DNA of 64,000 nt from an uncultured Sunxiuqinia sp. Its GTDB lineage: Bacteria; Bacteroidota; Bacteroidia; Bacteroidales; Prolixibacteraceae. The translations under genes and the position numbers were made by a program. The stretch lies in assembly GCF_963678245.1 (NCBI RefSeq), contig NZ_OY782770.1, positions 806,001-870,000 on the forward strand, read 5' to 3'. The notes under the pieces are model-generated. The model made no database searches and was not told the origin of the DNA. It worked only from the letters and a program-made list of their open reading frames with translations. This document shows positions 1 to 64,000 of this stretch, one piece after another (position 1 is the stretch's first letter; each line of letters starts with the position of its first letter).

Positions 1-734
1 GTGTTTCCAAGGCCATCAACCGTTCCATCCGCTGTTTTGCATACCATTTCAGACTTACCATCACCATCAAGATCGTAAACCATAAATTGGGTATAGTGCG
101 CCCCTGCTCGTATATTCCTACCTAAATCGATTCTCCAGAGCTGAGTGCCATCTAATTGATAAGCGTCAATAATTACATTACCCGTATATCCACTATGGGA
201 GTTATCGTGAGAATTGGAAGGATCCCATTTCAATATAATTTCGTAATTTCCATCACCATCTAAATCCCCAACACTACAATCGTTGGCACTGTATTTATAA
301 GCTACTTTATCGGGAGTTATTCCTCCGTCGGGAATATTCAACGGCAGCGAAAAATAGGGTTCGCTTCCTTTAAGTGTAAAAACCTCTGATCGATCAGACT
401 CAATATCCTTAATTACTGGAACGACATAATATTGATTCAGGTGTTTAGTGTTAACATCTTTAATTAATAAATTTGTTTTGCCAGAGATTGGCAAATCATT
501 TTGCTTTATAGCCTCTCCTTCGTCAACTTTTGCATAAACATTGAAAGCAATATCCGCCGGATCGCTTCCAAACTTTCGCCATTGAACCAAAACATTATCA
601 CCTGAAGTATTAACGGCAACAACACCGCGGCTTAGCGTTTCCATTTGTCGCTGACCAAATGAAGTTTGAGAAAACAACATAAATAGAACTACCCCCCAAA
701 TTAATCTGAGATATTGCCTTGAAAACTGTTTCAT
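1..734 (-). CDS. Rhamnogalacturonan lyase, PL11 family (3' part missing)
   Basis: The reading frame starts at 734 and runs off the left edge, so only about 244 N-terminal residues are visible. The protein opens with a signal peptide ending in SQTSFGQ, so it is exported. The visible part carries the hallmark PL11 stretches: RGVVAV, GSDPADIAFNVY, YSANDCSVGDLDGDGNYEIIL, LKWDPSNSHDNSHSGYTGN and NIRAGAHYTQFMVYDLDGDG. Repeated DxDGDG loops are the calcium-binding repeats of the eight-bladed propeller of this family (YesW/YesX type). Family members cleave the rhamnose-galacturonate backbone of rhamnogalacturonan I by beta-elimination. The gene follows susD by 174 bases, but a strong terminator-like hairpin stands between them, so it may be read at a lower level or from its own promoter. 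The catalytic C-terminal half cannot be checked. Confidence 0.93.
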   Translation of the reverse strand, partial: MKQFSRQYLRLIWGVVLFMLFSQTSFGQRQMETLSRGVVAVNTSGDNVLVQWRKFGSDPADIAFNVYAKVDEGEAIKQNDLPISGKTNLLIKDVNTKHLNQYYVVPVIKDIESDRSEVFTLKGSEPYFSLPLNIPDGGITPDKVAYKYSANDCSVGDLDGDGNYEIILKWDPSNSHDNSHSGYTGNVIIDAYQLDGTQLWRIDLGRNIRAGAHYTQFMVYDLDGDGKSEMVCKTADGTVDGLGN

Positions 735-826
735 AATTTTGATTCCTTTGCAACAGCCATCAACAAAAAAACGTCAATTCAAAGTTTACAGCTGCATTCA
801 AACAGACCTCAAACGAGTATCTACTT

Positions 827-883
827 GAAAAAAATCCTGAAAACCAGAATACTTCTGACAGTATGACTTCTGATTTTCAGGAT
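827..883 (-). terminator. Intrinsic terminator or attenuator between susD and the lyase
   Basis: Arms at 834-849 and 868-883 pair over 16 bases with one mismatch. Reading the minus strand, the stem is followed at once by seven T residues. This is a classic Rho-independent signal for transcripts coming from the upstream susC/susD genes. The loop also contains a second copy of TTCTGA (853-858), which could compete for pairing. It separates binding and transport genes from the enzyme gene. Confidence 0.72.
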
Positions 884-908
884 ATTTGATTATTGGTAAT
901 TGAGTTAT

Positions 909-2546
909 TTATAAGCCAAGCTCCCAATCAATGAAGAATTCACCATTCATTATTTTCTCACGAATAGTTTCTTGCATTCCTTCGGGATATTTAGGAACAA
1001 TCCGATCGGCTATAATCGACATATCGTTGTAGCGATTAGCCATACGATATAGCATTCCCATTACGCGTCCCTCAGCAGGAAACTCGAGTAACATAGCATC
1101 AAGAAGAGCCAAATCGTAGGCTTTAATCCTTTCAGCTTCTGTCATTTCATAGTCTTCAGCACTTGGGTCGGGCAGCTCAAAAAAGTCGCCATTCACAACT
1201 CCCTCAATACCAATATTATTGTATAACCGATGTAGAAGAAAGTCTCGGTATCGGGCATCCCATTGATCAGGATCGTTATTTCTATCAAATTCGCCCTGAT
1301 CGGGGAATCGTCCTGCAACACCTTCATTTAGCAATGTTCCTGCAGGTTGCCAATTTCCTAAATGATTTTCAGCCTCTGCCAACCAAAAGTGTAAATCATG
1401 CCCACGGTATAAAGGAATACTAGCATCGCTTTGGTATGGTTGTCTCCAGCGATAATTAGCATGATACTTACCAACAACAGTATCTCCGTCTTGTGACAGG
1501 AAGTTAGTGTAACGACCACGTCTGTCATTATAGCTATACTTACTCATCGCATAAGTAGTAGGCCGAATTAAATACTTCGCAGGATATCTTTTCCCAAAAT
1601 AGGTAATCAAATCATTGGTCTGATTGTTTGTATAGTCATAAATTATTGATGAGATAGCTGAGCGGCGATAGTAAGTACCTTCCGCAAATATTCGGTAGTA
1701 ATTATTGTTCCACCCAGCATTTAAGCTAAATAAATAAGGATCTTCATAAAAAGCTTCCTGCAGACGATTCAGAATATGGTCTTTGATCCACGCCCAACCT
1801 TCATTTTTTGTCACCAATAATTCACAACGTAAGCACAGCCAGTCAGGCGTAATGTATTGCCAATGTTGATATTGTCCGTCAGTGGGATTTTCCGGATCTA
1901 GCCAGTCTCCCCAATTCATTTCTAGCGTCCCATCGATACCATTAACACCATTGTCAATCAGATCCAAACATTTATCAACGATTTGCTCAACGCTGGTTAG
2001 CTCCGTGAATATTGCATTGTCAGATACATCTTTTAACTCGGTAACCGGATCATCAAAATAAATTGCTCTACCGTACTGCTTAGCCAACTGAAAGTAAGTC
2101 CAAGCCTTAATACGAAGTGTTCCACTTATCAAAGCTTTATAGTTGGTTTCTGTAGCGCTATCCATAGCATCACCTATTTCCTCGCGGTAGGCAAACATTT
2201 TTGTCAGGTAGTCATTACACGCTATAATCACAGCGTAAATATCTACGGGGTCGGCAAATTCGTTTGTTTGAGAATAATTGTATTGATACAATTGCCACAG
2301 ATCCTGAGGAGCATCAGCAGTTGGCTCCAGAAAATCAGCACGTATATCAGACATAAAGATCAGTTGGTCACCAACATCTTGCAACTTAGTAATAATGCCT
2401 AAGTAGCCAGAGTACATTTCACTTTGTGAACTGACATAATCTTCGGAGTTAATGATATCTGACGGATCGGTATTAAAATAATTTTCACAGCCCGCGAATG
2501 AAAACACCATCAAAACGACGACTATATTTTTGAATATCTTTTTCAT
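909..2546 (-). CDS. SusD-like outer-membrane glycan-binding lipoprotein (pair 2)
   Basis: This 545-residue protein begins with a lipoprotein signal (MKKIFKNIV...SFAGC, lipid cysteine near residue 20) followed by ENYFNTDPSD, the usual start of a mature SusD protein. It has alpha-helical TPR-like stretches (LRIKAWTYFQLAKQYG) and the C-terminal RagB/SusD region (HDLHFWLAEAENHLGN). SusD proteins sit on the cell surface as the lid of the SusC channel and bind oligosaccharides. It follows its SusC partner by 49 bases. It is in a large SusD subgroup and diverges from the partner of pair 1, so the two pairs probably bind different pieces of the same polymer. The substrate is inferred from the neighbouring PL11 lyase only. 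Confidence 0.93.
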   Translation of the reverse strand: MKKIFKNIVVVLMVFSFAGCENYFNTDPSDIINSEDYVSSQSEMYSGYLGIITKLQDVGDQLIFMSDIRADFLEPTADAPQDLWQLYQYNYSQTNEFADPVDIYAVIIACNDYLTKMFAYREEIGDAMDSATETNYKALISGTLRIKAWTYFQLAKQYGRAIYFDDPVTELKDVSDNAIFTELTSVEQIVDKCLDLIDNGVNGIDGTLEMNWGDWLDPENPTDGQYQHWQYITPDWLCLRCELLVTKNEGWAWIKDHILNRLQEAFYEDPYLFSLNAGWNNNYYRIFAEGTYYRRSAISSIIYDYTNNQTNDLITYFGKRYPAKYLIRPTTYAMSKYSYNDRRGRYTNFLSQDGDTVVGKYHANYRWRQPYQSDASIPLYRGHDLHFWLAEAENHLGNWQPAGTLLNEGVAGRFPDQGEFDRNNDPDQWDARYRDFLLHRLYNNIGIEGVVNGDFFELPDPSAEDYEMTEAERIKAYDLALLDAMLLEFPAEGRVMGMLYRMANRYNDMSIIADRIVPKYPEGMQETIREKIMNGEFFIDWELGL

Positions 2547-2595
2547 AGACTAAATTTTTAATTCAATTCTTTTGCTATTAATTCAAATTCCCGGG

Positions 2596-5500
2596 TTAGA
2601 AATTCAGGTTAAAACCAAATTTCACACTACGAGGAATTACAGCTTTTGCATAATCAACCCCTTGAAATGCTTCCTCATAAGAATAAGCAAATTCAGGATC
2701 AAGCCCTAAGTAGTCGGTCCAGGTAAATAGGTTTTCACCGGTGACATAGATTTTTCCTGATCGGAAGAATTTAAGGAATGTTTGATCAAATTCGTAGGCA
2801 AGAGTCACATACTTGAGTTTTAAGTATGAAGCATCTTCGATCCAACGAGACGAAAACGCATTATTGTTCATTGGGTCGCCATACACAGCCTTTGGAATAT
2901 CAGTATTCTGTCCATCTAACTGCCAACGATTTATAGCAGCCCGAGACTGGTTACTGAAGTTATCCAAAGCTTCGATTGAACGACGAGTGGCATTGTATGC
3001 CTCATTTCCTGATGAGTAAGTAAACTCTGCCGATATCGATAAATTTTTGTAGCGGATATAGGAATAAAAACCACCAAAGAAATCGGGAGTAGCAGACCCC
3101 AGAATTTGCTTATCTTCTTCGCCAATCTTTCCGTCGTTATTTACATCTTCGTAGCGCACATCTCCGGCTTCGTAGTTAATTCCTCTCCAGTCTTTCAGAT
3201 TGGCAGCTGTTGCTTGAGCCTGTGAAGCAAAAATTCCTTCAGCTTTATAGCCGTAGAAACTATAAGTATCTTCTCCTATTTTGGTCATAATCTCAGCTCC
3301 ATCGGGCAAATCCATTATTTGTTCTGAAACAGTTCCTAATGATTTTACTTCATTTGTGAGTGTTGAAATATTACCTCCAACAATCCACTCAAAGCTTTTG
3401 CTTTTCAATAATGATGCTGATAGTTCAGCTTCAATTCCTGAGTTTGCAATTTCAGCAGAATTATCGTAGTAAGTTGGAGAGCCAAAAACAGAAGATACCG
3501 GCTGAGCAAATAACACATCGGTTGAAGTGGCATTGAAATAGTTCACTCCTAAATCAACTCTGTTTTTCAATACCGAAAGCTCAACACCCAAATCCAGTTG
3601 TTTTGTGGTTTCCCATTTCAAATTTGTGTTCGGAATATTTGACCGTACAATGCCAGACAACACCAAAAACGGTGTGCTCTGGTAGTAGTTTTTACCATAG
3701 TTTGAAGAAAACCGGCTGTTACCTGTTAATCCGTATTCGGCTCTGAAATCCAACTTGTTTATGAAAGTTGAATTTTCAAGACTCTCCAAGTGTTTCGCCA
3801 TAAACGTTAATCCTGCTGAAGGAAAAACACCTAATCTGGAAGCATCTACTCCTGATGACGAAGTTCCGTCTACGGCAACATTTACTGACGCTCGTAGTAA
3901 GTTGTTCATGGTATAATCTCCATGAGCATACATATTCATCCAGTTCCATTCATTGATGTAACCGAAGAATTTGGTCGTACCACTTTCAACAAAGTTTAAT
4001 GTTCTATAAAAGTCGTTGGCCGTATTGTATCCGGCTCCCCCATCAAATTCTTTACTGGTAGTTAACATTTGTAAGCCACCATACATATTCAGCAAATTTC
4101 CTGAATCAAGCACTTTTTTGTATTTCGCATTCAGGTTATAGTACATATTTTTCACTTCTCCAGCCCCTGAACGCACGGTATTCTCTGCCAATCCGTTGTT
4201 CATTGCAACAATCGTGTTACTACTACGTCCCGGGATAAAGATATTTTCCTGATCATAGTTGTAAAATAAGCCAATTGTTCCTGACAACAAAAGGTCAGGC
4301 GTAACTTCATAATTAGCGCCAAACCGGATATTAACATTATGCTGTCTGGTATTAGCTGCCAGTGTATTTGCGATAGCAACCGGGTTACTTACACCGTAAC
4401 GGGCAATATCATACTCAGCCAATATACTTCCATTCGGATCTTTTCTATACGGACTAAGCAATGGCATTTTACTGTAAGCAACTAAAACAGGGTTGGTTTC
4501 TTTAATCAAACCTTGTTCTTGCAAATCGGCCTGCATATAGGCCAATCCAATACTTGCCAATAACTCTAACTTACGATTAACGTTGATACTGGTATTAATT
4601 TGAGTATGATAACGATCGCGTTTCGTATTGTCAATCACGCCACCTTCATTCATATAACCTAGCGAGATATCATATTTTGCAACAGCATCGCCACCTTCTA
4701 CCCTCAACACATTATTTGAGACTACGGAAGGAGAATAAACTTCATCCTGCCAGTCGGTTTTATTGTTGTACAAGTAGTTGTAGTAATTGTCCGGATCGTC
4801 AACCAAAAATGGAAAATCACCAATCAGGTCAGCCATATTGGCATAATAAGTTAAGCCAACATCGGTTAAGTATGACTTATATTCATCTCCATTCATTACC
4901 GGAATTTGCTGATCATTCCAGCTTAAACCGAACTGGGAAGTTAAGCTAATTTGTGTTTCAAGTTTATCTGACGCTGATACTCCGTTGGTTTCGATCAAAA
5001 TGACCCCATTCGCGGCCATCGATCCGTAAATAGAAGCTTCAGCCCCCTTTAGAACAGTGATATTCTGAATGTCAGAAACATTTAATCCGTTAAAAATTCC
5101 ACGAGAGTATCCCCCAATAATTGGAGATTCTTCGGTATCGGGCAAATAAGGAATGCCATTAACCAAGATGAGTGGCATATTTTTTCCTACCAGCGAGCGT
5201 ACTCCCCGAATATTCAAATAGGAACCTTCACCAGGCATTCCACTTTTGTTGATTACACGCAAACCTGATACTTCTCCCTGCAACGCGTTTTCAATGGTGT
5301 GAACCTGATCCAAATCCTTTGCTCCAATATTCTTTGCAGCAGACGTTTGTGCCGACTTGGTTAACTTTGTATGCGGAAAAACCAAATCTTCGTTGTACTT
5401 CGGTTTTGCCATATCTACCAGTACAATCCGAACATCAGTCCGCCCCAATAATGGCTGGGACAAATCGTAGAATCCCTGGGCTGAAACTGTTAGAATTCCA

Positions 5501-5721
5501 TCAGTATCGGCTACGTTTACTTCAAACTCTCCTTCCTCATTGGTTTGAACGACTCCCTCAACGCCACTAATTGTAATGACAGCAGAAGGAACAGCCTGAT
5601 TATCGGGCGCTGTAACTTTACCTTTTACAGTGATTTCTTGTGCCGACAATCCAAATACCAATAAAACGAATAGTATTGTCAGTGCTATTTTATTGTGTCT
5701 CATATTCAATACTTTATCCAT
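2596..5721 (-). CDS. SusC-like TonB-dependent outer-membrane transporter (pair 2)
   Basis: The product has 1041 residues from the first ATG, which overlaps the upstream stop codon (TAATG). A second ATG at 5703 gives a cleaner signal peptide (MRHNKIALTILF...LSAQ) and may be the real start. A carboxypeptidase-like regulatory domain (about residues 30-105) precedes the plug (LNIRGVRSL..NMPLILVNGIPY, VLKGAEASIYGSMAANGVILIET) and a beta-barrel ending in SVKFGFNLNF, the normal terminal aromatic. This family imports oligosaccharides with energy from TonB. There is no obvious damage. The one-base overlap with the FAS1 gene upstream and the short gap to susD show a single transcript. Confidence 0.94.
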   Translation of the reverse strand: MDKVLNMRHNKIALTILFVLLVFGLSAQEITVKGKVTAPDNQAVPSAVITISGVEGVVQTNEEGEFEVNVADTDGILTVSAQGFYDLSQPLLGRTDVRIVLVDMAKPKYNEDLVFPHTKLTKSAQTSAAKNIGAKDLDQVHTIENALQGEVSGLRVINKSGMPGEGSYLNIRGVRSLVGKNMPLILVNGIPYLPDTEESPIIGGYSRGIFNGLNVSDIQNITVLKGAEASIYGSMAANGVILIETNGVSASDKLETQISLTSQFGLSWNDQQIPVMNGDEYKSYLTDVGLTYYANMADLIGDFPFLVDDPDNYYNYLYNNKTDWQDEVYSPSVVSNNVLRVEGGDAVAKYDISLGYMNEGGVIDNTKRDRYHTQINTSINVNRKLELLASIGLAYMQADLQEQGLIKETNPVLVAYSKMPLLSPYRKDPNGSILAEYDIARYGVSNPVAIANTLAANTRQHNVNIRFGANYEVTPDLLLSGTIGLFYNYDQENIFIPGRSSNTIVAMNNGLAENTVRSGAGEVKNMYYNLNAKYKKVLDSGNLLNMYGGLQMLTTSKEFDGGAGYNTANDFYRTLNFVESGTTKFFGYINEWNWMNMYAHGDYTMNNLLRASVNVAVDGTSSSGVDASRLGVFPSAGLTFMAKHLESLENSTFINKLDFRAEYGLTGNSRFSSNYGKNYYQSTPFLVLSGIVRSNIPNTNLKWETTKQLDLGVELSVLKNRVDLGVNYFNATSTDVLFAQPVSSVFGSPTYYDNSAEIANSGIEAELSASLLKSKSFEWIVGGNISTLTNEVKSLGTVSEQIMDLPDGAEIMTKIGEDTYSFYGYKAEGIFASQAQATAANLKDWRGINYEAGDVRYEDVNNDGKIGEEDKQILGSATPDFFGGFYSYIRYKNLSISAEFTYSSGNEAYNATRRSIEALDNFSNQSRAAINRWQLDGQNTDIPKAVYGDPMNNNAFSSRWIEDASYLKLKYVTLAYEFDQTFLKFFRSGKIYVTGENLFTWTDYLGLDPEFAYSYEEAFQGVDYAKAVIPRSVKFGFNLNF

Positions 5722-7439
5722 TAATAATTATTTTCAGTGGGTCGCAGTGTCCAACAGTAAAGCTGGTATCTACCTTTTGTATTTCCGCTGGCAGCAATTG
5801 CTGCTATATCATTACTTGCCACTTTAATTTTAATTGGTTGTAATTCGGTTCCCGTAATGGTTACAATTCCTATTTCTGCGCCATCACAATCGTAATACTT
5901 CGCCCTGTTTGTTACCGAACCCCAATCTGCCGGAACATATCCTTCAGGGAAGCCATTACCTGTGCGGTCGTAGTGAATGTTAGGGTTCACATTATCATTA
6001 ACCAACTCATCATTAAAATAAATCTGAAAGGTATGAGGGAACTTATTCGACTTAAAGCCCATACTAAAACTATATTCACCCGGAGGAACCATCACCACTG
6101 CAACAGTGCCATCTTCCTTCAAAGATATACCTGTTAATTCAACAGAACAGACACTTTCATTAGCCTTCGCTTCGTCGGTAGGCCATGCCCGCACTGTTTT
6201 ATAGGGTACAAATGGCCAGGGTCCCAGCGGACCGAACCCGCCGTCGTCCACAATGGAAATATCGCCGAGTCCTTCCCATTTGTAGTATTCTTCTTTTTCT
6301 GTTTCGTTACAATATTCCCAAATATAGAATCGATTTTTAATTCGATAGACGACAACATTATTCGGAATTTTTAAGGCTGTCGTGTAATAGGCTACCCCAT
6401 TACTCAGGGTTACCGGACTACTTGTATTTACTTTCTGTACAGTAGGTCGCCACTGAACTCCAGGAGTTGAAGCAGATTCGCCCTCAATATAACCGCTAAC
6501 AGAATAGAGATCTTCGGTACCGTCCAACTGCTCAGGAGTTAACATACTGCTATAAAATGCGGACTTAATAATAAATTGCTCAAATTTTAAGCTGTCATTC
6601 GCATTTGGCTCACGGTTCAATGCATCCCGAACATCCTGATAAGCCTTATCCAGCGCTCCCTTTACAAGTGTGTTATTGGGAACTAACACCGTAGATGAGA
6701 AAAACTCTGATCGCATATTCCAAGAGTCGGAACCGCCGGAATCGTAACGATCCATTAATAAGTTTTTCGACACAAATACCGAATCGTACACGGTATTTCC
6801 GGTATTGTCAACACCTACCGGGATGCTGTTTTCCCGATCGAATGCACTTTCTTCATATTCAAAAACTAAATCTTTAAACATACTATACTCATCGCCAAGC
6901 TCCGTCAAAAACTCGTACAATGATTTAGGAGCATAAATTGCATCACTCATCACATACACAAACCCATTGTCTACCTGAATGATTTTGGAGATTCTCGAGT
7001 TAGCAATGAAATACTCTGTTGTACTGGCTGTTTTCTCTACCGAAACCTCAAGATACTTTCCATTCCACATCTTGATTGACAGACCATCAACCAGTTTGGT
7101 TGGTGTAAATGCTAAATCACTAACGCAAGTGTTTGCAAAAAAGTTAGCATTTTCAATTTGAGCTCCACTCATTACACTGTTTGAGTAAACCAAAACAGTA
7201 AATAGTTGATCTTTTGTCTCCAACTTCGTATAAACATCCTGCTCCTCGAATAGTGTCGATATGGAGCTCAAGTCGGAATTCGTCTGTATGTATTCTTCGG
7301 CCGACATATCCACCACCTCAACGATGTCGCTATCTACCGTTTTACTGCCTGGCTCATAGTGCTCATCCCACTTCTCTGTACAAGAAAAGGCAAACAGCAT
7401 GGTTACCGCGGCTATTGCATATATATATCTTCTTTTCAT
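5721..7439 (-). CDS. FAS1-domain surface lipoprotein with C-terminal jelly-roll-like region
   Basis: I chose the start at 7439 because MKRRYIYAIAAVTMLFAFSC is a textbook lipoprotein signal; an ATG 24 codons upstream would bury it. The N-terminal half has one or two fasciclin-like folds (SISTLFEEQDVYTKLETKDQ, LFTVLVYSNSVMSG, DNGFVYVMSDAIYAPKS). The C-terminal third (GTVAVVMVPPGEYSFSMGF ... TITGTELQPIKIKVASND) looks like a beta-sandwich carbohydrate-binding module. Proteins of this design are frequent in Bacteroidota glycan loci and are probably surface glycan-binding or adhesion proteins; no enzymatic motif is visible. It lies between another FAS1 gene and susC in the operon. Confidence 0.82.
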   Translation of the reverse strand: MKRRYIYAIAAVTMLFAFSCTEKWDEHYEPGSKTVDSDIVEVVDMSAEEYIQTNSDLSSISTLFEEQDVYTKLETKDQLFTVLVYSNSVMSGAQIENANFFANTCVSDLAFTPTKLVDGLSIKMWNGKYLEVSVEKTASTTEYFIANSRISKIIQVDNGFVYVMSDAIYAPKSLYEFLTELGDEYSMFKDLVFEYEESAFDRENSIPVGVDNTGNTVYDSVFVSKNLLMDRYDSGGSDSWNMRSEFFSSTVLVPNNTLVKGALDKAYQDVRDALNREPNANDSLKFEQFIIKSAFYSSMLTPEQLDGTEDLYSVSGYIEGESASTPGVQWRPTVQKVNTSSPVTLSNGVAYYTTALKIPNNVVVYRIKNRFYIWEYCNETEKEEYYKWEGLGDISIVDDGGFGPLGPWPFVPYKTVRAWPTDEAKANESVCSVELTGISLKEDGTVAVVMVPPGEYSFSMGFKSNKFPHTFQIYFNDELVNDNVNPNIHYDRTGNGFPEGYVPADWGSVTNRAKYYDCDGAEIGIVTITGTELQPIKIKVASNDIAAIAASGNTKGRYQLYCWTLRPTENNY

Positions 7440-7540
7440 CTCATTATAATTTAAGGTTTTCAAAAGCACTCGATGGAAATTGCTTATTGCCATCCTTCTG
7501 TGTGTAAACATTTTTAGATGCTCGTTTCATAACCTATACT

Positions 7541-9232
7541 TTAATCGTTAATAGGAGTAAATTTGATGTAATCCAGCTGCAAACGATACTTATTGTGCGT
7601 AGTTGCTCTTGAATCGAGGAGTACAATTTTAAACTCATGAGAATCAGTTTCCTCTAAGTCAACTTCATCAAACAGTGCCATATCATAAATTCCGACAGAA
7701 GCCTTAGCACCATCGTACACGTATACTTCGTTGTTCGTTTGGTCAAGTGAAACTTTACACAAACTACCTCCCGAAACAAAAGGAGCAAGTGAACCAGCAG
7801 AAGCATAGTACAATTCAACTTTATATTTTCCTTTGAGCAAAACAGGGGTTTTCATGCTTACAGTTCCCAGATACCCCAGATTAACTACCAACATGTCGTT
7901 TTTATATGCACCGTAGGTATTGGTTGCACCTCCATCATTTGATTTGGTAACAAGGTATCCTAATTGAGGATAACCAGCTGAAGTTGAATTCACTTTTACA
8001 TCGTAGTAGCTTTCAATTGCGTCGTTGTCGTGAAATGCGATCCAGTGCTCGCTGCTTTGAGCCGTTTGGTATATATCACCAAGCTCTTGACTTGCGCCAT
8101 ATTCGTTCACAACGGAAGCTACATCATCATAATCGCAAACATCCCAAATTACGGTTCTCGGGGTTGGCGCGAAAACCGGCATATAATTATCTACTTCATG
8201 AAGAACGCCATTCTTAGCCGGCATGTCTGCTTTATCGGAGACCAAACCAATACCAGAAGAAGTAGCCACATCATAATTCACATAGTACGATCCACTAAAA
8301 TCATGAGTGGATAGGACTTGTTTCGGCGCCAAGGTGCTCCAGATTGCCGTTGAGTCGCCTTCCGAAAATGAAAACAGGTCTGTGGCATATTTTGAACTTG
8401 AAAGTAGATGATAGGCTACATACTGGTTAAGAGTATTGTCCGGACTTTCGTAATCGGTCGACGCTTCAACCTTTTGGGCTAAATCGTCTAAACTAGAAAC
8501 GCCTGCATCTCCGAAAGTTGAATTGGAGACGACAAACATGGTATAATTCTTCCTCAAGACTGTTTTTCCTCCATATTCAGTTTGAACAGTATCGTAGACA
8601 GTATTCAGCGTCTCGTCCCATCCTGTTGCCTCAACCGCTTCTTTGAAAATAGAATAACTCTCATTTTCGTTCAACCGATCATAAACAGTTTCAACCAGTG
8701 GTGTTAACACGTCGTTCAACGTATAGACAAATCCGTTTGTTACCGTATTCGCCAGCTCGTTAACAAGAGCTTCGTCGTTGATATAAACAGAGTTAATTCC
8801 GCCTTCGGCATTACCAGAATCGTCAAATGAAACTGATAAATAGTCTCCGGAAATTGTTGTTTTGGTTAATTTCCCTCCAATCAGAAATTCCTTTTGTGAG
8901 ATTTCTCCTTCAATCACATGAAACTGAACCAATGCCTTGACATATTCAGGATCGAGATCAGAAACACTCGCGACCCCTTTCTTTGCCAAAAATGCATCAA
9001 CCGCATCGTTATTCGGAACAAACAAGGTAAAAGACTTACTCGCTTGGTTTACAGCATTGTACAAATCTGCATATTTCAGAATGTCAATCCATTTCGAAAA
9101 TTCATCCTGACGCGACTCCAAGTAGGTTGCAGCCGGATCTAAATCGTACACTACAAAATTGTCTTTTTCGTATGGGTCGTCGCATGAAAAGACGATTAAG
9201 AACACCATACAGAATAGCAAATATTTTTTCAT
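7541..9232 (-). CDS. FAS1-domain lipoprotein with C-terminal beta-sandwich
   Basis: The 563-residue product starts with a short lipoprotein signal (MKKYLLFCMVFLIVFSC). Two fasciclin domains can be seen: one around residues 40-175 (ADLYNAVNQASKSFTLFVPNNDAVDAF, LVQFHVIEGE, NGFVYTLNDVLTPL) and one around 180-370 (YSIFKEAVEATGWDETL, YTMFVVSNSTFGDAG, VAYHLLSS). The last 170 residues (MKTPVLLKGKYKVELYYAS ... KYRLQLDYIKFTP) resemble a carbohydrate-binding jelly roll. It is 14 bases after susD of pair 1 and so belongs to the same transcript. A surface glycan-binding role is inferred from the context; the ligand is unknown. Confidence 0.84.
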   Translation of the reverse strand: MKKYLLFCMVFLIVFSCDDPYEKDNFVVYDLDPAATYLESRQDEFSKWIDILKYADLYNAVNQASKSFTLFVPNNDAVDAFLAKKGVASVSDLDPEYVKALVQFHVIEGEISQKEFLIGGKLTKTTISGDYLSVSFDDSGNAEGGINSVYINDEALVNELANTVTNGFVYTLNDVLTPLVETVYDRLNENESYSIFKEAVEATGWDETLNTVYDTVQTEYGGKTVLRKNYTMFVVSNSTFGDAGVSSLDDLAQKVEASTDYESPDNTLNQYVAYHLLSSSKYATDLFSFSEGDSTAIWSTLAPKQVLSTHDFSGSYYVNYDVATSSGIGLVSDKADMPAKNGVLHEVDNYMPVFAPTPRTVIWDVCDYDDVASVVNEYGASQELGDIYQTAQSSEHWIAFHDNDAIESYYDVKVNSTSAGYPQLGYLVTKSNDGGATNTYGAYKNDMLVVNLGYLGTVSMKTPVLLKGKYKVELYYASAGSLAPFVSGGSLCKVSLDQTNNEVYVYDGAKASVGIYDMALFDEVDLEETDSHEFKIVLLDSRATTHNKYRLQLDYIKFTPIND

Positions 9233-9246
9233 AATTTAGGCTCCTT

Positions 9247-10791
9247 TTAGTTTAATACTTGATAGTAAGGATTCTGCACAAGTAGTCTGTTGTTCTCCAG
9301 TTCACTTGTCTCAATCGGTAAATACAGCGCATCATCGGTATTCAACACTGAGCGTATCCAAGCTGGATTAGCTGTGTTATTATAATCGACAACCATTTCT
9401 ACTAAAAACTGGTTACGGTATTTAAAATTGTTACGTTTACCCATTCGGAGTAAATCGTACCACCGTTTACCTTCAGCTGCAAATTCCATATTTCTTTCAT
9501 GAAGTACAAACGCAAGCATATCGGCCTCTGAAACCTCGGCCAACACTGGCTCTATTTCAGGCAAATTGGAACGCGTTCTTACTTTATTAATCAGCTCAAC
9601 AGCAACAGTCCAGCTCTGAATATCTGAACTATTTAGGATCATCGCTTCGGCTTTCATGAGCACGACATCAGCGACACGATAGATAATGAAATTCGCATCG
9701 TTCTCAGCTCTTTGCTGTTCCTGGAAACCAATGCCTGAGTATTTCCAAATATATCCAATATTTGCATCGGCATAATTGTCGGCGTCAACATCGGGAGTAT
9801 AACTTCCATAAATACTTCGCACAGCTTCAACTACACCTGTTTCCTCGGTTTCATCAATCCAATCTAACAACATTTGCCCCGTGTAAGTGTAGGCTGGAGC
9901 TCCATTTCCCATCACTGTCGTCAGCTCGTTTGTCTGGTTATAGGTAATATCATCCCAGTTAAGTTCAAAGATTGATCCGTTGCTATTTCCCGGATAGTAT
10001 AATTCAATCCATTTTGTTGGGTCGGTTACAAACACCGGGCGAAAAGCAGAAGTTGCATCCAGAATCTCGTTACAATGAAGAATGGTTGTTGCGTAATCTT
10101 CGTTCCACAAGCAAACATCAGCCATAAGTGCATGTAAAGCCCATTTAGTTGCACGACCTTTCGTGGCCCAATCTTCCTCAAATTTCTCTTTAGCAGCACT
10201 CGTTTCTAATGCTGTTGTTATATCAGCTTTAATTTGAGTGATAATATCGGCTTCCGACGATTTTGCCTTTTCATAGCTGATTTTATCTGTTTCGTAGGGT
10301 TCTAAAATTAAAGGTGCATCGCGCCAGTTGCGTACGATATAGAAATAGCTTAATGCTCTCAAAAAATAAGCCTCGGTAAGGTACGAATTCATCACCGCTT
10401 CATCGAAGGTTTCATCGCGCTGCATAACCGTTTCGGCATTTGCAATAACCGAATTCGACATGTTAATTACCTTATAGAGTGGAGCCCATGAAACCAAATC
10501 TCCATCATCAGGAGTTATCTGGAAAGACTGCAAATCTTCTCCATATCCACCACCAGCAACCCGGCTGTAAATAGAAGCTCCGCGTAATTCTCCCCACATA
10601 AATAATTGTTCGTAAGCATCACGCAAGTAGACATAGCCTGAACCGAGCACAGCCTCCACTTCTTCTTTCGAGGTCCAGTACTCATCACTTACCTGTTCGT
10701 TTTCGGGCAGTACCGTAAGCCAATCGTTACAAGCTGTAAACTGAAAGGCCAGGATTAGTAATAAAAATATGTATTTAATCTTTTTCATCAT
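9247..10791 (-). CDS. SusD-like outer-membrane glycan-binding lipoprotein (pair 1)
   Basis: The 514-residue protein has a lipoprotein signal ending in FQFTAC followed by NDWLTVLPENEQVSDEYW, the classical SusD entry. The region ALSYFYIVRNWRDAPLI is the conserved SusD helix with the R-x-W/F-GD-x-P-like turn, and the C-terminus has the RagB signature (ERNMEFAAEGKRWYDLLRMG). It follows its susC by 14 bases. The family captures oligosaccharides on the cell surface and hands them to SusC. All family landmarks are present, so it should be functional. Confidence 0.95.
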   Translation of the reverse strand: MMKKIKYIFLLLILAFQFTACNDWLTVLPENEQVSDEYWTSKEEVEAVLGSGYVYLRDAYEQLFMWGELRGASIYSRVAGGGYGEDLQSFQITPDDGDLVSWAPLYKVINMSNSVIANAETVMQRDETFDEAVMNSYLTEAYFLRALSYFYIVRNWRDAPLILEPYETDKISYEKAKSSEADIITQIKADITTALETSAAKEKFEEDWATKGRATKWALHALMADVCLWNEDYATTILHCNEILDATSAFRPVFVTDPTKWIELYYPGNSNGSIFELNWDDITYNQTNELTTVMGNGAPAYTYTGQMLLDWIDETEETGVVEAVRSIYGSYTPDVDADNYADANIGYIWKYSGIGFQEQQRAENDANFIIYRVADVVLMKAEAMILNSSDIQSWTVAVELINKVRTRSNLPEIEPVLAEVSEADMLAFVLHERNMEFAAEGKRWYDLLRMGKRNNFKYRNQFLVEMVVDYNNTANPAWIRSVLNTDDALYLPIETSELENNRLLVQNPYYQVLN

Positions 10792-10805
10792 TTCGAATCC
10801 TCCAA

Positions 10806-13800
10806 TTAGAAGTTAATGTTCACACCGACTGCAAAACGTCTTGAAATTGGCGTGTTTGCGTTATCTTCCACCAAAGCATTTGTAGCACTTGGCATTTTCA
10901 CCTCAGGATCTTGTCCTGCATATTTTGTCCAGGTAAATAAATCGTATCCTGTTACAAATACATTTAGGTTCGACATACCTAAACTTTTGACAAGTTCGCG
11001 AGGCATGTTATAGCTTAATGACAGAGATTTCAAGCGAATATAGGAAGCGTCTTCAACAAAACGGTTAGACCCAAGATAGTTATACCCATAGTTAAATAAG
11101 GCTCGTGGAATATCGGTATTGTCACCTTCAGTTCTCCACCTTTTCAAGGTTGCTGTACTCTGGTTACCCCGCCCATACATGGCTTCACTATTCATACGTC
11201 CTTTATTGATTACTTTTTGACCGGCACGTCCATGAAAAAAGGTCGTCAATCTCCAGGCTTTATACTTGATCTGGAAACCACCACCGCCAGTAAATACCGG
11301 CATGCTGTTACCCAAATAAACAATATCGTATTGGTTAATTACACCGTCATTGTTGATATCTTCGTATTTCGCATCACCCGGAAATACTTTCAATTCACCA
11401 TTCTGCGTAACAATAGGATCGCCTTCCATGTCATTCATGATATTACCATCTGCGTCACGCGCATAAGTTTCTTCAACATTTTGGTAAACACCTTGGTATC
11501 GGTAGCCATAGAACGAACCTACCGGAACTCCTGTTTCCAAGCGTTGTGCGTAATTGCCATTTTTAAATTCGTAAGCTTCCTGTGTTAAATTATCAGGCAA
11601 CGACACGATCTTGTTTACATTTCGGTTTAAATTGGCATTCACTGAAACTCTCCAATCCGAATTTTTAAACACCTCGTAATCAACGCGAAACTCAACTCCT
11701 TTATTTGTAATCTCGCCAGAGTTGTAGTATTTTATTTTGGTAAAACCTGTAGATGCCGGTATTTTCACATCCTTTTGTAACAAATCATCGGTTTTCTTAT
11801 TGTACCAATCAAACGTTACGGTAAGCTTATTATCCATCAGAATAATGTCGGCACCAAGGTTTAACTCTTTTGAAGTCTCCCATTTCAGATTATCCAACTG
11901 AATCTTAATTGGAGCGATAGCACTCATATCCATATAGTTCTGACTTAAAGCCTGAAATGAACCAATATAAGGAGAGGCTCCTTCCGGAGAACGACCTGAT
12001 GCACCATAGCTGGCACGGATTTTAGCTTGATCAACCCATCCTAGAGATTTAATGAACTCCTCTTCCTGAGCTTGCCATGCTACACCAACCGCCGGGAACA
12101 TCCCCCAACGCTCCGATTTGCCTAAACTCGAATTACCCTCGAAGTTTACAGTAGCATTAAGCATGTATCGCTCCATAAACGTATAGTGCGTATTTAAGAT
12201 GGCTGACGTTGTTCTGGTTTCAGATGAGCCGGAACCCCGACCGACGACATTTCCTCCTGTTGTTGGATCAGCCAATCCGGCTGAAGCTGCGCCAGATATT
12301 GCACTATAATATTCTGATTGTTGATTCTGACTTGTACGATACAAGGCCATAGCAACTAAATTATGACGCTCTTTCCAGTTTTTACGATACAGCAACTTGT
12401 TTTCGGTTTGAAGGTTGAAAGCGTCGGACAATGCATCTGAACTTTGATTTCCCCACACACTAACACCGGTAACTCCTGTAGCTACTTGGGGGAGAAACTT
12501 CTCATTACGGTTTGAGTTTAGTTTCATACTGGTCCAACCGGTGTATGTTAATTCGGGAGTGATGTAATAATTCATCCGGAAAGTAATTCGCGATTCCCGA
12601 ATAGAAGATGTATTGAACCCTTCGTGAACCAATGCTACAGGGTTATAGTTTTCTTTTCCTGTAAAAGAACCTTGAAATTCATCAATATTTTGACGCGAAA
12701 AGTACTCATCGGTTCTTTCACCCGTAGCCTCATCAATCCAGTAAGGACTTTTGTTAGGCATCTTTGCCATTGCTTCAGATCGTGCATTACGCCATTTGTT
12801 GCCATTGTCATAATTACTCTTTCTCTCCGTTTGCGTATAGCTATAGTCAACGTCAACGCGTAGCTTTTGCGAGAAATTATAGTTAATGTTCAGCAAAGAA
12901 GTGAGGCGATCAAGCGAGGTGCCAATTGTTGTTCCCTTATCATTCAAGTAACCAACAGAAAACCGATAAGTTGCTTTATCTCCGCCTCCCATCATTGAGA
13001 AGTTATTATCTTCAGAGATAGAAGTTCGGCGTACCTCATCCAACCAATTGGTATTGACGTTGTATTCATCGAAATAACGCCAGGTTGGACTATAATTAAT
13101 TTCAGGAGTATTAAATAATAAACGGAGTTCGTTTGCTGAACTCGATAACCCCTTTGCATTTGCGGTATTCCAGATTGCATCCTGCATCAAAGCAACATAT
13201 TGGTTACCATCTAACATTGGAATAGGATCAGGCTCAAACCGGGTTGTTAACTTCGAAGAGTAGGTAAATCTTGTTTTACCTCTAGCTCCCTTTTTAGTCG
13301 TAATCATTAAAACCCCATTACCACCTTTTGTACCCCAGATAGCAGTTGCAGCAGCATCTTTCAACACCTCGATCGATTCGATATCGGTAGGTGAAATATT
13401 CACTAACTGACCAAAATCTTCAGCATTCGCTGTAGCGAAATTAAAATCATCGTTAATACTCGTCGAATACGGAATACCATCGATAACAATTAAAGGTTCG
13501 GCTGAAGCATTCAAAGTACTTGTACCACGAATACGGATTGAACTGCGAGCACCCGGGTCACCACCAGAAATGATGTCCACACCTCCCAATTGTCCTTGTA
13601 GCGCTTCTTCAAGAGTCGTTACGGGAGAAACGGCCATGATTTCATCCATCTCAACCCGCTGAGTTGCTGCCGTTTGCTGTTTCTGTGTAATTCCGGTAAC
13701 ACGATCAATATGTCGACCGGTTACGGTAACCTCATTAACTTGCCTGTCTTCTGATTCAAGCACTACATCAATTTTGGCCTGACCTTCGTACGATATTTTC

Positions 13801-14072
13801 TGGCTCTTTAAGCCAATAAACGAGAAAATAATGCTTAGATTTTCTTCATTAGATGGCACACGGAAGTTATATTCTCCACTAGGCCCTGTTGCCACTCCAG
13901 TGAGGAAACGGTTTTGGCTGTTTGCCACCACAACGTTTGCTCCGGGAATAGGTATCTTTTTACCATCAACCATTTCAAAAACCCTACCGGACAGAACCTT
14001 TGTATTCTGTGCCTGAAGTATCCCTGAAAACAGGAGCAAAAAGACGATTATCAAATATTTTGTTTTATTCAT
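10806..14072 (-). CDS. SusC-like TonB-dependent outer-membrane transporter (pair 1)
   Basis: The product has 1088 residues. A signal peptide (MNKTKYLIIVFLLLFSGILQAQ) is followed by a carboxypeptidase-like regulatory domain (VLSGRVFEMVDGKKIPIPGA, GPSGEYNFRVP), the plug (SIRIRGTSTLNASAEPLIVID, IEVLKDAAATAIWGTKGGNG) and a 22-strand barrel ending ISRRFAVGVNINF. It imports oligosaccharides across the outer membrane with TonB energy. It is clearly not a recent duplicate of the other SusC in this locus: the plug and regulatory domains differ strongly. A 120-base gap to the FAS1 gene upstream could hold an internal promoter; I see no convincing one. Confidence 0.96.
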   Translation of the reverse strand: MNKTKYLIIVFLLLFSGILQAQNTKVLSGRVFEMVDGKKIPIPGANVVVANSQNRFLTGVATGPSGEYNFRVPSNEENLSIIFSFIGLKSQKISYEGQAKIDVVLESEDRQVNEVTVTGRHIDRVTGITQKQQTAATQRVEMDEIMAVSPVTTLEEALQGQLGGVDIISGGDPGARSSIRIRGTSTLNASAEPLIVIDGIPYSTSINDDFNFATANAEDFGQLVNISPTDIESIEVLKDAAATAIWGTKGGNGVLMITTKKGARGKTRFTYSSKLTTRFEPDPIPMLDGNQYVALMQDAIWNTANAKGLSSSANELRLLFNTPEINYSPTWRYFDEYNVNTNWLDEVRRTSISEDNNFSMMGGGDKATYRFSVGYLNDKGTTIGTSLDRLTSLLNINYNFSQKLRVDVDYSYTQTERKSNYDNGNKWRNARSEAMAKMPNKSPYWIDEATGERTDEYFSRQNIDEFQGSFTGKENYNPVALVHEGFNTSSIRESRITFRMNYYITPELTYTGWTSMKLNSNRNEKFLPQVATGVTGVSVWGNQSSDALSDAFNLQTENKLLYRKNWKERHNLVAMALYRTSQNQQSEYYSAISGAASAGLADPTTGGNVVGRGSGSSETRTTSAILNTHYTFMERYMLNATVNFEGNSSLGKSERWGMFPAVGVAWQAQEEEFIKSLGWVDQAKIRASYGASGRSPEGASPYIGSFQALSQNYMDMSAIAPIKIQLDNLKWETSKELNLGADIILMDNKLTVTFDWYNKKTDDLLQKDVKIPASTGFTKIKYYNSGEITNKGVEFRVDYEVFKNSDWRVSVNANLNRNVNKIVSLPDNLTQEAYEFKNGNYAQRLETGVPVGSFYGYRYQGVYQNVEETYARDADGNIMNDMEGDPIVTQNGELKVFPGDAKYEDINNDGVINQYDIVYLGNSMPVFTGGGGFQIKYKAWRLTTFFHGRAGQKVINKGRMNSEAMYGRGNQSTATLKRWRTEGDNTDIPRALFNYGYNYLGSNRFVEDASYIRLKSLSLSYNMPRELVKSLGMSNLNVFVTGYDLFTWTKYAGQDPEVKMPSATNALVEDNANTPISRRFAVGVNINF

Positions 14073-14192
14073 AGTGAGTCGGTTTCATGAGAAATACTAA
14101 TTTTTCTTGCAGCTGGTAAATCGTTCATCAACTGAATCATCCTGGTGCTTGCAGTTGAATAGAAACTTATCAAATAGTTCATATCTTTTTGA

Positions 14193-16457
14193 TTAGAGTA
14201 CTCCATTTATATAGTGCACACCACCGTCGTTATATGAAAATGGGAAATAATAGAAATCAGGCACGACATCTACTTTATTACCAGTTCCAATTTCAGCTCC
14301 GTTTAGTTGAACACTTAATTTTGCACCGTCATCGAAGATGGATAGTTGGGTGAAAGTAGCACCGTTAACACCATCTAAATACGATCGTTTCGTATCAAAT
14401 TGGCCATTTACGCCTGATCCAATATAAGGATAGGTAGATATCCCATTATCCTCAGTAAGAACGAAGTAACACTTTAGATAATCAAGTAGAGCTGCCTGGT
14501 CGGAAACAGTTCCATCGGTTTCAACTCCGGGAATTTCCCCTGCAGACACGGCTGCGTCAACTGCATCGTTAGTAGGAACGAAGGCAAGACAGCGCAGTCC
14601 GTTAAGGAAATTAATCGTTCCGGTTTCAGACTCAACTGCTCCAGCATCGCGCAACAATTGCGAAAACCTGTAATATGGATAAGTAGCATCCTGCGTAATC
14701 GCCAGGCGATATTGCATCGATTGTGTTGAAATAATTGGTCTGAATATTTCCGGACTTGAGTACGTGTAAGCTTTACCGTTTGTCCAGCCTGCTCCGTTAT
14801 ACGTTCTTTCTGTAATATCGTAAAAATCAACGGTCGAAGTTGGTTGATCAAAATAGCTATTGAACAGAACACTCGTTGTAATTTTACCATCCTTGGCAAA
14901 CCAATAAGTATAAGGCACATTGGTACGAAGAACCTGAGTACCTGAAGAGCTAATACCAACTCCTCCTGTAACCGTATGCAAATTAACGGTTTCAATCATA
15001 GCAGACTTGCTCATTGGTGCAAAATCGCCACCATCCGACGACCACAATTCGTCAGCAACTAAGCCCATACCAGCTTCTTCCATCTGGGCAACACTCGGAA
15101 TAAGTACGGTAAAATTGGACTCCTGACTTGATAAACCAACTAACAATTCAGTTGGATCAAGCATATATAAATACCAAGATAAATCTTTGTTGCGGAAAGC
15201 TGGTCCGGTAATCGATTTAAACATACCCGGTGGATCCAATTTTTCTAAACCGTAAAACACTCCGTTTTGACAAACAACACGATTTTCAGCAGGCACGGCA
15301 TCAACATCGAAGTCGATGATCATGTCGTAAGAATTCAAGACTTCTCCACCTTTAATTTCTTCAGGAAAAACAATGGCAGAAGCATAATAACTATTGCGAA
15401 TGAGATATTGGATTGCAATACTATTCACCTCATTAATATTATCGTACCCTCCCGGAATCCAATAATCAGTCATAAACTTGTCAAATGCTGAATTTGATGG
15501 AGCAAAAGTACTGTACGCAATTGATGAGTTTGTGGCAATATTCTGATAAAAAGAAGACGGCCATTCTAATGCGATATCAGCCAGCGGAGATTCATGTCGA
15601 TGGCGATAAAGATCAGTACCATTACCAAAATCAACAGTCAATTGCTCATCCAACTCATAAAAGGAATATGAATCGTACAAATCGATATAAGTCGAATAAT
15701 CTGGTCGACCTTTGAGTTCTGCATGAATTGTATTTAGAGGCTTTACCACATCGTCAACTAAATATAAATATCCGTTGTCTGCAATAATCTCATACTCGTT
15801 AACCGATGCGTTTGAAACATTAAAACCATTATCTCCTGTCCAGCTTGAACCGGTATAGAAATATTCATAATTATACTTCGCATCAATGTTCTTGGTGTCG
15901 AACATTCGGTAAGAAAACACCGGCAACAGCGCCTCGTTGTGATAGATAACGATGCTATTTCCAGAAGTATCCGTTCCCATAGTAGGAGCTTCTTGACTAC
16001 GCGTCCGGTGCTTATAATATAATCCGGCTGCTAAGTTCTTTTCTTCTTCTGGTGCACCATCACCTTGAGACGGGCGGAAATTCACGAGTTTGTCTTTGTC
16101 GTAAGAGTAATACATGATGTGAAATCCGATCAACTCCTGTAGTTCTGTTGTGGAAAAATCCTCTATCGAAGACTTTCCATTCTCAGAAAGATAGTTGGTG
16201 AGTGCTTCGTCATTTGGAGCCATTACGGTTACCAAACTTTTACCCTCCATGATAGGCTTAAAACCAGCAAGTTCAACGCCTTTAAGAAAGATCGTATAAT
16301 CGCCTCTTTCTTCAAGAACTTGCCAGGCGCTGCCTTCAAGCCAAGTAGGTGCTTCGTAATGCTCCTTCATTTTATCTTCGCATGAACTGAATGTAAAAGC
16401 AAATATGAATACCCACGCTATCGTTCTAATGAATTTCATTTTATCCATATAATTCAT
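14193..16457 (-). CDS. Multi-FAS1 surface lipoprotein
   Basis: The 754-residue protein begins with a lipoprotein signal (MKFIRTIAWVFIF...FSSC); of three nearby ATGs (16457, 16448, 16439) the last gives the shortest signal. About four fasciclin-like modules follow each other: near residue 45 (SLVTVMAPNDEALTNYL), near 240 (IAYSTFAPSNSAFDKFM), near 430 (NFTVLIPSVAQMEEAG) and near 590 (LRCLAFVPTNDAVDAAV). FAS1 modules mediate adhesion or carbohydrate and protein contacts. No catalytic motif is visible. As the first substantial gene of the operon it probably encodes an abundant surface binding protein. It is longer than the other two FAS1 proteins here and lacks their C-terminal jelly roll. Confidence 0.85.
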   Translation of the reverse strand: MNYMDKMKFIRTIAWVFIFAFTFSSCEDKMKEHYEAPTWLEGSAWQVLEERGDYTIFLKGVELAGFKPIMEGKSLVTVMAPNDEALTNYLSENGKSSIEDFSTTELQELIGFHIMYYSYDKDKLVNFRPSQGDGAPEEEKNLAAGLYYKHRTRSQEAPTMGTDTSGNSIVIYHNEALLPVFSYRMFDTKNIDAKYNYEYFYTGSSWTGDNGFNVSNASVNEYEIIADNGYLYLVDDVVKPLNTIHAELKGRPDYSTYIDLYDSYSFYELDEQLTVDFGNGTDLYRHRHESPLADIALEWPSSFYQNIATNSSIAYSTFAPSNSAFDKFMTDYWIPGGYDNINEVNSIAIQYLIRNSYYASAIVFPEEIKGGEVLNSYDMIIDFDVDAVPAENRVVCQNGVFYGLEKLDPPGMFKSITGPAFRNKDLSWYLYMLDPTELLVGLSSQESNFTVLIPSVAQMEEAGMGLVADELWSSDGGDFAPMSKSAMIETVNLHTVTGGVGISSSGTQVLRTNVPYTYWFAKDGKITTSVLFNSYFDQPTSTVDFYDITERTYNGAGWTNGKAYTYSSPEIFRPIISTQSMQYRLAITQDATYPYYRFSQLLRDAGAVESETGTINFLNGLRCLAFVPTNDAVDAAVSAGEIPGVETDGTVSDQAALLDYLKCYFVLTEDNGISTYPYIGSGVNGQFDTKRSYLDGVNGATFTQLSIFDDGAKLSVQLNGAEIGTGNKVDVVPDFYYFPFSYNDGGVHYINGVL

Positions 16458-16472
16458 TTTTATGATTAGTTT

Positions 16473-16667
16473 TTAAATACTGATTTCAGGGCCGTTAGAT
16501 CCCTGACTAGGAACCTGAATAAACTGACCTTGAATAATTGGTGTGAACTGACATTGTAAAAAACTGCTACTATTGGATAGCAGTGAAATCGCCTTGGAAA
16601 GATAATTGCCTTTGAATAGGCAGAGGAATTCGATTAACACTTTCATGTGTCTTCGTTCGTTTTTCAT
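16473..16667 (-). CDS. Small ORF in the leader of the pectin operon (doubtful)
   Basis: A 64-codon frame (MKNERRHMKVLIEFLCLF...) ends 15 bases before the first FAS1 gene and reads in the operon direction. It matches no family I recognise and has no signal peptide or clear domain. It could be a leader peptide, a small protein or chance. Its position is the only reason to list it. Confidence 0.3.
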   Translation of the reverse strand: MKNERRHMKVLIEFLCLFKGNYLSKAISLLSNSSSFLQCQFTPIIQGQFIQVPSQGSNGPEISI

Positions 16668-16814
16668 AGTTAAGTTTGTTTTTAATAGTTAAGCGTATTC
16701 TTTATAGATGTGTTTTTTGTTAGTTTTATTTTTAAACCAAGCAGGTTGATCTCGGAGTTATGAAAATTACAAATTTGACATTTGCTCGATTCAACCTTTC
16801 AAAAAATCAAGTGA

Positions 16815-16844
16815 GTTAATTTTTCATTGGTCGTTAATTTTTCA
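16815..16844. repeat. Perfect 12-base direct repeat, candidate operator
   Basis: GTTAATTTTTCA occurs at 16815-16826 and again at 16833-16844, 18 bases start to start. The AraC-type output domain of hybrid two-component regulators commonly binds direct repeats next to the locus it controls. The next gene upstream encodes such a regulator, which makes this the best operator candidate; binding itself is inference. Confidence 0.4.
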
Positions 16845-16861
16845 GTGCTAATTCTACCAAA

Positions 16862-16869
16862 CAAATATA
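16862..16869 (-). promoter_or_regulatory. Candidate -7 box of the pectin operon
   Basis: The minus strand reads TATATTTG, an exact fit to the Bacteroidota -7 consensus TAnnTTTG. No TTTG box lies at 19-21 bases upstream, as would suit a promoter that needs an activator. It would give a leader of about 190 bases to the small ORF or 400 bases to the FAS1 gene. Confidence 0.33.
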
Positions 16870-17184
16870 GGCCGGGTTACCTCCTCGCCCTCCTGTAATT
16901 TTGTACACAATTAACCAGACAAATTGATTTTAATACTCAATATCAGTGTATTTACAACATAAAAGAAGAAATAGAAGAGGTCTATTTAAAGATTAATTAA
17001 TGTCAGTGAAGACTATCAGACGCTAGCGAACAACCCGATTTAGACAAGAGGTGTTTCGAAGTACATGTGAGAATCATGTTAACAATCGTTATTAAGTGAA
17101 GTCAAAAGAGATTACAGCATTATGCAGACTATATCTAAACGATCTTCTTCAAAAAAAATCTATAAACGGAATTGCAACTATGAA

Positions 17185-20100
17185 CTACCGGTTTTGCTTT
17201 TGGTATTCAGACGGTGTTTTACCAAAGTGTTTTTTAAACATCCGACTAAAGTACTCCGGATCGCTGTATCCAACATCAAAGGCAACTTCAGAAACGGTGA
17301 TACCGCCGGAACATAGCAACTCAGCTGCCTTCTTCATTCGTACAATTCGAACAAAATCTTTTGGAGAATAACCCGAAATTCCTTTCATCTTTTTGTAAAA
17401 CACGGTTCTCCCAAAACCAAATTCCGGAAGCATCTTATCCACCGAAAACTCAGAGTTAGTCATATTTTCCTCCACCAAGCGAATAACCTTATCCATAAAT
17501 TCCTGATCGGCCTTTGAACTTGTAAGCTCCTTGGTTTTAATATTGGTATCTTTTCCAAAGCGTTCTTTAAGCTGTTTCCGCTGCTTCAGGATGTTCTGAA
17601 CCCGTTTTTCAAGATACACCATATTAAATGGCTTGGTGATATAATCATCAGCACCTATTTCAATACCTTCTATTTTATGCTCCTCCAGCGATTTTGCTGT
17701 TAACAGAATAATTGGAATATGACTGGTGTAAAACTCACTTTTCATGATTCTGGTTAACTCCAAACCATCCATTTCAGGCATCATCACGTCGCAAATAATT
17801 AAATCCGGGTTCTCTTTTCTCGCTAATTTAACTCCTTCTTTTCCGTCATAAGCTTGTAACACGTTGTAATTCTGAGAAAGATGCTCGACCAAGAACTTTT
17901 GCAAATCGGGGTTATCTTCCACGATTAGGACTTGATCTCTTTTATCTGTTTTGGGTGTTTTACTTATTAAATCATCTCCTGATTCATCATCCTTTATGGT
18001 ATCAATATACTGCCTTGTATAACTTGGCTCTTTATAGGTTGGTTGCACTTCATTTATATCATCTCCAAGAACAAGAACTCCGACAAACCTAATTTTAAAC
18101 GAACTTCCTTCTCCTCGTTTACTTTCAACAAAAATTTCGCCTCCCAACAAGTCAACCAATTCACGACACAGAGACAAGCCAATACCTGTACTAGATTCGT
18201 CTTTCCACTTAGATCGGTCACCCAAATTAAAACGGTCGAAAATATGAGGCAAATCCGTCTCCCGGATTCCTTCACCCTCATCAATTACGGCAATCGTTAG
18301 TTCACCATTCATCTCATTACTCGACAATTCAAGTCTGATTGACCGTCCTGATTCGGTATGTTTAAAAGCGTTTGACAATAAATTGAACACAATCTTCTCA
18401 AGCGCTTTATAGTCAAGGTGGGCTCTCAGGCTCTTTTTATCGTGTACAAAAGAAAAATGAATATTCTGCTTTTTTGAAAATGGCAGAAATGCCTGGTAAA
18501 TCTCACTTAAAAAATCAACCGGATCACCGTTAATTTTATTGAGTTTGAAAAAACCTTTCTGAATTTTTCTAAAATCCATTAGCTGGTCAATCAACTCTAA
18601 TAAACGTCGGGTATTTCGTTTCACCATTTTCAACGAACTAAACATCTCTGCCGGAAGTTTCGCATTTGCAAGCATATCTTCAACTGGACCAAGAATCAGC
18701 GCTAGTGGAGTTTTGAACTCATGTGATATGCTTGTGTAAAATTTTAATTTATCGTCGGCTATCTGCTTTTCGAATTCAACCTCGTGCTTCAACTTAATCC
18801 GTTCGAGCGTAAAACGCCGCAATAAAAAAAGGATACCCGTAATTATTAATGTATAGAACAAGTAGGCCCAGACTGTTTCCCATGGAGGGGGAGTGATTGT
18901 GATTGCCAGCTTCATCTCCGGGTTTACCCATAACCCATCGCTATTCGATGCCTGAAGCCGGAATTGATAATCTCCGGGCTCCAATTCACGATAGATGGCA
19001 GTATTTAAATTACCCGAGTTATTCCAGTTTTGCTCATACTCTTCAAGCTTAAATTTATATTGAATCTTTGAGGGAGCCTTATAATCCAAAGCAGCAAATT
19101 CAAATGTGAGGAAATTTTCATCGTAATTTAAATGAATAGCTTGAGCGGAATTACCTACAAAGCTACGAGCGCGATTTAATTTTTTTTGATTGGTTTTCCC
19201 ATTGATTTTGAAATCAGTTAAAACAATCGGGACTTGCCTGTACGATTTCTTAATGGAATCAGGACTAAACCATATCATCCCAGAGATATGTCCAAACATT
19301 AATTTGCCGGTCGATGTTTTCAAGGCTTCGCCCTCCGAAAAAGAATTTTCAGTTAAACCGTCAGCAATATAATAGTTATCCACGCTGCCCATCTTCGGAT
19401 TGTATTTATTCAAGCCAAAGTCGGTTCCAATCCACAGCGTTTGATCTCCATCTTCAACAATACTTAAAACAAGATTGCTCGATAAGCCATCCGCTTGTTG
19501 AAATGTCTCAAAATAAAACTCATCTCGATCATTCGTTCCGACATATCTATTAACACCTCCTCCATAGGTCCCCACCCACAGCCGGTTCTTATAATCCTCG
19601 GTAATACATATAATATCGTTGTGCGACAACCCTCCCTCTGCATCAGAACGTTCGATCGTAATATATTTCTTATCATCTGTCTGCCGATACTCGGAACTCA
19701 AAAAATTTAGCCCACTGGCTGTTCCAATCCATATATTTCCATCACGATCTTCCCAAAAGCATCGTACCCGATCGTCAGAAATCGAAAACCGATCATCTTC
19801 ATTGTGTTTGTAACTGAGGATTTTCTGACTGGGAAGCAACGGATTTTTGATAACATTAACACCTCCATGATAAAGCGCAACCCACATCTGACGGTTCCGG
19901 TCTTCGTGCAAATCAAAAACGTCATTATATGCCAACGAAGCGGGATTGTCAGAATCGGAAACCAGTCGGGAAATTTCCAATTTACCAGGTTGAATAGAAG
20001 AGGCTCTTTCCGGCAAATTCCTGATCACATAAATTCCGCTTCCCTTCGTTGCAATCCAAATTTGCCGTTTATAGTCTTCTTCAAAGGCATAAACACCACT

Positions 20101-21591
20101 TGAGATCGAAATATCCTCAAGCATATCATTCAACACAAAAAGTTGATTGAAATTTTGATCATAAACAACAATATCACCTCGTTTATCTCCTGTCCAAATC
20201 CAATTTCTGCTATCTTCAAAAATAGCTCGCACCTCATTCGAAAAATCCTTTTTCGTAGAATTGTCCAGTTGTAAAGAATGAAAATTGGTTTTCCGTAGAT
20301 TTGCCTTATTGGCTCCCCTTTTATAGGTTCCTATCCATATATTGCCAGACTGATCGCCAGCCAAAGACAACACAAGGTTTGAGGACAAACTCTCCGGGTT
20401 TTCGTCATCGTGCAGGTACTGTTCAAAGGTTTCTGTGTCCCGGTTAAACCTTGAAACACCACCACCATATATACCAACCCACAAATTACCATTGACATCT
20501 TCGTAGAAGAGTTGCTTTTCACCTTCTAATATCGACTGTCTAAGTTCGGGCCTTAGCGGGTATTGCGTAAATCGTTTTTCACGAACCTGAAAACGTGTTA
20601 CCCCCCTCCTACTGGTAACCAACCAAAAATCGCCATTCACATCCTGATAACACGACGAAATATACTCTGTTACAAGTCTGCTATTTCTATTTGTATAGTG
20701 AAAAAGTTCTCCCGTGGTCTTATTGATTAAAACCAGCCCTTTTAAAGAACCAATGCACAAGTAGCCAAATTTGCTCTCTTCTATAAATGTAATATCTGAT
20801 CTCCGGGTTCCCCGAAGTGGAGTTTTCCATACTTGCTCTTGATGATTTTCATTTATTTTAAAAAGTTCGCCACTGGCACATCCCACCCAAATACTTTCAT
20901 CAGACTCATACATGGCCGTAATCGATCGCGATGGCTCGCTCAAAAAATATCTAAAATCTGAGGAAGTATCTTGTTCCGATCGATCATCTGACAAATAACA
21001 AAGTCCGGCAGAAGTCCCAAACCAAACGCCTCCATTACGCCCCTTTCTAATGAAATTAACATCACTGGATATCAACCCATTATCACTATTAAAAAAATCT
21101 AATTTGAATTCTTCTGAATCAGTTTTCGATATCACTCTGGCACAGCCACCACTGTTAAAGCTGAACCAAACAACCCCAGGAGACGATTCATATATTGAAT
21201 GTACTTCCAATGTTTTTAACTGATCGCTAAAAGCTAAGGGGAAATTGACAAATTTTTCAGTTTTCGGATCAAATCGATGGGCATTTTCGTCGTATGTTGA
21301 AACCCAAATATACCCGGCACCATCCTGGAATATATCCCGAACCTTATTGTTGCTTATTGAAGTAGAGTCGTTGGGTGCGTAATTGAATGTTTTAAATTTC
21401 TGCCCGTCATACCTGCTTAGCCCGTTCAATGTGCCAAACCACATAAAGCCTTGCTGATCCTGAAACATCGTACGCACCGAATTATTCGCCAGCCCATCTT
21501 CAATCGATAAGTTCTCAAAACTGAGCTCACTCTGACTAAAAGACCGATCAAATAATAAAAACAGAAAAAATATGCAAACTAAATATTTCAT
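17185..21591 (-). CDS. Hybrid two-component system regulator of the pectin locus
   Basis: The 1468-residue protein combines a whole signalling chain. After a signal peptide come about 14 ligand-binding propeller repeats (WFGTLNGLSRYDGQ, MWVALYHGGVNVI, LWVGTYGGGVNRY), a Y_Y_Y domain (about 810-880), a membrane segment near 900-920, a histidine kinase (SHEFKTPLALILGP, His near 957; GIGLSLCRELVDLLGG), a receiver (DLIICDVMMPEMDG, Asp near 1268) and an AraC-type DNA-binding domain (VSEVAFDVGYSDPEYFSRMF). All catalytic residues are present. Such regulators bind an oligosaccharide in the periplasm and activate the adjacent utilization genes, here the divergent-in-function but co-oriented pectin operon. 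The inducing sugar is inferred to be a rhamnogalacturonan fragment. Confidence 0.95.
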   Translation of the reverse strand: MKYLVCIFFLFLLFDRSFSQSELSFENLSIEDGLANNSVRTMFQDQQGFMWFGTLNGLSRYDGQKFKTFNYAPNDSTSISNNKVRDIFQDGAGYIWVSTYDENAHRFDPKTEKFVNFPLAFSDQLKTLEVHSIYESSPGVVWFSFNSGGCARVISKTDSEEFKLDFFNSDNGLISSDVNFIRKGRNGGVWFGTSAGLCYLSDDRSEQDTSSDFRYFLSEPSRSITAMYESDESIWVGCASGELFKINENHQEQVWKTPLRGTRRSDITFIEESKFGYLCIGSLKGLVLINKTTGELFHYTNRNSRLVTEYISSCYQDVNGDFWLVTSRRGVTRFQVREKRFTQYPLRPELRQSILEGEKQLFYEDVNGNLWVGIYGGGVSRFNRDTETFEQYLHDDENPESLSSNLVLSLAGDQSGNIWIGTYKRGANKANLRKTNFHSLQLDNSTKKDFSNEVRAIFEDSRNWIWTGDKRGDIVVYDQNFNQLFVLNDMLEDISISSGVYAFEEDYKRQIWIATKGSGIYVIRNLPERASSIQPGKLEISRLVSDSDNPASLAYNDVFDLHEDRNRQMWVALYHGGVNVIKNPLLPSQKILSYKHNEDDRFSISDDRVRCFWEDRDGNIWIGTASGLNFLSSEYRQTDDKKYITIERSDAEGGLSHNDIICITEDYKNRLWVGTYGGGVNRYVGTNDRDEFYFETFQQADGLSSNLVLSIVEDGDQTLWIGTDFGLNKYNPKMGSVDNYYIADGLTENSFSEGEALKTSTGKLMFGHISGMIWFSPDSIKKSYRQVPIVLTDFKINGKTNQKKLNRARSFVGNSAQAIHLNYDENFLTFEFAALDYKAPSKIQYKFKLEEYEQNWNNSGNLNTAIYRELEPGDYQFRLQASNSDGLWVNPEMKLAITITPPPWETVWAYLFYTLIITGILFLLRRFTLERIKLKHEVEFEKQIADDKLKFYTSISHEFKTPLALILGPVEDMLANAKLPAEMFSSLKMVKRNTRRLLELIDQLMDFRKIQKGFFKLNKINGDPVDFLSEIYQAFLPFSKKQNIHFSFVHDKKSLRAHLDYKALEKIVFNLLSNAFKHTESGRSIRLELSSNEMNGELTIAVIDEGEGIRETDLPHIFDRFNLGDRSKWKDESSTGIGLSLCRELVDLLGGEIFVESKRGEGSSFKIRFVGVLVLGDDINEVQPTYKEPSYTRQYIDTIKDDESGDDLISKTPKTDKRDQVLIVEDNPDLQKFLVEHLSQNYNVLQAYDGKEGVKLARKENPDLIICDVMMPEMDGLELTRIMKSEFYTSHIPIILLTAKSLEEHKIEGIEIGADDYITKPFNMVYLEKRVQNILKQRKQLKERFGKDTNIKTKELTSSKADQEFMDKVIRLVEENMTNSEFSVDKMLPEFGFGRTVFYKKMKGISGYSPKDFVRIVRMKKAAELLCSGGITVSEVAFDVGYSDPEYFSRMFKKHFGKTPSEYQKQNR

Positions 21592-21686
21592 TCACCTTGT
21601 TTTGCTTCTGCTAAAATAGAAATAAATAAAAAACCAACCGATAGGAATAAGAAAAGATAATTGGTTAAATTCCTTGCAGATTTTTC

Positions 21687-21718
21687 TTGTTGAGAAGTAG
21701 AAAATTTTATTACATTTG
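21687..21718 (+). promoter_or_regulatory. Promoter of tRNA-Cys
   Basis: TTG at 21687-21689 and TACATTTG at 21711-21718 are 21 bases apart, a good match to the Bacteroidota housekeeping promoter. The -7 box ends 17 bases before the tRNA. Confidence 0.6.
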
Positions 21719-21735
21719 CAGTCCAATAACAAAAT

Positions 21736-21806
21736 GGTCTCTTGGCCGAGCGGCTAGGCAGCGGTCTGCAAAACCGCGTACGGCGGTTCGAATCCGCCAG
21801 AGACCT
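21736..21806 (+). tRNA. tRNA-Cys (anticodon GCA)
   Basis: A complete cloverleaf can be drawn by hand. The acceptor arm GGTCTCT pairs perfectly with AGAGACC (21799-21805), followed by the discriminator U typical of tRNA-Cys. The anticodon arm GCGGT/ACCGC frames the loop CTGCAAA with anticodon GCA, and the T arm GGCGG/CCGCC frames TTCGAAT. CCA is not encoded. It stands at the border between the pectin locus and a decayed accessory region, the kind of place where mobile elements insert, but I found no repeat of its 3' end further on. Confidence 0.97.
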
Positions 21807-21819
21807 CTTACAGAAACTA

Positions 21820-21857
21820 ATCCTTCTACTGATCAATTGATTGTAGAAGGATTTTTC
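21820..21857 (+). terminator. Intrinsic terminator of tRNA-Cys
   Basis: A perfect 10-base stem (21820-21829 with 21843-21852) is followed by five T residues, 14 bases after the tRNA end. Confidence 0.85.
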
Positions 21858-22551
21858 TTTGGGGGTAAGAATGAAGTTGTTCAGTGTCCAATTTCGGGTA
21901 CTACAATTACCGCTAAATGCTTAAAAAAGTGAGCGTGCATTTCTTTGCTGAAACACTACGATCAAATTAAACCAAGTACGGTTTTGTTTCCTGTGACTTC
22001 CTAAACCGCCCAATACGAAGCCATACGCCGTGGTGGTGTGAAAGCCTCTCCCTGCTGGTGTTTACTAGTGAAGCAGACTATTCGATTGTACGCTGGCATT
22101 AGTCTTTTTTGTTATGCTTCACATATTTTAACCTAATCCATTTTCAATATATTACCGCCTGAGTAGCATTCTCTGTTTTAGTTTTTCTAAGAATATTCTG
22201 TCTATGATCATTTACTGTATTTACACTAATCTTTAATTTATCAGCAAGGTTGTCACTCCCGTAATACTTTTTTTAAGCAGAAGGACGCTGTTTTTTTAAT
22301 TTTTTATCGATTATTTGCTCCTTATCATTCTTCTCCGATTCCTAATCGTTATTTTTTATTCCCATTGATTCCTTGATGGTTTCTATTAGCAATTCTTATA
22401 TTCCTCAGCATTTATTTTGTTTAAAATAACGAGGCTACTACTGCGATATGGCACGGAAGCTATTGCCCCAAAACCACAAAATCATCCATCATTTACAAAT
22501 GCTATTTGCATTTTTTTGATCTAGTTTAAGTGTTTATATATTAATTAAACG
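21858..22551. other. Degenerate non-coding stretch
   Basis: No intact gene is visible in these 700 bases. The only recognisable piece is the LuxR-type remnant at 22144-22272. A short GC-rich segment at 22017-22060 recalls the ribozyme part of group II introns, but it is too short to call. The rest is AT-rich and interrupted in all frames. Confidence 0.5.
22144..22272 (-). pseudogene. C-terminal remnant of a LuxR-type helix-turn-helix regulator
   Basis: The minus strand encodes NLADKLKISVNTVNDHRQN followed by ILRKTKTENATQAVIY and a TGA stop. This matches the second and third helices of the LuxR/GerE DNA-binding domain (usually EIAEKL.IS..TV..HR.NI..KL). In-frame stops occur just upstream (TAA at 22273-22275), no start codon fits and no effector domain remains. 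It is the tail end of a lost regulator, lying downstream of two sensor-kinase pseudogenes. Confidence 0.7.
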
Positions 22552-23703
22552 CTAAACTGTTTTCGATAAGTAAATCTTTACAATAGCCCCTTTTCTGCAT
22601 TGAAAAATTCAACTTGTCCGTTATGTGCCTCTATTATTAGTTTACACAAGAAAAGAGATAATGCCGGATTTTGATTGATATGATTTTTTGTATCAAAAGG
22701 CTGAATCGAGGCAATTAAATATTTTTCAGGGAATGGCACACCTTCATTTTCAACAGAAACCACAATATTTTCTTTGTTAAGCGTTGTATTAACAATGATT
22801 TGTGAATCGTTATGACCAAATTCTATAGCATTATCAATTATGTAATGAAAACATTTACTCATAAATTTCCGATCAACTAGACTAAGGACTGGACCAATCT
22901 CGTTTGATTGGTTTATCACAATATTTTTTTCTTCAGCTTTCGTATTTAAATTTTCTATCTCATATGATATAATTGAATCAACGTCTGTTTCTATTAGCTT
23001 TAAAGCCTCTTTCCCTTTGGTATTAAATAGTAAAATGTCTAGAGCTTTAATTGAGAATTCCTCCAATCTTCTTGCAGACAAATCTAAAACTTCAATCATT
23101 CTAGCTACATTGGAAGAGAGCTGAAAATCATTTAGTATTGTTAAAGACCCGAGAATACCATTAAAAGGAGTCTTAATCTCAAGACTGATGATATTAAGAA
23201 TCCGGTTTTTGCTGTATCTAGTTGAAGTAATTTACCGTTTGCAATACCTAATTCCTCCGTTCTTTCTTTTACCTTTTTTTCAAGCCAGTTGTTTACCTGC
23301 TTAAGCTTATCTCTGTTTTGTTTTAGTTCCAGTTGAGTACTAACTCGTGCTAGCAATTCTTTTGAATTGAATGGCTTTGTCACATGATCCTGTCCGCCAA
23401 TATCGAATCCTTCTACAATACTTTCTGTATCAACTAACGCGGTCAAAAGATAATCGGAATTTCTTTAAGGTTTTCTATCTTTCGCATGGCCCTACATGCC
23501 TCAAAGCCGTTCATAATTGGCATATTAACATACAGTAAGACAAGGTCGAAATCGTTTAACTCAATAAGGATTTCCATAGCTTGCTTACCATTCATGGCAA
23601 CGCCAACAATGTAATTTCCCAGACGTAGTAAACTTCCTAGTACCTGAATGTTTTTTTGTTGATCATCAACAATCAAAATTTTGTGACTTTTAATATTTTT
23701 CAT
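22552..23703 (-). pseudogene. Receiver-histidine kinase pseudogene with both phospho-sites lost
   Basis: Three overlapping frames make one protein of about 385 residues: receiver (HKILIVDDQQKNIQVLGSLL), coiled-coil linker (KKVKERTEELGIANGKLLQL), kinase dimerisation segment and ATPase domain (YIIDNAIEFGHND). Three single-base losses break it: at about 23445 in a T run, at about 23185, and at about 22590 in a G run, after which the other frame restores the normal end (AIVKIYLSKTV). The receiver Asp has become Tyr (DLVLLYVNMP) and the kinase His has become Leu (IISLEIKTPFNG instead of SHEIRTP). Frame shifts alone might be sequencing errors, but the two substitutions indicate real loss of function. 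It was probably the partner of the adjacent hybrid kinase. Confidence 0.85.
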
Positions 23704-23763
23704 ATTGAAGGTTTAATCAATCCAGCATTAATTTAAAAATTATCTTTTGTAACACCAATTGTT

Positions 23764-26700
23764 TTAAGGCTCTGTCTTCAACCTTTTAATAAATTCAGGA
23801 AACTTTCTAAGAGTCTGCATAAGCCTATTAAAGTCGAAGCTATCGGCAAAAGTTTCGATATCCTTACCGTATTGTTCGAACATTGAAAAACCTGTTTCTT
23901 GAGTAATCATACGGAATTTTTTACCAAATTCTTCAATTTCGTTTATTACCTGATTTTTAAGCGCTTTTTCATATTCGGGCATTAATTCTGATTCCAATAT
24001 TTTAATAAATTCCGGAAGTTTCTTTTTTTGTTTTGTCGAAAATGTAAATGTGATACTATCAACACTATTTGCCAGGGAGCTATTTTCGCTTTCTATCGTA
24101 TTATGTTTAAGATATTTCTTCAACTTGTAGAAAAATTCCTCCATATTCAGAGGTTTAATAAGAAACTCATCAAAATATTTATCAGTAGTATTTATTGATT
24201 TTAATTTTTTAGTTGAGGCTGTAAGCATTATTATTGGTATCGACTTAGTAGTTGCATTTGTTCTAATAATTTCGGATGCTTTGATACCCCCCATAACAGG
24301 CATTCGTAAGTCCATAAGAATTAAATCTGGAATATGTTTTTCTGCAAGTTTAATAGCTTCTTCTCCATTTGCAGCTTGTAATAGCGATAAAGGAGAATAA
24401 TCAAGCATATCAACAATAAGCTTAAGGTTTTCATCATTATCGTCAACAATTAGTACCGTTGCAGGCTCAAACAACACGGTTGATGTATCGAAGGCTTTCT
24501 TTTCAGAATCAATATCAATGTCAATATCTAAAACAGGAATATTAAAAAGGTTAAACCCGAATGTACTACCTTTTCCAACTTCACTTTCCAAACTCATGTT
24601 CCCACCCATTTTTTCCACCAACTTTTTGGTGATCGACAAACCAAGTCCGGTACCTCCAAATTTCTCAACGCTTTGCCCCCGCTGTTGATTAAATGGGGCG
24701 AAAATAAGTTCTTGCTGATCAACAGGAATACCTATGCCCGTATCTTTCACCAGAACAGTTAAATCGACACTTTCTTCAATTTCACTATTTTTCTTATTTT
24801 CGATGCTTATGGAAACAGACCCTTTATCGGTAAATTTAACAGCGTTGCCAATAAGGTTGAACAATATTTGTCTAAAACGAACTTCATCAAGAAGAAGCGT
24901 TTTAGAGAATATTTTTTCGTAATCAATTGAAAGAGTAATTCCTTTTTCTTTTACCTTTAGAATAAACATATTCTCAATTTCTCTTAACAGATCGCAAAGG
25001 TTGACTGGTATTGGAGTAATATCAATTTTACCTGCTTCAATTTTTGAAAGATCCAGAATATCATTTATAATCTTTAACAGATTTTTGCCACTGTTTCGAA
25101 TAGACTCGACCTGCGAAAGTTGTTTCTTATCTTCTACGGATTTAGATAAAAGCTCAGAAAATCCTATAACCGCATTCATTGGTGTCCGAATTTCATGACT
25201 CATATTGGCAAGAAACTCACTTTTGGCACGATTGGCCGAATCCGCTGCTTCTTTAGATTTGATAAGATCTGCTTCAATCGATTTTCGATTCGTAATATCA
25301 AATCTAATCGAGATATATTGGTACGGTTTACCTTTTTTATCAAGAAATGGAACAATGGTAGTATCTAACCAATAAAGACTTCCGTCTTTAGCCTTATTCT
25401 TAATTTCTCCCCTCCATACTTGTCCTTTTGCGATGGTACCCCACAGATTGGCAAAAAAGGCTGAAGAATGAAAACCAGAATTAATAATCTTATGACTGTT
25501 CCCTACCAACTCATCTCTACTGAATTTTGATACCTTACAGAAATTATCATTTGCATAATGAATTATTCCTTGGTCGTTAGTAATAGAAACTAAGCTTGAT
25601 TCGTCGAGAGCCAGTTTGTAATCTGAGATATCTTTAACACTTTTTTGTAATTTCTGTTCTGAGATGGTCAATTCTCTGGTTCGCTCTTTTACCATTTCTT
25701 CAAGATGTTCACGGTGTTTCAGTATTTCTTCTTCCACAAGCTTCCTTTTCGTAATATCATGAAAACCCGCAATTAAAATTTGTTCGTCATCAAGGGTCAT
25801 TAGTTTGAGAGAAACTGAGCACCAGAACAATTCACCATCACTCTTTTTTAACAACATTTCATAATTATCCACATAACCATCTTTGGCAACAATATCTAAT
25901 AAAGAATCTCTTTCTTTTTTACTATGATAGAAATCAAGCGACTTTTGTCCAATAACTTCAGATACAGAAATCTTAAAAAGTTTACCAAGGCTCTTATTCG
26001 CCATTATAACTACCCCATCACTGATTTTAGTCAACACAAAGGGTATGGGAGATGCCTCAATGATAGTGCGTAGTCTTTTTTCACTTTCTTTTAGCAGTTT
26101 TTCTGCGTTTTTCTTTTCGGTTACATCGATATTTGTTCCCAACATACGAAGAGCATTTCCTGAATTGTCGCGAATTACTATGCCAGTAGCATCAATATGA
26201 TGAACGGATTTATCGGGTCGGATTACACGAAATTCTGTAATAAACTCTTTTTCGCCACGCAATGCCATCTGTATTTCTTCACGTCCTCTAACTAAATCAT
26301 CAGGATGAAGTCCTGATTCCCAGGCTTCATACGCTCCAGAAAAGGTTTCTGGTGAAATCCCATACAGACTATACATAACATCGTCCCAAATGAGACTATT
26401 ATTAAACACATCATATTCCCAAATTCCAATATTGGCAGCACTTGTTGCAAGTTGTAATCGTTTACTTATACTCTGGATTTCCATTTCTGCCCTTTTTCGA
26501 TCTGTGATATCGATTACGGTTCCGATTAATGTTTTTGGGTTATTATTACTGTCGTATTCAAGTTTGCCAAGTCCCTTCACCCATCGTTCCTGGTTGTCGT
26601 TATATCGTATTATTTTAAATTCTTTATCAAAGAATATTTTTTCTACTATAGTTTCATTTAAAGAATCTATTATTTGTTCTTTATAATCCGGATGAAGAAG

Positions 26701-27911
26701 AGATTTCCATCCTTCAATGGAATGGGTGTAGTTCTTATCAATTCCCAAAATAACATTAAGTATTTCAGAACTTTTCCAGACACCTGTCTCAATATCGAAT
26801 GAATAAGAACCTAAACTGGCAATCTCCTGTGATTCTTTGAGTAAGCGTTCGCTCTCCTGTAATTCAGAGGTTAATGAAATAGCTATTTTTTGAGCATTAT
26901 ATTTCGTATTAATAAGCGATCTGACAAGAAGCAACAATAAGATACTTATAATAAATCCTCCTACAAGTACACTCCATGCGCTAGCATGATCCATAAAAAG
27001 ATTTCCTTTCTTTTGAATAAATACAAGTGTCCAATGATGACTATTAAAATCAATAGGGAATTCTAATTCAAATCGAATATTATCTGATGATTCTTGCTCT
27101 AAAGCTTCATTCGATTTAAATAGTAATGATTCGGCAGATTGATTTAACCCATCATAGATATTTAAATAGTACTTATTCAAATTCTCTTCTAATTCCCAAT
27201 GGAGCAGAATTCTGGAGATCAGATCAGTCATACGGTATGGACTATACACCCAGCCTATTAGTGCTTTACGTCGTTGTTCAACAGTATTGAGTGCTACCCC
27301 TTTTTGGTAAACCGGAACATACATTAAATTACCAGCCTGAACATCTGTTCCTGATTCCTGAACCAGAAGCACTTTCCCTGAAAGTGATGCCACATCCATA
27401 TCACGTGCACGTTCCATGGCTTCTTTGCGAACTGGCTCGGTCATCATATCATAGCCAAAAGCCCGTTTATTTTGCTCATTAAAGGGTTCAAGGTAAATAA
27501 TAGAGGTGTAAACGTCTCGCTCATTTTCTGGCCAAACTACGTAATCAGAAAAACCATTATTTCTTACTTCTTGGATATGTTCACTTAGCTTATCTTTGGA
27601 ATTCTTAAAGAAAATCCAGTCCCCAAAATGCCAGGCAGATTCAGGTCAATTTTTGATTTTTCAATAAAACGTTTCCAATTCTCCCTGCTCACAGTGTCAG
27701 ATGTACTGAAGAAGGCCGCTCCACTACGAAGCAGCTGGGCATGCGCATGCAATCGTAATTCTATTTTACTTGCAATTTCTTTACATTCAAAACTAAATTC
27801 TATTTTATTTTTTTTATCAATTTCGCTTTTAAAATAAATTGTCGCTATTAGCGTACCGAATAGACTTATTATTAGCATTAACCAAGCTATCCAAATGTTT
27901 CTACTTTTCAT
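23764..27911 (-). pseudogene. CHASE-PAS hybrid sensor kinase, split by one frameshift
   Basis: Two frames, 27585-27911 and 23764-27447, form one hybrid kinase of about 1380 residues. The first encodes a membrane helix and the start of a CHASE sensor domain (SRENWKRFIEKSKIDLNLPG, GTGFSLRIPK); the second continues it. One A is missing in the AAG run near 27593, since shifting there restores DKLSEHIQEVRNNGFSDYV up to the second frame. Next come a membrane segment, four PAS domains (LLHPDYKEQI, GLHPDDLVRGREEI, DFYHSKKERDSL, INSGFHSSAFF), a kinase core (NMSHEIRTPMNAVIG, GTGLGLSITKKLVEKMGG), a receiver (LILMDLRMPVMGG) and a degenerate phosphotransfer-like tail. Catalytic residues are intact, so the shift is recent, or an error in the sequence. 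The truncated 1227-residue part lacks the N-terminal membrane helix. Confidence 0.82.
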
Positions 27912-28643
27912 TGTTATTCTTTCTGGAATAGTATAAATATACTATATTATATCATTTATCAATCATGTTGTTAAAGACTTATGGACTCAAGATTTGTTAA
28001 TTTCGTTTGTGCAAACGTATTGCAATAACATGTTAATATACTTACAAATAGGATTAATAATTCGAATACGTTTTATGTACTTTAATTAATACAATCTTAC
28101 TGCATGCTTCTAGTAATTGAGGTTTTTCTTCTAGTTCTGTTTTATATTATTCTTTCATTTAAACTGAAATATAATAAAACGAAAGGGTGTGAAGACGAAA
28201 AACTGTTATAATACAAACTGATGAATTGGTATGTGTTTAGGAGCCTTCGAATGTGCTATTTTGTGTTTTTTCGGGGGGGAGGGGGGACAGACAGATATTA
28301 ATTACTCGCAGAGTTTAGAATTAAGTTGTACATGAGTATTTCAAATTTGCCCGATAGGGCAAAAAGCGGTAGGGGAAATAAATTCCATCAAGTTTGCAGA
28401 GTTCCCGTAAAAAGTCTAATTGTCGTTACTTAGAAAGACCAATTTTCAATTTACATTATCCATCTTTACCATTGAAAAATTGCTTATTTATCTTGTTGCC
28501 AAAGGCCTTTTGTAAGTTGTCGTTACGGATTTCGAAGCCCGTTCCTGTCCGCGACGACGGAACGATGATGCGAGAGTCGCGGCTGGTAAACCTTCAAATT
28601 CCGCTATGCAAAATGGCACTTTGTTACCAAACGTAATTCCATT
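27912..28643. other. Intergenic region with G-rich tract and structured GC island
   Basis: I see no gene in these 730 bases. They contain a G-rich tract at 28272-28287 (seven G, A, six G) and a compact GC-rich island at 28531-28590 with two interlocking stems, listed separately. The remainder is AT-rich. Confidence 0.5.
28541..28582. repeat. Interlocked stems, pseudoknot-like
   Basis: GTTCC (28541-28545) pairs with GGAAC (28559-28563), and CCGCGAC (28549-28555) pairs with GTCGCGG (28576-28582). The second stem starts inside the loop of the first, the geometry of an H-type pseudoknot. The base composition contrasts with the AT-rich surroundings. It may be a structured RNA element or a piece of a mobile element. 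Confidence 0.4.
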
Positions 28644-29339
28644 TTATTTCAAATTTCTTGCAATCCGAAACCCAAGGTCATCTATTTTATAAGCTGTCGG
28701 ATGACTTCTCCTACGATTTGTTGCTAAACATCCACGTTCTTCATCATTCCAACCGCCGCCCCTAATTACCCGATAAGAACCGTATACAGACTCATCGTAA
28801 ATATCAGAACACCACTCCCAGACATTTCCTAACATGTCAAATAATCCCCAGTCATTTGGCTCTTTAAGTCCAATCTCATGTGTTTCTTCATTTGAGTTAT
28901 CTTTGTACCATGAGATTGCCTCAATTTTTCCATATCTAGGAGCGTTTAATCCTGCTTTACAAGCATACTCCCATTCCGCATCTGTCGGAAGTCTATATCC
29001 AGTTGAAGATTCTTTAATTCTATAATCACTTTTTCGGTTATCAATTAAATAGTAGGGTTCCAATCCTGCATTTGCAGAAAGGGCATTACAAAATCTCACA
29101 CTATCTAACCATGAAACAGTTTCTACAGGACGCCTGCTTCCTTTAAATGTACTTGGATTTTCGTTTGTCACCTCTTGAAATAAATCCTGAGTTACTAAAT
29201 ACTTTGACAAGTAAAACGAATCAATAGTCTCATTCCATTTTTGCTTTGTTCTATCATCTCTCAACGATATTTCTCCGCTTGGAATCTTAACTAATAATTC
29301 TGATAATCGGTCTTTTTTATTTATTTGAGTATTAATCAT
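28644..29339 (-). CDS. Formylglycine-generating-enzyme fold protein (SUMF1/PvdO type)
   Basis: The 231-residue protein shows the family pattern: FYLSKYLVTQDLFQEV, RRPVETVSWLDSVRFCNALS, GYRLPTDAEWEYACKAG, NDWGLFDMLGNVWEWCSDIY, and VIRGGGWNDEERGCLATNRR before LGFRIARN. The true sulfatase-activating enzymes have a paired-cysteine copper site (GGSWLC type); that motif is altered here, so sulfatase activation is unlikely. Many such proteins modify other proteins or serve as accessory lectin-like domains. It has no signal peptide, so it should be cytoplasmic. It stands alone, with non-coding DNA on both sides, in the decayed accessory region, and its target is unknown. Confidence 0.85.
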   Translation of the reverse strand: MINTQINKKDRLSELLVKIPSGEISLRDDRTKQKWNETIDSFYLSKYLVTQDLFQEVTNENPSTFKGSRRPVETVSWLDSVRFCNALSANAGLEPYYLIDNRKSDYRIKESSTGYRLPTDAEWEYACKAGLNAPRYGKIEAISWYKDNSNEETHEIGLKEPNDWGLFDMLGNVWEWCSDIYDESVYGSYRVIRGGGWNDEERGCLATNRRRSHPTAYKIDDLGFRIARNLK

Positions 29340-29425
29340 TTTTTCTTAATCATATCAATTCTGTTTTGTTCGATCTCGCTCCTTATTTCTAGTTTTAAAA
29401 TACGTCTACTGGTTAATAACTAGAA

Positions 29426-29830
29426 TTAAGCGACATTATCACACACCGTATTTGGCGTTTTACATCCTAAAGATAGGTGAAGTCTTTTATTATGGATATA
29501 ATTTAATAGCACTTTTTGTTGCCATTTTTGCATGTTTGGTTGTAAAGAAACACTGGTCGAGATAAAACTCATCTTTTAAAATACCGTTAACTCTTTCAGC
29601 AACTGCGTTTTCTTAGCAATGATATTCTTCGGTCATGCTGATCCCGGTCCCTCTCTTTTTTAGTTCATTTACATACATATGACTGCAATATTGTACGCCC
29701 TGGTCAGAATGGTGTATTAGTCCGGACAAGGATTTGGTTTCGCAGATTGCCTTTTTAAAAGCTCTCAGGCAACCTATCAGCTTGAGCTGGAAGTAAAAAC
29801 AAACTTCCGACATGCTTGCCACGCCGGATT
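29426..29830 (-). pseudogene. IS3-family transposase remnant
   Basis: The minus strand encodes the C-terminal integrase core of an IS3-family transposase: LIHHSDQGVQYCSHMYVNEL, then after an in-frame TAA (29613-29615) ENAVAERVNGILKDEF, and in another frame NKRLHLSLGCKTPNTV before the final stop at 29426. The second Asp and the Glu of the DDE triad are still readable. The N-terminal half, the first frame and the inverted ends are missing or unrecognisable, so the element is long dead. A piece of related reading (KSVEELNKLKHQALMKA) continues to about 29910. Confidence 0.8.
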
Positions 29831-30040
29831 GTTTCGTTTTTTGAAGTCGCTTTCATCAGGGCTTGATGTTTAAGTTTGTTTAGCTCTTCCACACTTTTTA
29901 AAGCATAACGAGGATGGTAAGTTTAATTGCCGATTACGTAAGATTTCATTTTCAAGCTGCTAGGAATTTCATGCGAGCTACAAACGTTGAAATTTGTCAC
30001 AAAACCGGCAATTAAATTTACCACGCTACCAAACGTGATT

Positions 30041-31622
30041 TCACTTTTTTTTTAAGTATTCTTCTGCTTCTGTTCCTATAGAATTTACTGTCAATGAAGG
30101 GATCTTGACTTTTTTGTTTACAATCTCATTAGCATATTTTACTGTCATATCTTTCTGCCCCGCTTTTCTGTATATTTCGAAGAGTTGGTAAATTGGCAAA
30201 AATCGACATGGTATCATAAACGAAGCATGTCGATATGTCACAATTGCCTTTTCTGTTTCACCTTTTTCATCGTAATTATCAGCCAAAAGCATTTGCAGGT
30301 CATAATCATTGAAACGCTGCTGACATTCAGATAGGATATTAATGCTCTTATCTAGTCTTCCTACAAAATTCTGTTCAGCACCGTAATTATAAAGAAAGAA
30401 TGAATTCTTTTTTAACGATGTTGAATAGAGTTTTTCGTATTCAGGTAACATTGACTCGGTATTACCTTTTAACGATTTCACTGCAATTGTTTTCCATTTT
30501 ATTTCGGCATGTACTTGTTGGGAAATATGAAACAAGAGAAAAGAACATATAATAACAACCAAACTTTTGGCAATAATTAAAATTGGAGTATTACTTATCC
30601 TAATTTCTTATAAAGGCAAAAATGCGGTAAGATAAAAAGTTAGCAATATCCAAACGGCAACATATTACAACGGATACGAAAAACATGCAAATACAAAAAA
30701 CGATGTTAGACCACTTAAAATAAGCTCCCTGTTTTTAGTGTTTGATTTTAGTGTTTTCCATAAAACGAAAATAAGAAATGAGAGTACAATATTTAAACCT
30801 ACTATACCAAACTCAACGGCAGCCTCTATAAATTCATTAAACGGGTGTTTTATATTATCGGCAAGTTGTACATATTTTGAATAAAGATTGTTTTTGAAAT
30901 ATTCAACCTGATAATCCATGTATTTGGCTCTGATTGCGCCAAAACCATGACTAAAAACAGGCTTATCTTTTATCATTTCTGATGATACTTCCCAGATTAA
31001 AAGCGACCGTTTGCGGAGTCCCTTTTTTGATGATAAAGGGCAAAACTTTCAGCTAAAAAAATATGATTAAGATCGACAATGGATTTTTATACTTAAGATT
31101 CTGGAATCTACCAATTATTTCTGATTGTAGTAGAAAGAATACGAATGACGAAATTAATATTGCCAGAATCCCTGTTCTTGAACCGGAAAGAAATATTGCC
31201 ATTGCAATTACGGCCAAACTTATTACAATGAAATATCATTCAATTTTTTTTGCTCTTGGCAATAAATACAATCCTATAGGAAATCCCATTGCCAAAACTG
31301 CTGCAAATCAGGCAGGGTTATCGAAACTTCCCGTTATTGCGAATTCTGAATGATTTGATGGAGACCAGTCAAAAAGTTGAGAAAGCCCGTAATATGCTTG
31401 TAAGGAACAAAGAATGCATATGCCCCAAAGGGGTACTTTACTGCAGAATCCATCAAAATTCATTCGTTTCAGGTTTGTCACAGTAAATATCGCAATACCA
31501 AGAAACGATATTAAAACGAAGTACAATTTGGGAGCATTCGTTTCATTTACAAATTTATCAGAAAACGAAAATACACTTCCTGCAAAAATTATAGGCATTA
31601 AGACATTGAACAGCTTATTTAT
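30041..31622 (-). pseudogene. O-antigen-ligase-like membrane protein with TPR tail, decayed
   Basis: The pieces read NKLFNVLMPIIFAGSVFSF, FAITGSFDNPA, MGFPIGLYLLPRAK, LSGSRTGILAILISS, LIWEVSSEMIKDKPVFSHG, KHPFNEFIEAAVEFGIVGL and a soluble C-terminal helical-repeat region (KGETEKAIVTYRHASFMIP). This is the Wzy/WaaL-type ligase layout: many membrane helices, the GSRTG and HNxF/HPFNEF motifs, then TPR-like helices. Decay is extensive: two Trp codons are now TGA (near 31314 and 31242), two other codons are TAA (near 30664 and 30610), and bases are missing from T runs near 31045 and 31010. Such proteins polymerise or ligate surface polysaccharide. It is isolated from any polysaccharide gene cluster here. 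Confidence 0.82.
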
Positions 31623-31672
31623 TCTTTTCCTATGTTTTTGAATATCATAATTGTTATTTGTATTAAATTAAC

Positions 31673-32401
31673 TCACAACAACCCTAATTCACTGAGCATT
31701 TTTTTATAGTTATTTATAAAATATTTTGTCAATCCATATTGTTCAGTATCCTCATAATCAATAAGCTCTAGACCACTGTGTGAAACATGGTAAATATCGG
31801 CATCAGGATATGCCATTAATATAGGGGAGTGGGTTGCAATTATAAACTGGGACTTTTTTTCAACTAACTCATTAATTGCGATTAGCAGATTAAATTGGCT
31901 GTTAATTGATAGGGCTGATTCGGGCTCGTCGAATATATAGAGCCCATTACCTGAAAGTCGATTATTTACGAGTGCAAGAAAACTTTCTCCGTGGGAACGA
32001 TCATGAAGAGAACCTCCATAGTTTCTTTCTATTTGACCTTTATCTAATATGTTATTAATTTCACTAGCAACATTGTAAAAACTCTCAGCCCTCAAAAAAA
32101 AACCATCGGTATTCCGATAAGCAGACCTGACCAATTTTAAGTTGTTATATAATTTCGAATGGGAATCCTGAGTTTTAAAGTTGAAATTTCGGCTTCCACC
32201 TTCGGGATTAAATCCGGCATTAATTGCCAGAGCTTCAACTAATGTAGATTTTCCTGAACCATTCTCGCCAATAATGAATGTTACACTCTTTCGAAACTCT
32301 AATTCTTCCAGATTAAGTATAGACGGTATATTGTATGGATAAACAATCCGTTCTTCTTTTAATCTAGTATTTTTAATACGTTTGATATAAATCATTATCA
32401 T
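31673..32401 (-). CDS. Small AAA/ABC-type ATPase (COG3910-like)
   Basis: The 242-residue protein has a complete nucleotide-binding fold: Walker A GENGSGKST (about residue 46), an ABC-type signature region SHGESFLALV, Walker B LYIFDEPESALS and the switch histidine ATHSPIL. It lacks membrane segments and transporter partners, so it is a soluble single-domain ATPase of the kind often found in defence or mobile regions but also as a stand-alone gene. Two nearby ATGs (32401 and 32395) could start it. A perfect hairpin ends 13 bases before the start. No nuclease or other effector gene is adjacent, so the role stays open. Confidence 0.85.
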   Translation of the reverse strand: MIMIYIKRIKNTRLKEERIVYPYNIPSILNLEELEFRKSVTFIIGENGSGKSTLVEALAINAGFNPEGGSRNFNFKTQDSHSKLYNNLKLVRSAYRNTDGFFLRAESFYNVASEINNILDKGQIERNYGGSLHDRSHGESFLALVNNRLSGNGLYIFDEPESALSINSQFNLLIAINELVEKKSQFIIATHSPILMAYPDADIYHVSHSGLELIDYEDTEQYGLTKYFINNYKKMLSELGLL

Positions 32402-32413
32402 GGTTGTATTTAG

Positions 32414-32442
32414 TAGCCCTTCTTTAATTCTAAGAAGGGCTA
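32414..32442. repeat. Perfect 11-base hairpin before the ATPase gene
   Basis: TAGCCCTTCTT (32414-32424) pairs perfectly with AAGAAGGGCTA (32432-32442) across a 7-base loop. On the minus strand it is followed by AAATACAACC and the start codon, without a T run, so it is not a terminator for that strand. It may be a leader hairpin or a protein-binding palindrome. Confidence 0.5.
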
Positions 32443-32687
32443 TTTAGAGATAACATTTTCATATAGCCCATTGCAGGTAAAAACTACTTCCAACAGCCCT
32501 TTGTCTATGGAAAACCATATCATTTTGGCATTGAATCTAACCTCAAGTCCCAACATGATCTATATAAATTACAAAGGTCTTGGGTTGTTTCATACCTATA
32601 CAATAAGCCCTAACATATTTATTTCTGTTTACATTTCAATTTGTCGTATGTATCTTCTTAATTGCATTCTTGCTACATTACATTGGA

Positions 32688-33020
32688 TCAACCTTCTTCA
32701 ATCAGCAAGCCTTCTTCAATCAGTTCTTTCTTCAAACGGTGATAATAGTCCAGTTCAATTTTATCGTGATTCAATGAGTTATAGTCAAGTATTGACTGCG
32801 GTTCTGAAATATTAACAATATTAGTATAGCAAATTTGTAATGTATCACCAAGCTCCAGATCCGATGCATGCCACGTATATGCATGCATTCCCGTTTTATC
32901 CATGCTTCCAAAATGCAGCCTGAACACTCCATCTTTATTTGTTAAAATAATGCTTGTAATCCCCTCTTCTATTGCTCCGGATATGATATTATTACCTTTT
33001 TGTAATGTAAACCCTTTCAT
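32688..33020 (-). CDS. Small protein of unknown function, paralogue of its neighbour
   Basis: The start at 33020 (MKGFTLQKGNNIISGAIEEG) is preferred because it overlaps the upstream stop codon as ATGA; a longer frame to 33116 would run deep into that gene. The 110-residue protein has a beta-rich N-terminal part (GVFRLHFGSMDKTG, ASDLELGDTLQICY) and a charged helical tail (DYYHRLKKELIEEGLL). The order of its conserved points, M-[KR]-G, DG-x-x-R-[LI], FG-x-x-D, GD and a final KEL-x-x-x-G, matches the upstream neighbour, so both come from an old duplication. Small cytoplasmic proteins of this look are often immunity or antitoxin factors; no toxin gene is visible. Confidence 0.65.
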   Translation of the reverse strand: MKGFTLQKGNNIISGAIEEGITSIILTNKDGVFRLHFGSMDKTGMHAYTWHASDLELGDTLQICYTNIVNISEPQSILDYNSLNHDKIELDYYHRLKKELIEEGLLIEEG

Positions 33021-33340
33021 AAAAATCCTTTCTTCTTTAATTGACTCTCCATTTCCCGAAATATCTCTAATTTCGTTTTTGGTCTTTCTATTTTTAGATT
33101 CTTTTTTCCCCTGCAAGGTTTAGAATATTCTCCCCCCCTTGTGAGCTTAGCTGAAAATTTATCTCCTGGCTTTATAGGAATCCAATCACACCAAAGTAAT
33201 TCTTTTTGCTTCTCATAATCAACAGCACCAATATATATCCTACTGTCTCCATTGTTATCGAGAATATGAATAGTTAACATCCCACTTTCCACACCGACTG
33301 TTTTTCTCTCTTGATTAAATTTTACTTCTATTCCTCTCAT
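33017..33340 (-). CDS. Small protein of unknown function, first of an overlapping pair
   Basis: The 107-residue frame from MRGIEVKF (33340) ends in a TGA that overlaps the ATG of the next gene, so the two are translationally coupled. An ATG nine codons earlier is possible. Beta-strand-like segments (MLTIHILDNNGDSRIYIGAV, WIPIKPGDKFSAKL) are followed by a basic stretch (KPCRGKKNLKIERPK) and a helix (LEIFREMESQLKKKGFL). It matches the downstream protein in the spacing of its main residues, but I recognise no family. It has no signal or membrane segment. Confidence 0.65.
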   Translation of the reverse strand: MRGIEVKFNQERKTVGVESGMLTIHILDNNGDSRIYIGAVDYEKQKELLWCDWIPIKPGDKFSAKLTRGGEYSKPCRGKKNLKIERPKTKLEIFREMESQLKKKGFL

Positions 33341-33470
33341 AATCAAATTAATTAATCCGCAAAGCAAGACATGTGGGGTAGGCCAATATTATCATTTTTC
33401 ATTTTTCGTATTTATGTTTGTTTTTTTTGTTTATAATATGCATTATCTTCTTTTCTCCATCATGTTTGGT

Positions 33471-33536
33471 AACGGTTTGACGGTATGAAACGTAGCGCAC
33501 TTCGAGACAATGACTTATCAGACCGTTGCTGCCGTT
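33471..33536. repeat. attC-like foldback
   Basis: AACGG (33471-33475) pairs with CCGTT (33532-33536) and ACGG (33480-33483) pairs with CCGT (33523-33526), with small unpaired spacers of 4 and 5 bases and a 39-base loop. Two short stems separated by an internal bulge recall integron attC sites, although the attC end consensus is not met and no integrase is seen. Confidence 0.3.
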
Positions 33537-33601
33537 GATTAAATGTTATATTGCTCAAACATACCACGGATATCTTTTAACTCCTAATTTCAATCCAATC
33601 T

Positions 33602-33966
33602 TCATATGAAGTAAATTTCCCAATCTACCCTCAATAGTTTTAATCTTTTGTGTCGAAATGTTCTTATATTTTCCCAATATATTCTACTGCCACTTTCTGG
33701 ATCATTATAATATATTTTGTAATCGAAATCGGAATCTGGATCAATATTATTCATGATGAGTTTTTTCTTCTTCGGATCATTACCCTTTTTATTATTAATT
33801 GTTGCATGCTCCGAAAGAGAGAGTTGATTGTGTTGTAATCTCTCTATTGCTAATCTTAACTCAAGAGCAGCATAAAGCAATAATGCATTGTTATTTAAGC
33901 TCAATAGAAATTTGGCTTTTTCAATATGCTCTTTTGGGTCAGATGTTAACTTATTATCTCCGATTT
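33602..33966 (-). pseudogene. Probable N-terminally truncated gene of unknown function
   Basis: An open frame of about 120 codons runs from a stop codon at 33967 to TAA at 33602. No ATG begins it; the first possible start is TTG at 33904, which would remove the conserved-looking KIGDNKLTSDPKEHIEKA segment. The N-terminal part is helical (KFLLSLNNNALLLYAALELR, LAIERLQHN); the C-terminal part is charged and aromatic (DYKIYYNDPESGSRIYWENI). I do not recognise the family. It is either a gene that lost its 5' end or one using TTG. Confidence 0.4.
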
Positions 33967-33980
33967 TTTAAAAAATAAAT

Positions 33981-34241
33981 TTATTGATTGCTCCACCAAG
34001 AAAGTATTTCTTCAGTTATTTGCTAAATGTCATTATCATTGGGCAATAATCCATAATAAGTAATCAGCTCAATACGCAAAACATTGAATTTTTTATATTT
34101 ATCAGCCTCTCCCCGATTTAAATGACTCAATATTGTATGATTTAAAGAATCAAATTCATCAGAAGGTGCACCTGGAATCAAATCCCAACTATTAATCAAT
34201 TTTCTTAAATCTTTTTCCCAGAAATAAAATTCAGTCTTCAT
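33981..34241 (-). pseudogene. Small DUF1871-like gene with an in-frame stop near its end
   Basis: The frame starts MKTEFYFWEKDLRKLINSWD and has the pattern W-D-L-I-P-x-A-P-x-D-E-F-D typical of small DUF1871-type proteins. After 72 residues a TAG (34023-34025) interrupts it; the same frame then continues QITEEILSWWSNQ to a TAA at 33981, a natural-looking C-terminal helix. So the protein lost about 14 residues to a nonsense change, or the stop is read through. The first 72 residues may still fold. The function is unknown; relatives have been suggested to be immunity-like proteins. Confidence 0.55.
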
Positions 34242-34815
34242 ATTTTACTTACTATTTTCAGAGTCGCTGGCCTAATGGCATACAACGCATATGGAATAGA
34301 ACTTTTATTCCTCTCATTTTTTCTATAGGTGTAACAAAAGGTGCTATTTACAATACGATTTACCTGGAAATAACACATTATCTATGAATAGCTTATCAAT
34401 CCACCAAAATAGTCAATTTATTATAATAATCACGTTTCTGTAGTACACCATATTCTTAAATTTTATCAAAAGATAGTAACTCCATACAGTCGAGCTTTCA
34501 CAACCACAATTGCTAAATTCATCTTACACATTAAACAAGTCTCATTTTTCGAAGACCAGTTAATCGATAATACAAACTAGTTAAGCATGAACCAGTCCGA
34601 GTTGAACAGGGAGCCTCAAAAACGACTCGTTTAAATGTTGAGCTACTCGCACTCCGACTATATTTAGCTTTCCCTGCTGGTATCAGCGATGCGCTATCCC
34701 TCTCTTCCGGGATAGAGGAGATACATCCGTAAGCGAATGTTAGGGTAAGTGGTTATAAAAAAAATGCTAGAATAGAGACATTCAGATGATCATAAAGCCG
34801 GAGTTACCCGTTGAA

Positions 34816-34887
34816 AGATTGTTTACGGTGTTCGCAATGACGGAAGTAAAAAACGTCATTGCGAGAAAGAAACGACCGAAACAATCT
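34816..34887. repeat. MITE-like inverted repeat with GTCATTGCGAG motif
   Basis: Outer arms AGATTGTTT (34816-34824) and AAACAATCT (34879-34887), and inner arms CGCAATGACG (34833-34842) and CGTCATTGCG (34854-34863) form a 72-base foldback. The motif GTCATTGCGAG...AACAATCT is a widespread type of dispersed intergenic repeat in bacterial genomes. Confidence 0.7.
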
Positions 34888-34920
34888 GTTTCGGACAATA
34901 CTAGTACAAGTCGCTAAGAG

Positions 34921-34941
34921 ATCCTGAAACAAGTTCAGGAT
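34921..34941. repeat. Palindrome of the TCCTGAAACAAGTTCAGGA type
   Basis: ATCCTGAA (34921-34928) and TTCAGGAT (34934-34941) pair across five bases. This palindrome is often found together with the GTCATTGCGAG repeat class between genes. Confidence 0.6.
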
Positions 34942-35313
34942 GAAGAGTCTTCAATTGGGAATTTAAGTCCTCCCTCCCGTACTAACAGCCCAAAAGCTCA
35001 TTCTACGACGAGGTTTTTGAACTAGAAAACAAGGGAAGAAAACAGCAAGGGTACTCATTAAAAAAACCTTGTCTGATGACTGAAAGGAGGAGTTTGGTTT
35101 TTCATGCAGTGACTGACCCGTAGTTTTCGTTCAAAAGCCTTGTCAACCTTGACTCCTTTTCTCATCGAAGGAGAAAAGAAACTGGGATCTGGGGCAACGC
35201 CCCAACAATTAGTATTATTTCCGAATGCATTTTTACTATATTCAGTCGTTTAAACTAGACAGGCCAAAAAACGTTTATCTAGTAATTATATCAATCTAAT
35301 ATAAATTGCAACC

Positions 35314-37314
35314 ATGGTTTTGGATTACGAAAAAAACGAATCAGATAGAAATGGCTTTAGCACTCTTGAGTTAAAGCATTTGAACCTACTCGCTGAAAAG
35401 TTCCCAACAGTGCAAGCAGCAAGTACTGAAATTATCAATCTGGAAGCTATTTTGAACCTTCCTAAAGGAACGGAACATTTTCTGACAGATATCCATGGAG
35501 CATACGAAACGTTTAGTCATGTTTTACGAAATGCTTCGGGCATGGTGCGCAAGAAAATCAATGCTGTATATCAGTATTCTCTCGACGAAAAAACAAAACG
35601 GCAGCTGGCCACTTTGATTTATTATCCTGAAGAAAAACTGGAAATAATTACAAAAGAGGAAGAAGACCTTGAAAGTTGGTATTCCGTTACCTTGCATCGG
35701 TTAATTGAAGTTGCCCGGGTTTCAGCTGACAAATACTCCCGTTCGAAAGTACGAAAAGCCATGCCTGAAGATTTTGCATACGTAATTGATGAATTATTGT
35801 ACGAGCATGGTGCTAAAAAAGAGCAATATTTTAATAGTATTATAAAATCAATCATCGATGTTGGTCGTGCAAATCATTTCATCGTTGCTATCAGCAAATT
35901 TATACAGCGTCTTCTTATTGACCGGCTCCATGTTATTGGCGATGTTTTTGATCGTGGTCCACATGCTGATCAGGTCATGGACCTGATTCACAACCACTAT
36001 TCGGTAGATATTCAATGGGGTAATCATGATATTTTTTGGATGGCTGCAGCCTCTGGCATTCGGGCGAGTATTGCCGGGGTAATCCGGGTAAGTGCCCGGT
36101 ACGACAACCTGGATACGCTGGAAGATTCCTATGGTATTAATCTATTGCCACTGGCCACCTTTGCAATGAGGATTTATGAGGGAGATCCCTGCGAAGCATT
36201 TATTCCCGTTAATACACCTCCTGAAAACATTGGATCGACCCATGTCAAGCTTATCAGCAAAATGCACAAGGCTGCTATGATTATTGAGGAGAAGCTTATT
36301 GGAGAAATTGTGCAACGATGTCCGGAAATGCACATGGAGGACCGTCTTTTGCTGAATAAAATTAATTACGAAAAAGGTACCATTACTATTGATGGGCGTG
36401 AGTTAAAGCTAACCGATACGAATTTTCCGACCATTGATTGCAACAATCCGTATGAATTATCTGCGGAAGAAAAGGAGCTGGCCGAAAAACTTCGCTTCTC
36501 GTTTTTAAACTGCGAACGTTTGCAACGACATGTAAAAACATTATTTTCGAAGGGGAGCACATTTCTGACTTACAACTCAAATTTATTGTACCACGGGTGT
36601 ATTCCTCTCGATGCTAATGGCGATTTTAAGGAAGTAACCCTTCACGATAAAAAATACAAAGGGAAAGCATTGTGCGAACAATTTGATTTAGTTTCGCGCC
36701 GGGCATATTATAATCGTGAGCGACCCGACAAAAGGAACAAAGATCGGGATTATATGTGGTACTTGTGGTGCGGTGCTGATTCTCCATTGTTTGGTAAAAA
36801 GAAAATGGCCACGTTTGAACGCTATTTTCTGAATGACAAAGAAGCCCAATATGAAGAGAGCAATAAATATTACAAATTACGTGACGATAAAGAAACCTGT
36901 GTCCGGATTTTAGAAGAGTTTGGACTCGATCCTGAAAAATCGCATATCATCAACGGACACGTCCCCGTAAAAGTCGGTAAAGGAGAAAGTCCGGTGAAAG
37001 CAGAAGGAAAGCTTTTTGTTATTGATGGCGGAATGTCGAAACCATATCAAAAAGTAACCGGGATTGCGGGGTACACCCTGATCTATGATTCGTATAGCTT
37101 AATTCTTGCCGAACATGCTCCGTTCGAATCCAGACGAAATGCCATTCAAGAGGAACACGACATTGTCTCTATCCGAAGTATGATTGAACGATCAACTGAG
37201 CGCATCATGGTAGGCGATACCGACGACGGTGTCCACATCAAAAACCAAATTGCAGATTTAAATCGACTTTTGGAAGCATACCAAAAAGGTATGGTAAAGG
37301 TTAAAAGTGCGTAA
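35314..37314 (+). CDS. fbp: Fructose-1,6-bisphosphatase, class III
   Basis: The 666-residue protein has the length and motifs of the class III enzyme typical of Bacteroidota and Firmicutes. It belongs to the metallophosphoesterase fold: TDIHGAYETFSHVL, GDVFDRGPHADQVMDLI, QWGNHDIFWMAAASG and INGHVPVKVGKGESP supply the metal ligands. It hydrolyses fructose-1,6-bisphosphate to fructose-6-phosphate, the committed step of gluconeogenesis. It is monocistronic, with a long non-coding region before it and a convergent L,D-transpeptidase gene behind it. No damage is visible. Confidence 0.97.
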   Translation: MVLDYEKNESDRNGFSTLELKHLNLLAEKFPTVQAASTEIINLEAILNLPKGTEHFLTDIHGAYETFSHVLRNASGMVRKKINAVYQYSLDEKTKRQLATLIYYPEEKLEIITKEEEDLESWYSVTLHRLIEVARVSADKYSRSKVRKAMPEDFAYVIDELLYEHGAKKEQYFNSIIKSIIDVGRANHFIVAISKFIQRLLIDRLHVIGDVFDRGPHADQVMDLIHNHYSVDIQWGNHDIFWMAAASGIRASIAGVIRVSARYDNLDTLEDSYGINLLPLATFAMRIYEGDPCEAFIPVNTPPENIGSTHVKLISKMHKAAMIIEEKLIGEIVQRCPEMHMEDRLLLNKINYEKGTITIDGRELKLTDTNFPTIDCNNPYELSAEEKELAEKLRFSFLNCERLQRHVKTLFSKGSTFLTYNSNLLYHGCIPLDANGDFKEVTLHDKKYKGKALCEQFDLVSRRAYYNRERPDKRNKDRDYMWYLWCGADSPLFGKKKMATFERYFLNDKEAQYEESNKYYKLRDDKETCVRILEEFGLDPEKSHIINGHVPVKVGKGESPVKAEGKLFVIDGGMSKPYQKVTGIAGYTLIYDSYSLILAEHAPFESRRNAIQEEHDIVSIRSMIERSTERIMVGDTDDGVHIKNQIADLNRLLEAYQKGMVKVKSA

Positions 37315-37457
37315 GAGGATGTAAGTTTTTTGAAATTTGTGCGATTGTATTACCTATGCGACTTAGCTTAGAGTGGAGCAAATACAGGATAAATTTTAAA
37401 ACTAAAGGAAAATAGTTGACTTGACAACCTCTCATTCATTTTAAATTCGTGTAATGT

Positions 37458-38186
37458 TTATATTACAGGATTTAAGATCGTAGATTTTGCTAGAAACTGT
37501 TTGTCAGGGTAATAAATAAAAAGACAACTTCCGCCCTGAATCGTTTGAATAACGTCTTTATAAATATCCATGGAAAGTGATGGGCAGCCGAGACTTCGAC
37601 CTAAGCGTCCATATTTTTTTATGAAGTCATGGCTCACATATTTGGCACCGTGCATAACGATACTACGTTTTCTTGCATTTGCATTAAGTTCGCGATCCAT
37701 ACCATCAAGATACAGCGACAAACCATGCTTGCCCTGGTAGGTTTTTCCTGTTACGTAAAATCCGAGAGAACTCATATTGGTATTAGGAATATTTGAAAAT
37801 TTCTTTGCGAAATTTGCCCCCGAGTTTTTACCATGTGCCACCAAATCGTTGTAAAGAACTTTATTTTTTTTCATGTCGATTACCCACAAACGCTTCTCGC
37901 ATGACGACAGGCTAAAATCAACAATGGTAAGAATATCTTTTTTGAGATTTTCAGGCACGATCTTGAGGTTGTTAAAACCTTTTAACGCCAACGAAAATGC
38001 TTCGAAAGAAGGCAGGCTTCCTGATTCACTGTGTTTGAGGTTATTATAAATCAGCTCTGACTCAGACAGGAAGATCTTTTCAGAATCCGTTTTTTTAACC
38101 TCGGATTCGATGGTCGCCGTAAATCCACTTTCAGTCGTCCAACAAAAAAATAAAAGGAAAATGAAAATAAAACTCTTTCTCGTCAT
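37458..38186 (-). CDS. L,D-transpeptidase-like protein (YkuD_2 family)
   Basis: The 242-residue protein has an export signal (MTRKSFIFIFLLFFCWTTES) and a YkuD_2 domain over its second half: LVAHGKNSGANFAKKFSN, the histidine in RSIVMHGAKYVS, and RLGRSLGCPSLSM with the catalytic cysteine. Members are predicted murein L,D-transpeptidase-like proteins of the periplasm, though activity has rarely been shown. It is read toward fbp and is separate from the larger L,D-transpeptidase 400 bases upstream, which belongs to another subfamily. Confidence 0.85.
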   Translation of the reverse strand: MTRKSFIFIFLLFFCWTTESGFTATIESEVKKTDSEKIFLSESELIYNNLKHSESGSLPSFEAFSLALKGFNNLKIVPENLKKDILTIVDFSLSSCEKRLWVIDMKKNKVLYNDLVAHGKNSGANFAKKFSNIPNTNMSSLGFYVTGKTYQGKHGLSLYLDGMDRELNANARKRSIVMHGAKYVSHDFIKKYGRLGRSLGCPSLSMDIYKDVIQTIQGGSCLFIYYPDKQFLAKSTILNPVI

Positions 38187-38599
38187 AAGTTATCTCTCTA
38201 CACATTCGCAATATTGGTTTTTTTAACGCAATCTCAAAAATATTATTGTAATTATTTTCGATCTTTTGCAGATTTGTTCTAAATCAAAGAAAGAACCCAT
38301 AGAAACAAACACTGATAACCAATCTGTTATTTTGATTTAAAAACATAAAGACAGGTCTGCGACTTCAATAAACATGTCGGAAATTTGTCACTCTTGAGCA
38401 ATAACATTTTTAACACATTTAACCACGTTACCAAAACTGTTGATCAACAAATCAACGAATGTCTATTGTGTTTTCGCATAAAAAAAATTGAAAGTGTAAC
38501 AGGATTAACCGATGCTGAGAAAGAAAAACAAAGTATTGTTAACTTTTTAAAGGGTAAGTTGATCAGCTACTGACTCTCTACTTACGATTGGAGATTATA
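38187..38599. other. Gap without a supported gene
   Basis: The stretch carries the promoter area of the YkuD_2 gene and the end of the larger L,D-transpeptidase gene. It includes a 12-base perfect palindrome TGTTGATCAACA (38439-38450). A plus-strand frame of 62 codons (38385-38573) is present but unsupported. Confidence 0.4.
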
Positions 38600-40363
38600 T
38601 TATTCAAGTATACCTTGTGCTACAAGCTGCTGTCTGCTTTCAGTTCGTTTAAGGAGAGTAATTGACTTTTCATCAAAACTGTAAATGTCCTTTCTGAATT
38701 GAAGATTTCCTTGTTTATCGACCCAAGCGGTGTGATAAAACATGTGCACCGCAACTTTCTTGTCCAAAATAACTGTTTTCGGCTCCTTTCCTGCCAAAAG
38801 TTCGTAAATGCTGTCGTTATTGATCTGAGCCTCTAGCAAGTTTTGGGCGAGTTCTAAAGGTTTCTCAACCCGAATACAACCGTGGCTGAAATTACGCTGT
38901 GCCCTGCTAAATAAATGATGGGAAGGCGTATCGTGTAAATAAATATTGTGGTTGTTTGGCATGATAAACTTGATGGTTCCCAACGCATTGAATCGGCCCG
39001 ATTTCTGTACAATTCGGTAAGAGAAATTATCTCTTGTAATCTCGCTCCATTCGACCTCCGCCGGATTGATCGTATCTTTACTGATGTATGACGACTTTAA
39101 CAGAACATAATTGTTTCGGGCAAGATACGTTGAATCAGCTTTAATTTTTGGCAGCATTTCTTTGGTGGCAATGCTGTTAGGAACATTCCATGTTGGATTG
39201 AAAACAAGGTAACTTAATGTGTCTTTTAAAACCGGCGTGTAGTTTTTGTTTCGTCCAACAACCACATTCATGTGCGTAATTAACTGATTGCTTTCAAAAT
39301 ATTTTAATGAAAATTCTGGAATATTCACCTCAATATAACTGTCGCCTAAATTGTCTGGTAACCAACGTAAACGATCAAGATTAACACCAATTTGATCTAA
39401 TCGATAGTCGATTGACTTATTCATTTCCTGCTGTGTATTCTTGCCCACAATTCCATCTTGCTCTAATCCGTGACGAAACTGAAAGTGTTTTACAGCTTCT
39501 GTTAGTTTGTTGTCAAAAAACGGAGATGACAAATAAGTAGAATCTGCTGTTTTCAGATCCCCTGTTGCAAAAAGATAACTTTTTAAACGAACAACATAAC
39601 CGCTTGAATCGTTCTCCTCAACTGCTCTTGAGATGGAGTAAGCTGGTAGTGGCCATACTCTATCTTGACTTGAAAGGTATAGCTTCTGATAAGCAGTCAT
39701 GAGTTTCTCGTATTGGTTTGTTTTAGGGCGTAATTCAACTAAAGACTTTTGTATATCGTCTTTTTTTAGAGCCACAGAAAGATACTTTACCAGATTGTGT
39801 TTTTTTTGCGGATAAGTTTCCCAATTTGCATCTATCTTTTGCGGGTTATTTCTTCCATTTGCAATATCAGAAGCATAACTTAGGTAGGATCGGCTCAATA
39901 AAATATCCAATTGTGCAGCAACTTGTCTGTATTCCTCTTCCTGGCTAGCAAGATCTTGCAATTCATGAATGGCCATTTCAATCTCCCTAATCTCATAATT
40001 CTCTGCAACGAAACCTTCTTTCCATGATGATTCGAGCGTTGCAATAAGCTCTGAAGCATTTTGGGTTAGTCTTCCATCTTTAAACCAGGCAAATTGATAA
40101 TCCAACTCTTGGTAAAACAGGTCAACTTGGCTGTTCCATAGAAATGACTTTGTGAGCGTGTGATAGTCTGTAACTTTTCCCTGTTCCCAATCCGTGTCCG
40201 ACAGAGAAACCTGGTCTATTTGAGTTGTTTTATCATTTATGTCGGTTTGAATATTGTTATTTGTTGTTTTACATGTTGCAAGGGTTAAAACAATTGTCAG
40301 TAAACTTAATACAACGATTAAACTCTTTCTCTGTACAAGCATATTCCTGATAATATTTCGCAT
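38600..40363 (-). CDS. L,D-transpeptidase, YcbB/LdtD type
   Basis: I placed the start at 40363 (MRNIIRNMLVQRKSLIVVL) because a lipoprotein-like signal (TIVLTLATC) follows; the open frame continues 45 codons upstream. The mature protein has an N-terminal scaffold domain, a peptidoglycan-binding segment (AVKHFQFRHGLEQDGIVGKN, near residue 290) and the YkuD catalytic domain: YLVFNPTWNVPNSI, IYLHDTPSHHLFSR, FSHGCIRVEKPLELA with catalytic cysteine. This is the layout of YcbB, which forms 3-3 cross-links in peptidoglycan. It acts in the periplasm, anchored to a membrane by lipid. Confidence 0.9.
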   Translation of the reverse strand: MRNIIRNMLVQRKSLIVVLSLLTIVLTLATCKTTNNNIQTDINDKTTQIDQVSLSDTDWEQGKVTDYHTLTKSFLWNSQVDLFYQELDYQFAWFKDGRLTQNASELIATLESSWKEGFVAENYEIREIEMAIHELQDLASQEEEYRQVAAQLDILLSRSYLSYASDIANGRNNPQKIDANWETYPQKKHNLVKYLSVALKKDDIQKSLVELRPKTNQYEKLMTAYQKLYLSSQDRVWPLPAYSISRAVEENDSSGYVVRLKSYLFATGDLKTADSTYLSSPFFDNKLTEAVKHFQFRHGLEQDGIVGKNTQQEMNKSIDYRLDQIGVNLDRLRWLPDNLGDSYIEVNIPEFSLKYFESNQLITHMNVVVGRNKNYTPVLKDTLSYLVFNPTWNVPNSIATKEMLPKIKADSTYLARNNYVLLKSSYISKDTINPAEVEWSEITRDNFSYRIVQKSGRFNALGTIKFIMPNNHNIYLHDTPSHHLFSRAQRNFSHGCIRVEKPLELAQNLLEAQINNDSIYELLAGKEPKTVILDKKVAVHMFYHTAWVDKQGNLQFRKDIYSFDEKSITLLKRTESRQQLVAQGILE

Positions 40364-40762
40364 TTTCATCTCTAAATTATTTGTCATTCTAAATCCAACC
40401 ATGATGCCAAGTTCTTCTTTTTCATGAAGGGAATCAGCTGGTGATACTAAATCGACATTACCTAATTGGATATAGACCAGTAAAAAAAATAACGACAAAA
40501 CACTGAATAAATGACAGATACAACGACCGCATCTACGTACTTATTTATCATTTCTGATGATGCTTTAGAAATCGAACGATATCCGAAGTCCAATGAAGAC
40601 GCTCTTTTTCGGGTGTGATATTTTTACGCACTTCTGATTTTTGATGGCAAAAGTTGTATATCAACTTCTACAACACTCCCAGTTACTCTATAATTTCTGC
40701 TATCAATTTGTTAATTCTTATTAAGTGTTTGATTTTTATTTCCAATCCATTTTTAAAAAGGA

Positions 40763-40770
40763 TATTTTTG
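40763..40770 (+). promoter_or_regulatory. Candidate -7 box of gpmI
   Basis: TATTTTTG fits TAnnTTTG exactly, 38 bases before the gpmI start. The matching TTTG box is not at the best distance. The 445 bases between the L,D-transpeptidase start (40363) and gpmI hold no supported gene. Confidence 0.4.
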
Positions 40771-40808
40771 TATCGCATTAAGTAAACTATTTAAAACGAT
40801 TATAAATT

Positions 40809-42341
40809 ATGGCTGACATACAAAAGACTTTACTGATGATTCTGGATGGATGGGGAATCGGCGACGGATCAAAAAATGATGTTGTGGCAACAACTCCAAC
40901 TCCATTTATCGACTCATTGCAAAAAGAATATCCAAATTCGCAATTACTTACTTCCGGCGAGAACGTTGGTTTACCCGAGGGACAGATGGGGAACTCTGAA
41001 GTTGGGCACTTAAATATTGGTGCTGGGCGTGTTTTGTATCAGGATATGGTAAAAATTACGAAGGCTATCAAAGATAAATCGATGTGGGAAAATCCACAAT
41101 TGCTGAAAGCATATAATTACGCCAAAGACAACAATAAAAAAGTACACCTCATTGGACTGGTTGGCCCCGGAGGAGTTCATGCACTTAGCACACATATGAT
41201 TGCACTCAGCCAAATGGCAACGGATATGGGATTGGAAGATGTGTTTGTGCACGGTTTGACTGACGGTCGAGACACTGACCCTCGCTCAGGTTATGGTTTT
41301 CTGGAAACGGCTCTGGAAGGTTTAAAAGGAACCAACGGAAAATTCGCTTCAATCATTGGTCGTTACTACGGTATGGATCGTGATAAAAACTACGATCGCT
41401 TAAAACTGGCTTACGATTTATATACCAAAGGTGAAGGTGAAAAATCAACTGATTTGTTAGCTTCAATCCAAGCTTCATACGATGCAGGAGTAACTGATGA
41501 ATTCATCAAGCCAATTTGCATGGTAAAAGAAGACGGAAGCCCTGTTGGGTTGATTGAAGAGGGTGATGTGGTCATTTGCTACAACTTCCGCACCGACCGC
41601 TTGCGCCAAACAACGATTGCTTTTACTCAGGAAGACTTGCCTGAATATGGTATGCACACCATGAATCTGGAATGGTACACCATGACAACTTACAAAGCCG
41701 ATTTTAAGAATGTGAATGTTATTTTTGAAAAAACAAACCCCACCAATACCATGGGTGAAATTGTTTCGAATGCCGGATTAAAACAAATCCGGATTGCTGA
41801 AACAGAAAAATATGCACACGTAACATTCTTCTTTAGCGGCGGTCGCGAAGATGAGTTTGATGGTGAAAGCCGAATTCTGATTCCTTCACCAAAAGTTGCA
41901 ACCTATGATCTTCAACCCGAAATGTCGGCTCCGAAAATTAAGGACGCCATTGTTCCTGAATTGCAAAAAGGCGAAGTAGACTTTGTTTGCCTGAATTTTG
42001 CCAATGGCGACATGGTAGGACACACCGGCGACTACGAAGCAATTAGCAAAGCGGTTGCTGCCGTTGATTCTTGCGCAAAAGAAGTAGTTGAAGCTGCACG
42101 TGCCAACAACTATAACGTACTGATTATTGCTGACCATGGAAATGCTGACAATGCAGTGAATCCTGATGGATCGGCCAATACAGCACACTCTCTGAATCCG
42201 GTTCCATGTATTTATGTGAGTGATGATAAAAACCTGACCATCGAGAGTGGTATCCTTGCTGATGTTGCGCCGACCTTACTCTCCGAAATGGGCTTGAAAA
42301 TTCCTTCGGAAATGACCGGTAAAGTTTTGATAAAACGATAG
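40809..42341 (+). CDS. gpmI: 2,3-bisphosphoglycerate-independent phosphoglycerate mutase
   Basis: The 510-residue protein matches the family in length and motifs: LMILDGWGIGDG (metal aspartate), GNSEVGHLNIGAGRV with the phosphorylated serine, VHGLTDGRDTDPRSG, and IADHGNADNAVN plus the histidine in TAHSLNPVP as metal ligands. It interconverts 3- and 2-phosphoglycerate in glycolysis and gluconeogenesis using two manganese ions. It is single, with its own promoter-like box and a strong terminator behind it. Confidence 0.98.
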   Translation: MADIQKTLLMILDGWGIGDGSKNDVVATTPTPFIDSLQKEYPNSQLLTSGENVGLPEGQMGNSEVGHLNIGAGRVLYQDMVKITKAIKDKSMWENPQLLKAYNYAKDNNKKVHLIGLVGPGGVHALSTHMIALSQMATDMGLEDVFVHGLTDGRDTDPRSGYGFLETALEGLKGTNGKFASIIGRYYGMDRDKNYDRLKLAYDLYTKGEGEKSTDLLASIQASYDAGVTDEFIKPICMVKEDGSPVGLIEEGDVVICYNFRTDRLRQTTIAFTQEDLPEYGMHTMNLEWYTMTTYKADFKNVNVIFEKTNPTNTMGEIVSNAGLKQIRIAETEKYAHVTFFFSGGREDEFDGESRILIPSPKVATYDLQPEMSAPKIKDAIVPELQKGEVDFVCLNFANGDMVGHTGDYEAISKAVAAVDSCAKEVVEAARANNYNVLIIADHGNADNAVNPDGSANTAHSLNPVPCIYVSDDKNLTIESGILADVAPTLLSEMGLKIPSEMTGKVLIKR

Positions 42342-42358
42342 TTTTTAAAATATCTTTG

Positions 42359-42395
42359 AGCCCTCTCGCAGGATGCGGGAGGGCTTTCTTATTTT
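42359..42395 (+). terminator. Intrinsic terminator of gpmI
   Basis: AGCCCTC (42359-42365) pairs with GAGGGCT (42379-42385), extended by an inner CGC/GCG pairing, followed by TTTCTTATTTT. It ends eight bases before the start of the DUF3109 gene. Confidence 0.88.
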
Positions 42396-42402
42396 ATGCG
42401 AT

Positions 42403-42987
42403 ATGTTGGAAATTGGTAAAGCGATAGTGAGTTTTGATGTGCTGGAAGAGCACTTTCTTTGCGACTTGACAAAGTGTAAAGGTGCATGTTGTGTTGAAGG
42501 AGATTCGGGAGCACCGCTAACAAACGAGGAGGCTGTGAAGCTGGAGAAAATCTATCCAATTGTAGAGGAGTATATGACTCCGGAGGGGAAAGCAGTTATT
42601 GCTCATCAGGGATCCAGCATGGTTGATTCCGACGGAGACACGGTTACTCCGCTGGTAAATAATCGGGAGTGCGCGTACACGTTTAAAGACAAACGTGGCA
42701 TTGTTAAGTGCGCCATTGAAAAAGCTTTTTTTGATGGGAAAATTGATTTTCGGAAACCCGTTTCCTGTCATTTATTTCCGATAAGAATTACCGAATACAA
42801 ACGCTTTGATGCTGTTAATTATCAGGAATTGAAAATCTGCAAGCCGGGACGGGTGTGCGGGATTGGTCAGAAATTGCCTCTTTATCATTTTCTGAAAGAA
42901 CCACTAATCCGAAAATATGGAGAAAAATGGTACGAGCAGTTGGAATATGCTGCGAAGGAAAAACCCTGGCAGCAAATCTCGGAATAA
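42403..42987 (+). CDS. DUF3109 cysteine-rich protein
   Basis: The start at 42403 (MLEIGKAIVSFDVLEEHF) is chosen because an upstream ATG at 42373 lies within the gpmI terminator stem. The 194-residue product has conserved cysteines: FLCDLTKCKGACCVEGDSG, NRECAYTF, IVKCAIEKAFFDGKI, PVSCHLFPIRI, KICKPGRVCGIGQ. DUF3109 proteins are related to YkgJ-like metal-chelating proteins; a metal cluster is likely but no reaction is known. It is cytoplasmic. Being right behind the terminator it may depend on partial read-through or its own start. Confidence 0.85.
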   Translation: MLEIGKAIVSFDVLEEHFLCDLTKCKGACCVEGDSGAPLTNEEAVKLEKIYPIVEEYMTPEGKAVIAHQGSSMVDSDGDTVTPLVNNRECAYTFKDKRGIVKCAIEKAFFDGKIDFRKPVSCHLFPIRITEYKRFDAVNYQELKICKPGRVCGIGQKLPLYHFLKEPLIRKYGEKWYEQLEYAAKEKPWQQISE

Positions 42988-42999
42988 ATAAAACTTTGT

Positions 43000-43389
43000 T
43001 TAAGCGACAATCTCAACCCGATTCCCATCAGGATCAAGAATAATAGACTCATAAAACCCATCGCCGGTAATGCGTGCTTCTCCAACAACAGAGAAACCAT
43101 CTTTTCGCAAATGTTCCGTTAGATCATCTACCTTTTGTTTAGATCCGGTCTGAATAGCGAAATGTACCAAGCCAGTGTATTGCTTTCGGGTATCGTTCTT
43201 CGTTTTTGGGATTCCAGGCATTTGCATCAGCTCGATTGAACAATCTCCATCAAACCTGATCAAATAGGATTTAAAATCGCGTGAATGATTGTAATAGGCC
43301 TCACTGGAACTCGCATCAAAATAGTGAATGTAAAAATTTCGCATTCCCTCCAGATTATATGTCCAAATAGCCAAATGTGAAATTCTCAT
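43000..43389 (-). CDS. VOC (glyoxalase/bleomycin-resistance fold) protein
   Basis: The 129-residue protein has the two beta-alpha-beta-beta-beta units of the family: ISHLAIWTYNLEGMRNFYIH and LVHFAIQTGSKQKVDDLTEH, ending in SIILDPDGNRVEIVA. Metal-ligand positions (His4, Glu in SIELMQ, His in GLVHFA, Glu in NRVEIV) are all present. Substrates of this family vary widely, from lactoylglutathione to aromatic compounds, and cannot be predicted. It follows the HD gene by 18 bases and is likely co-transcribed with it. Confidence 0.87.
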   Translation of the reverse strand: MRISHLAIWTYNLEGMRNFYIHYFDASSSEAYYNHSRDFKSYLIRFDGDCSIELMQMPGIPKTKNDTRKQYTGLVHFAIQTGSKQKVDDLTEHLRKDGFSVVGEARITGDGFYESIILDPDGNRVEIVA

Positions 43390-43407
43390 TCGATTATGTT
43401 TTAGCCT

Positions 43408-44061
43408 TTATAATTTGATTTCCTGATTCCATTCCGAGAAAAAATGCTCCAAATACTGCTCCATAAATTGATGCCGCTGAAGAGCTAATTTTCTCCCTGT
43501 ATCGGTATTTATACGATCTTTCAGCAGCAACAACTTTTCGTAAAAATGGTTTATCGTAGGAGCAGCCGACTTTTTATAGTCCGAAAATGAGCGATGCACT
43601 TCTGGTTTTATCGTCGGATCATAGATCAATCGATTTTTATGACCACCGAATGCAAAGGTACGCGCAATACCAATTGCTCCCATGGCATCCAGCCGATCGG
43701 CATCCTGAATGATTTTTGCTTCCAGACTATTCGGGTCTGCCTCAACCCCTGCTCCTTTAAACGAAACTTCTCCGATAATAGTTTGAATCTGATCGCTGGT
43801 GTCATAATCAATTCCAATCTTGTTCATCCAATCAGATGCTTTTGTTCCATTTTCTGCCGAGAGTTTCCAGTCGTCCAGATCATGCAGAAGCGCAGCCATC
43901 TCAATAATAAATAAATCACCTCCTTCATACTCCGAAATCATCTTCGACAACTGCCATACACGATAAATGTGCCACCAGTCATGTCCACTGGCATCATGTT
44001 CAAACTGTTGTTGAATGTATCGGGCTGTTTCCTGTATTGCATTTTCCATTTTCATAGGCAA
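43408..44061 (-). CDS. HD-domain phosphohydrolase (YedJ-like)
   Basis: The 217-residue protein has the HD metal-site pattern: SGHDWWHIYRVWQLS (first His), AALLHDLDDWK (the HD pair) and IIQDADRLDAMGAIGIARTF (last Asp), as in the YedJ/YpgQ group. These cytoplasmic enzymes hydrolyse phosphate esters, in some cases nucleoside triphosphates; the substrate here is unknown. Several ATGs lie at the very start (MPMKMENA), so the first residues are uncertain. It heads a two-gene unit with the VOC protein. Confidence 0.9.
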   Translation of the reverse strand: MPMKMENAIQETARYIQQQFEHDASGHDWWHIYRVWQLSKMISEYEGGDLFIIEMAALLHDLDDWKLSAENGTKASDWMNKIGIDYDTSDQIQTIIGEVSFKGAGVEADPNSLEAKIIQDADRLDAMGAIGIARTFAFGGHKNRLIYDPTIKPEVHRSFSDYKKSAAPTINHFYEKLLLLKDRINTDTGRKLALQRHQFMEQYLEHFFSEWNQEIKL

Positions 44062-44202
44062 ACCAAATCTATATAATAATCTATCGAATTACTAGCTTAA
44101 TTGACTCTGATGACCCCCGTAAAATAGAATTAGATCTTTTTGATGAAAAAAGACTTACTAAATAAGATGCACTGGTTTCTCCGTTGCTAAAACATGTTAA
44201 AA

Positions 44203-44235
44203 TTTGAAAACGTATTTCAGAATTGATTAGTTTTG
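44203..44235 (+). promoter_or_regulatory. Promoter of the acyl-CoA synthetase gene
   Basis: TTTG (44203-44206) and TAGTTTTG (44228-44235) are 21 bases apart, a full match to the Bacteroidota consensus. This rules out the upstream ATG at 44233, which lies inside the -7 box, and supports the start at 44293. Confidence 0.7.
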
Positions 44236-44292
44236 CTAATCTTTATTATTATTCTGAGTGTTATAGAGGAAGTTGATTGCGAATATTTTAAA

Positions 44293-45945
44293 ATGAAAGA
44301 AGAAAGAAAATTATTAACGATACCTGCCATGTTGCAGTCCAGTTTTCGGAAGTATGCTGATCGCAACTCGCTCTCGTTCGTGGGTGACGAAAAAAAAACA
44401 TATCGTCAACTTCAGAATGAGGTCGAGAAATTAGGAATTTACTTAAGGGAACTTGGCGTTGAAAGGGGAACAAAAGTTGCCATCCTAAGTACAAACATGC
44501 CTAACTGGGGGGTTGCCTATCTGGCCATTGCAGCTGTTGGTGGCGTTGTCGTTCCTATCCTACCCGATTTTCATACAAAAGAAGTTAGCAATATTCTGCA
44601 ACATGCTGAAGTGGAGCTTGTTTTCGTTTCTGTAAACCTGATCAACAAATTGAATACCGAAGAGTATCCAATGCTAAAGATCATCCATATTGAAACACTG
44701 AAAGAACAGCACGCTGAGGATTATCCCAATGCTGAAATTGAGCGAGACCAGCAGTTTCATTATGAGCCGGTTGAAGAGAAAGATTTACTTTCGATCATAT
44801 ACACGTCCGGAACAACTGGAACCTCAAAAGGAGTCATGCTGACCCATCGAAACATTGTATGGACAGCTAAGCAAAGTATCACTTTTCAACATATCGATTC
44901 GAAAGACCGGTTTTTATCCGTTCTTCCGCTTTCACATACTTTCGAAAATACATTGGGACTGATTTTCCCATTGACATATGGGGCATCGGTTTTTTACATG
45001 AAGAAACCCCCTACAGCCTCTGTTTTAATGCCGGCCCTAACCGAAGTGAAACCCACTATCATGTTGGTGGTGCCACTAATCATTGAAAAGATTTATAAGG
45101 GCAAAATATTACCTCAAATAAATAGTAAATCAATCACACGAAATCTGTACAAAATTCGTCCTTTCCAAAAGATATTGAGCCGCATTGCCGGTAAAAAATT
45201 ATTGGATACATTTGGTGGTGAGTTAAAGTTTTTTGGTATTGGCGGCGCAAAGCTCGACAATCAAGTTGAACGCTTTATGATGGATGCAAAATTCCCATTG
45301 GCGATTGGCTATGGCTTAACCGAGACTTCACCATTATTGGCGGGTGCTGTGGGCGATAATGTTCGCTATTTGTCAACCGGAGTGCCACTAGAAGGCGTTG
45401 AATTGCGAATTGCAAATGCAGATCCTGTAACTGGCGAAGGAGAAGTTCAGGCAAGAGGAGCTAATGTAATGAAAGGCTACTACAAACAGCCTGATTTGAC
45501 CAAGGATGTATTTTCGGATGATGGCTGGTTTCGTACAGGTGATTTAGGAAAATTTGATCGCTCCGGATTTTTATACATCAAAGGGCGTATCAAAAATATG
45601 ATTGTTGGTGCCAGTGGGGAAAATATTTATCCGGAAGAAATAGAATCGGTTATTAATCGGATGGAGTACGTTCTTGAGTCGCTTGTTATTGAGCAAAAAG
45701 GCCGGCTGGTGGCCATGGTTCATTTAAACATGGAAGAGATAGAACAGCGAGTGCGAAACATGAAGTCGTTACGAGATGAAGCAGTCAGCAAAATGAACTC
45801 ACGGGTTGATGACATATTAAACGAGATTCAACAAAAAGTGAATGATGAAGTGAATAAGTTCTCTCGGGTTCAGCAGGTTGTATTACAGCCCGTTCCTTTT
45901 GAGAAAACACCTACTCTTAAAATTAAACGTTTCTTGTACTACTAG
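44293..45945 (+). CDS. Long-chain acyl-CoA synthetase (AMP-forming)
   Basis: The start at 44293 (MKEERKLLTIPAMLQ) is set by the promoter just upstream, giving 550 residues. The adenylate-forming motifs are all present: IYTSGTTGTSKGVMLTHRN (P-loop), GYGLTETSPLLAG, DDGWFRTGDLGKFDRSGFLYIKGR and the final lysine region PTLKIKRF. It activates fatty acids to acyl-CoA through an acyl-adenylate. Members with this length and a PLSHTFENTLG-type segment belong to the FadD/FAA1 group. No beta-oxidation gene is adjacent, so it may serve in membrane lipid recycling as well as catabolism. Confidence 0.92.
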   Translation: MKEERKLLTIPAMLQSSFRKYADRNSLSFVGDEKKTYRQLQNEVEKLGIYLRELGVERGTKVAILSTNMPNWGVAYLAIAAVGGVVVPILPDFHTKEVSNILQHAEVELVFVSVNLINKLNTEEYPMLKIIHIETLKEQHAEDYPNAEIERDQQFHYEPVEEKDLLSIIYTSGTTGTSKGVMLTHRNIVWTAKQSITFQHIDSKDRFLSVLPLSHTFENTLGLIFPLTYGASVFYMKKPPTASVLMPALTEVKPTIMLVVPLIIEKIYKGKILPQINSKSITRNLYKIRPFQKILSRIAGKKLLDTFGGELKFFGIGGAKLDNQVERFMMDAKFPLAIGYGLTETSPLLAGAVGDNVRYLSTGVPLEGVELRIANADPVTGEGEVQARGANVMKGYYKQPDLTKDVFSDDGWFRTGDLGKFDRSGFLYIKGRIKNMIVGASGENIYPEEIESVINRMEYVLESLVIEQKGRLVAMVHLNMEEIEQRVRNMKSLRDEAVSKMNSRVDDILNEIQQKVNDEVNKFSRVQQVVLQPVPFEKTPTLKIKRFLYY

Positions 45946-45975
45946 TGTTAAATGGTAGAACTTGATAAGACATTG

Positions 45976-46010
45976 ATTCCTAGCTATGTAATAGCTAGGA
46001 ATTATTATTT
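45976..46010 (+). terminator. Intrinsic terminator of the acyl-CoA synthetase gene
   Basis: A perfect 12-base stem, ATTCCTAGCTAT (45976-45987) with ATAGCTAGGAAT (45991-46002), has a 3-base loop and is followed by TATTATTT. Confidence 0.8.
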
Positions 46011-46135
46011 AGCACTCTATAAAAGATACCCCTTTTTTGCTCACCAAATATTGTCTTTTCAACTATTTTAAACACTTTGTGATACTTCTGTGATAAACAC
46101 ATCATACCTTTCGCCTGTTCTAAAAAAAAACGGTT

Positions 46136-46792
46136 ATGGGAAAAGCGTTAATCATTGAGGACGATAAAGATATCTCCGAACTTATTTCCATTCATTTAGC
46201 AGACATGAACATGGAAGTGGATCAAGCATTCAATGGCAAAGACGGCCTGATGAAAGCGATGAATAACCACTACCGGTTTATCCTGTTAGATATTCGGCTA
46301 CCCGAGCTCGACGGGTTCGTGATTTGCAAGCGACTGCGGATGGAAAAGAACAACACCCCCATTTTAATGATTACCTCCAAATCGGAGGAGATTGATAAAG
46401 TATTGGGACTAGAAATGGGAATCGACGACTACATTTCAAAGCCATTCGGAATTCGTGAGTTATTAGCACGGGTGAAAGTTGTTTTAGGGCGAACAGAACG
46501 CATGCCACAGGAAGAAAATCAGGATGAGGTTGAAATACGTTGCGAACAGTTATATATTAATGTAGGTATGCGTATTGTCGAAATGAACGGAGAGCGTATT
46601 GAACTGTCCCCAAAAGAGTTTGATTTAAAAGAGTGGGAGATTTATGCCCATAATGATCATCAAAGTACGGGATTGGGGCTAGCCATTGTCAAAAAGATAG
46701 TTGAACTGCATAACTCCACAATTCAGGTATTCAGCCAATTTGGCAAAGGAACCACCTTCGTTTTTGAACTTCCGGTAGCTAAACTTACCTAA
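46136..46792 (+). CDS. Chimeric response regulator fused to the tail of a histidine kinase
   Basis: Residues 1-120 are a complete OmpR-type receiver: acidic pair in IIEDDKD, phospho-acceptor D52 in [14 protein letters not shown]80 in LMITSK and K102 in YISKPFG. The winged-helix domain begins ([19 protein letters not shown]) but stops at residue 164, where all related proteins continue through the recognition helix. Residues 165-176 ([12 protein letters not shown]) instead match the LysM glucosaminidase gene downstream, and residues 177-218 ([16 protein letters not shown]...[11 protein letters not shown]) are the end of a kinase ATPase domain. An adjacent regulator-kinase pair has thus collapsed into one in-frame chimera. 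It cannot bind DNA or phosphorylate; the receiver might still accept phosphate, for instance as a sink. Whether it is expressed is unknown. Confidence 0.9.
46616..46664 (+). repeat. Inverted copy of a LysM-gene segment (copy A)
   Basis: These 49 bases match 48261-48309 on the opposite strand at 47 positions; the differences are C for T at 46649 and 46658. The first 33 bases are identical. The block sits exactly between the regulator part and the kinase part of the chimera. Confidence 0.95.
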
Positions 46793-47020
46793 TTTATTGA
46801 TGAAACGAGCATGTAAAAATAGTCACACACAGAAGTATTCTTATTTAAAGCGAGTTCCATATGTTGCAAAAAATAAACAATTATAAACACATGAAAAAAT
46901 GATTTTTTTGTAATCCTGTAGTGATACTTACTATGGATCTTTGACCGAACACCGATATTAACTCTCGGAATGATCTTTGAGTAGAAAATAGGGGCCGATA
47001 AATGTAAAAAACAAGATTTG

Positions 47021-47027
47021 AAAGGAG
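47021..47027 (+). promoter_or_regulatory. Strong Shine-Dalgarno sequence of the Msr gene
   Basis: AAAGGAG stands 7 bases before the ATG at 47035. Such sequences are uncommon in this phylum, and other genes in the window lack them. A 9-base direct repeat (ATCTTTGA with a preceding G, at 46936 and 46972) lies farther upstream and might be a regulator site. Confidence 0.5.
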
Positions 47028-47034
47028 AACGATT

Positions 47035-47982
47035 ATGAAACGAATGATGTATTTATTGCTGTTTAGCCTGATCGCACTAGCAGGGTGTGCCCAAAACCAG
47101 AAGCAGAAACAAGATTCACCGAACTATCGTCCGCTAACTGCTGAAGAAGAAATGGTGATTATTCATAAGGGAACAGAACGTCCGTTTACCGGAAAATACG
47201 ATAAGTTTTACGAAGAAGGTACCTACGTTTGCAAACGATGTGGTACTGAGTTGTATCACTCATCAGACAAGTTTGATTCAGATTGCGGATGGCCTAGTTT
47301 TGATGACGAAATCGAGGGCGCAGTGAAACGAACACCTGATCCTGACGGCATGCGCACAGAGATCACCTGCAATAACTGCGGTGCTCACTTAGGGCATGTT
47401 TTTTTAAACGAGGGATTTACCAACAAGAATACCCGGCATTGCGTCAATTCCATTTCCTTGGAATTTATTCCGGCTGGTACTTCGAGAAAAGCTACAAGCG
47501 ACACAGCGTATTTTGCAGGAGGTTGCTTTTGGGGAGTCGAGTATTATCTGGAACAAGAGCCGGGAGTATCGTCTGTTGAGTCTGGCTACATGGGAGGGAA
47601 TAAGAATAATCCGTCTTACGAGGATGTAAGCTATCGACGTACCGGCCATGCGGAGGTGGTTCGTGTGATTTTCGATCCGTCGGAAACGAATTATGAAAAC
47701 TTAACAAAATTGTTCTTTGAAATTCACGACCCCACGCAGGTAAACCGCCAGGGACCTGACGTGGGTTTGCAGTATCGGTCAGAAATATTTTTCCGTACAG
47801 TGCAACAAAAGCAGATCGCCGAAAAGCTAATTGGCATGTTGGAATTAAAGGGATATGACGTGTCTACCCGAGTAACACCGGCGGCCAATTTTTGGCAAGC
47901 CGAAGCATACCATCAGGATTATTACGAGAAGAACGGCGGCACCCCCTATTGCCACAAGCGAGTGAATCGATTTTCCCGATAA
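47035..47982 (+). CDS. Methionine sulfoxide reductase B-A fusion lipoprotein
   Basis: The 315-residue protein starts with a lipoprotein signal (LIALAGC). MsrB comes first (about 30-150), with the zinc cysteines in CKRCGTELY and CNNCGAHLGHV and the catalytic cysteine in TRHCVNSISLEF. MsrA follows (about 155-310), with AYFAGGCFWGVEYYLEQEPG holding the catalytic cysteine and SGYMGG. The two domains reduce the R and S forms of methionine sulfoxide, respectively. Membrane anchoring suggests repair of oxidised envelope proteins. The order B-A is the less common one. A strong ribosome-binding site suggests high translation. Confidence 0.95.
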   Translation: MKRMMYLLLFSLIALAGCAQNQKQKQDSPNYRPLTAEEEMVIIHKGTERPFTGKYDKFYEEGTYVCKRCGTELYHSSDKFDSDCGWPSFDDEIEGAVKRTPDPDGMRTEITCNNCGAHLGHVFLNEGFTNKNTRHCVNSISLEFIPAGTSRKATSDTAYFAGGCFWGVEYYLEQEPGVSSVESGYMGGNKNNPSYEDVSYRRTGHAEVVRVIFDPSETNYENLTKLFFEIHDPTQVNRQGPDVGLQYRSEIFFRTVQQKQIAEKLIGMLELKGYDVSTRVTPAANFWQAEAYHQDYYEKNGGTPYCHKRVNRFSR

Positions 47983-48030
47983 TGCTTTTTAAAAATTTGG
48001 GGAGATGACGCTAGAATACAGCCTAAACAG

Positions 48031-48981
48031 CTAGCGGCGAGGTTTTTTCTTACGCAAGTATACAAAAGAGCCAACTTTGGGGCGTTCGCCGGGCTTCAGC
48101 CGATTTAACCGATATAAGCGTTTCAACTTTACGCCATAGCGTTGAGAGATAAAATGCATCGTATCATCCGACTCTAAACGATGAGTTTTATGGGATTTTT
48201 TTGCCTTTCTGTGCTTTGGCTCGACATATAAAATCTCGTTTTCCTGGGGTTGTTGACCTTTTTGATAATCATTATAGGCATAAATCTCCCACTCTTTTAA
48301 ATCAAACTCCTGAGCAATTTTCTGAAATGTATCGCCTTTTTTAACAACAATCGATCGCAAGTCATTTCTTAAAACAACTTTTCGAGCTTGATATGGATTA
48401 ATAAGATTTCGACCGTCGACAGGTTGATTAGATTGTTGAATACGTGCTATTTGAGACTTGTCCAGACCTTCGTCATACAAAAAAAGCTTATGATCTTCGA
48501 TAATCTTAATCAAAAGATTAGCATAATGAGGATTCGTGGCATAACCAGCCTTTTTCAATCCTCGAGCCCAACCTTTATAATCAGTCAGATCTAATGTAAA
48601 AAGACCAGCATAACGCGAATTCAGTGTCAAAAAATCAGAATGATCGACAAACGATGCTTCTACTGAACGATACTTCCGGAAGCATTCTCCCTTGGCGTCG
48701 TCATCATGATAAACACGCTTTCCTCTCCAGCTACTTTTGCACTTAATCCCAAAATGATTATTGCTTTTTACACTAAGCTCTGAGTTTCCATCCCCAGATT
48801 CCAAACAAGCTTGGGCCAAAGTGATACTTGCGGGAACTCCGGTTCGTATCATTTCGCTTACGGCAAGCGGCGCATATTTTTCAATGTATTCTTCACGGGT
48901 ATTTATCCGCTGACCAAATCCAATTAAAGTGAGAGTAAAAAAAAAGATACTTAGCGCAATCCTTCGGGTCATAGAAATCAA
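48031..48981 (-). CDS. N-acetylglucosaminidase with LysM repeats
   Basis: The 316-residue protein has a signal peptide (MTRRIALSIFFFTL...GFGQ), a glucosaminidase domain of the FlgJ/LytG type (VPASITLAQACLESGDGNSE with the catalytic Glu, NNHFGIKCKSSWRG, YATNPHYANLLIKIIED), and two LysM modules near residues 210-260 (VKKGDTFQKIAQEFDLKEW) and 270-312 (MHFISQRYGVKLKRLYRLN). It cleaves the glycan strands of peptidoglycan, and the LysM modules bind the wall. The first LysM module is the source, or sister, of the 49-base segment found in the chimeric regulator gene 1.6 kb away. Confidence 0.93.
   Translation of the reverse strand: MISMTRRIALSIFFFTLTLIGFGQRINTREEYIEKYAPLAVSEMIRTGVPASITLAQACLESGDGNSELSVKSNNHFGIKCKSSWRGKRVYHDDDAKGECFRKYRSVEASFVDHSDFLTLNSRYAGLFTLDLTDYKGWARGLKKAGYATNPHYANLLIKIIEDHKLFLYDEGLDKSQIARIQQSNQPVDGRNLINPYQARKVVLRNDLRSIVVKKGDTFQKIAQEFDLKEWEIYAYNDYQKGQQPQENEILYVEPKHRKAKKSHKTHRLESDDTMHFISQRYGVKLKRLYRLNRLKPGERPKVGSFVYLRKKKPRR
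48261..48309 (-). repeat. LysM-gene segment matching the chimera junction (copy B)
   Basis: This segment encodes [16 protein letters not shown] in the first LysM module and is a natural part of that fold (GDT...IA...N). It is therefore the likely donor; the inverted copy at 46616-46664 is the acceptor. Confidence 0.95.
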
Positions 48982-49019
48982 ATTTTAAACAAAAATAAAA
49001 AAATAGCCGACTTTTATGC

Positions 49020-49051
49020 GTTGGTATAACTACTTAAAAAATGTAATTTTG
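49020..49051 (+). promoter_or_regulatory. Promoter of cdd
   Basis: TTG (49021-49023) and TAATTTTG (49044-49051) are 20 bases apart. The -7 box ends 13 bases before the ATG, so the leader would be very short. Confidence 0.6.
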
Positions 49052-49064
49052 ACAAAGCCTCAAA

Positions 49065-49556
49065 ATGAAAACGAAAGAAATTAAAATTAGTATATCACAA
49101 TTCGAAAATCTAGGTGAATTATCTCCCGAAGATCAGGAATTGATTTTAAAAGCAAGAGCCTCCGCTTCTCTGGCCTACGCACCCTATTCAAATTATTTGG
49201 TTGGAGCTGCCCTTCGGCTCGATGATAAAACAATCGTCACCGGCAACAATCAGGAAAATGCGTCTTTTCCCCTTGGAACATGTGCCGAGCGTTCAGCAAT
49301 TTTCTGGGCCAATGCCAATTACCCAGACCTAGCTATTGACACGATCGTGGTTACAGCTATTGACCAAGACGGACGCGCGGCCAAAAACGTTAGCCCCTGT
49401 GGTTCCTGCCGACAAGTTATGCTAGAATGCGAACACAGGTACAGTAAAAGTATGCGCATTATTCTGGATAGTTCCAATGGAATTGAAATCCTTGAAAATG
49501 CAAAAAGCCTGCTGCCGCTAAGTTTTAATGGTGATTCGTTAAAATCAATCGGTTAG
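49065..49556 (+). CDS. cdd: Cytidine deaminase
   Basis: The 163-residue protein has the active site of the small homotetrameric enzyme: GNNQENASFPLGTCAERSAI with the catalytic Glu and first zinc cysteine, and VSPCGSCRQVMLE with the other two zinc cysteines. It deaminates cytidine and deoxycytidine to uridine forms in pyrimidine salvage. It runs convergent with the pseudouridine synthase gene with only three bases between the two stops. Confidence 0.95.
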   Translation: MKTKEIKISISQFENLGELSPEDQELILKARASASLAYAPYSNYLVGAALRLDDKTIVTGNNQENASFPLGTCAERSAIFWANANYPDLAIDTIVVTAIDQDGRAAKNVSPCGSCRQVMLECEHRYSKSMRIILDSSNGIEILENAKSLLPLSFNGDSLKSIG

Positions 49557-49559
49557 GAT

Positions 49560-50258
49560 TTATTCTTTCAACTCTTTTATTTGAATTAACTCATTCCAAA
49601 TAACATCTCCTTTCGGTGGTTGAGCAACTATTTTTATCATTTTCTTTTGAACCGGATGAATGAACTCTAATTTCCGGGCGTGCAAATGAATACCTCCATC
49701 CTGATTGCTCCTGGCCGCACCGTATTTTAAGTCTCCCTTAATATGGCTACCGATTTTTGATAACTGTACCCGTATTTGATGATGACGACCGGTTTGCAGG
49801 TTAACTTCCAATAAATGATACCGATTAAGACTCGCCCGATGCATATAGGCCAATTTGCAATGTTTAGCTCCCTTTTTAGGCTTTGGAGTTGGCGAAGCAT
49901 AGCTTTTGTTTTTGCCTTCATCTTTCCAGAGGTAATGCTCAAGTGTATCTTCCATATTCTCAGGTAGCGTGTCAACCACAGCCCAATACGTTTTTTTAAT
50001 GGCCTCTTTATCTTTAAACATTTCACTTAAACGAGTAAGCGCCTTACTTGTACGGGCAAAAATAACGACTCCACTTGTTGGCCTGTCCAATCGGTGTGGC
50101 GATCCTAGAAATACGTCGCCAGGCTTTTTATATTTATCTTTGATGTATGCTTTTACCTGATCAATCAGCGTTTCATCACCAGTTTTGTCTCCTTGCACAA
50201 TTTCACCACAAGCTTTATTCACAGCGATGATATGATTGTCTTCGTATATTACTTGCAT
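49560..50258 (-). CDS. RluA-family pseudouridine synthase
   Basis: The start at 50258 (MQVIYEDNHIIAVNKACGEI) fits the family; the frame is open ten codons further. The 232-residue protein has the catalytic motif GSPHRLDRPTSGVVIFARTS and the downstream LQTGRHHQIRVQLS. It lacks an S4 RNA-binding domain, as in the short RluA/TruC group. It converts specific uridines in rRNA or tRNA to pseudouridine; the exact target cannot be told. It lies 73 bases behind panB on the same strand. Confidence 0.92.
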   Translation of the reverse strand: MQVIYEDNHIIAVNKACGEIVQGDKTGDETLIDQVKAYIKDKYKKPGDVFLGSPHRLDRPTSGVVIFARTSKALTRLSEMFKDKEAIKKTYWAVVDTLPENMEDTLEHYLWKDEGKNKSYASPTPKPKKGAKHCKLAYMHRASLNRYHLLEVNLQTGRHHQIRVQLSKIGSHIKGDLKYGAARSNQDGGIHLHARKLEFIHPVQKKMIKIVAQPPKGDVIWNELIQIKELKE

Positions 50259-50331
50259 AGCATTAGTTCCAGATTTTGAATTTGACAAGCGTTATTTCCA
50301 CTTTTCTCAGAGCTCTTTACCCTCTATATAT

Positions 50332-51150
50332 TTAGTACTGTTCGCGTTCGTTTGGAAAACTAACAGCTTTTACATCTTCAATATAACTACCAACTGCACC
50401 TTTTATTTCGGCAGCTAAATTATGATAACGACGCAAAAAGCGAGGCGAAAACTCCTGGGTAATTCCCAACATGTCATGAATTACTAAAACTTGTCCGTCT
50501 ACACCATTACCCGCTCCAATTCCAATAATTGGAATTTTTACGGCCTCAGCAACTACTTTGCCTAACTTTGCAGGAATTTTCTCTAAAACAATTGCAAAAC
50601 AGCCGGCTTCTTCTAGCAACTGGGCATCGGAAACAAGTTTAGCTGCTTCTTCATCCTGTTTCGCACGAACCGTATAAGTCCCATATTTATGAATCGATTG
50701 AGGCATCAGCCCCAAGTGTCCCATCACTGGAATTCCGGCTGACAAAATCCGGTCGATTGATTCAATAACTTCCTTTCCTCCTTCCAGTTTTACAGCATCT
50801 GCAGCAGTTTCTTTCATAATACGAATGGCAGAGCTCAAAGCCTCCTTACTATTCCCTTGATAGGTTCCGAATGGCATGTCCACAACGACCAATGATCTGT
50901 TGGCTGCTTTAACCACAGATGTTCCCATAAAAATCATCTGATCAAGTGTAATTGGCAAAGTCGTCTCGTTCCCCATCATCACATTTGAAGCCGAGTCTCC
51001 AACTAAGATCACGTCAATTCCGGCTTCATCTGCTAATTTTGCCATGCTGTAGTCGTAGCTTGTCAACATGGATATTTTTTCGCCTTTCAACTTCATCTCA
51101 GAAAGGACGTGGGTGGTTACCCGCTTTATTTCTTTTTTATGTACTGACAT
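50332..51150 (-). CDS. panB: 3-methyl-2-oxobutanoate hydroxymethyltransferase
   Basis: The 272-residue protein shows [40 protein letters not shown] (magnesium aspartate), [14 protein letters not shown] and [19 protein letters not shown], all PanB landmarks. It makes ketopantoate from 2-oxoisovalerate and methylenetetrahydrofolate, the first step of pantothenate and coenzyme A synthesis. No other pan gene is near. It is divergent from dnaK across 278 bases that must carry both promoters. Confidence 0.97.
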
Positions 51151-51428
51151 AACAATGAGTATTCAATTCGTTTACAAAAGTAAGAATTTATGCATTGACT
51201 CAATGAGTTCTTAAGAAAACCTGATTTAGCTTAACAATTACCGAGACGACGCACCCTTTTCTATGTCTTTTTGTCACCAATTCTGTCAGGCAGATTTTCA
51301 TTCAGTCAGAACATCGTGTCAATATTGCACCTAATTCAACTGTTTTTTCATTGGCACAGTCATTGATCTTTTGCTGACCGTTAAAACAATTGAGAAATCT
51401 GAAATCATAAAAATTAAATACAATTACA

Positions 51429-53357
51429 ATGGGAAAAATAATTGGAATTGACTTAGGAACAACGAACTCATGTGTTTCCGTAATGGAAGGAAATGAGCCG
51501 GTTGTTATTCCTAACAGCGAAGGAAAAAGAACAACACCGTCAATCGTTGCTTTTATTGAGAATGGTGAACGTAAAATTGGAGACCCTGCAAAACGTCAGG
51601 CAATTACCAATCCAACAAAAACTGTTGCTTCAATCAAACGATTCATGGGAGAAACTTTTGATAAAGTGACGAAAGAGGTTAACCGTGTACCTTATAAAGT
51701 TGTAAAAGGTGACAACAATACGCCTCGCGTACAAATTGATGATCGTAAATATTCACCGCAGGAAATTTCAGCCATGGTTCTTCAAAAAATGAAGAAAACT
51801 GCTGAAGACTACTTGGGACAGGAAGTAAATGAAGCTGTTATTACAGTTCCTGCTTACTTTAGCGACTCACAACGTCAGGCAACTAAAGAAGCCGGAGAAA
51901 TTGCGGGTCTTCAGGTACGTCGTATTATTAACGAACCTACAGCAGCCTCTCTTGCGTATGGTCTTGACAAACAAGACAAAGACATGAAAGTGGCTGTATT
52001 CGACCTTGGTGGTGGTACATTCGATATTTCAATCCTTGAATTAGGTGACGGTGTATTTGAAGTAAAATCAACCGATGGTGATACCCACCTTGGTGGTGAC
52101 GACTTTGATCAGGTATTGATAGATTGGTTGGCTGATGAATTCAAAAAAGAAGAAGGTCTTGACTTACGCAAAGATCCAATGGCACTTCAGCGTTTGAAAG
52201 AAGCCGCTGAAAAAGCAAAAATCGAATTGTCAAGTTCAACGCAAACCGAAATCAACTTGCCATACATTATGCCGGTTGACGGAGTACCAAAACACTTGGT
52301 AAAAACGTTGACTCGTTCAAAATTTGAACAGTTGGCAGATAGCTTGATCAATGCAACCATCGAACCTTGTAAAAAAGCATTGAAAAATGCTGGTTTGTCA
52401 GCTTCTGACATTGATGAAATTTTATTGGTTGGTGGATCAACCCGTATCCCGGCTATTCAGGAAAAAGTACAAGCATTCTTTGGCAAAGCACCTTCAAAAG
52501 GAGTAAATCCTGACGAAGTGGTTGCTGTTGGAGCTGCTATTCAAGGTGGTGTATTAACCGGCGAAGTAAAAGATGTATTGTTGCTTGATGTTACTCCACT
52601 CTCATTGGGTATTGAAACCATGGGTGGTGTAATGACTAAATTGATTGAAGCCAATACAACAATTCCAACAAAAAAATCAGAATCATTCACCACTGCTGCT
52701 GATAATCAACCTTCAGTTGAGATTCACGTGTTGCAAGGTGAACGCCCAATGGCTAACGGAAACAAAACCATTGGACGATTCCACCTGGATGGAATACCAC
52801 CATCCCCACGTGGCGTACCTCAAATTGAAGTGTCATTTGACATTGATGCTAATGGTATTTTACATGTTCACGCGAAAGACAAAGCTACCGGCAAATCGCA
52901 ATCAATCCGTATTGAGGCTTCCTCTGGTTTGAGTGATAATGAAATTCAAAAGATGAAAGCCGAAGCCGAAGCTAATGCAGATGCCGACAAGCAAGCTCGC
53001 GAAAAGGTTGATAAAATGAATCAGGCTGATGGTTTGATTTTTCAAACCGACAAACAATTGAAAGAGTTAGGTGACAAGTTGCCAGCTGACAAAAAACAAC
53101 CAATTGAAGATGCATTGAACAAACTGAAAGAAGCACACAAGGCTGAAGATTTGGCTGCTATTGATACTGCGACAGCAGAGTTAAACGAAGTATTTCAAGC
53201 CGCTTCACAGGAGATGTATAATGCACAGGCGCAAGCCGAAGGCCAGCCACAAGGAGGACCTGAAACGAATGCCGGAGGTCAAGGTGGGAGCAGTAAATCA
53301 TCAGGAAATGACCAAGATGGCGAAGTGACTGATGTTGACTTTGAAGAAGTGAAATAA
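51429..53357 (+). CDS. dnaK: Chaperone DnaK (Hsp70)
   Basis: The 642-residue protein is a full-length Dna[19 protein letters not shown] at the start, [37 protein letters not shown], substrate-binding domain ([18 protein letters not shown]) and a C-terminal lid ending in [11 protein letters not shown], the EEVK-like tail. It folds and protects proteins in an ATP-driven cycle with DnaJ and GrpE. Neither partner gene is adjacent, as is usual in this phylum. I see no CIRCE element upstream, so heat control is probably by other means. Confidence 0.99.
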
Positions 53358-53380
53358 CAACCACGATAACGAATAAAAAA

Positions 53381-53413
53381 ATCCCAGAAAGCGATGCTTT
53401 CTGGGATTTTTTT
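53381..53413 (+). terminator. Intrinsic terminator of dnaK
   Basis: A perfect 12-base stem (53381-53392 with 53396-53407) with loop GAT is followed by seven T residues and preceded by an A run, so it could work in both directions. Confidence 0.93.
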
Positions 53414-53526
53414 GCTTCTAATATTCTTATTTGGAATCAGTTTAAATTTGACTCACTTCATTTCACATATAAAAAGAAGATGAAATAAATGCCTATCTTT
53501 CATCTATTCTGTAAAAAGATTAGCCA

Positions 53527-56004
53527 ATGAAACTGACAAAAAGAGTGCTTACATTTTTAATTCTAATCTTTTCGGTCATTATCGTTGTGGCAGCAAACCT
53601 GTTCTATCTTAACATCCAAAGGAATATTCACAAAGAAAAAGCGAAGGATCTTGCCACGATTTCACAATTTAAGATTAATGAACTTATCCAGTGGCGCAAA
53701 GAAAGGTATGCTGATATAAGACTTTTCTCTAAATCTACTTATTTTGGAGATGCGGTTCGGACACATTTAAAGGACAAGCCAGATAGCGACCAAAAAAGCT
53801 ATCTTTTAGAACGAATTTCTATTCCAAAAGAAGAATATGGTTATCAGTCGGTTTTTTTGGTGACTCCAGAATATGAACTTCTACTCTCTTCGAACCCTTC
53901 GAAAAGCTCAATTGAAAATGAACTAATGCAGAAAATAGATGCATCCATTTCAACCGGGCAAACAACTGCAACCGACTTCTATTTTAGTAAAGAAGATAGT
54001 ACCATACATTACGACATTATTGCTCCTATTGCAGCAAGCGGACAAAGCGTCCCAATAGCTGCAATCGTGTTTAGAATTGATCCGACAAGATATCTGTACC
54101 CACTTATCCAATCGTGGCCTACCCCAAGTAAAACTGCAGAATCCTTGCTTATTCGAAAAGATGATGGTCATGTCGTTTTTCTAAATGAATTACGCCATCA
54201 AAAAGAAACTGCTTTAAAACTTCGAATACCACTCACTCAAAAAACACTTCCTGCTGTTATTGCGGCGCTCGGATATACAGGAATCGTGGAGGGAATAGAT
54301 TATCGAGAAGAAGAAGTGATGGCCTATGTGGGACATATTCCTGAAACGGATTGGTACATAGTAGCGAAAGTAGATACCAAAGAACTCTTTCAACAAGCAA
54401 TTTCTGTCGGACTTTTCATATTCATTACGACACTTTTAATTATTTCATCTTTTGTAATCGGACTAATCCTGTTTTATAACCTGCGCCAAAAAAAGATTTT
54501 CAAAACCTTGTGGAAAACACAGGAAGAGTTTAAAACAACCTTGTACAGTATTGGTGATGGAGTAATAACGGTTGATACAAACGGGAAATTAAAACAAATT
54601 AATAAGGTGGCTGAATCGTTAACCGGTTGGACTGAACAAGAAGCGAAACAGAAACCACTGGAATCGGTTTTCAATATTGTAAATGAATATACCGGCGAGA
54701 AATCCCACAATCCGGTAGATACAGTATTAGAACAAGGAATAGTTGTAGGCTTGGCCAACCATACGACATTAATCTCGAGAAATGGCACGGAAACCCCAAT
54801 TGCCGACAGCGCGGCTCCCATAAAAGGCTCCGATGGAAATGTCCTGGGTGTAGTTCTGGTATTTAGAGACCAAACCGAAGAAAAACAACACCTTCAAGAG
54901 ATCGAATCTGCTCGGAATTTTGCCGAAAGTATTATCAATTCTCTTCAGGATTGTTTATTTGTGCTGGATGATCAATTTAAAGTCATCTCGACCAATCAGC
55001 ATTTATTTAAGAAATTTAAACTCAGCAGAGAAAACGTTATTAATCAATCATTCTTTGAAATTCTGAATGAGTCAATGAACGATGACGCGCTTAAAGTTCA
55101 TTTGTCCAGAATAATTCCGGAAGATCTCGTTCTTGAAGACTACGAAGTTACAACTGCAAAGGGAAGTTTAGGCTATCGACATTTCAGAATAAATGCGCGT
55201 GCGATTAATTCCAATGATGATAACACCAAGAATATTATTCTCACAATCACCGACATCACCGACAAAGTAGACTTAATTCGCGAATTAACCATCGCCAAAG
55301 AACAAGCTGAGGAAAGCAACCAATTAAAATCAGCCTTCTTAGCCAATATGAGCCATGAAATCAGAACTCCGTTAAACGGAATACTCGGATTTAGTAGTAT
55401 GCTGGCAAAGAAAGGCCTATCTCAAAAGGAGAGAGTTAAATTTAACGAGATCATAGAAAAAAGTAGTGCCCAGTTACTCAACATCATCAATGACATTCTT
55501 GATATCTCAATGATACAATCAAACCAACTTCCGATCCACTTGATAGAATACAATCCTAGAGAAATATTGGAAGATATTGGTTTGGTTTATCAAACGATCA
55601 AAAAGGACAAACTGGACTCTGTCGAATTTATCGTAGAACACAACCTGAACGACGACTTCAGAATGCAAACAGATAAAAACAGACTCTACCAGATACTTAA
55701 AAACCTATTGGACAATGCCTTTAAATTCACAGAAAAAGGTAAAATTATAATCGGAGCTGAAGCGGTTGATCATCGAATATCTTTTTTTGTGAAAGACTCG
55801 GGCTCCGGCATACCAAAAGACAAATACGACTTTATTTTCGAGAGTTTCCATCAAACCGGAGATCAAGACAATCAGAAAGTAGAAGGGGCAGGTCTGGGAC
55901 TCGCTATTGCAAAGGGATTAACAGAACGCCTGGGTGGGAAAATATGGGTTGAATCAGAAGCTAATAAAGGCTCTAATTTCATTGTGTGTTTTCCGCTTAA
56001 CTAA
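53527..56004 (+). CDS. Membrane sensor histidine kinase with two PAS domains
   Basis: The 825-residue protein has an N-terminal membrane helix (about 8-28), a periplasmic sensor of the Cache type (about 30-290), a second helix (about 295-318), two PAS domains (VIEQ-type SIGDGVITVDTNGKLKQINK near 340; SLQDCLFVLDDQFKVIS near 475), the dimerisation domain (ANMSHEIRTPLNGILGF, His near 610) and the ATPase (NLLDNAFKFTEKG, GAGLGLAIAKGLTERLGG). There is no receiver or DNA-binding domain, and no response regulator gene is adjacent, so it is an orphan. All catalytic residues are present. The signal it senses is unknown. Confidence 0.93.
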   Translation: MKLTKRVLTFLILIFSVIIVVAANLFYLNIQRNIHKEKAKDLATISQFKINELIQWRKERYADIRLFSKSTYFGDAVRTHLKDKPDSDQKSYLLERISIPKEEYGYQSVFLVTPEYELLLSSNPSKSSIENELMQKIDASISTGQTTATDFYFSKEDSTIHYDIIAPIAASGQSVPIAAIVFRIDPTRYLYPLIQSWPTPSKTAESLLIRKDDGHVVFLNELRHQKETALKLRIPLTQKTLPAVIAALGYTGIVEGIDYREEEVMAYVGHIPETDWYIVAKVDTKELFQQAISVGLFIFITTLLIISSFVIGLILFYNLRQKKIFKTLWKTQEEFKTTLYSIGDGVITVDTNGKLKQINKVAESLTGWTEQEAKQKPLESVFNIVNEYTGEKSHNPVDTVLEQGIVVGLANHTTLISRNGTETPIADSAAPIKGSDGNVLGVVLVFRDQTEEKQHLQEIESARNFAESIINSLQDCLFVLDDQFKVISTNQHLFKKFKLSRENVINQSFFEILNESMNDDALKVHLSRIIPEDLVLEDYEVTTAKGSLGYRHFRINARAINSNDDNTKNIILTITDITDKVDLIRELTIAKEQAEESNQLKSAFLANMSHEIRTPLNGILGFSSMLAKKGLSQKERVKFNEIIEKSSAQLLNIINDILDISMIQSNQLPIHLIEYNPREILEDIGLVYQTIKKDKLDSVEFIVEHNLNDDFRMQTDKNRLYQILKNLLDNAFKFTEKGKIIIGAEAVDHRISFFVKDSGSGIPKDKYDFIFESFHQTGDQDNQKVEGAGLGLAIAKGLTERLGGKIWVESEANKGSNFIVCFPLN

Positions 56005-56122
56005 CCATAGGTCTGCCTCACAACCAAAATCTAACAATCGGTTCCTGCAATACTTAAAATCTATTTCATTGCTTTATTTACAAGAATAATTCTCTAATTG
56101 GGGAATTGATTCTTAAAAATCT

Positions 56123-56194
56123 ATAAAAAAAAACTGTCCTGACCACCTACAAAATAAACCTGAAGGTTTAAATTTGGAAGCGAGTAGGACAGTT
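56123..56194 (-). terminator. Terminator of the thioredoxin gene, with nested hairpin
   Basis: The outer arms AACTGTCCT (56132-56140) and AGGACAGTT (56186-56194) pair perfectly. Inside, AAACC TGAA GGTTT (56156-56169) forms its own small hairpin. On the minus strand the stem runs directly into nine T residues. It lies between convergent genes and so closes the thioredoxin transcript. Confidence 0.75.
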
Positions 56195-56236
56195 CTGAAC
56201 ACTCTATATTCAGTTATAAACTTATTTCGAAAAAAA

Positions 56237-56605
56237 TTAATTAGCTGGTTTTTCTACTTTTAAGACCTCTGCAAACGCTTGCTCCAACGTTTCTTTTGGC
56301 AATGCTCCTTGAGCCATTTGTGGTTGCCCGTCTTTAGGGATAAAAAGCAAACTTGGAATACTTTGAATACCGAACATAGCCGACAATTCGCGCTGATCTT
56401 CTGTATCAACTTTATAAATCGTTAATGAACTACCATATTCCTTTTGCAACTCTTCCAAAACAGGAGCAACCGTTTTACACGGCCCACACCAATCAGCATA
56501 AAAATCAATTATACAAGGTAAATCACCTTCATATTTCCAATCTTTATTCTGTTCAAAATTGAAAACTTTCTCTTTAAATGTCTCTTTAGTTAAATGTTCT
56601 AACAT
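56237..56605 (-). CDS. Thioredoxin
   Basis: The 122-residue protein has the thioredoxin active site DFYADWCGPCKTVAPVLEEL and the cis-proline segment FGIQSIPSLLFIPKDG. It is cytoplasmic, with no signal peptide. It reduces disulfides in proteins such as ribonucleotide reductase and methionine sulfoxide reductases. The N-terminal 15 residues (MLEHLTKETFKEKVF) extend the usual fold as in other members of this phylum. It is probably not the sole thioredoxin, so I give no gene number. Confidence 0.95.
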   Translation of the reverse strand: MLEHLTKETFKEKVFNFEQNKDWKYEGDLPCIIDFYADWCGPCKTVAPVLEELQKEYGSSLTIYKVDTEDQRELSAMFGIQSIPSLLFIPKDGQPQMAQGALPKETLEQAFAEVLKVEKPAN

Positions 56606-56718
56606 GACTGTCTATTTTTAATAAATACAAATATTTATCCCTTTATATATACACATATCAATATTTATTCCATTTGATATTAAAGCTCTCAAATCCCTTT
56701 AAGGTATAGAAATAATTG

Positions 56719-56726
56719 TAATTTTG
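56719..56726 (+). promoter_or_regulatory. Candidate -7 box of the CCA-enzyme gene
   Basis: TAATTTTG matches the -7 consensus exactly. The -33 element is weak. It is compatible with the start at 56792. Confidence 0.4.
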
Positions 56727-56791
56727 GCACAGTTTTAAGCACTTTGTCATACTTTTTTCTTGTAATAAAGTTTAAACCCAGCTTATTATTC

Positions 56792-58204
56792 ATGAAGGAA
56801 CATTTGAAACACCCTATTTTTTCGATCATCTCAGAGGAGGCTGATCAGATTGGACAGCCTTGTTATGTAATCGGTGGATTTGTCAGAGACTTATTATTAA
56901 AGCGAAACTCAAAAGACATTGACGTGGTGACACTCGGCAGTGGAATTGAGTTAGCAAAAAAAGTTGCTAAAAGAATCGGCCCTAAAACACCAGTGAGCAT
57001 ATTCAAAAGTTTTGGCACCGCCATGCTAAAATATCAAGATCTGGAGGTCGAATTTGTTGGAGCAAGGAAAGAATCTTACCAAACGGATTCGAGGAAACCA
57101 ATTGTAGAAGACGGAACATTGGAAGACGACCAAAAGCGACGCGATTTTACAATTAACGCCTTAGCAATTTGCCTCAACAAAAAGGGTTTTGGTGAATTGG
57201 TTGATCCTTTTGAAGGAATTAAAGATCTCGAGAATAAAATTATTCGAACTCCGCTGGAACCAGCAATTACATTTTCAGACGACCCCTTGAGGATGATGAG
57301 AGCCATTCGGTTTGCAACTCAACTAAATTTTCAAATTGAAGCAAACACGCTAAATGCAATTTCGGAAAGCAAAGAACGAATTAAAATCGTTTCGAAAGAG
57401 CGAATTGTCGAAGAATTGAACAAGATTATTTTGGCTGACAAACCCTCAAAAGGGTTTAAGTTGTTGGATAAAACGGGACTTCTGGAATTGATCTTCCCGG
57501 AATTGCACCAAATGAAAGGTCGGGAGGAAATTAATGGAGTTGGCCATAAGGATAACTTCTTCCACACCTTGGAAGTCTTGGATCGCATCGTCCCCAATAC
57601 CGATAATTTGTGGTTGCGCTGGTCTGCTATTTTACATGACATTGCGAAGCCACGCACCAAGAAATTCATTAAAAGTCAAGGCTGGACATTTCATGCACAT
57701 AACTTTGTTGGGGCAAAAATGATTCCCGGGATTTTTCGAAGGATGAAGCTTCCGCTCAATGAAAAGATGAAGTACATCCAGAAAATGGTTTCACTGCACA
57801 TGCGCCCAATAGTCCTTTCTGAGGATGAAGTGACCGATTCCGCTATCCGCCGCTTATTGTTTGAAGCAGGTGATGATATCGACGACTTAATGACCCTTTG
57901 CGAAGCAGACATTACTTCAAAAAACGAGCAAAAGGTAAAACGCTACTTGAAAAACTTTCAGTTGGTACGAAAAAAGTTGAAAGATTTAGAAGAGAAAGAC
58001 CACATCCGAAACTTTCAACCACCAGTTTCCGGTGAGGAAATTATGAAAGTATTCAACCTAAAGCCTTCGCGTGAAGTCGGTGATATTAAAAGTGCGATCA
58101 AAGAAGCAATTCTGGAGGGTGACATTCACAATAACCATGATGAAGCATACAATTTTATGTTGAAAATAGCCGATGAGATGGGATTAAAACCTGTGAAGAG
58201 TTAA
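56792..58204 (+). CDS. CCA tRNA nucleotidyltransferase / poly(A) polymerase family with HD domain
   Basis: I start it at 56792 (MKEHLKHPIFSIISEEADQI); the open frame continues 16 codons upstream without likeness. The 470-residue protein has the class II nucleotidyltransferase head: CYVIGGFVRDLLLKRNSKDIDVV, RRDFTINALAI and DDPLRMMRAIRFATQLNF. An HD domain follows (GHKDNFFHTLEVLDRIV, WSAILHDIAKPRTK). It adds or repairs the CCA end of tRNAs, which matters here because the tRNA gene in this window lacks CCA. The HD part may act as a phosphatase or phosphodiesterase. Confidence 0.94.
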   Translation: MKEHLKHPIFSIISEEADQIGQPCYVIGGFVRDLLLKRNSKDIDVVTLGSGIELAKKVAKRIGPKTPVSIFKSFGTAMLKYQDLEVEFVGARKESYQTDSRKPIVEDGTLEDDQKRRDFTINALAICLNKKGFGELVDPFEGIKDLENKIIRTPLEPAITFSDDPLRMMRAIRFATQLNFQIEANTLNAISESKERIKIVSKERIVEELNKIILADKPSKGFKLLDKTGLLELIFPELHQMKGREEINGVGHKDNFFHTLEVLDRIVPNTDNLWLRWSAILHDIAKPRTKKFIKSQGWTFHAHNFVGAKMIPGIFRRMKLPLNEKMKYIQKMVSLHMRPIVLSEDEVTDSAIRRLLFEAGDDIDDLMTLCEADITSKNEQKVKRYLKNFQLVRKKLKDLEEKDHIRNFQPPVSGEEIMKVFNLKPSREVGDIKSAIKEAILEGDIHNNHDEAYNFMLKIADEMGLKPVKS

Positions 58205-59215
58205 TCACTTTTTAATTTTCAAAAGAATTGGAAGATGATCACTAAATCCACCCTGATAGGAAAATCCATTATAGGTTCGAAATAACTTCTTCCCTTTGTA
58301 TTTAGCATCTTCAACAAACAAAAAAGGAAGAGTAACAGTCGAAGCTCCGCTATAGGACGTATTCCATGATTTAGCTTGCAGTAATCCATCGGATACAATA
58401 ATCTGATCAAAGACTGACCATGTTTGACGATATTTTATTGTCCCCTGCTTCCAACCTGCGGATAAGTTTAGTAATTCTCCATGGTCTAAATTGTCATTCT
58501 CTCGCGCTTGCAGTCCTCTAATCAAGCTATTATTTCGAGGCTGATCATTAAAATCACCCATAATTACGATTTTAACTTTCGAATTAACGACTATCAGGCG
58601 ATCAACTTCTTTTCTCAAAGTAATAGCGGCTTGCATCCGATCTTGTTCGGTAGCTGTCTGCCCTTTATAGCGAGATGGCCAATGGTTGAAAAACAGGTGA
58701 AGCGTATCTTGCCCCTCAGCACATAAAAACGAAGCATACAAAATCTCACGCGTTTCTTCTACCTGACAGTTTTTATCTAAAATCGGGACATAATGGTAAG
58801 TCAATGGAGTGACTTGATCATCTCGAAAAAACAAAGCCACGTCAATCCCGCGTTCATCTGGTGAGTCTTTATGAATAATTGAATAGTTATAGCGGTTTAA
58901 AGGCGTATTTGCTAATAACTGCTCGAGCACAATTCGGTTTTCCACCTCACACACTCCAACGATGTCGGGTGGCACAAATCCCGCACAATTCAATATGACT
59001 TTACTTAATCTGTTCAGCTTTTGCTTTAAGCGATACGAATTCCAACGACGATCACCATCAGGCAAAAACTCATCATCATTTTTCAGGGGATCATCATCTG
59101 TATCAAAAAGGTTTTCAGCATTATAAAAAAGAATATTGATCTCCTGCGTTGATGTTTGAGCAAGTAATTCAGCGTAAAACAAAATAAAAAGAGAAGCTAA
59201 AAAGAAACGGCACAT
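58205..59215 (-). CDS. Exported endonuclease/exonuclease/phosphatase-family protein
   Basis: The 336-residue protein has a signal peptide (MCRFFLASLFILFYAELLAQ) and the family's metal and catalytic motifs: ILFYNAENLFDTDDDP, GVCEVENRIVLEQLL, LFFNHWPSRYKG, VIMGDFNDQPRNNSLIRG and GFSDHLPILLKI. These magnesium-dependent enzymes cleave phosphodiester bonds; exported members may degrade nucleic acids outside or in the periplasm. It follows the beta-helix lipoprotein gene by three bases, so the two form an operon. The exact substrate is not clear from the sequence. Confidence 0.9.
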   Translation of the reverse strand: MCRFFLASLFILFYAELLAQTSTQEINILFYNAENLFDTDDDPLKNDDEFLPDGDRRWNSYRLKQKLNRLSKVILNCAGFVPPDIVGVCEVENRIVLEQLLANTPLNRYNYSIIHKDSPDERGIDVALFFRDDQVTPLTYHYVPILDKNCQVEETREILYASFLCAEGQDTLHLFFNHWPSRYKGQTATEQDRMQAAITLRKEVDRLIVVNSKVKIVIMGDFNDQPRNNSLIRGLQARENDNLDHGELLNLSAGWKQGTIKYRQTWSVFDQIIVSDGLLQAKSWNTSYSGASTVTLPFLFVEDAKYKGKKLFRTYNGFSYQGGFSDHLPILLKIKK

Positions 59216-59218
59216 GAA

Positions 59219-60673
59219 TTATTCTTCAGTTTGATCTTTTTCAATTCGTTCGTAGGCTCCGAGATCGGGACCTGAATCCATTATACGGCTTTGAGTTCGT
59301 AGATCTAAAGGAAATTGCTGTCCAATTATTTTCAACCCGGCATCCTTGGCAGGGCTTAAGGTATCAAGTTCAAAGTCGAGCTTATCGTAAGGGGCTTTAA
59401 ACTTAGGATCAACTCCTTTCTGAATGGCTGTAAAATTATCTGAATTTGAAATATTAAATGTATCAGCTAACTGCATGATACAATGATCAAAATTAAAGTT
59501 GAACTCCGCCTCTTCAGTACGTCCCAAGGTCAACTCGTTTCCGTTGGCGATATTACCGGTAATAATGCTATTATGGAAATTCGCCTTGCTCAAATCGCCA
59601 ACATAGCTAACACTCCCACCCGATGCTTGATCGATAATAAGCACATTGGAAATAACCAATGATGAAGTTGTGCGTGTGCCAGTATTGGTATAGCCTCCCC
59701 AATAATTGGCAATAGTTGTATGATAGAAATCATAACTACCTCCAACAAGCAAAGCAGCAGCATAAAAACCGCAGTTTGCAATCACACAATTGTATGATTT
59801 TATCTCAGATTTCAACGAAAAAATACCAGCATATGCATGATTCATTATTTTCGAATTTGCCAATTCTACGCTAGCAAATCCCTCATCTTCAATATTTCCG
59901 ACCTGTAACCCGATATTTGCATTTTTAATTTCAGTAAAATTGAAAACATTATTATGGCTACCCGAGAATAACACAATTCCATTCCATTGGTCAGGAACAT
60001 CTTTATAAACATCTTCCAAACGATCGGCCTGAAATACAATCGGTTGATTAAATTCCCCCATCGCTTTTATTGCACCTTTGACATACAGACCCGACTTATT
60101 GTGAAAATAAATTTTGGCTCCAGGTTCTACTGTCAAAACTTCACCGCTGTCAACATAGGCGTAATTATATATCAGGTATGGCTTATCTGCCGTCCAGGTT
60201 GTTGTCTTAATATGATTATCTTTTATCAAATTAAAATCCTGTCCCCATGCTACTAAGTCAACGTCCTGCAACCTGGTATTCGTTGAAAACTCTATCGAGT
60301 CCTGCACAACCATGGGCAGATTATTCCCGGTAGGATCTACCGTAACTTCAACAAAAATGTAGATACTGTCTTTGGGAGGAATTTCCAAATCCAGCACTTC
60401 ATTAGCAGCTGTACCATTAATATTTAGTCGAAAATTAGACTCTTCGCCTCTGGCTAGCCGAACTGATGATATTAGTACTTTCTGATCGTATGGGTTATAG
60501 ACTTTGAGGTGCTGTGTTGTAGAACCAACGGTCGTAAAAATTGTGTCGAACATAACCGTATCCGAAGAAAACTCCAACTGCACATCATTCGAAGAAATAT
60601 ATTTTTCGTCTTCACAAGAAATAAAATAGAAAATGCAGAGAAAAGAGAAGGTTATGTATAAATATCTTTTCAC
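59219..60673 (-). CDS. Parallel beta-helix surface lipoprotein
   Basis: The 484-residue protein has a lipoprotein signal (MKRYLYITFSFLCIFYFISC). Residues 30-140 look like an immunoglobulin-like domain (DTIFTTVGSTTQHLKVYNPY, PPKDSIYIFVEVTVDP). The rest has the rungs of a right-handed beta-helix (LTVEPGAKIYFHNKSGLYVK, GEFNQPIVFQADRLED, ANIGLQVGNIEDEGFASVEL). Family members occur widely in Bacteroidota, often with no known role; the fold occurs in polysaccharide lyases and adhesins, but no catalytic site is recognisable. It is translated with the nuclease-like gene behind it. Confidence 0.87.
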   Translation of the reverse strand: MKRYLYITFSFLCIFYFISCEDEKYISSNDVQLEFSSDTVMFDTIFTTVGSTTQHLKVYNPYDQKVLISSVRLARGEESNFRLNINGTAANEVLDLEIPPKDSIYIFVEVTVDPTGNNLPMVVQDSIEFSTNTRLQDVDLVAWGQDFNLIKDNHIKTTTWTADKPYLIYNYAYVDSGEVLTVEPGAKIYFHNKSGLYVKGAIKAMGEFNQPIVFQADRLEDVYKDVPDQWNGIVLFSGSHNNVFNFTEIKNANIGLQVGNIEDEGFASVELANSKIMNHAYAGIFSLKSEIKSYNCVIANCGFYAAALLVGGSYDFYHTTIANYWGGYTNTGTRTTSSLVISNVLIIDQASGGSVSYVGDLSKANFHNSIITGNIANGNELTLGRTEEAEFNFNFDHCIMQLADTFNISNSDNFTAIQKGVDPKFKAPYDKLDFELDTLSPAKDAGLKIIGQQFPLDLRTQSRIMDSGPDLGAYERIEKDQTEE

Positions 60674-61022
60674 AAATGGGTTTTAGGTTTAACGCAAAAA
60701 ATGCCTACTTAGTATTCCAAAAATACAAAATGATTTTTACAAATTTTAACATTTCACCAAAACATGCTATTGAAAACTATCATCAAAAAAGCGATCACTC
60801 ATCATTCGGATCATTAAATCCTCATTACCAATGAAATATACTGATCTCAATATTCGTTAAATAATTGTTTTCATTAAGGTTCTGATCTTAAAAACTAGGA
60901 AACTAGTTCAGCCCGAACCATTGACAAACTCTATTCTGAAGCATTTTTGAATATTATTGACTCATTCCTGAATAAAAAAGCAGTCGGATACGACATCAAT
61001 AATTAGAGTTTATCTCTGCAAA
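60674..61022. other. AT-rich gap without a gene
   Basis: About 350 bases between two leftward genes show no start-to-stop frame worth calling, no strong hairpin with a T run and no clear repeat. The promoter of the beta-helix gene must be at its left end. Confidence 0.5.
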
Positions 61023-62177
61023 TCACTCAAAGTCAGGGTACAATAGATAATTCTTTCGGATAGCAAGATATTCGTTCAGTTCTCTTTTCCAACTTGCTTC
61101 AATCTCCTGACAACTTTTACTAGCTCTTATTTCCTCAATTAACTTGTCGGTGCCTGCTAGCAAGTTAAACCAGCGTTCACGAGTTAAAAAGTCAGACTCA
61201 TTGTCAAACTTATGATAAAATTCCAAGAAGTAAGATAACGTAAATCTCATATGGAATAAAGAATTTCGCAAATCAATCCCATAACATGCAACTCCTTCCT
61301 GCTTTGGATTCTTCGCCATCCCATCAATACTTCTCGGTGTAAACTCGAAATCGCCAAACTGCTTATCAGGGTAGCCAATCACCTGAAAAGGGCATTGAGT
61401 TCCCCGCCCAATACTTGCGCTGGTAGCTTCAAAAAAACAAAGTGAAGGATAAAGACGAATGGCTTGATCATTTGGCAAATTCGGCGACGGTTTTACGGGT
61501 AGTGAATAAGGTGTATTGTGGTTGTAATTCGCCACTGGAATTACAACCAAATCACATGTTATCTGGTCATTGAGCCAACCTTCGCCATTAATCATCAACG
61601 CCAATTCACCTACTGTACAACCATGAACAACTGGAATAGGATGCATTCCTACAAAAGATCTAAACTCCAGATCAAGAACCGGCCCGGCAACATAATCGCC
61701 ATTGGGGTTGGGACGATCGAAAATAACTAATGGCTTATCGTTTTCAGCACAGGCTTCCATCACATAGTGCATGGTACTGATATAGGTATAGAAGCGAACT
61801 CCAACATCCTGAATGTCAAAAATCACAACATCTAAATCTTCCAACTGCTCTGCTTTTGGCTTTTTATTATTGCCATATAGCGAAACGATTTGAACGCCTG
61901 TTTCGGCGTCTTTGCCATCCGTTATTGTTTCACCGGCATCAGCCTTTCCACGAAAGCCGTGTTCTGGTGCAAACACTCGCATAACATTCACTCCTTTTGA
62001 CAGTAAAAAATCAAGTAAATGCTCCTCACCAACCATTGAAGTATGATTAACAACCAAGCCCACTCTTTTACCCTCCAACAATGGTAAATACTTTTCGGGC
62101 TGATCGGAACCCGGCTTAATTTCGCCTGTAGCAAATTCAAAACAGATAACTAAAAACACGAGCAATACAATACGCAT
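61023..62177 (-). CDS. Exo-beta-N-acetylmuramidase-like protein (NamZ, DUF1343)
   Basis: The 384-residue protein has a signal peptide (MRIVLLVFLVICFEFATG) and the DUF1343 pattern: RVGLVVNHTSMVGEEHLLDF, FAPEHGFRGKADAGE, DVVIFDIQDVGVRFYTYIST, VIFDRPNPNGDYVAGPVLD, SLCFFEATSASIGRGTQCPF. The founding member, NamZ of Bacillus subtilis, removes N-acetylmuramic acid from the non-reducing end of peptidoglycan fragments. The divergent neighbour is a NagZ-type hexosaminidase, which removes N-acetylglucosamine from the same end. Together they would strip wall fragments from one end, alternating between the two sugars. Confidence 0.92.
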   Translation of the reverse strand: MRIVLLVFLVICFEFATGEIKPGSDQPEKYLPLLEGKRVGLVVNHTSMVGEEHLLDFLLSKGVNVMRVFAPEHGFRGKADAGETITDGKDAETGVQIVSLYGNNKKPKAEQLEDLDVVIFDIQDVGVRFYTYISTMHYVMEACAENDKPLVIFDRPNPNGDYVAGPVLDLEFRSFVGMHPIPVVHGCTVGELALMINGEGWLNDQITCDLVVIPVANYNHNTPYSLPVKPSPNLPNDQAIRLYPSLCFFEATSASIGRGTQCPFQVIGYPDKQFGDFEFTPRSIDGMAKNPKQEGVACYGIDLRNSLFHMRFTLSYFLEFYHKFDNESDFLTRERWFNLLAGTDKLIEEIRASKSCQEIEASWKRELNEYLAIRKNYLLYPDFE

Positions 62178-62261
62178 AACAGCTAGTCGTTTTATTTATC
62201 ACGAAGGTATGAAAACATCATTGAAACCCACAGCAATGTTTCGCTGTTGATCAATCTTTGT

Positions 62262-62269
62262 TAATTTTG
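62262..62269 (+). promoter_or_regulatory. Candidate -7 box of the NagZ-like gene
   Basis: TAATTTTG matches the -7 consensus, 20 bases before the ATG at 62290. A TTTC at 62239-62242, 19 bases upstream, could serve as the -33 element. Confidence 0.45.
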
Positions 62270-62289
62270 AAGCTTGTAAAAATAGATTT

Positions 62290-64000
62290 ATGCAAATCCT
62301 AACCCGACTCTTATTTTCGGTCTTTCTGTGCTTGCCTGTTTTATTCTCTTTTGCAGAAAACAAAGCCGATTTTCTTAGCTATACCAATGACTCATGGGTA
62401 GACTCCACCCTGGAGCAAATGAGTTTGGACGAAAAGATTGGCCAGTTGTTTATTGCACAAGTTTACTCCAAAAAAAATCTCCCTGAAAATGCTGAAATTT
62501 TAAGTAAAATAAAAGACTTTCATATTGGTGGAATAATATTCATGCAAGGCACCCCTGAACGACAGGCAAAAATCACCAATCAACTTCAAGCTGAAAGTAA
62601 AATTCCTTTGTTGATTACGATGGATGGAGAATGGGGCCCCGGATTCCGATTAAAAGGAGCGCCCAAGTATCCTGTTCAAATGGCACTTGGAGCAATTCAA
62701 CAAGACAGCTTAATTTATCAGATGGGTTACGAAATTGGTGAACAAATGAAACGTATTGGAGTGCACGTTAATTTTGCACCTGTTGCCGATGTGAACAGCA
62801 ACCCGGATAATCCGGTGATCAACTACCGATCGTTTGGAGAAGACCCACAAAATGTTGCACGAAAAACCTGGCTTTACGCAAAAGGGATACAGGATGCGGG
62901 AATTTTAGCTGTCGCCAAACACTTTCCCGGACATGGAGATACTCAAACCGATTCGCACTTGGGACTGCCTGTCATTAAACACAGTATTGAACGACTAGAC
63001 TCCATTGAGCTTTTCCCATTCACCTACCTGATCAAAAAAGGAATTGGAGGAATAATGACCGCACACCTACATGTAGAAGCATTTGATCCAGAAAGCGATA
63101 TTCCAGCATCGTTATCAACCAATCTGGTACAGAATAAATTAATTGACGATCTTGGATTTCAGGGGTTGGTGATTACTGATGCGATGAACATGCATGGTGT
63201 CAGCAAACAATTTTCAGACGGGGAAGCGACCGTAAAAGCACTTATGGCCGGAAACGACATGATGGAGATTGTACCCAATCTGGGGGAACGAATAAAAGCT
63301 GTAAAGCAAGCCATCGAAAATGGCGACCTGTCTGAAGATGCCATCAATCACAAATGCCGTAAAATCCTGGCTCTAAAAAAGTGGCTCAAGCTCGACCAAT
63401 ACAAAAAATGTGTCATTAATGGAATAGCTGCAGATTATAGCAAACCTGAATACCAGGTGACAAAAAGGCAATTGCACGAGCAATCGTTAACGCTGTTAAA
63501 AAACAACAACCAGTTATTGCCTCTGCAAAAACTGGACACGTTAAAAATTGCGGCCATTTCGATTGGGACGGCCAATGAAACCTTTTTTCAGAAAATGCTG
63601 GCTAATTACATGGCCGTAGATTTTTTCAATCTTGCTAAAAATGCTACTCAAAAAGACATCGAAGAACTGAAGGCCGAACTGAAACCGTACAATTTAATTG
63701 TTGTTGGTATTCATGACATGCGGCTCAGTATCTCCGGGCATTATGGACTTAGCCCAATTATTAACAATGCCCTAAAAGCTTTTTCGCCGACAAAACAGAT
63801 AACTGTTCTCTTCGGTAATCCTTATGCATTGAATTATCTAAATAATACAAAACACTCGAACGCCCTACTAATAACCTACCAAGAGAACCAAATCACTCAA
63901 GAACTAGCAGCGCAGGCAATATTTGGAGGGATCGATGTGAATGGAAAACTTCCCGTACGCGTCAATAACGACTTTTTAATGAATCAAGGCATCTCGATAA
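62290..64000 (+). CDS. GH3 beta-N-acetylhexosaminidase, NagZ type (3' part missing)
   Basis: The gene runs off the right edge after 570 codons. A signal peptide (MQILTRLLFSVFLCLPVLFS...FA) is followed by the GH3 barrel: EKIGQLFIAQVYSKK, FAPVADVNSNPDNPVINYRS, AVAKHFPGHGDTQTDSHLGL with the Asp-His acid/base dyad of NagZ, and GLVITDAMNMHG with the nucleophile Asp. A second alpha/beta-sandwich domain starts near residue 390 (QSLTLLKNNNQLLPLQKLDT). In this phylum such proteins often carry a beta-lactamase-like C-terminal domain, but that part is outside the window. It removes N-acetylglucosamine from peptidoglycan fragments. Confidence 0.94.
   Translation, partial: MQILTRLLFSVFLCLPVLFSFAENKADFLSYTNDSWVDSTLEQMSLDEKIGQLFIAQVYSKKNLPENAEILSKIKDFHIGGIIFMQGTPERQAKITNQLQAESKIPLLITMDGEWGPGFRLKGAPKYPVQMALGAIQQDSLIYQMGYEIGEQMKRIGVHVNFAPVADVNSNPDNPVINYRSFGEDPQNVARKTWLYAKGIQDAGILAVAKHFPGHGDTQTDSHLGLPVIKHSIERLDSIELFPFTYLIKKGIGGIMTAHLHVEAFDPESDIPASLSTNLVQNKLIDDLGFQGLVITDAMNMHGVSKQFSDGEATVKALMAGNDMMEIVPNLGERIKAVKQAIENGDLSEDAINHKCRKILALKKWLKLDQYKKCVINGIAADYSKPEYQVTKRQLHEQSLTLLKNNNQLLPLQKLDTLKIAAISIGTANETFFQKMLANYMAVDFFNLAKNATQKDIEELKAELKPYNLIVVGIHDMRLSISGHYGLSPIINNALKAFSPTKQITVLFGNPYALNYLNNTKHSNALLITYQENQITQELAAQAIFGGIDVNGKLPVRVNNDFLMNQGISI

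Follow-up and report, generated by a model that had tools for sequence, protein, structure and literature searches.

A regulator–kinase fusion in a Sunxiuqinia genome, probably formed by template switching through the opposite strand of a nearby LysM gene

The window discussed here is a stretch of 64,000 nucleotides from an uncultured Sunxiuqinia sp. (contig NZ_OY782770.1, positions 806,001 to 870,000 of the forward strand), and all coordinates below count from its first base. It contains an open reading frame that begins as a response regulator and ends as a histidine kinase. Pfam matches Response_reg to residues 5–114 of the encoded protein and HATPase_c to residues 128–215 (profile positions 23–110). 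The point at which regulator and kinase meet is occupied by a short tract that also occurs, inverted, in a glucosaminidase-LysM gene on the opposite strand. The genes and features are:

46136..46792, plus strand: fused reading frame of 218 codons (response-regulator receiver, LysM-derived tract, C-terminal end of a histidine kinase)
46136..46615, plus strand: regulator part, 160 codons (receiver, linker and start of the DNA-binding domain)
46616..46627, plus strand: left joint, 12 nt (GAGTTTGATTTA) common to the regulator and the LysM gene
46628..46645, plus strand: 18 nt that match the opposite strand of the LysM gene and neither flank
46646..46648, plus strand: right joint, GCC, common to the LysM gene and the kinase of the relative G004
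46649..46792, plus strand: kinase part, last 47 codons and stop, including both bases first counted as mismatches
47035..47982, plus strand: methionine sulfoxide reductase gene (PMSR and SelR domains)
48031..48981, minus strand: glucosaminidase-LysM gene containing the donor
48277..48309, minus strand: donor inside the LysM gene at its maximal extent (minimal extent 48280–48297)

The initial annotation of this region drew attention to an inverted match between positions 46616–46664 and 48261–48309, with 47 of 49 bases in agreement. A repeat search reproduced this pair (49 nt, 47/49 identities, 96% complementary) as one of three inverted pairs in the whole window at a seed of 14 and a minimum of 24 nt; the other two measure 38 nt at 71% and 25 nt at 80%. 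When 81 bases around the joint were searched against the organism's own genome, these two places alone matched at E ≤ 0.001, and a query of 111 bases added a single match to its kinase part (query positions 81–107), outside the tract. The 18-mer that fits the LysM gene alone has two exact matches in a scan of the 64-kb window allowing up to three mismatches, against a mean of 0.08 in shuffled sequence. Among seven genomes of the genus, the full joint is matched only in the genome that carries it. An Rfam search over 45900–48400 gave no match at E ≤ 1, and thus points to no known RNA family at this locus.

We searched the fused protein against 61 genomes, comprising its own and those of 60 relatives. 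The closest regulator belongs to G004, a genome of the same genus, in which the matching kinase end appears as a separate match 1.5 kb further on. The order of genes in G004 is that of the window: regulator, kinase, methionine sulfoxide reductase, LysM gene, cytidine deaminase and further genes. At the opposite end, sequence alignable to G004 stops at 46074, 62 bases upstream of the regulator. An intact pair is also present in three more members of the genus (G006, G001 and G002) and in three members of the family (G014, G035 and G016). Since the matches listed for G003 (71% complete) and G005 (99%), which also belong to the genus, include nothing closer than distant kinase paralogues, the pair seems dispensable in this group. 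No orthologue or second intact copy of the pair occurs among the own-genome matches listed (with the fused protein as query, 49 of 125 candidates were scored), where the best other matches reach 34% for the kinase and 38% for the regulator.

Comparison with this intact relative, as the initial annotation had proposed, revealed the unbroken pair in G004 and, in the window, a deletion with an inverted LysM-derived tract at the joint. Both joints were read by base-level alignment against the regulator, kinase and LysM gene of G004. In the coordinates of the reversed G004 locus, the match to window positions 46074–46627 ends at 4608 and that to 46646–46805 begins at 6161. The window therefore lacks 1,552 nt that G004 has between the two joints, a figure that takes the place of the earlier estimate of roughly 1 kb or more. 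The lost segment corresponds to nearly all of the DNA-binding domain of the regulator and to the kinase except for its last 47 residues. The remaining regulator part shares 92% amino acid identity with G004 over query residues 1–165.

The kinase sequence fits from 46649 onward. The 49-nt match has its two mismatches at 46649 and 46658, both of them C bases of CAT codons in the G004 kinase, and later mutation is ruled out as their source because G004 has the same bases there. Since these bases are native kinase sequence, the copied tract must be shorter than first thought: judged from this alignment, the LysM-derived tract is at least 18 nt (46628–46645) and at most 33 nt (46616–46648), in place of the approximately 40 bases of the initial annotation. 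Its claim of microhomology at both joints survives in altered form. The left joint does lie in the shared EFDL codons, whereas the right joint is the GCC at 46646–46648, and the GAT-ATCAAA to which that role had been assigned is kinase sequence. Neither match is exceptional in itself. The 12 nt at the left joint are matched at only 11 of 12 positions by the G004 regulator, and matches of this length are not unusual for a region of this size: between the regulator-kinase region of G004 and the rest of the 13-kb locus there are one exact inverted and five direct 12-mer pairs, overlapping pairs being counted separately. The right-hand match of 3 nt is within what chance often gives. The reading frames of regulator, LysM gene and kinase coincide across both joints, in agreement with the earlier description of an in-frame copy. 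At the left joint the frame is kept because the EFDL codons are shared; at the right joint the chance of keeping it was one in three. Joints, donor, orientation, frame and the loss relative to G004 can all be read directly from these alignments.

The direction of transfer follows from the relatives. The 33-nt stretch is identical in the LysM gene of G004, which has 96% amino acid identity to the LysM gene of the window, and is homologous in the LysM genes of five other genus members. It was found at the corresponding place in none of seven intact regulators and none of seven intact kinases. Since these bases are kept in the LysM genes of the genus and absent from the regulators and kinases, the LysM gene is the donor. 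Pfam domains and the G004 alignment likewise bear out the view that one copy is at home in the LysM gene and the other sits where the regulator breaks off and the kinase begins.

We turned to the question as to what remains of the signalling pair. In G004, Pfam places Trans_reg_C at residues 152–228 of the regulator, and HisKA and HATPase_c at residues 268–334 and 382–489 of the kinase. Besides the receiver, the fusion retains 13 of 77 residues in the DNA-binding domain and 44 of 108 in HATPase_c, with nothing left of HisKA; the surviving part of the kinase is residues 446–492. DNA binding and kinase activity of such a protein are not plausible. With partial DNA-binding and ATPase domains and no HisKA domain, the protein of 218 residues is most likely no more than a dead remnant of a signalling pair that would have been lost.

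Substitution patterns are compatible with this assignment. The regulator part carries six changes specific to the window at sites that are invariant in six other sequences, and G004 carries none of the corresponding kind. Polarised with five outgroups (G006, G001, G002, G035 and G016), synonymous and nonsynonymous changes in the regulator part number 15/11 on the window lineage against 13/1 on the G004 lineage, with 4/1 undecided (Fisher p = 0.030). A recount with the three outgroups from the genus (G006, G001 and G002) gives 13/10 against 13/2 (p = 0.077). The regulator and kinase of G014 were compared but left out of these counts, and the G001 regulator has one gap codon. The kinase tail shows no signal of relaxation (4/1 in the window, 4/2 in G004). 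In control genes the corresponding counts for window and G004 are 16/6 and 14/6 for MsrAB (two outgroups) and 14/6 and 22/4 for LysM (five outgroups); against the control genes of the same genome, the regulator part shows no significant difference (p = 0.30). The dN/dS of the regulator part relative to G004 is 0.084, compared to 0.024–0.124 in six control genes, and the fused frame is open. These numbers suggest a modest signal of relaxed constraint in the regulator part. Recent loss of function would fit this signal, which does not prove it. A side observation concerns panB (50332–51150), whose dS to G004 is 1.35, compared to 0.22–0.33 in five other control genes, 0.42 in the regulator part and 0.55 in the kinase part, a pattern that recombinational replacement of panB in one lineage could produce.

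How the regulator gene came to be joined to the end of the kinase can be approached from the structure of the joints. The tract is identical to a template elsewhere, sequence is shared at both switch points, and the arrangement before the event is available from G004. In the gene order of G004, some 3.1 kb separate the donor from the regulator joint and some 1.5 kb from the kinase joint. These features indicate that a single rearrangement by template switching through the opposite strand of the LysM gene probably produced the fusion. From the joint structure we infer one event at a replication fork, with DNA synthesis that changed templates. The nascent strand would have broken off within the regulator at GAGTTTGATTTA, paired with the identical 12 nt that the LysM gene offers on its opposite strand, copied 18–21 nt more from there and re-annealed at GCC in the kinase, with loss of the 1,552 nt. 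Read on the other strand, the same product would arise by passage from kinase to LysM gene to regulator. In four-point notation the switch points follow the order 1-4-3-2, or 3-2-1-4 on the other strand. In its essentials, an inverted templated insertion combined with a deletion, the event is thus the one that the initial annotation had described, and the alignment with G004 confirms its nature.

Several other origins were considered. We rejected end joining by Ku: a search for this protein found no match in seven genomes of the genus (one of them 71% complete), and among 14 control genomes it matched only that of B. subtilis. In view of this result, classical end joining is unlikely, and the joint is better explained by template switching or by a single-stranded splint. 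A splint would be a single strand from the LysM gene that annealed to both flanks and was sealed in, without any polymerase switching at a fork. Pairing could involve 12 nt on the regulator side and up to 20 imperfectly matched nt on the kinase side, as in short-patch illegitimate recombination. Over the 20 bases that start with GCC, the LysM gene agrees with the G004 kinase at 15 positions and with the window copy at 17; both differences between window and G004 kinase in this interval (46652 and 46657) carry the LysM base, as partial mismatch repair might leave them. Two agreeing bases are weak evidence, given a divergence of about 13% in the kinase tail. Harms et al. reportedly described (PNAS, 2016) short-patch double illegitimate recombination in Acinetobacter baylyi, in which a short intragenomic segment is substituted. 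The sequence outcome in the window is compatible with such a substitution in a bacterium, but the loss in that class is said to be short, and 1.55 kb is long by comparison. We consider a splint unlikely, if worth keeping in mind.

The joint could also be an artefact of assembly or library preparation. Inverted chimeras of nearby sequence are a known type of sequencing artefact, and the joint is judged from the assembly alone; on the other hand, it lies inside a contig of 1.5 Mb, a chimeric read would have to switch twice in one place, and six regulator changes at otherwise invariant sites would be left unexplained, modest as that signal is. We regard an artefact as very improbable. Even less credible is a history in two independent steps, with a plain deletion followed by a LysM patch at the scar. 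There is only one genome to judge from, but the tract lies exactly between the joints and has sequence in common with each flank, and two events at one point are less parsimonious than one. Chance resemblance, or a tract that is a normal part of an unrelated regulator, draws on the occurrence of EFDL at this place in both the regulator and the LysM families. This explanation is refuted by 33 identical bases, 18 of which fit neither flank, by the shuffle mean for the 18-mer, and by the KEWEIYA segment being present in none of the seven intact regulators compared.

Template switching, which we favor, has documented counterparts, and MMBIR-type switching is the best fit. The sections of PMC2621351 that set out the MMBIR/FoSTeS model describe joints with short stretches of common sequence, deletions interspersed with inverted segments, and a second inverted switch that restores a viable arrangement; they also mention earlier proposals of such switching to account for amplification in E. 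coli. Joint microhomology and the combination of deletion and inverted piece are common to that model and the window, but here there is one short tract, copied over a distance of kilobases and read from natural genome sequence alone. The part of PMC7954356 on short-range template switches in great apes gives 1-4-3-2 and 3-2-1-4 as the majority patterns of its four-point model. The order of switch points in the window is formally the same, but those switches are local and confined to one fork, and the present donor lies about 1.5 and 3.1 kb off. In quasipalindrome-associated template switching in E. coli, as outlined in PMC7202029, the polymerase also copies an inverted partner. In that case a nearby imperfect palindrome is perfected; here the donor is distant from both joints, the sequence between the joints was deleted, and two remote flanks were joined. 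Templated inverted insertions at breaks in yeast, as summarised in PMC11724301, are similarly short (most tracts about 5–34 bp) and use microhomology. One end of the yeast insertions is captured by NHEJ or alt-EJ; the seven genomes of the present genus gave no Ku match.

Downstream of the fused frame lies a second anomaly, with a further copy elsewhere in the window:

46800..46898, plus strand: interspersed element of about 99 nt, an insertion relative to G004, outside the joint
7433–7530, minus strand: second, partial copy of the element (39 nt at 87% and a weak piece of 19 nt)

The element starts seven bases past the stop codon of the fused frame and 152 bp from the joint. It is absent at this place in G004, and by locus coordinates the corresponding spacers in G006 and G001 are short too. 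At E values up to 10, it has at least 43 matches in its own genome and at least 45 in G004, many of them weak. We examined 39 copies, namely the window copy, 20 of the 43 own matches and 18 of the 45 in G004. Its end frequently falls right at the ATGAAA with which a downstream gene starts; the frame from that ATG is open to the end of the fetched stretch in 28 of the 39 copies, the window copy not being one of them. Many copies have an ORF of their own of about 28 codons, which runs from the element's ATGAAA to a stop just a few bases ahead of the next ATG. A permissive screen assigned this ORF to 35/39 copies, with at least three wrong calls (L106, L108 and L129) and several shortened ones. 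Two of the encoded peptides gave no match in Pfam or NCBIfam. The site at rimO is unoccupied in the own genome; in G004 it holds a copy with ATGAAA on either side, which looks like insertion at a start codon with target duplication.

The right end of the element forms a hairpin (46858–46893 in the window) in which the start codon ATG pairs with an upstream CAT. All eight pairs are present in 23 of the 39 copies, in several types (CATGTGTT/AACACATG, CATATGAT/ATCATATG and others), and the window copy has one mismatch. Relatives contribute more types among the matches listed (CATACGAT/ATCGTATG, CATCTTAT/ATAAGATG). The hairpin pattern has matches in 25 of the 61 genomes, and a reversed control has none. 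A search of 37 genomes found Y1 transposase (PF01797) in 32, the own genome among them; G022 and G007, in which it is absent, have three and one matches to the hairpin pattern. The element may be either a mobile element of the IS200/IS605 type or a translated leader. A single mutagenic episode could be imagined in which the element, or its single-stranded movement, would have exposed or stalled the DNA here, so that switch and insertion coincided and the in-frame chimera was then kept as a receiver-only phosphate sink. We find this combination highly doubtful.

The neighborhood of the pair gives a hint of its former role. A fused MsrAB gene is kept beside the kinase-regulator pair in G001, G004 and G006. 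G002 has the pair, with MsrB and MsrA as separate matches, and G003 and G005 have neither the pair nor a fused MsrAB among the matches listed. Since the pair adjoins the methionine sulfoxide reductase gene in G004, G006 and G001, this co-occurrence hints that it may regulate methionine sulfoxide repair, and that control of this gene may be the role that was lost.

To our knowledge, template-switch scars with donors at kilobase range have been described mostly in eukaryotes or in laboratory selections. A literature search by titles and abstract openings found no bacterial case of exactly this form, which is not to claim that none is in print. The copying error is known in kind. Here, base resolution is reached for the state before the event, for the donor and for both joints in a naturally occurring bacterial genome that has no Ku match, and the frame is kept at both joints of the scar. 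The example also illustrates that mismatches at such joints can be native bases of the flank, and that the true length of a copied tract is fixed only by an intact relative. For annotation, a reading frame that resembles a receiver-ATPase fusion is in this organism most likely what is left of a signalling pair that was lost.
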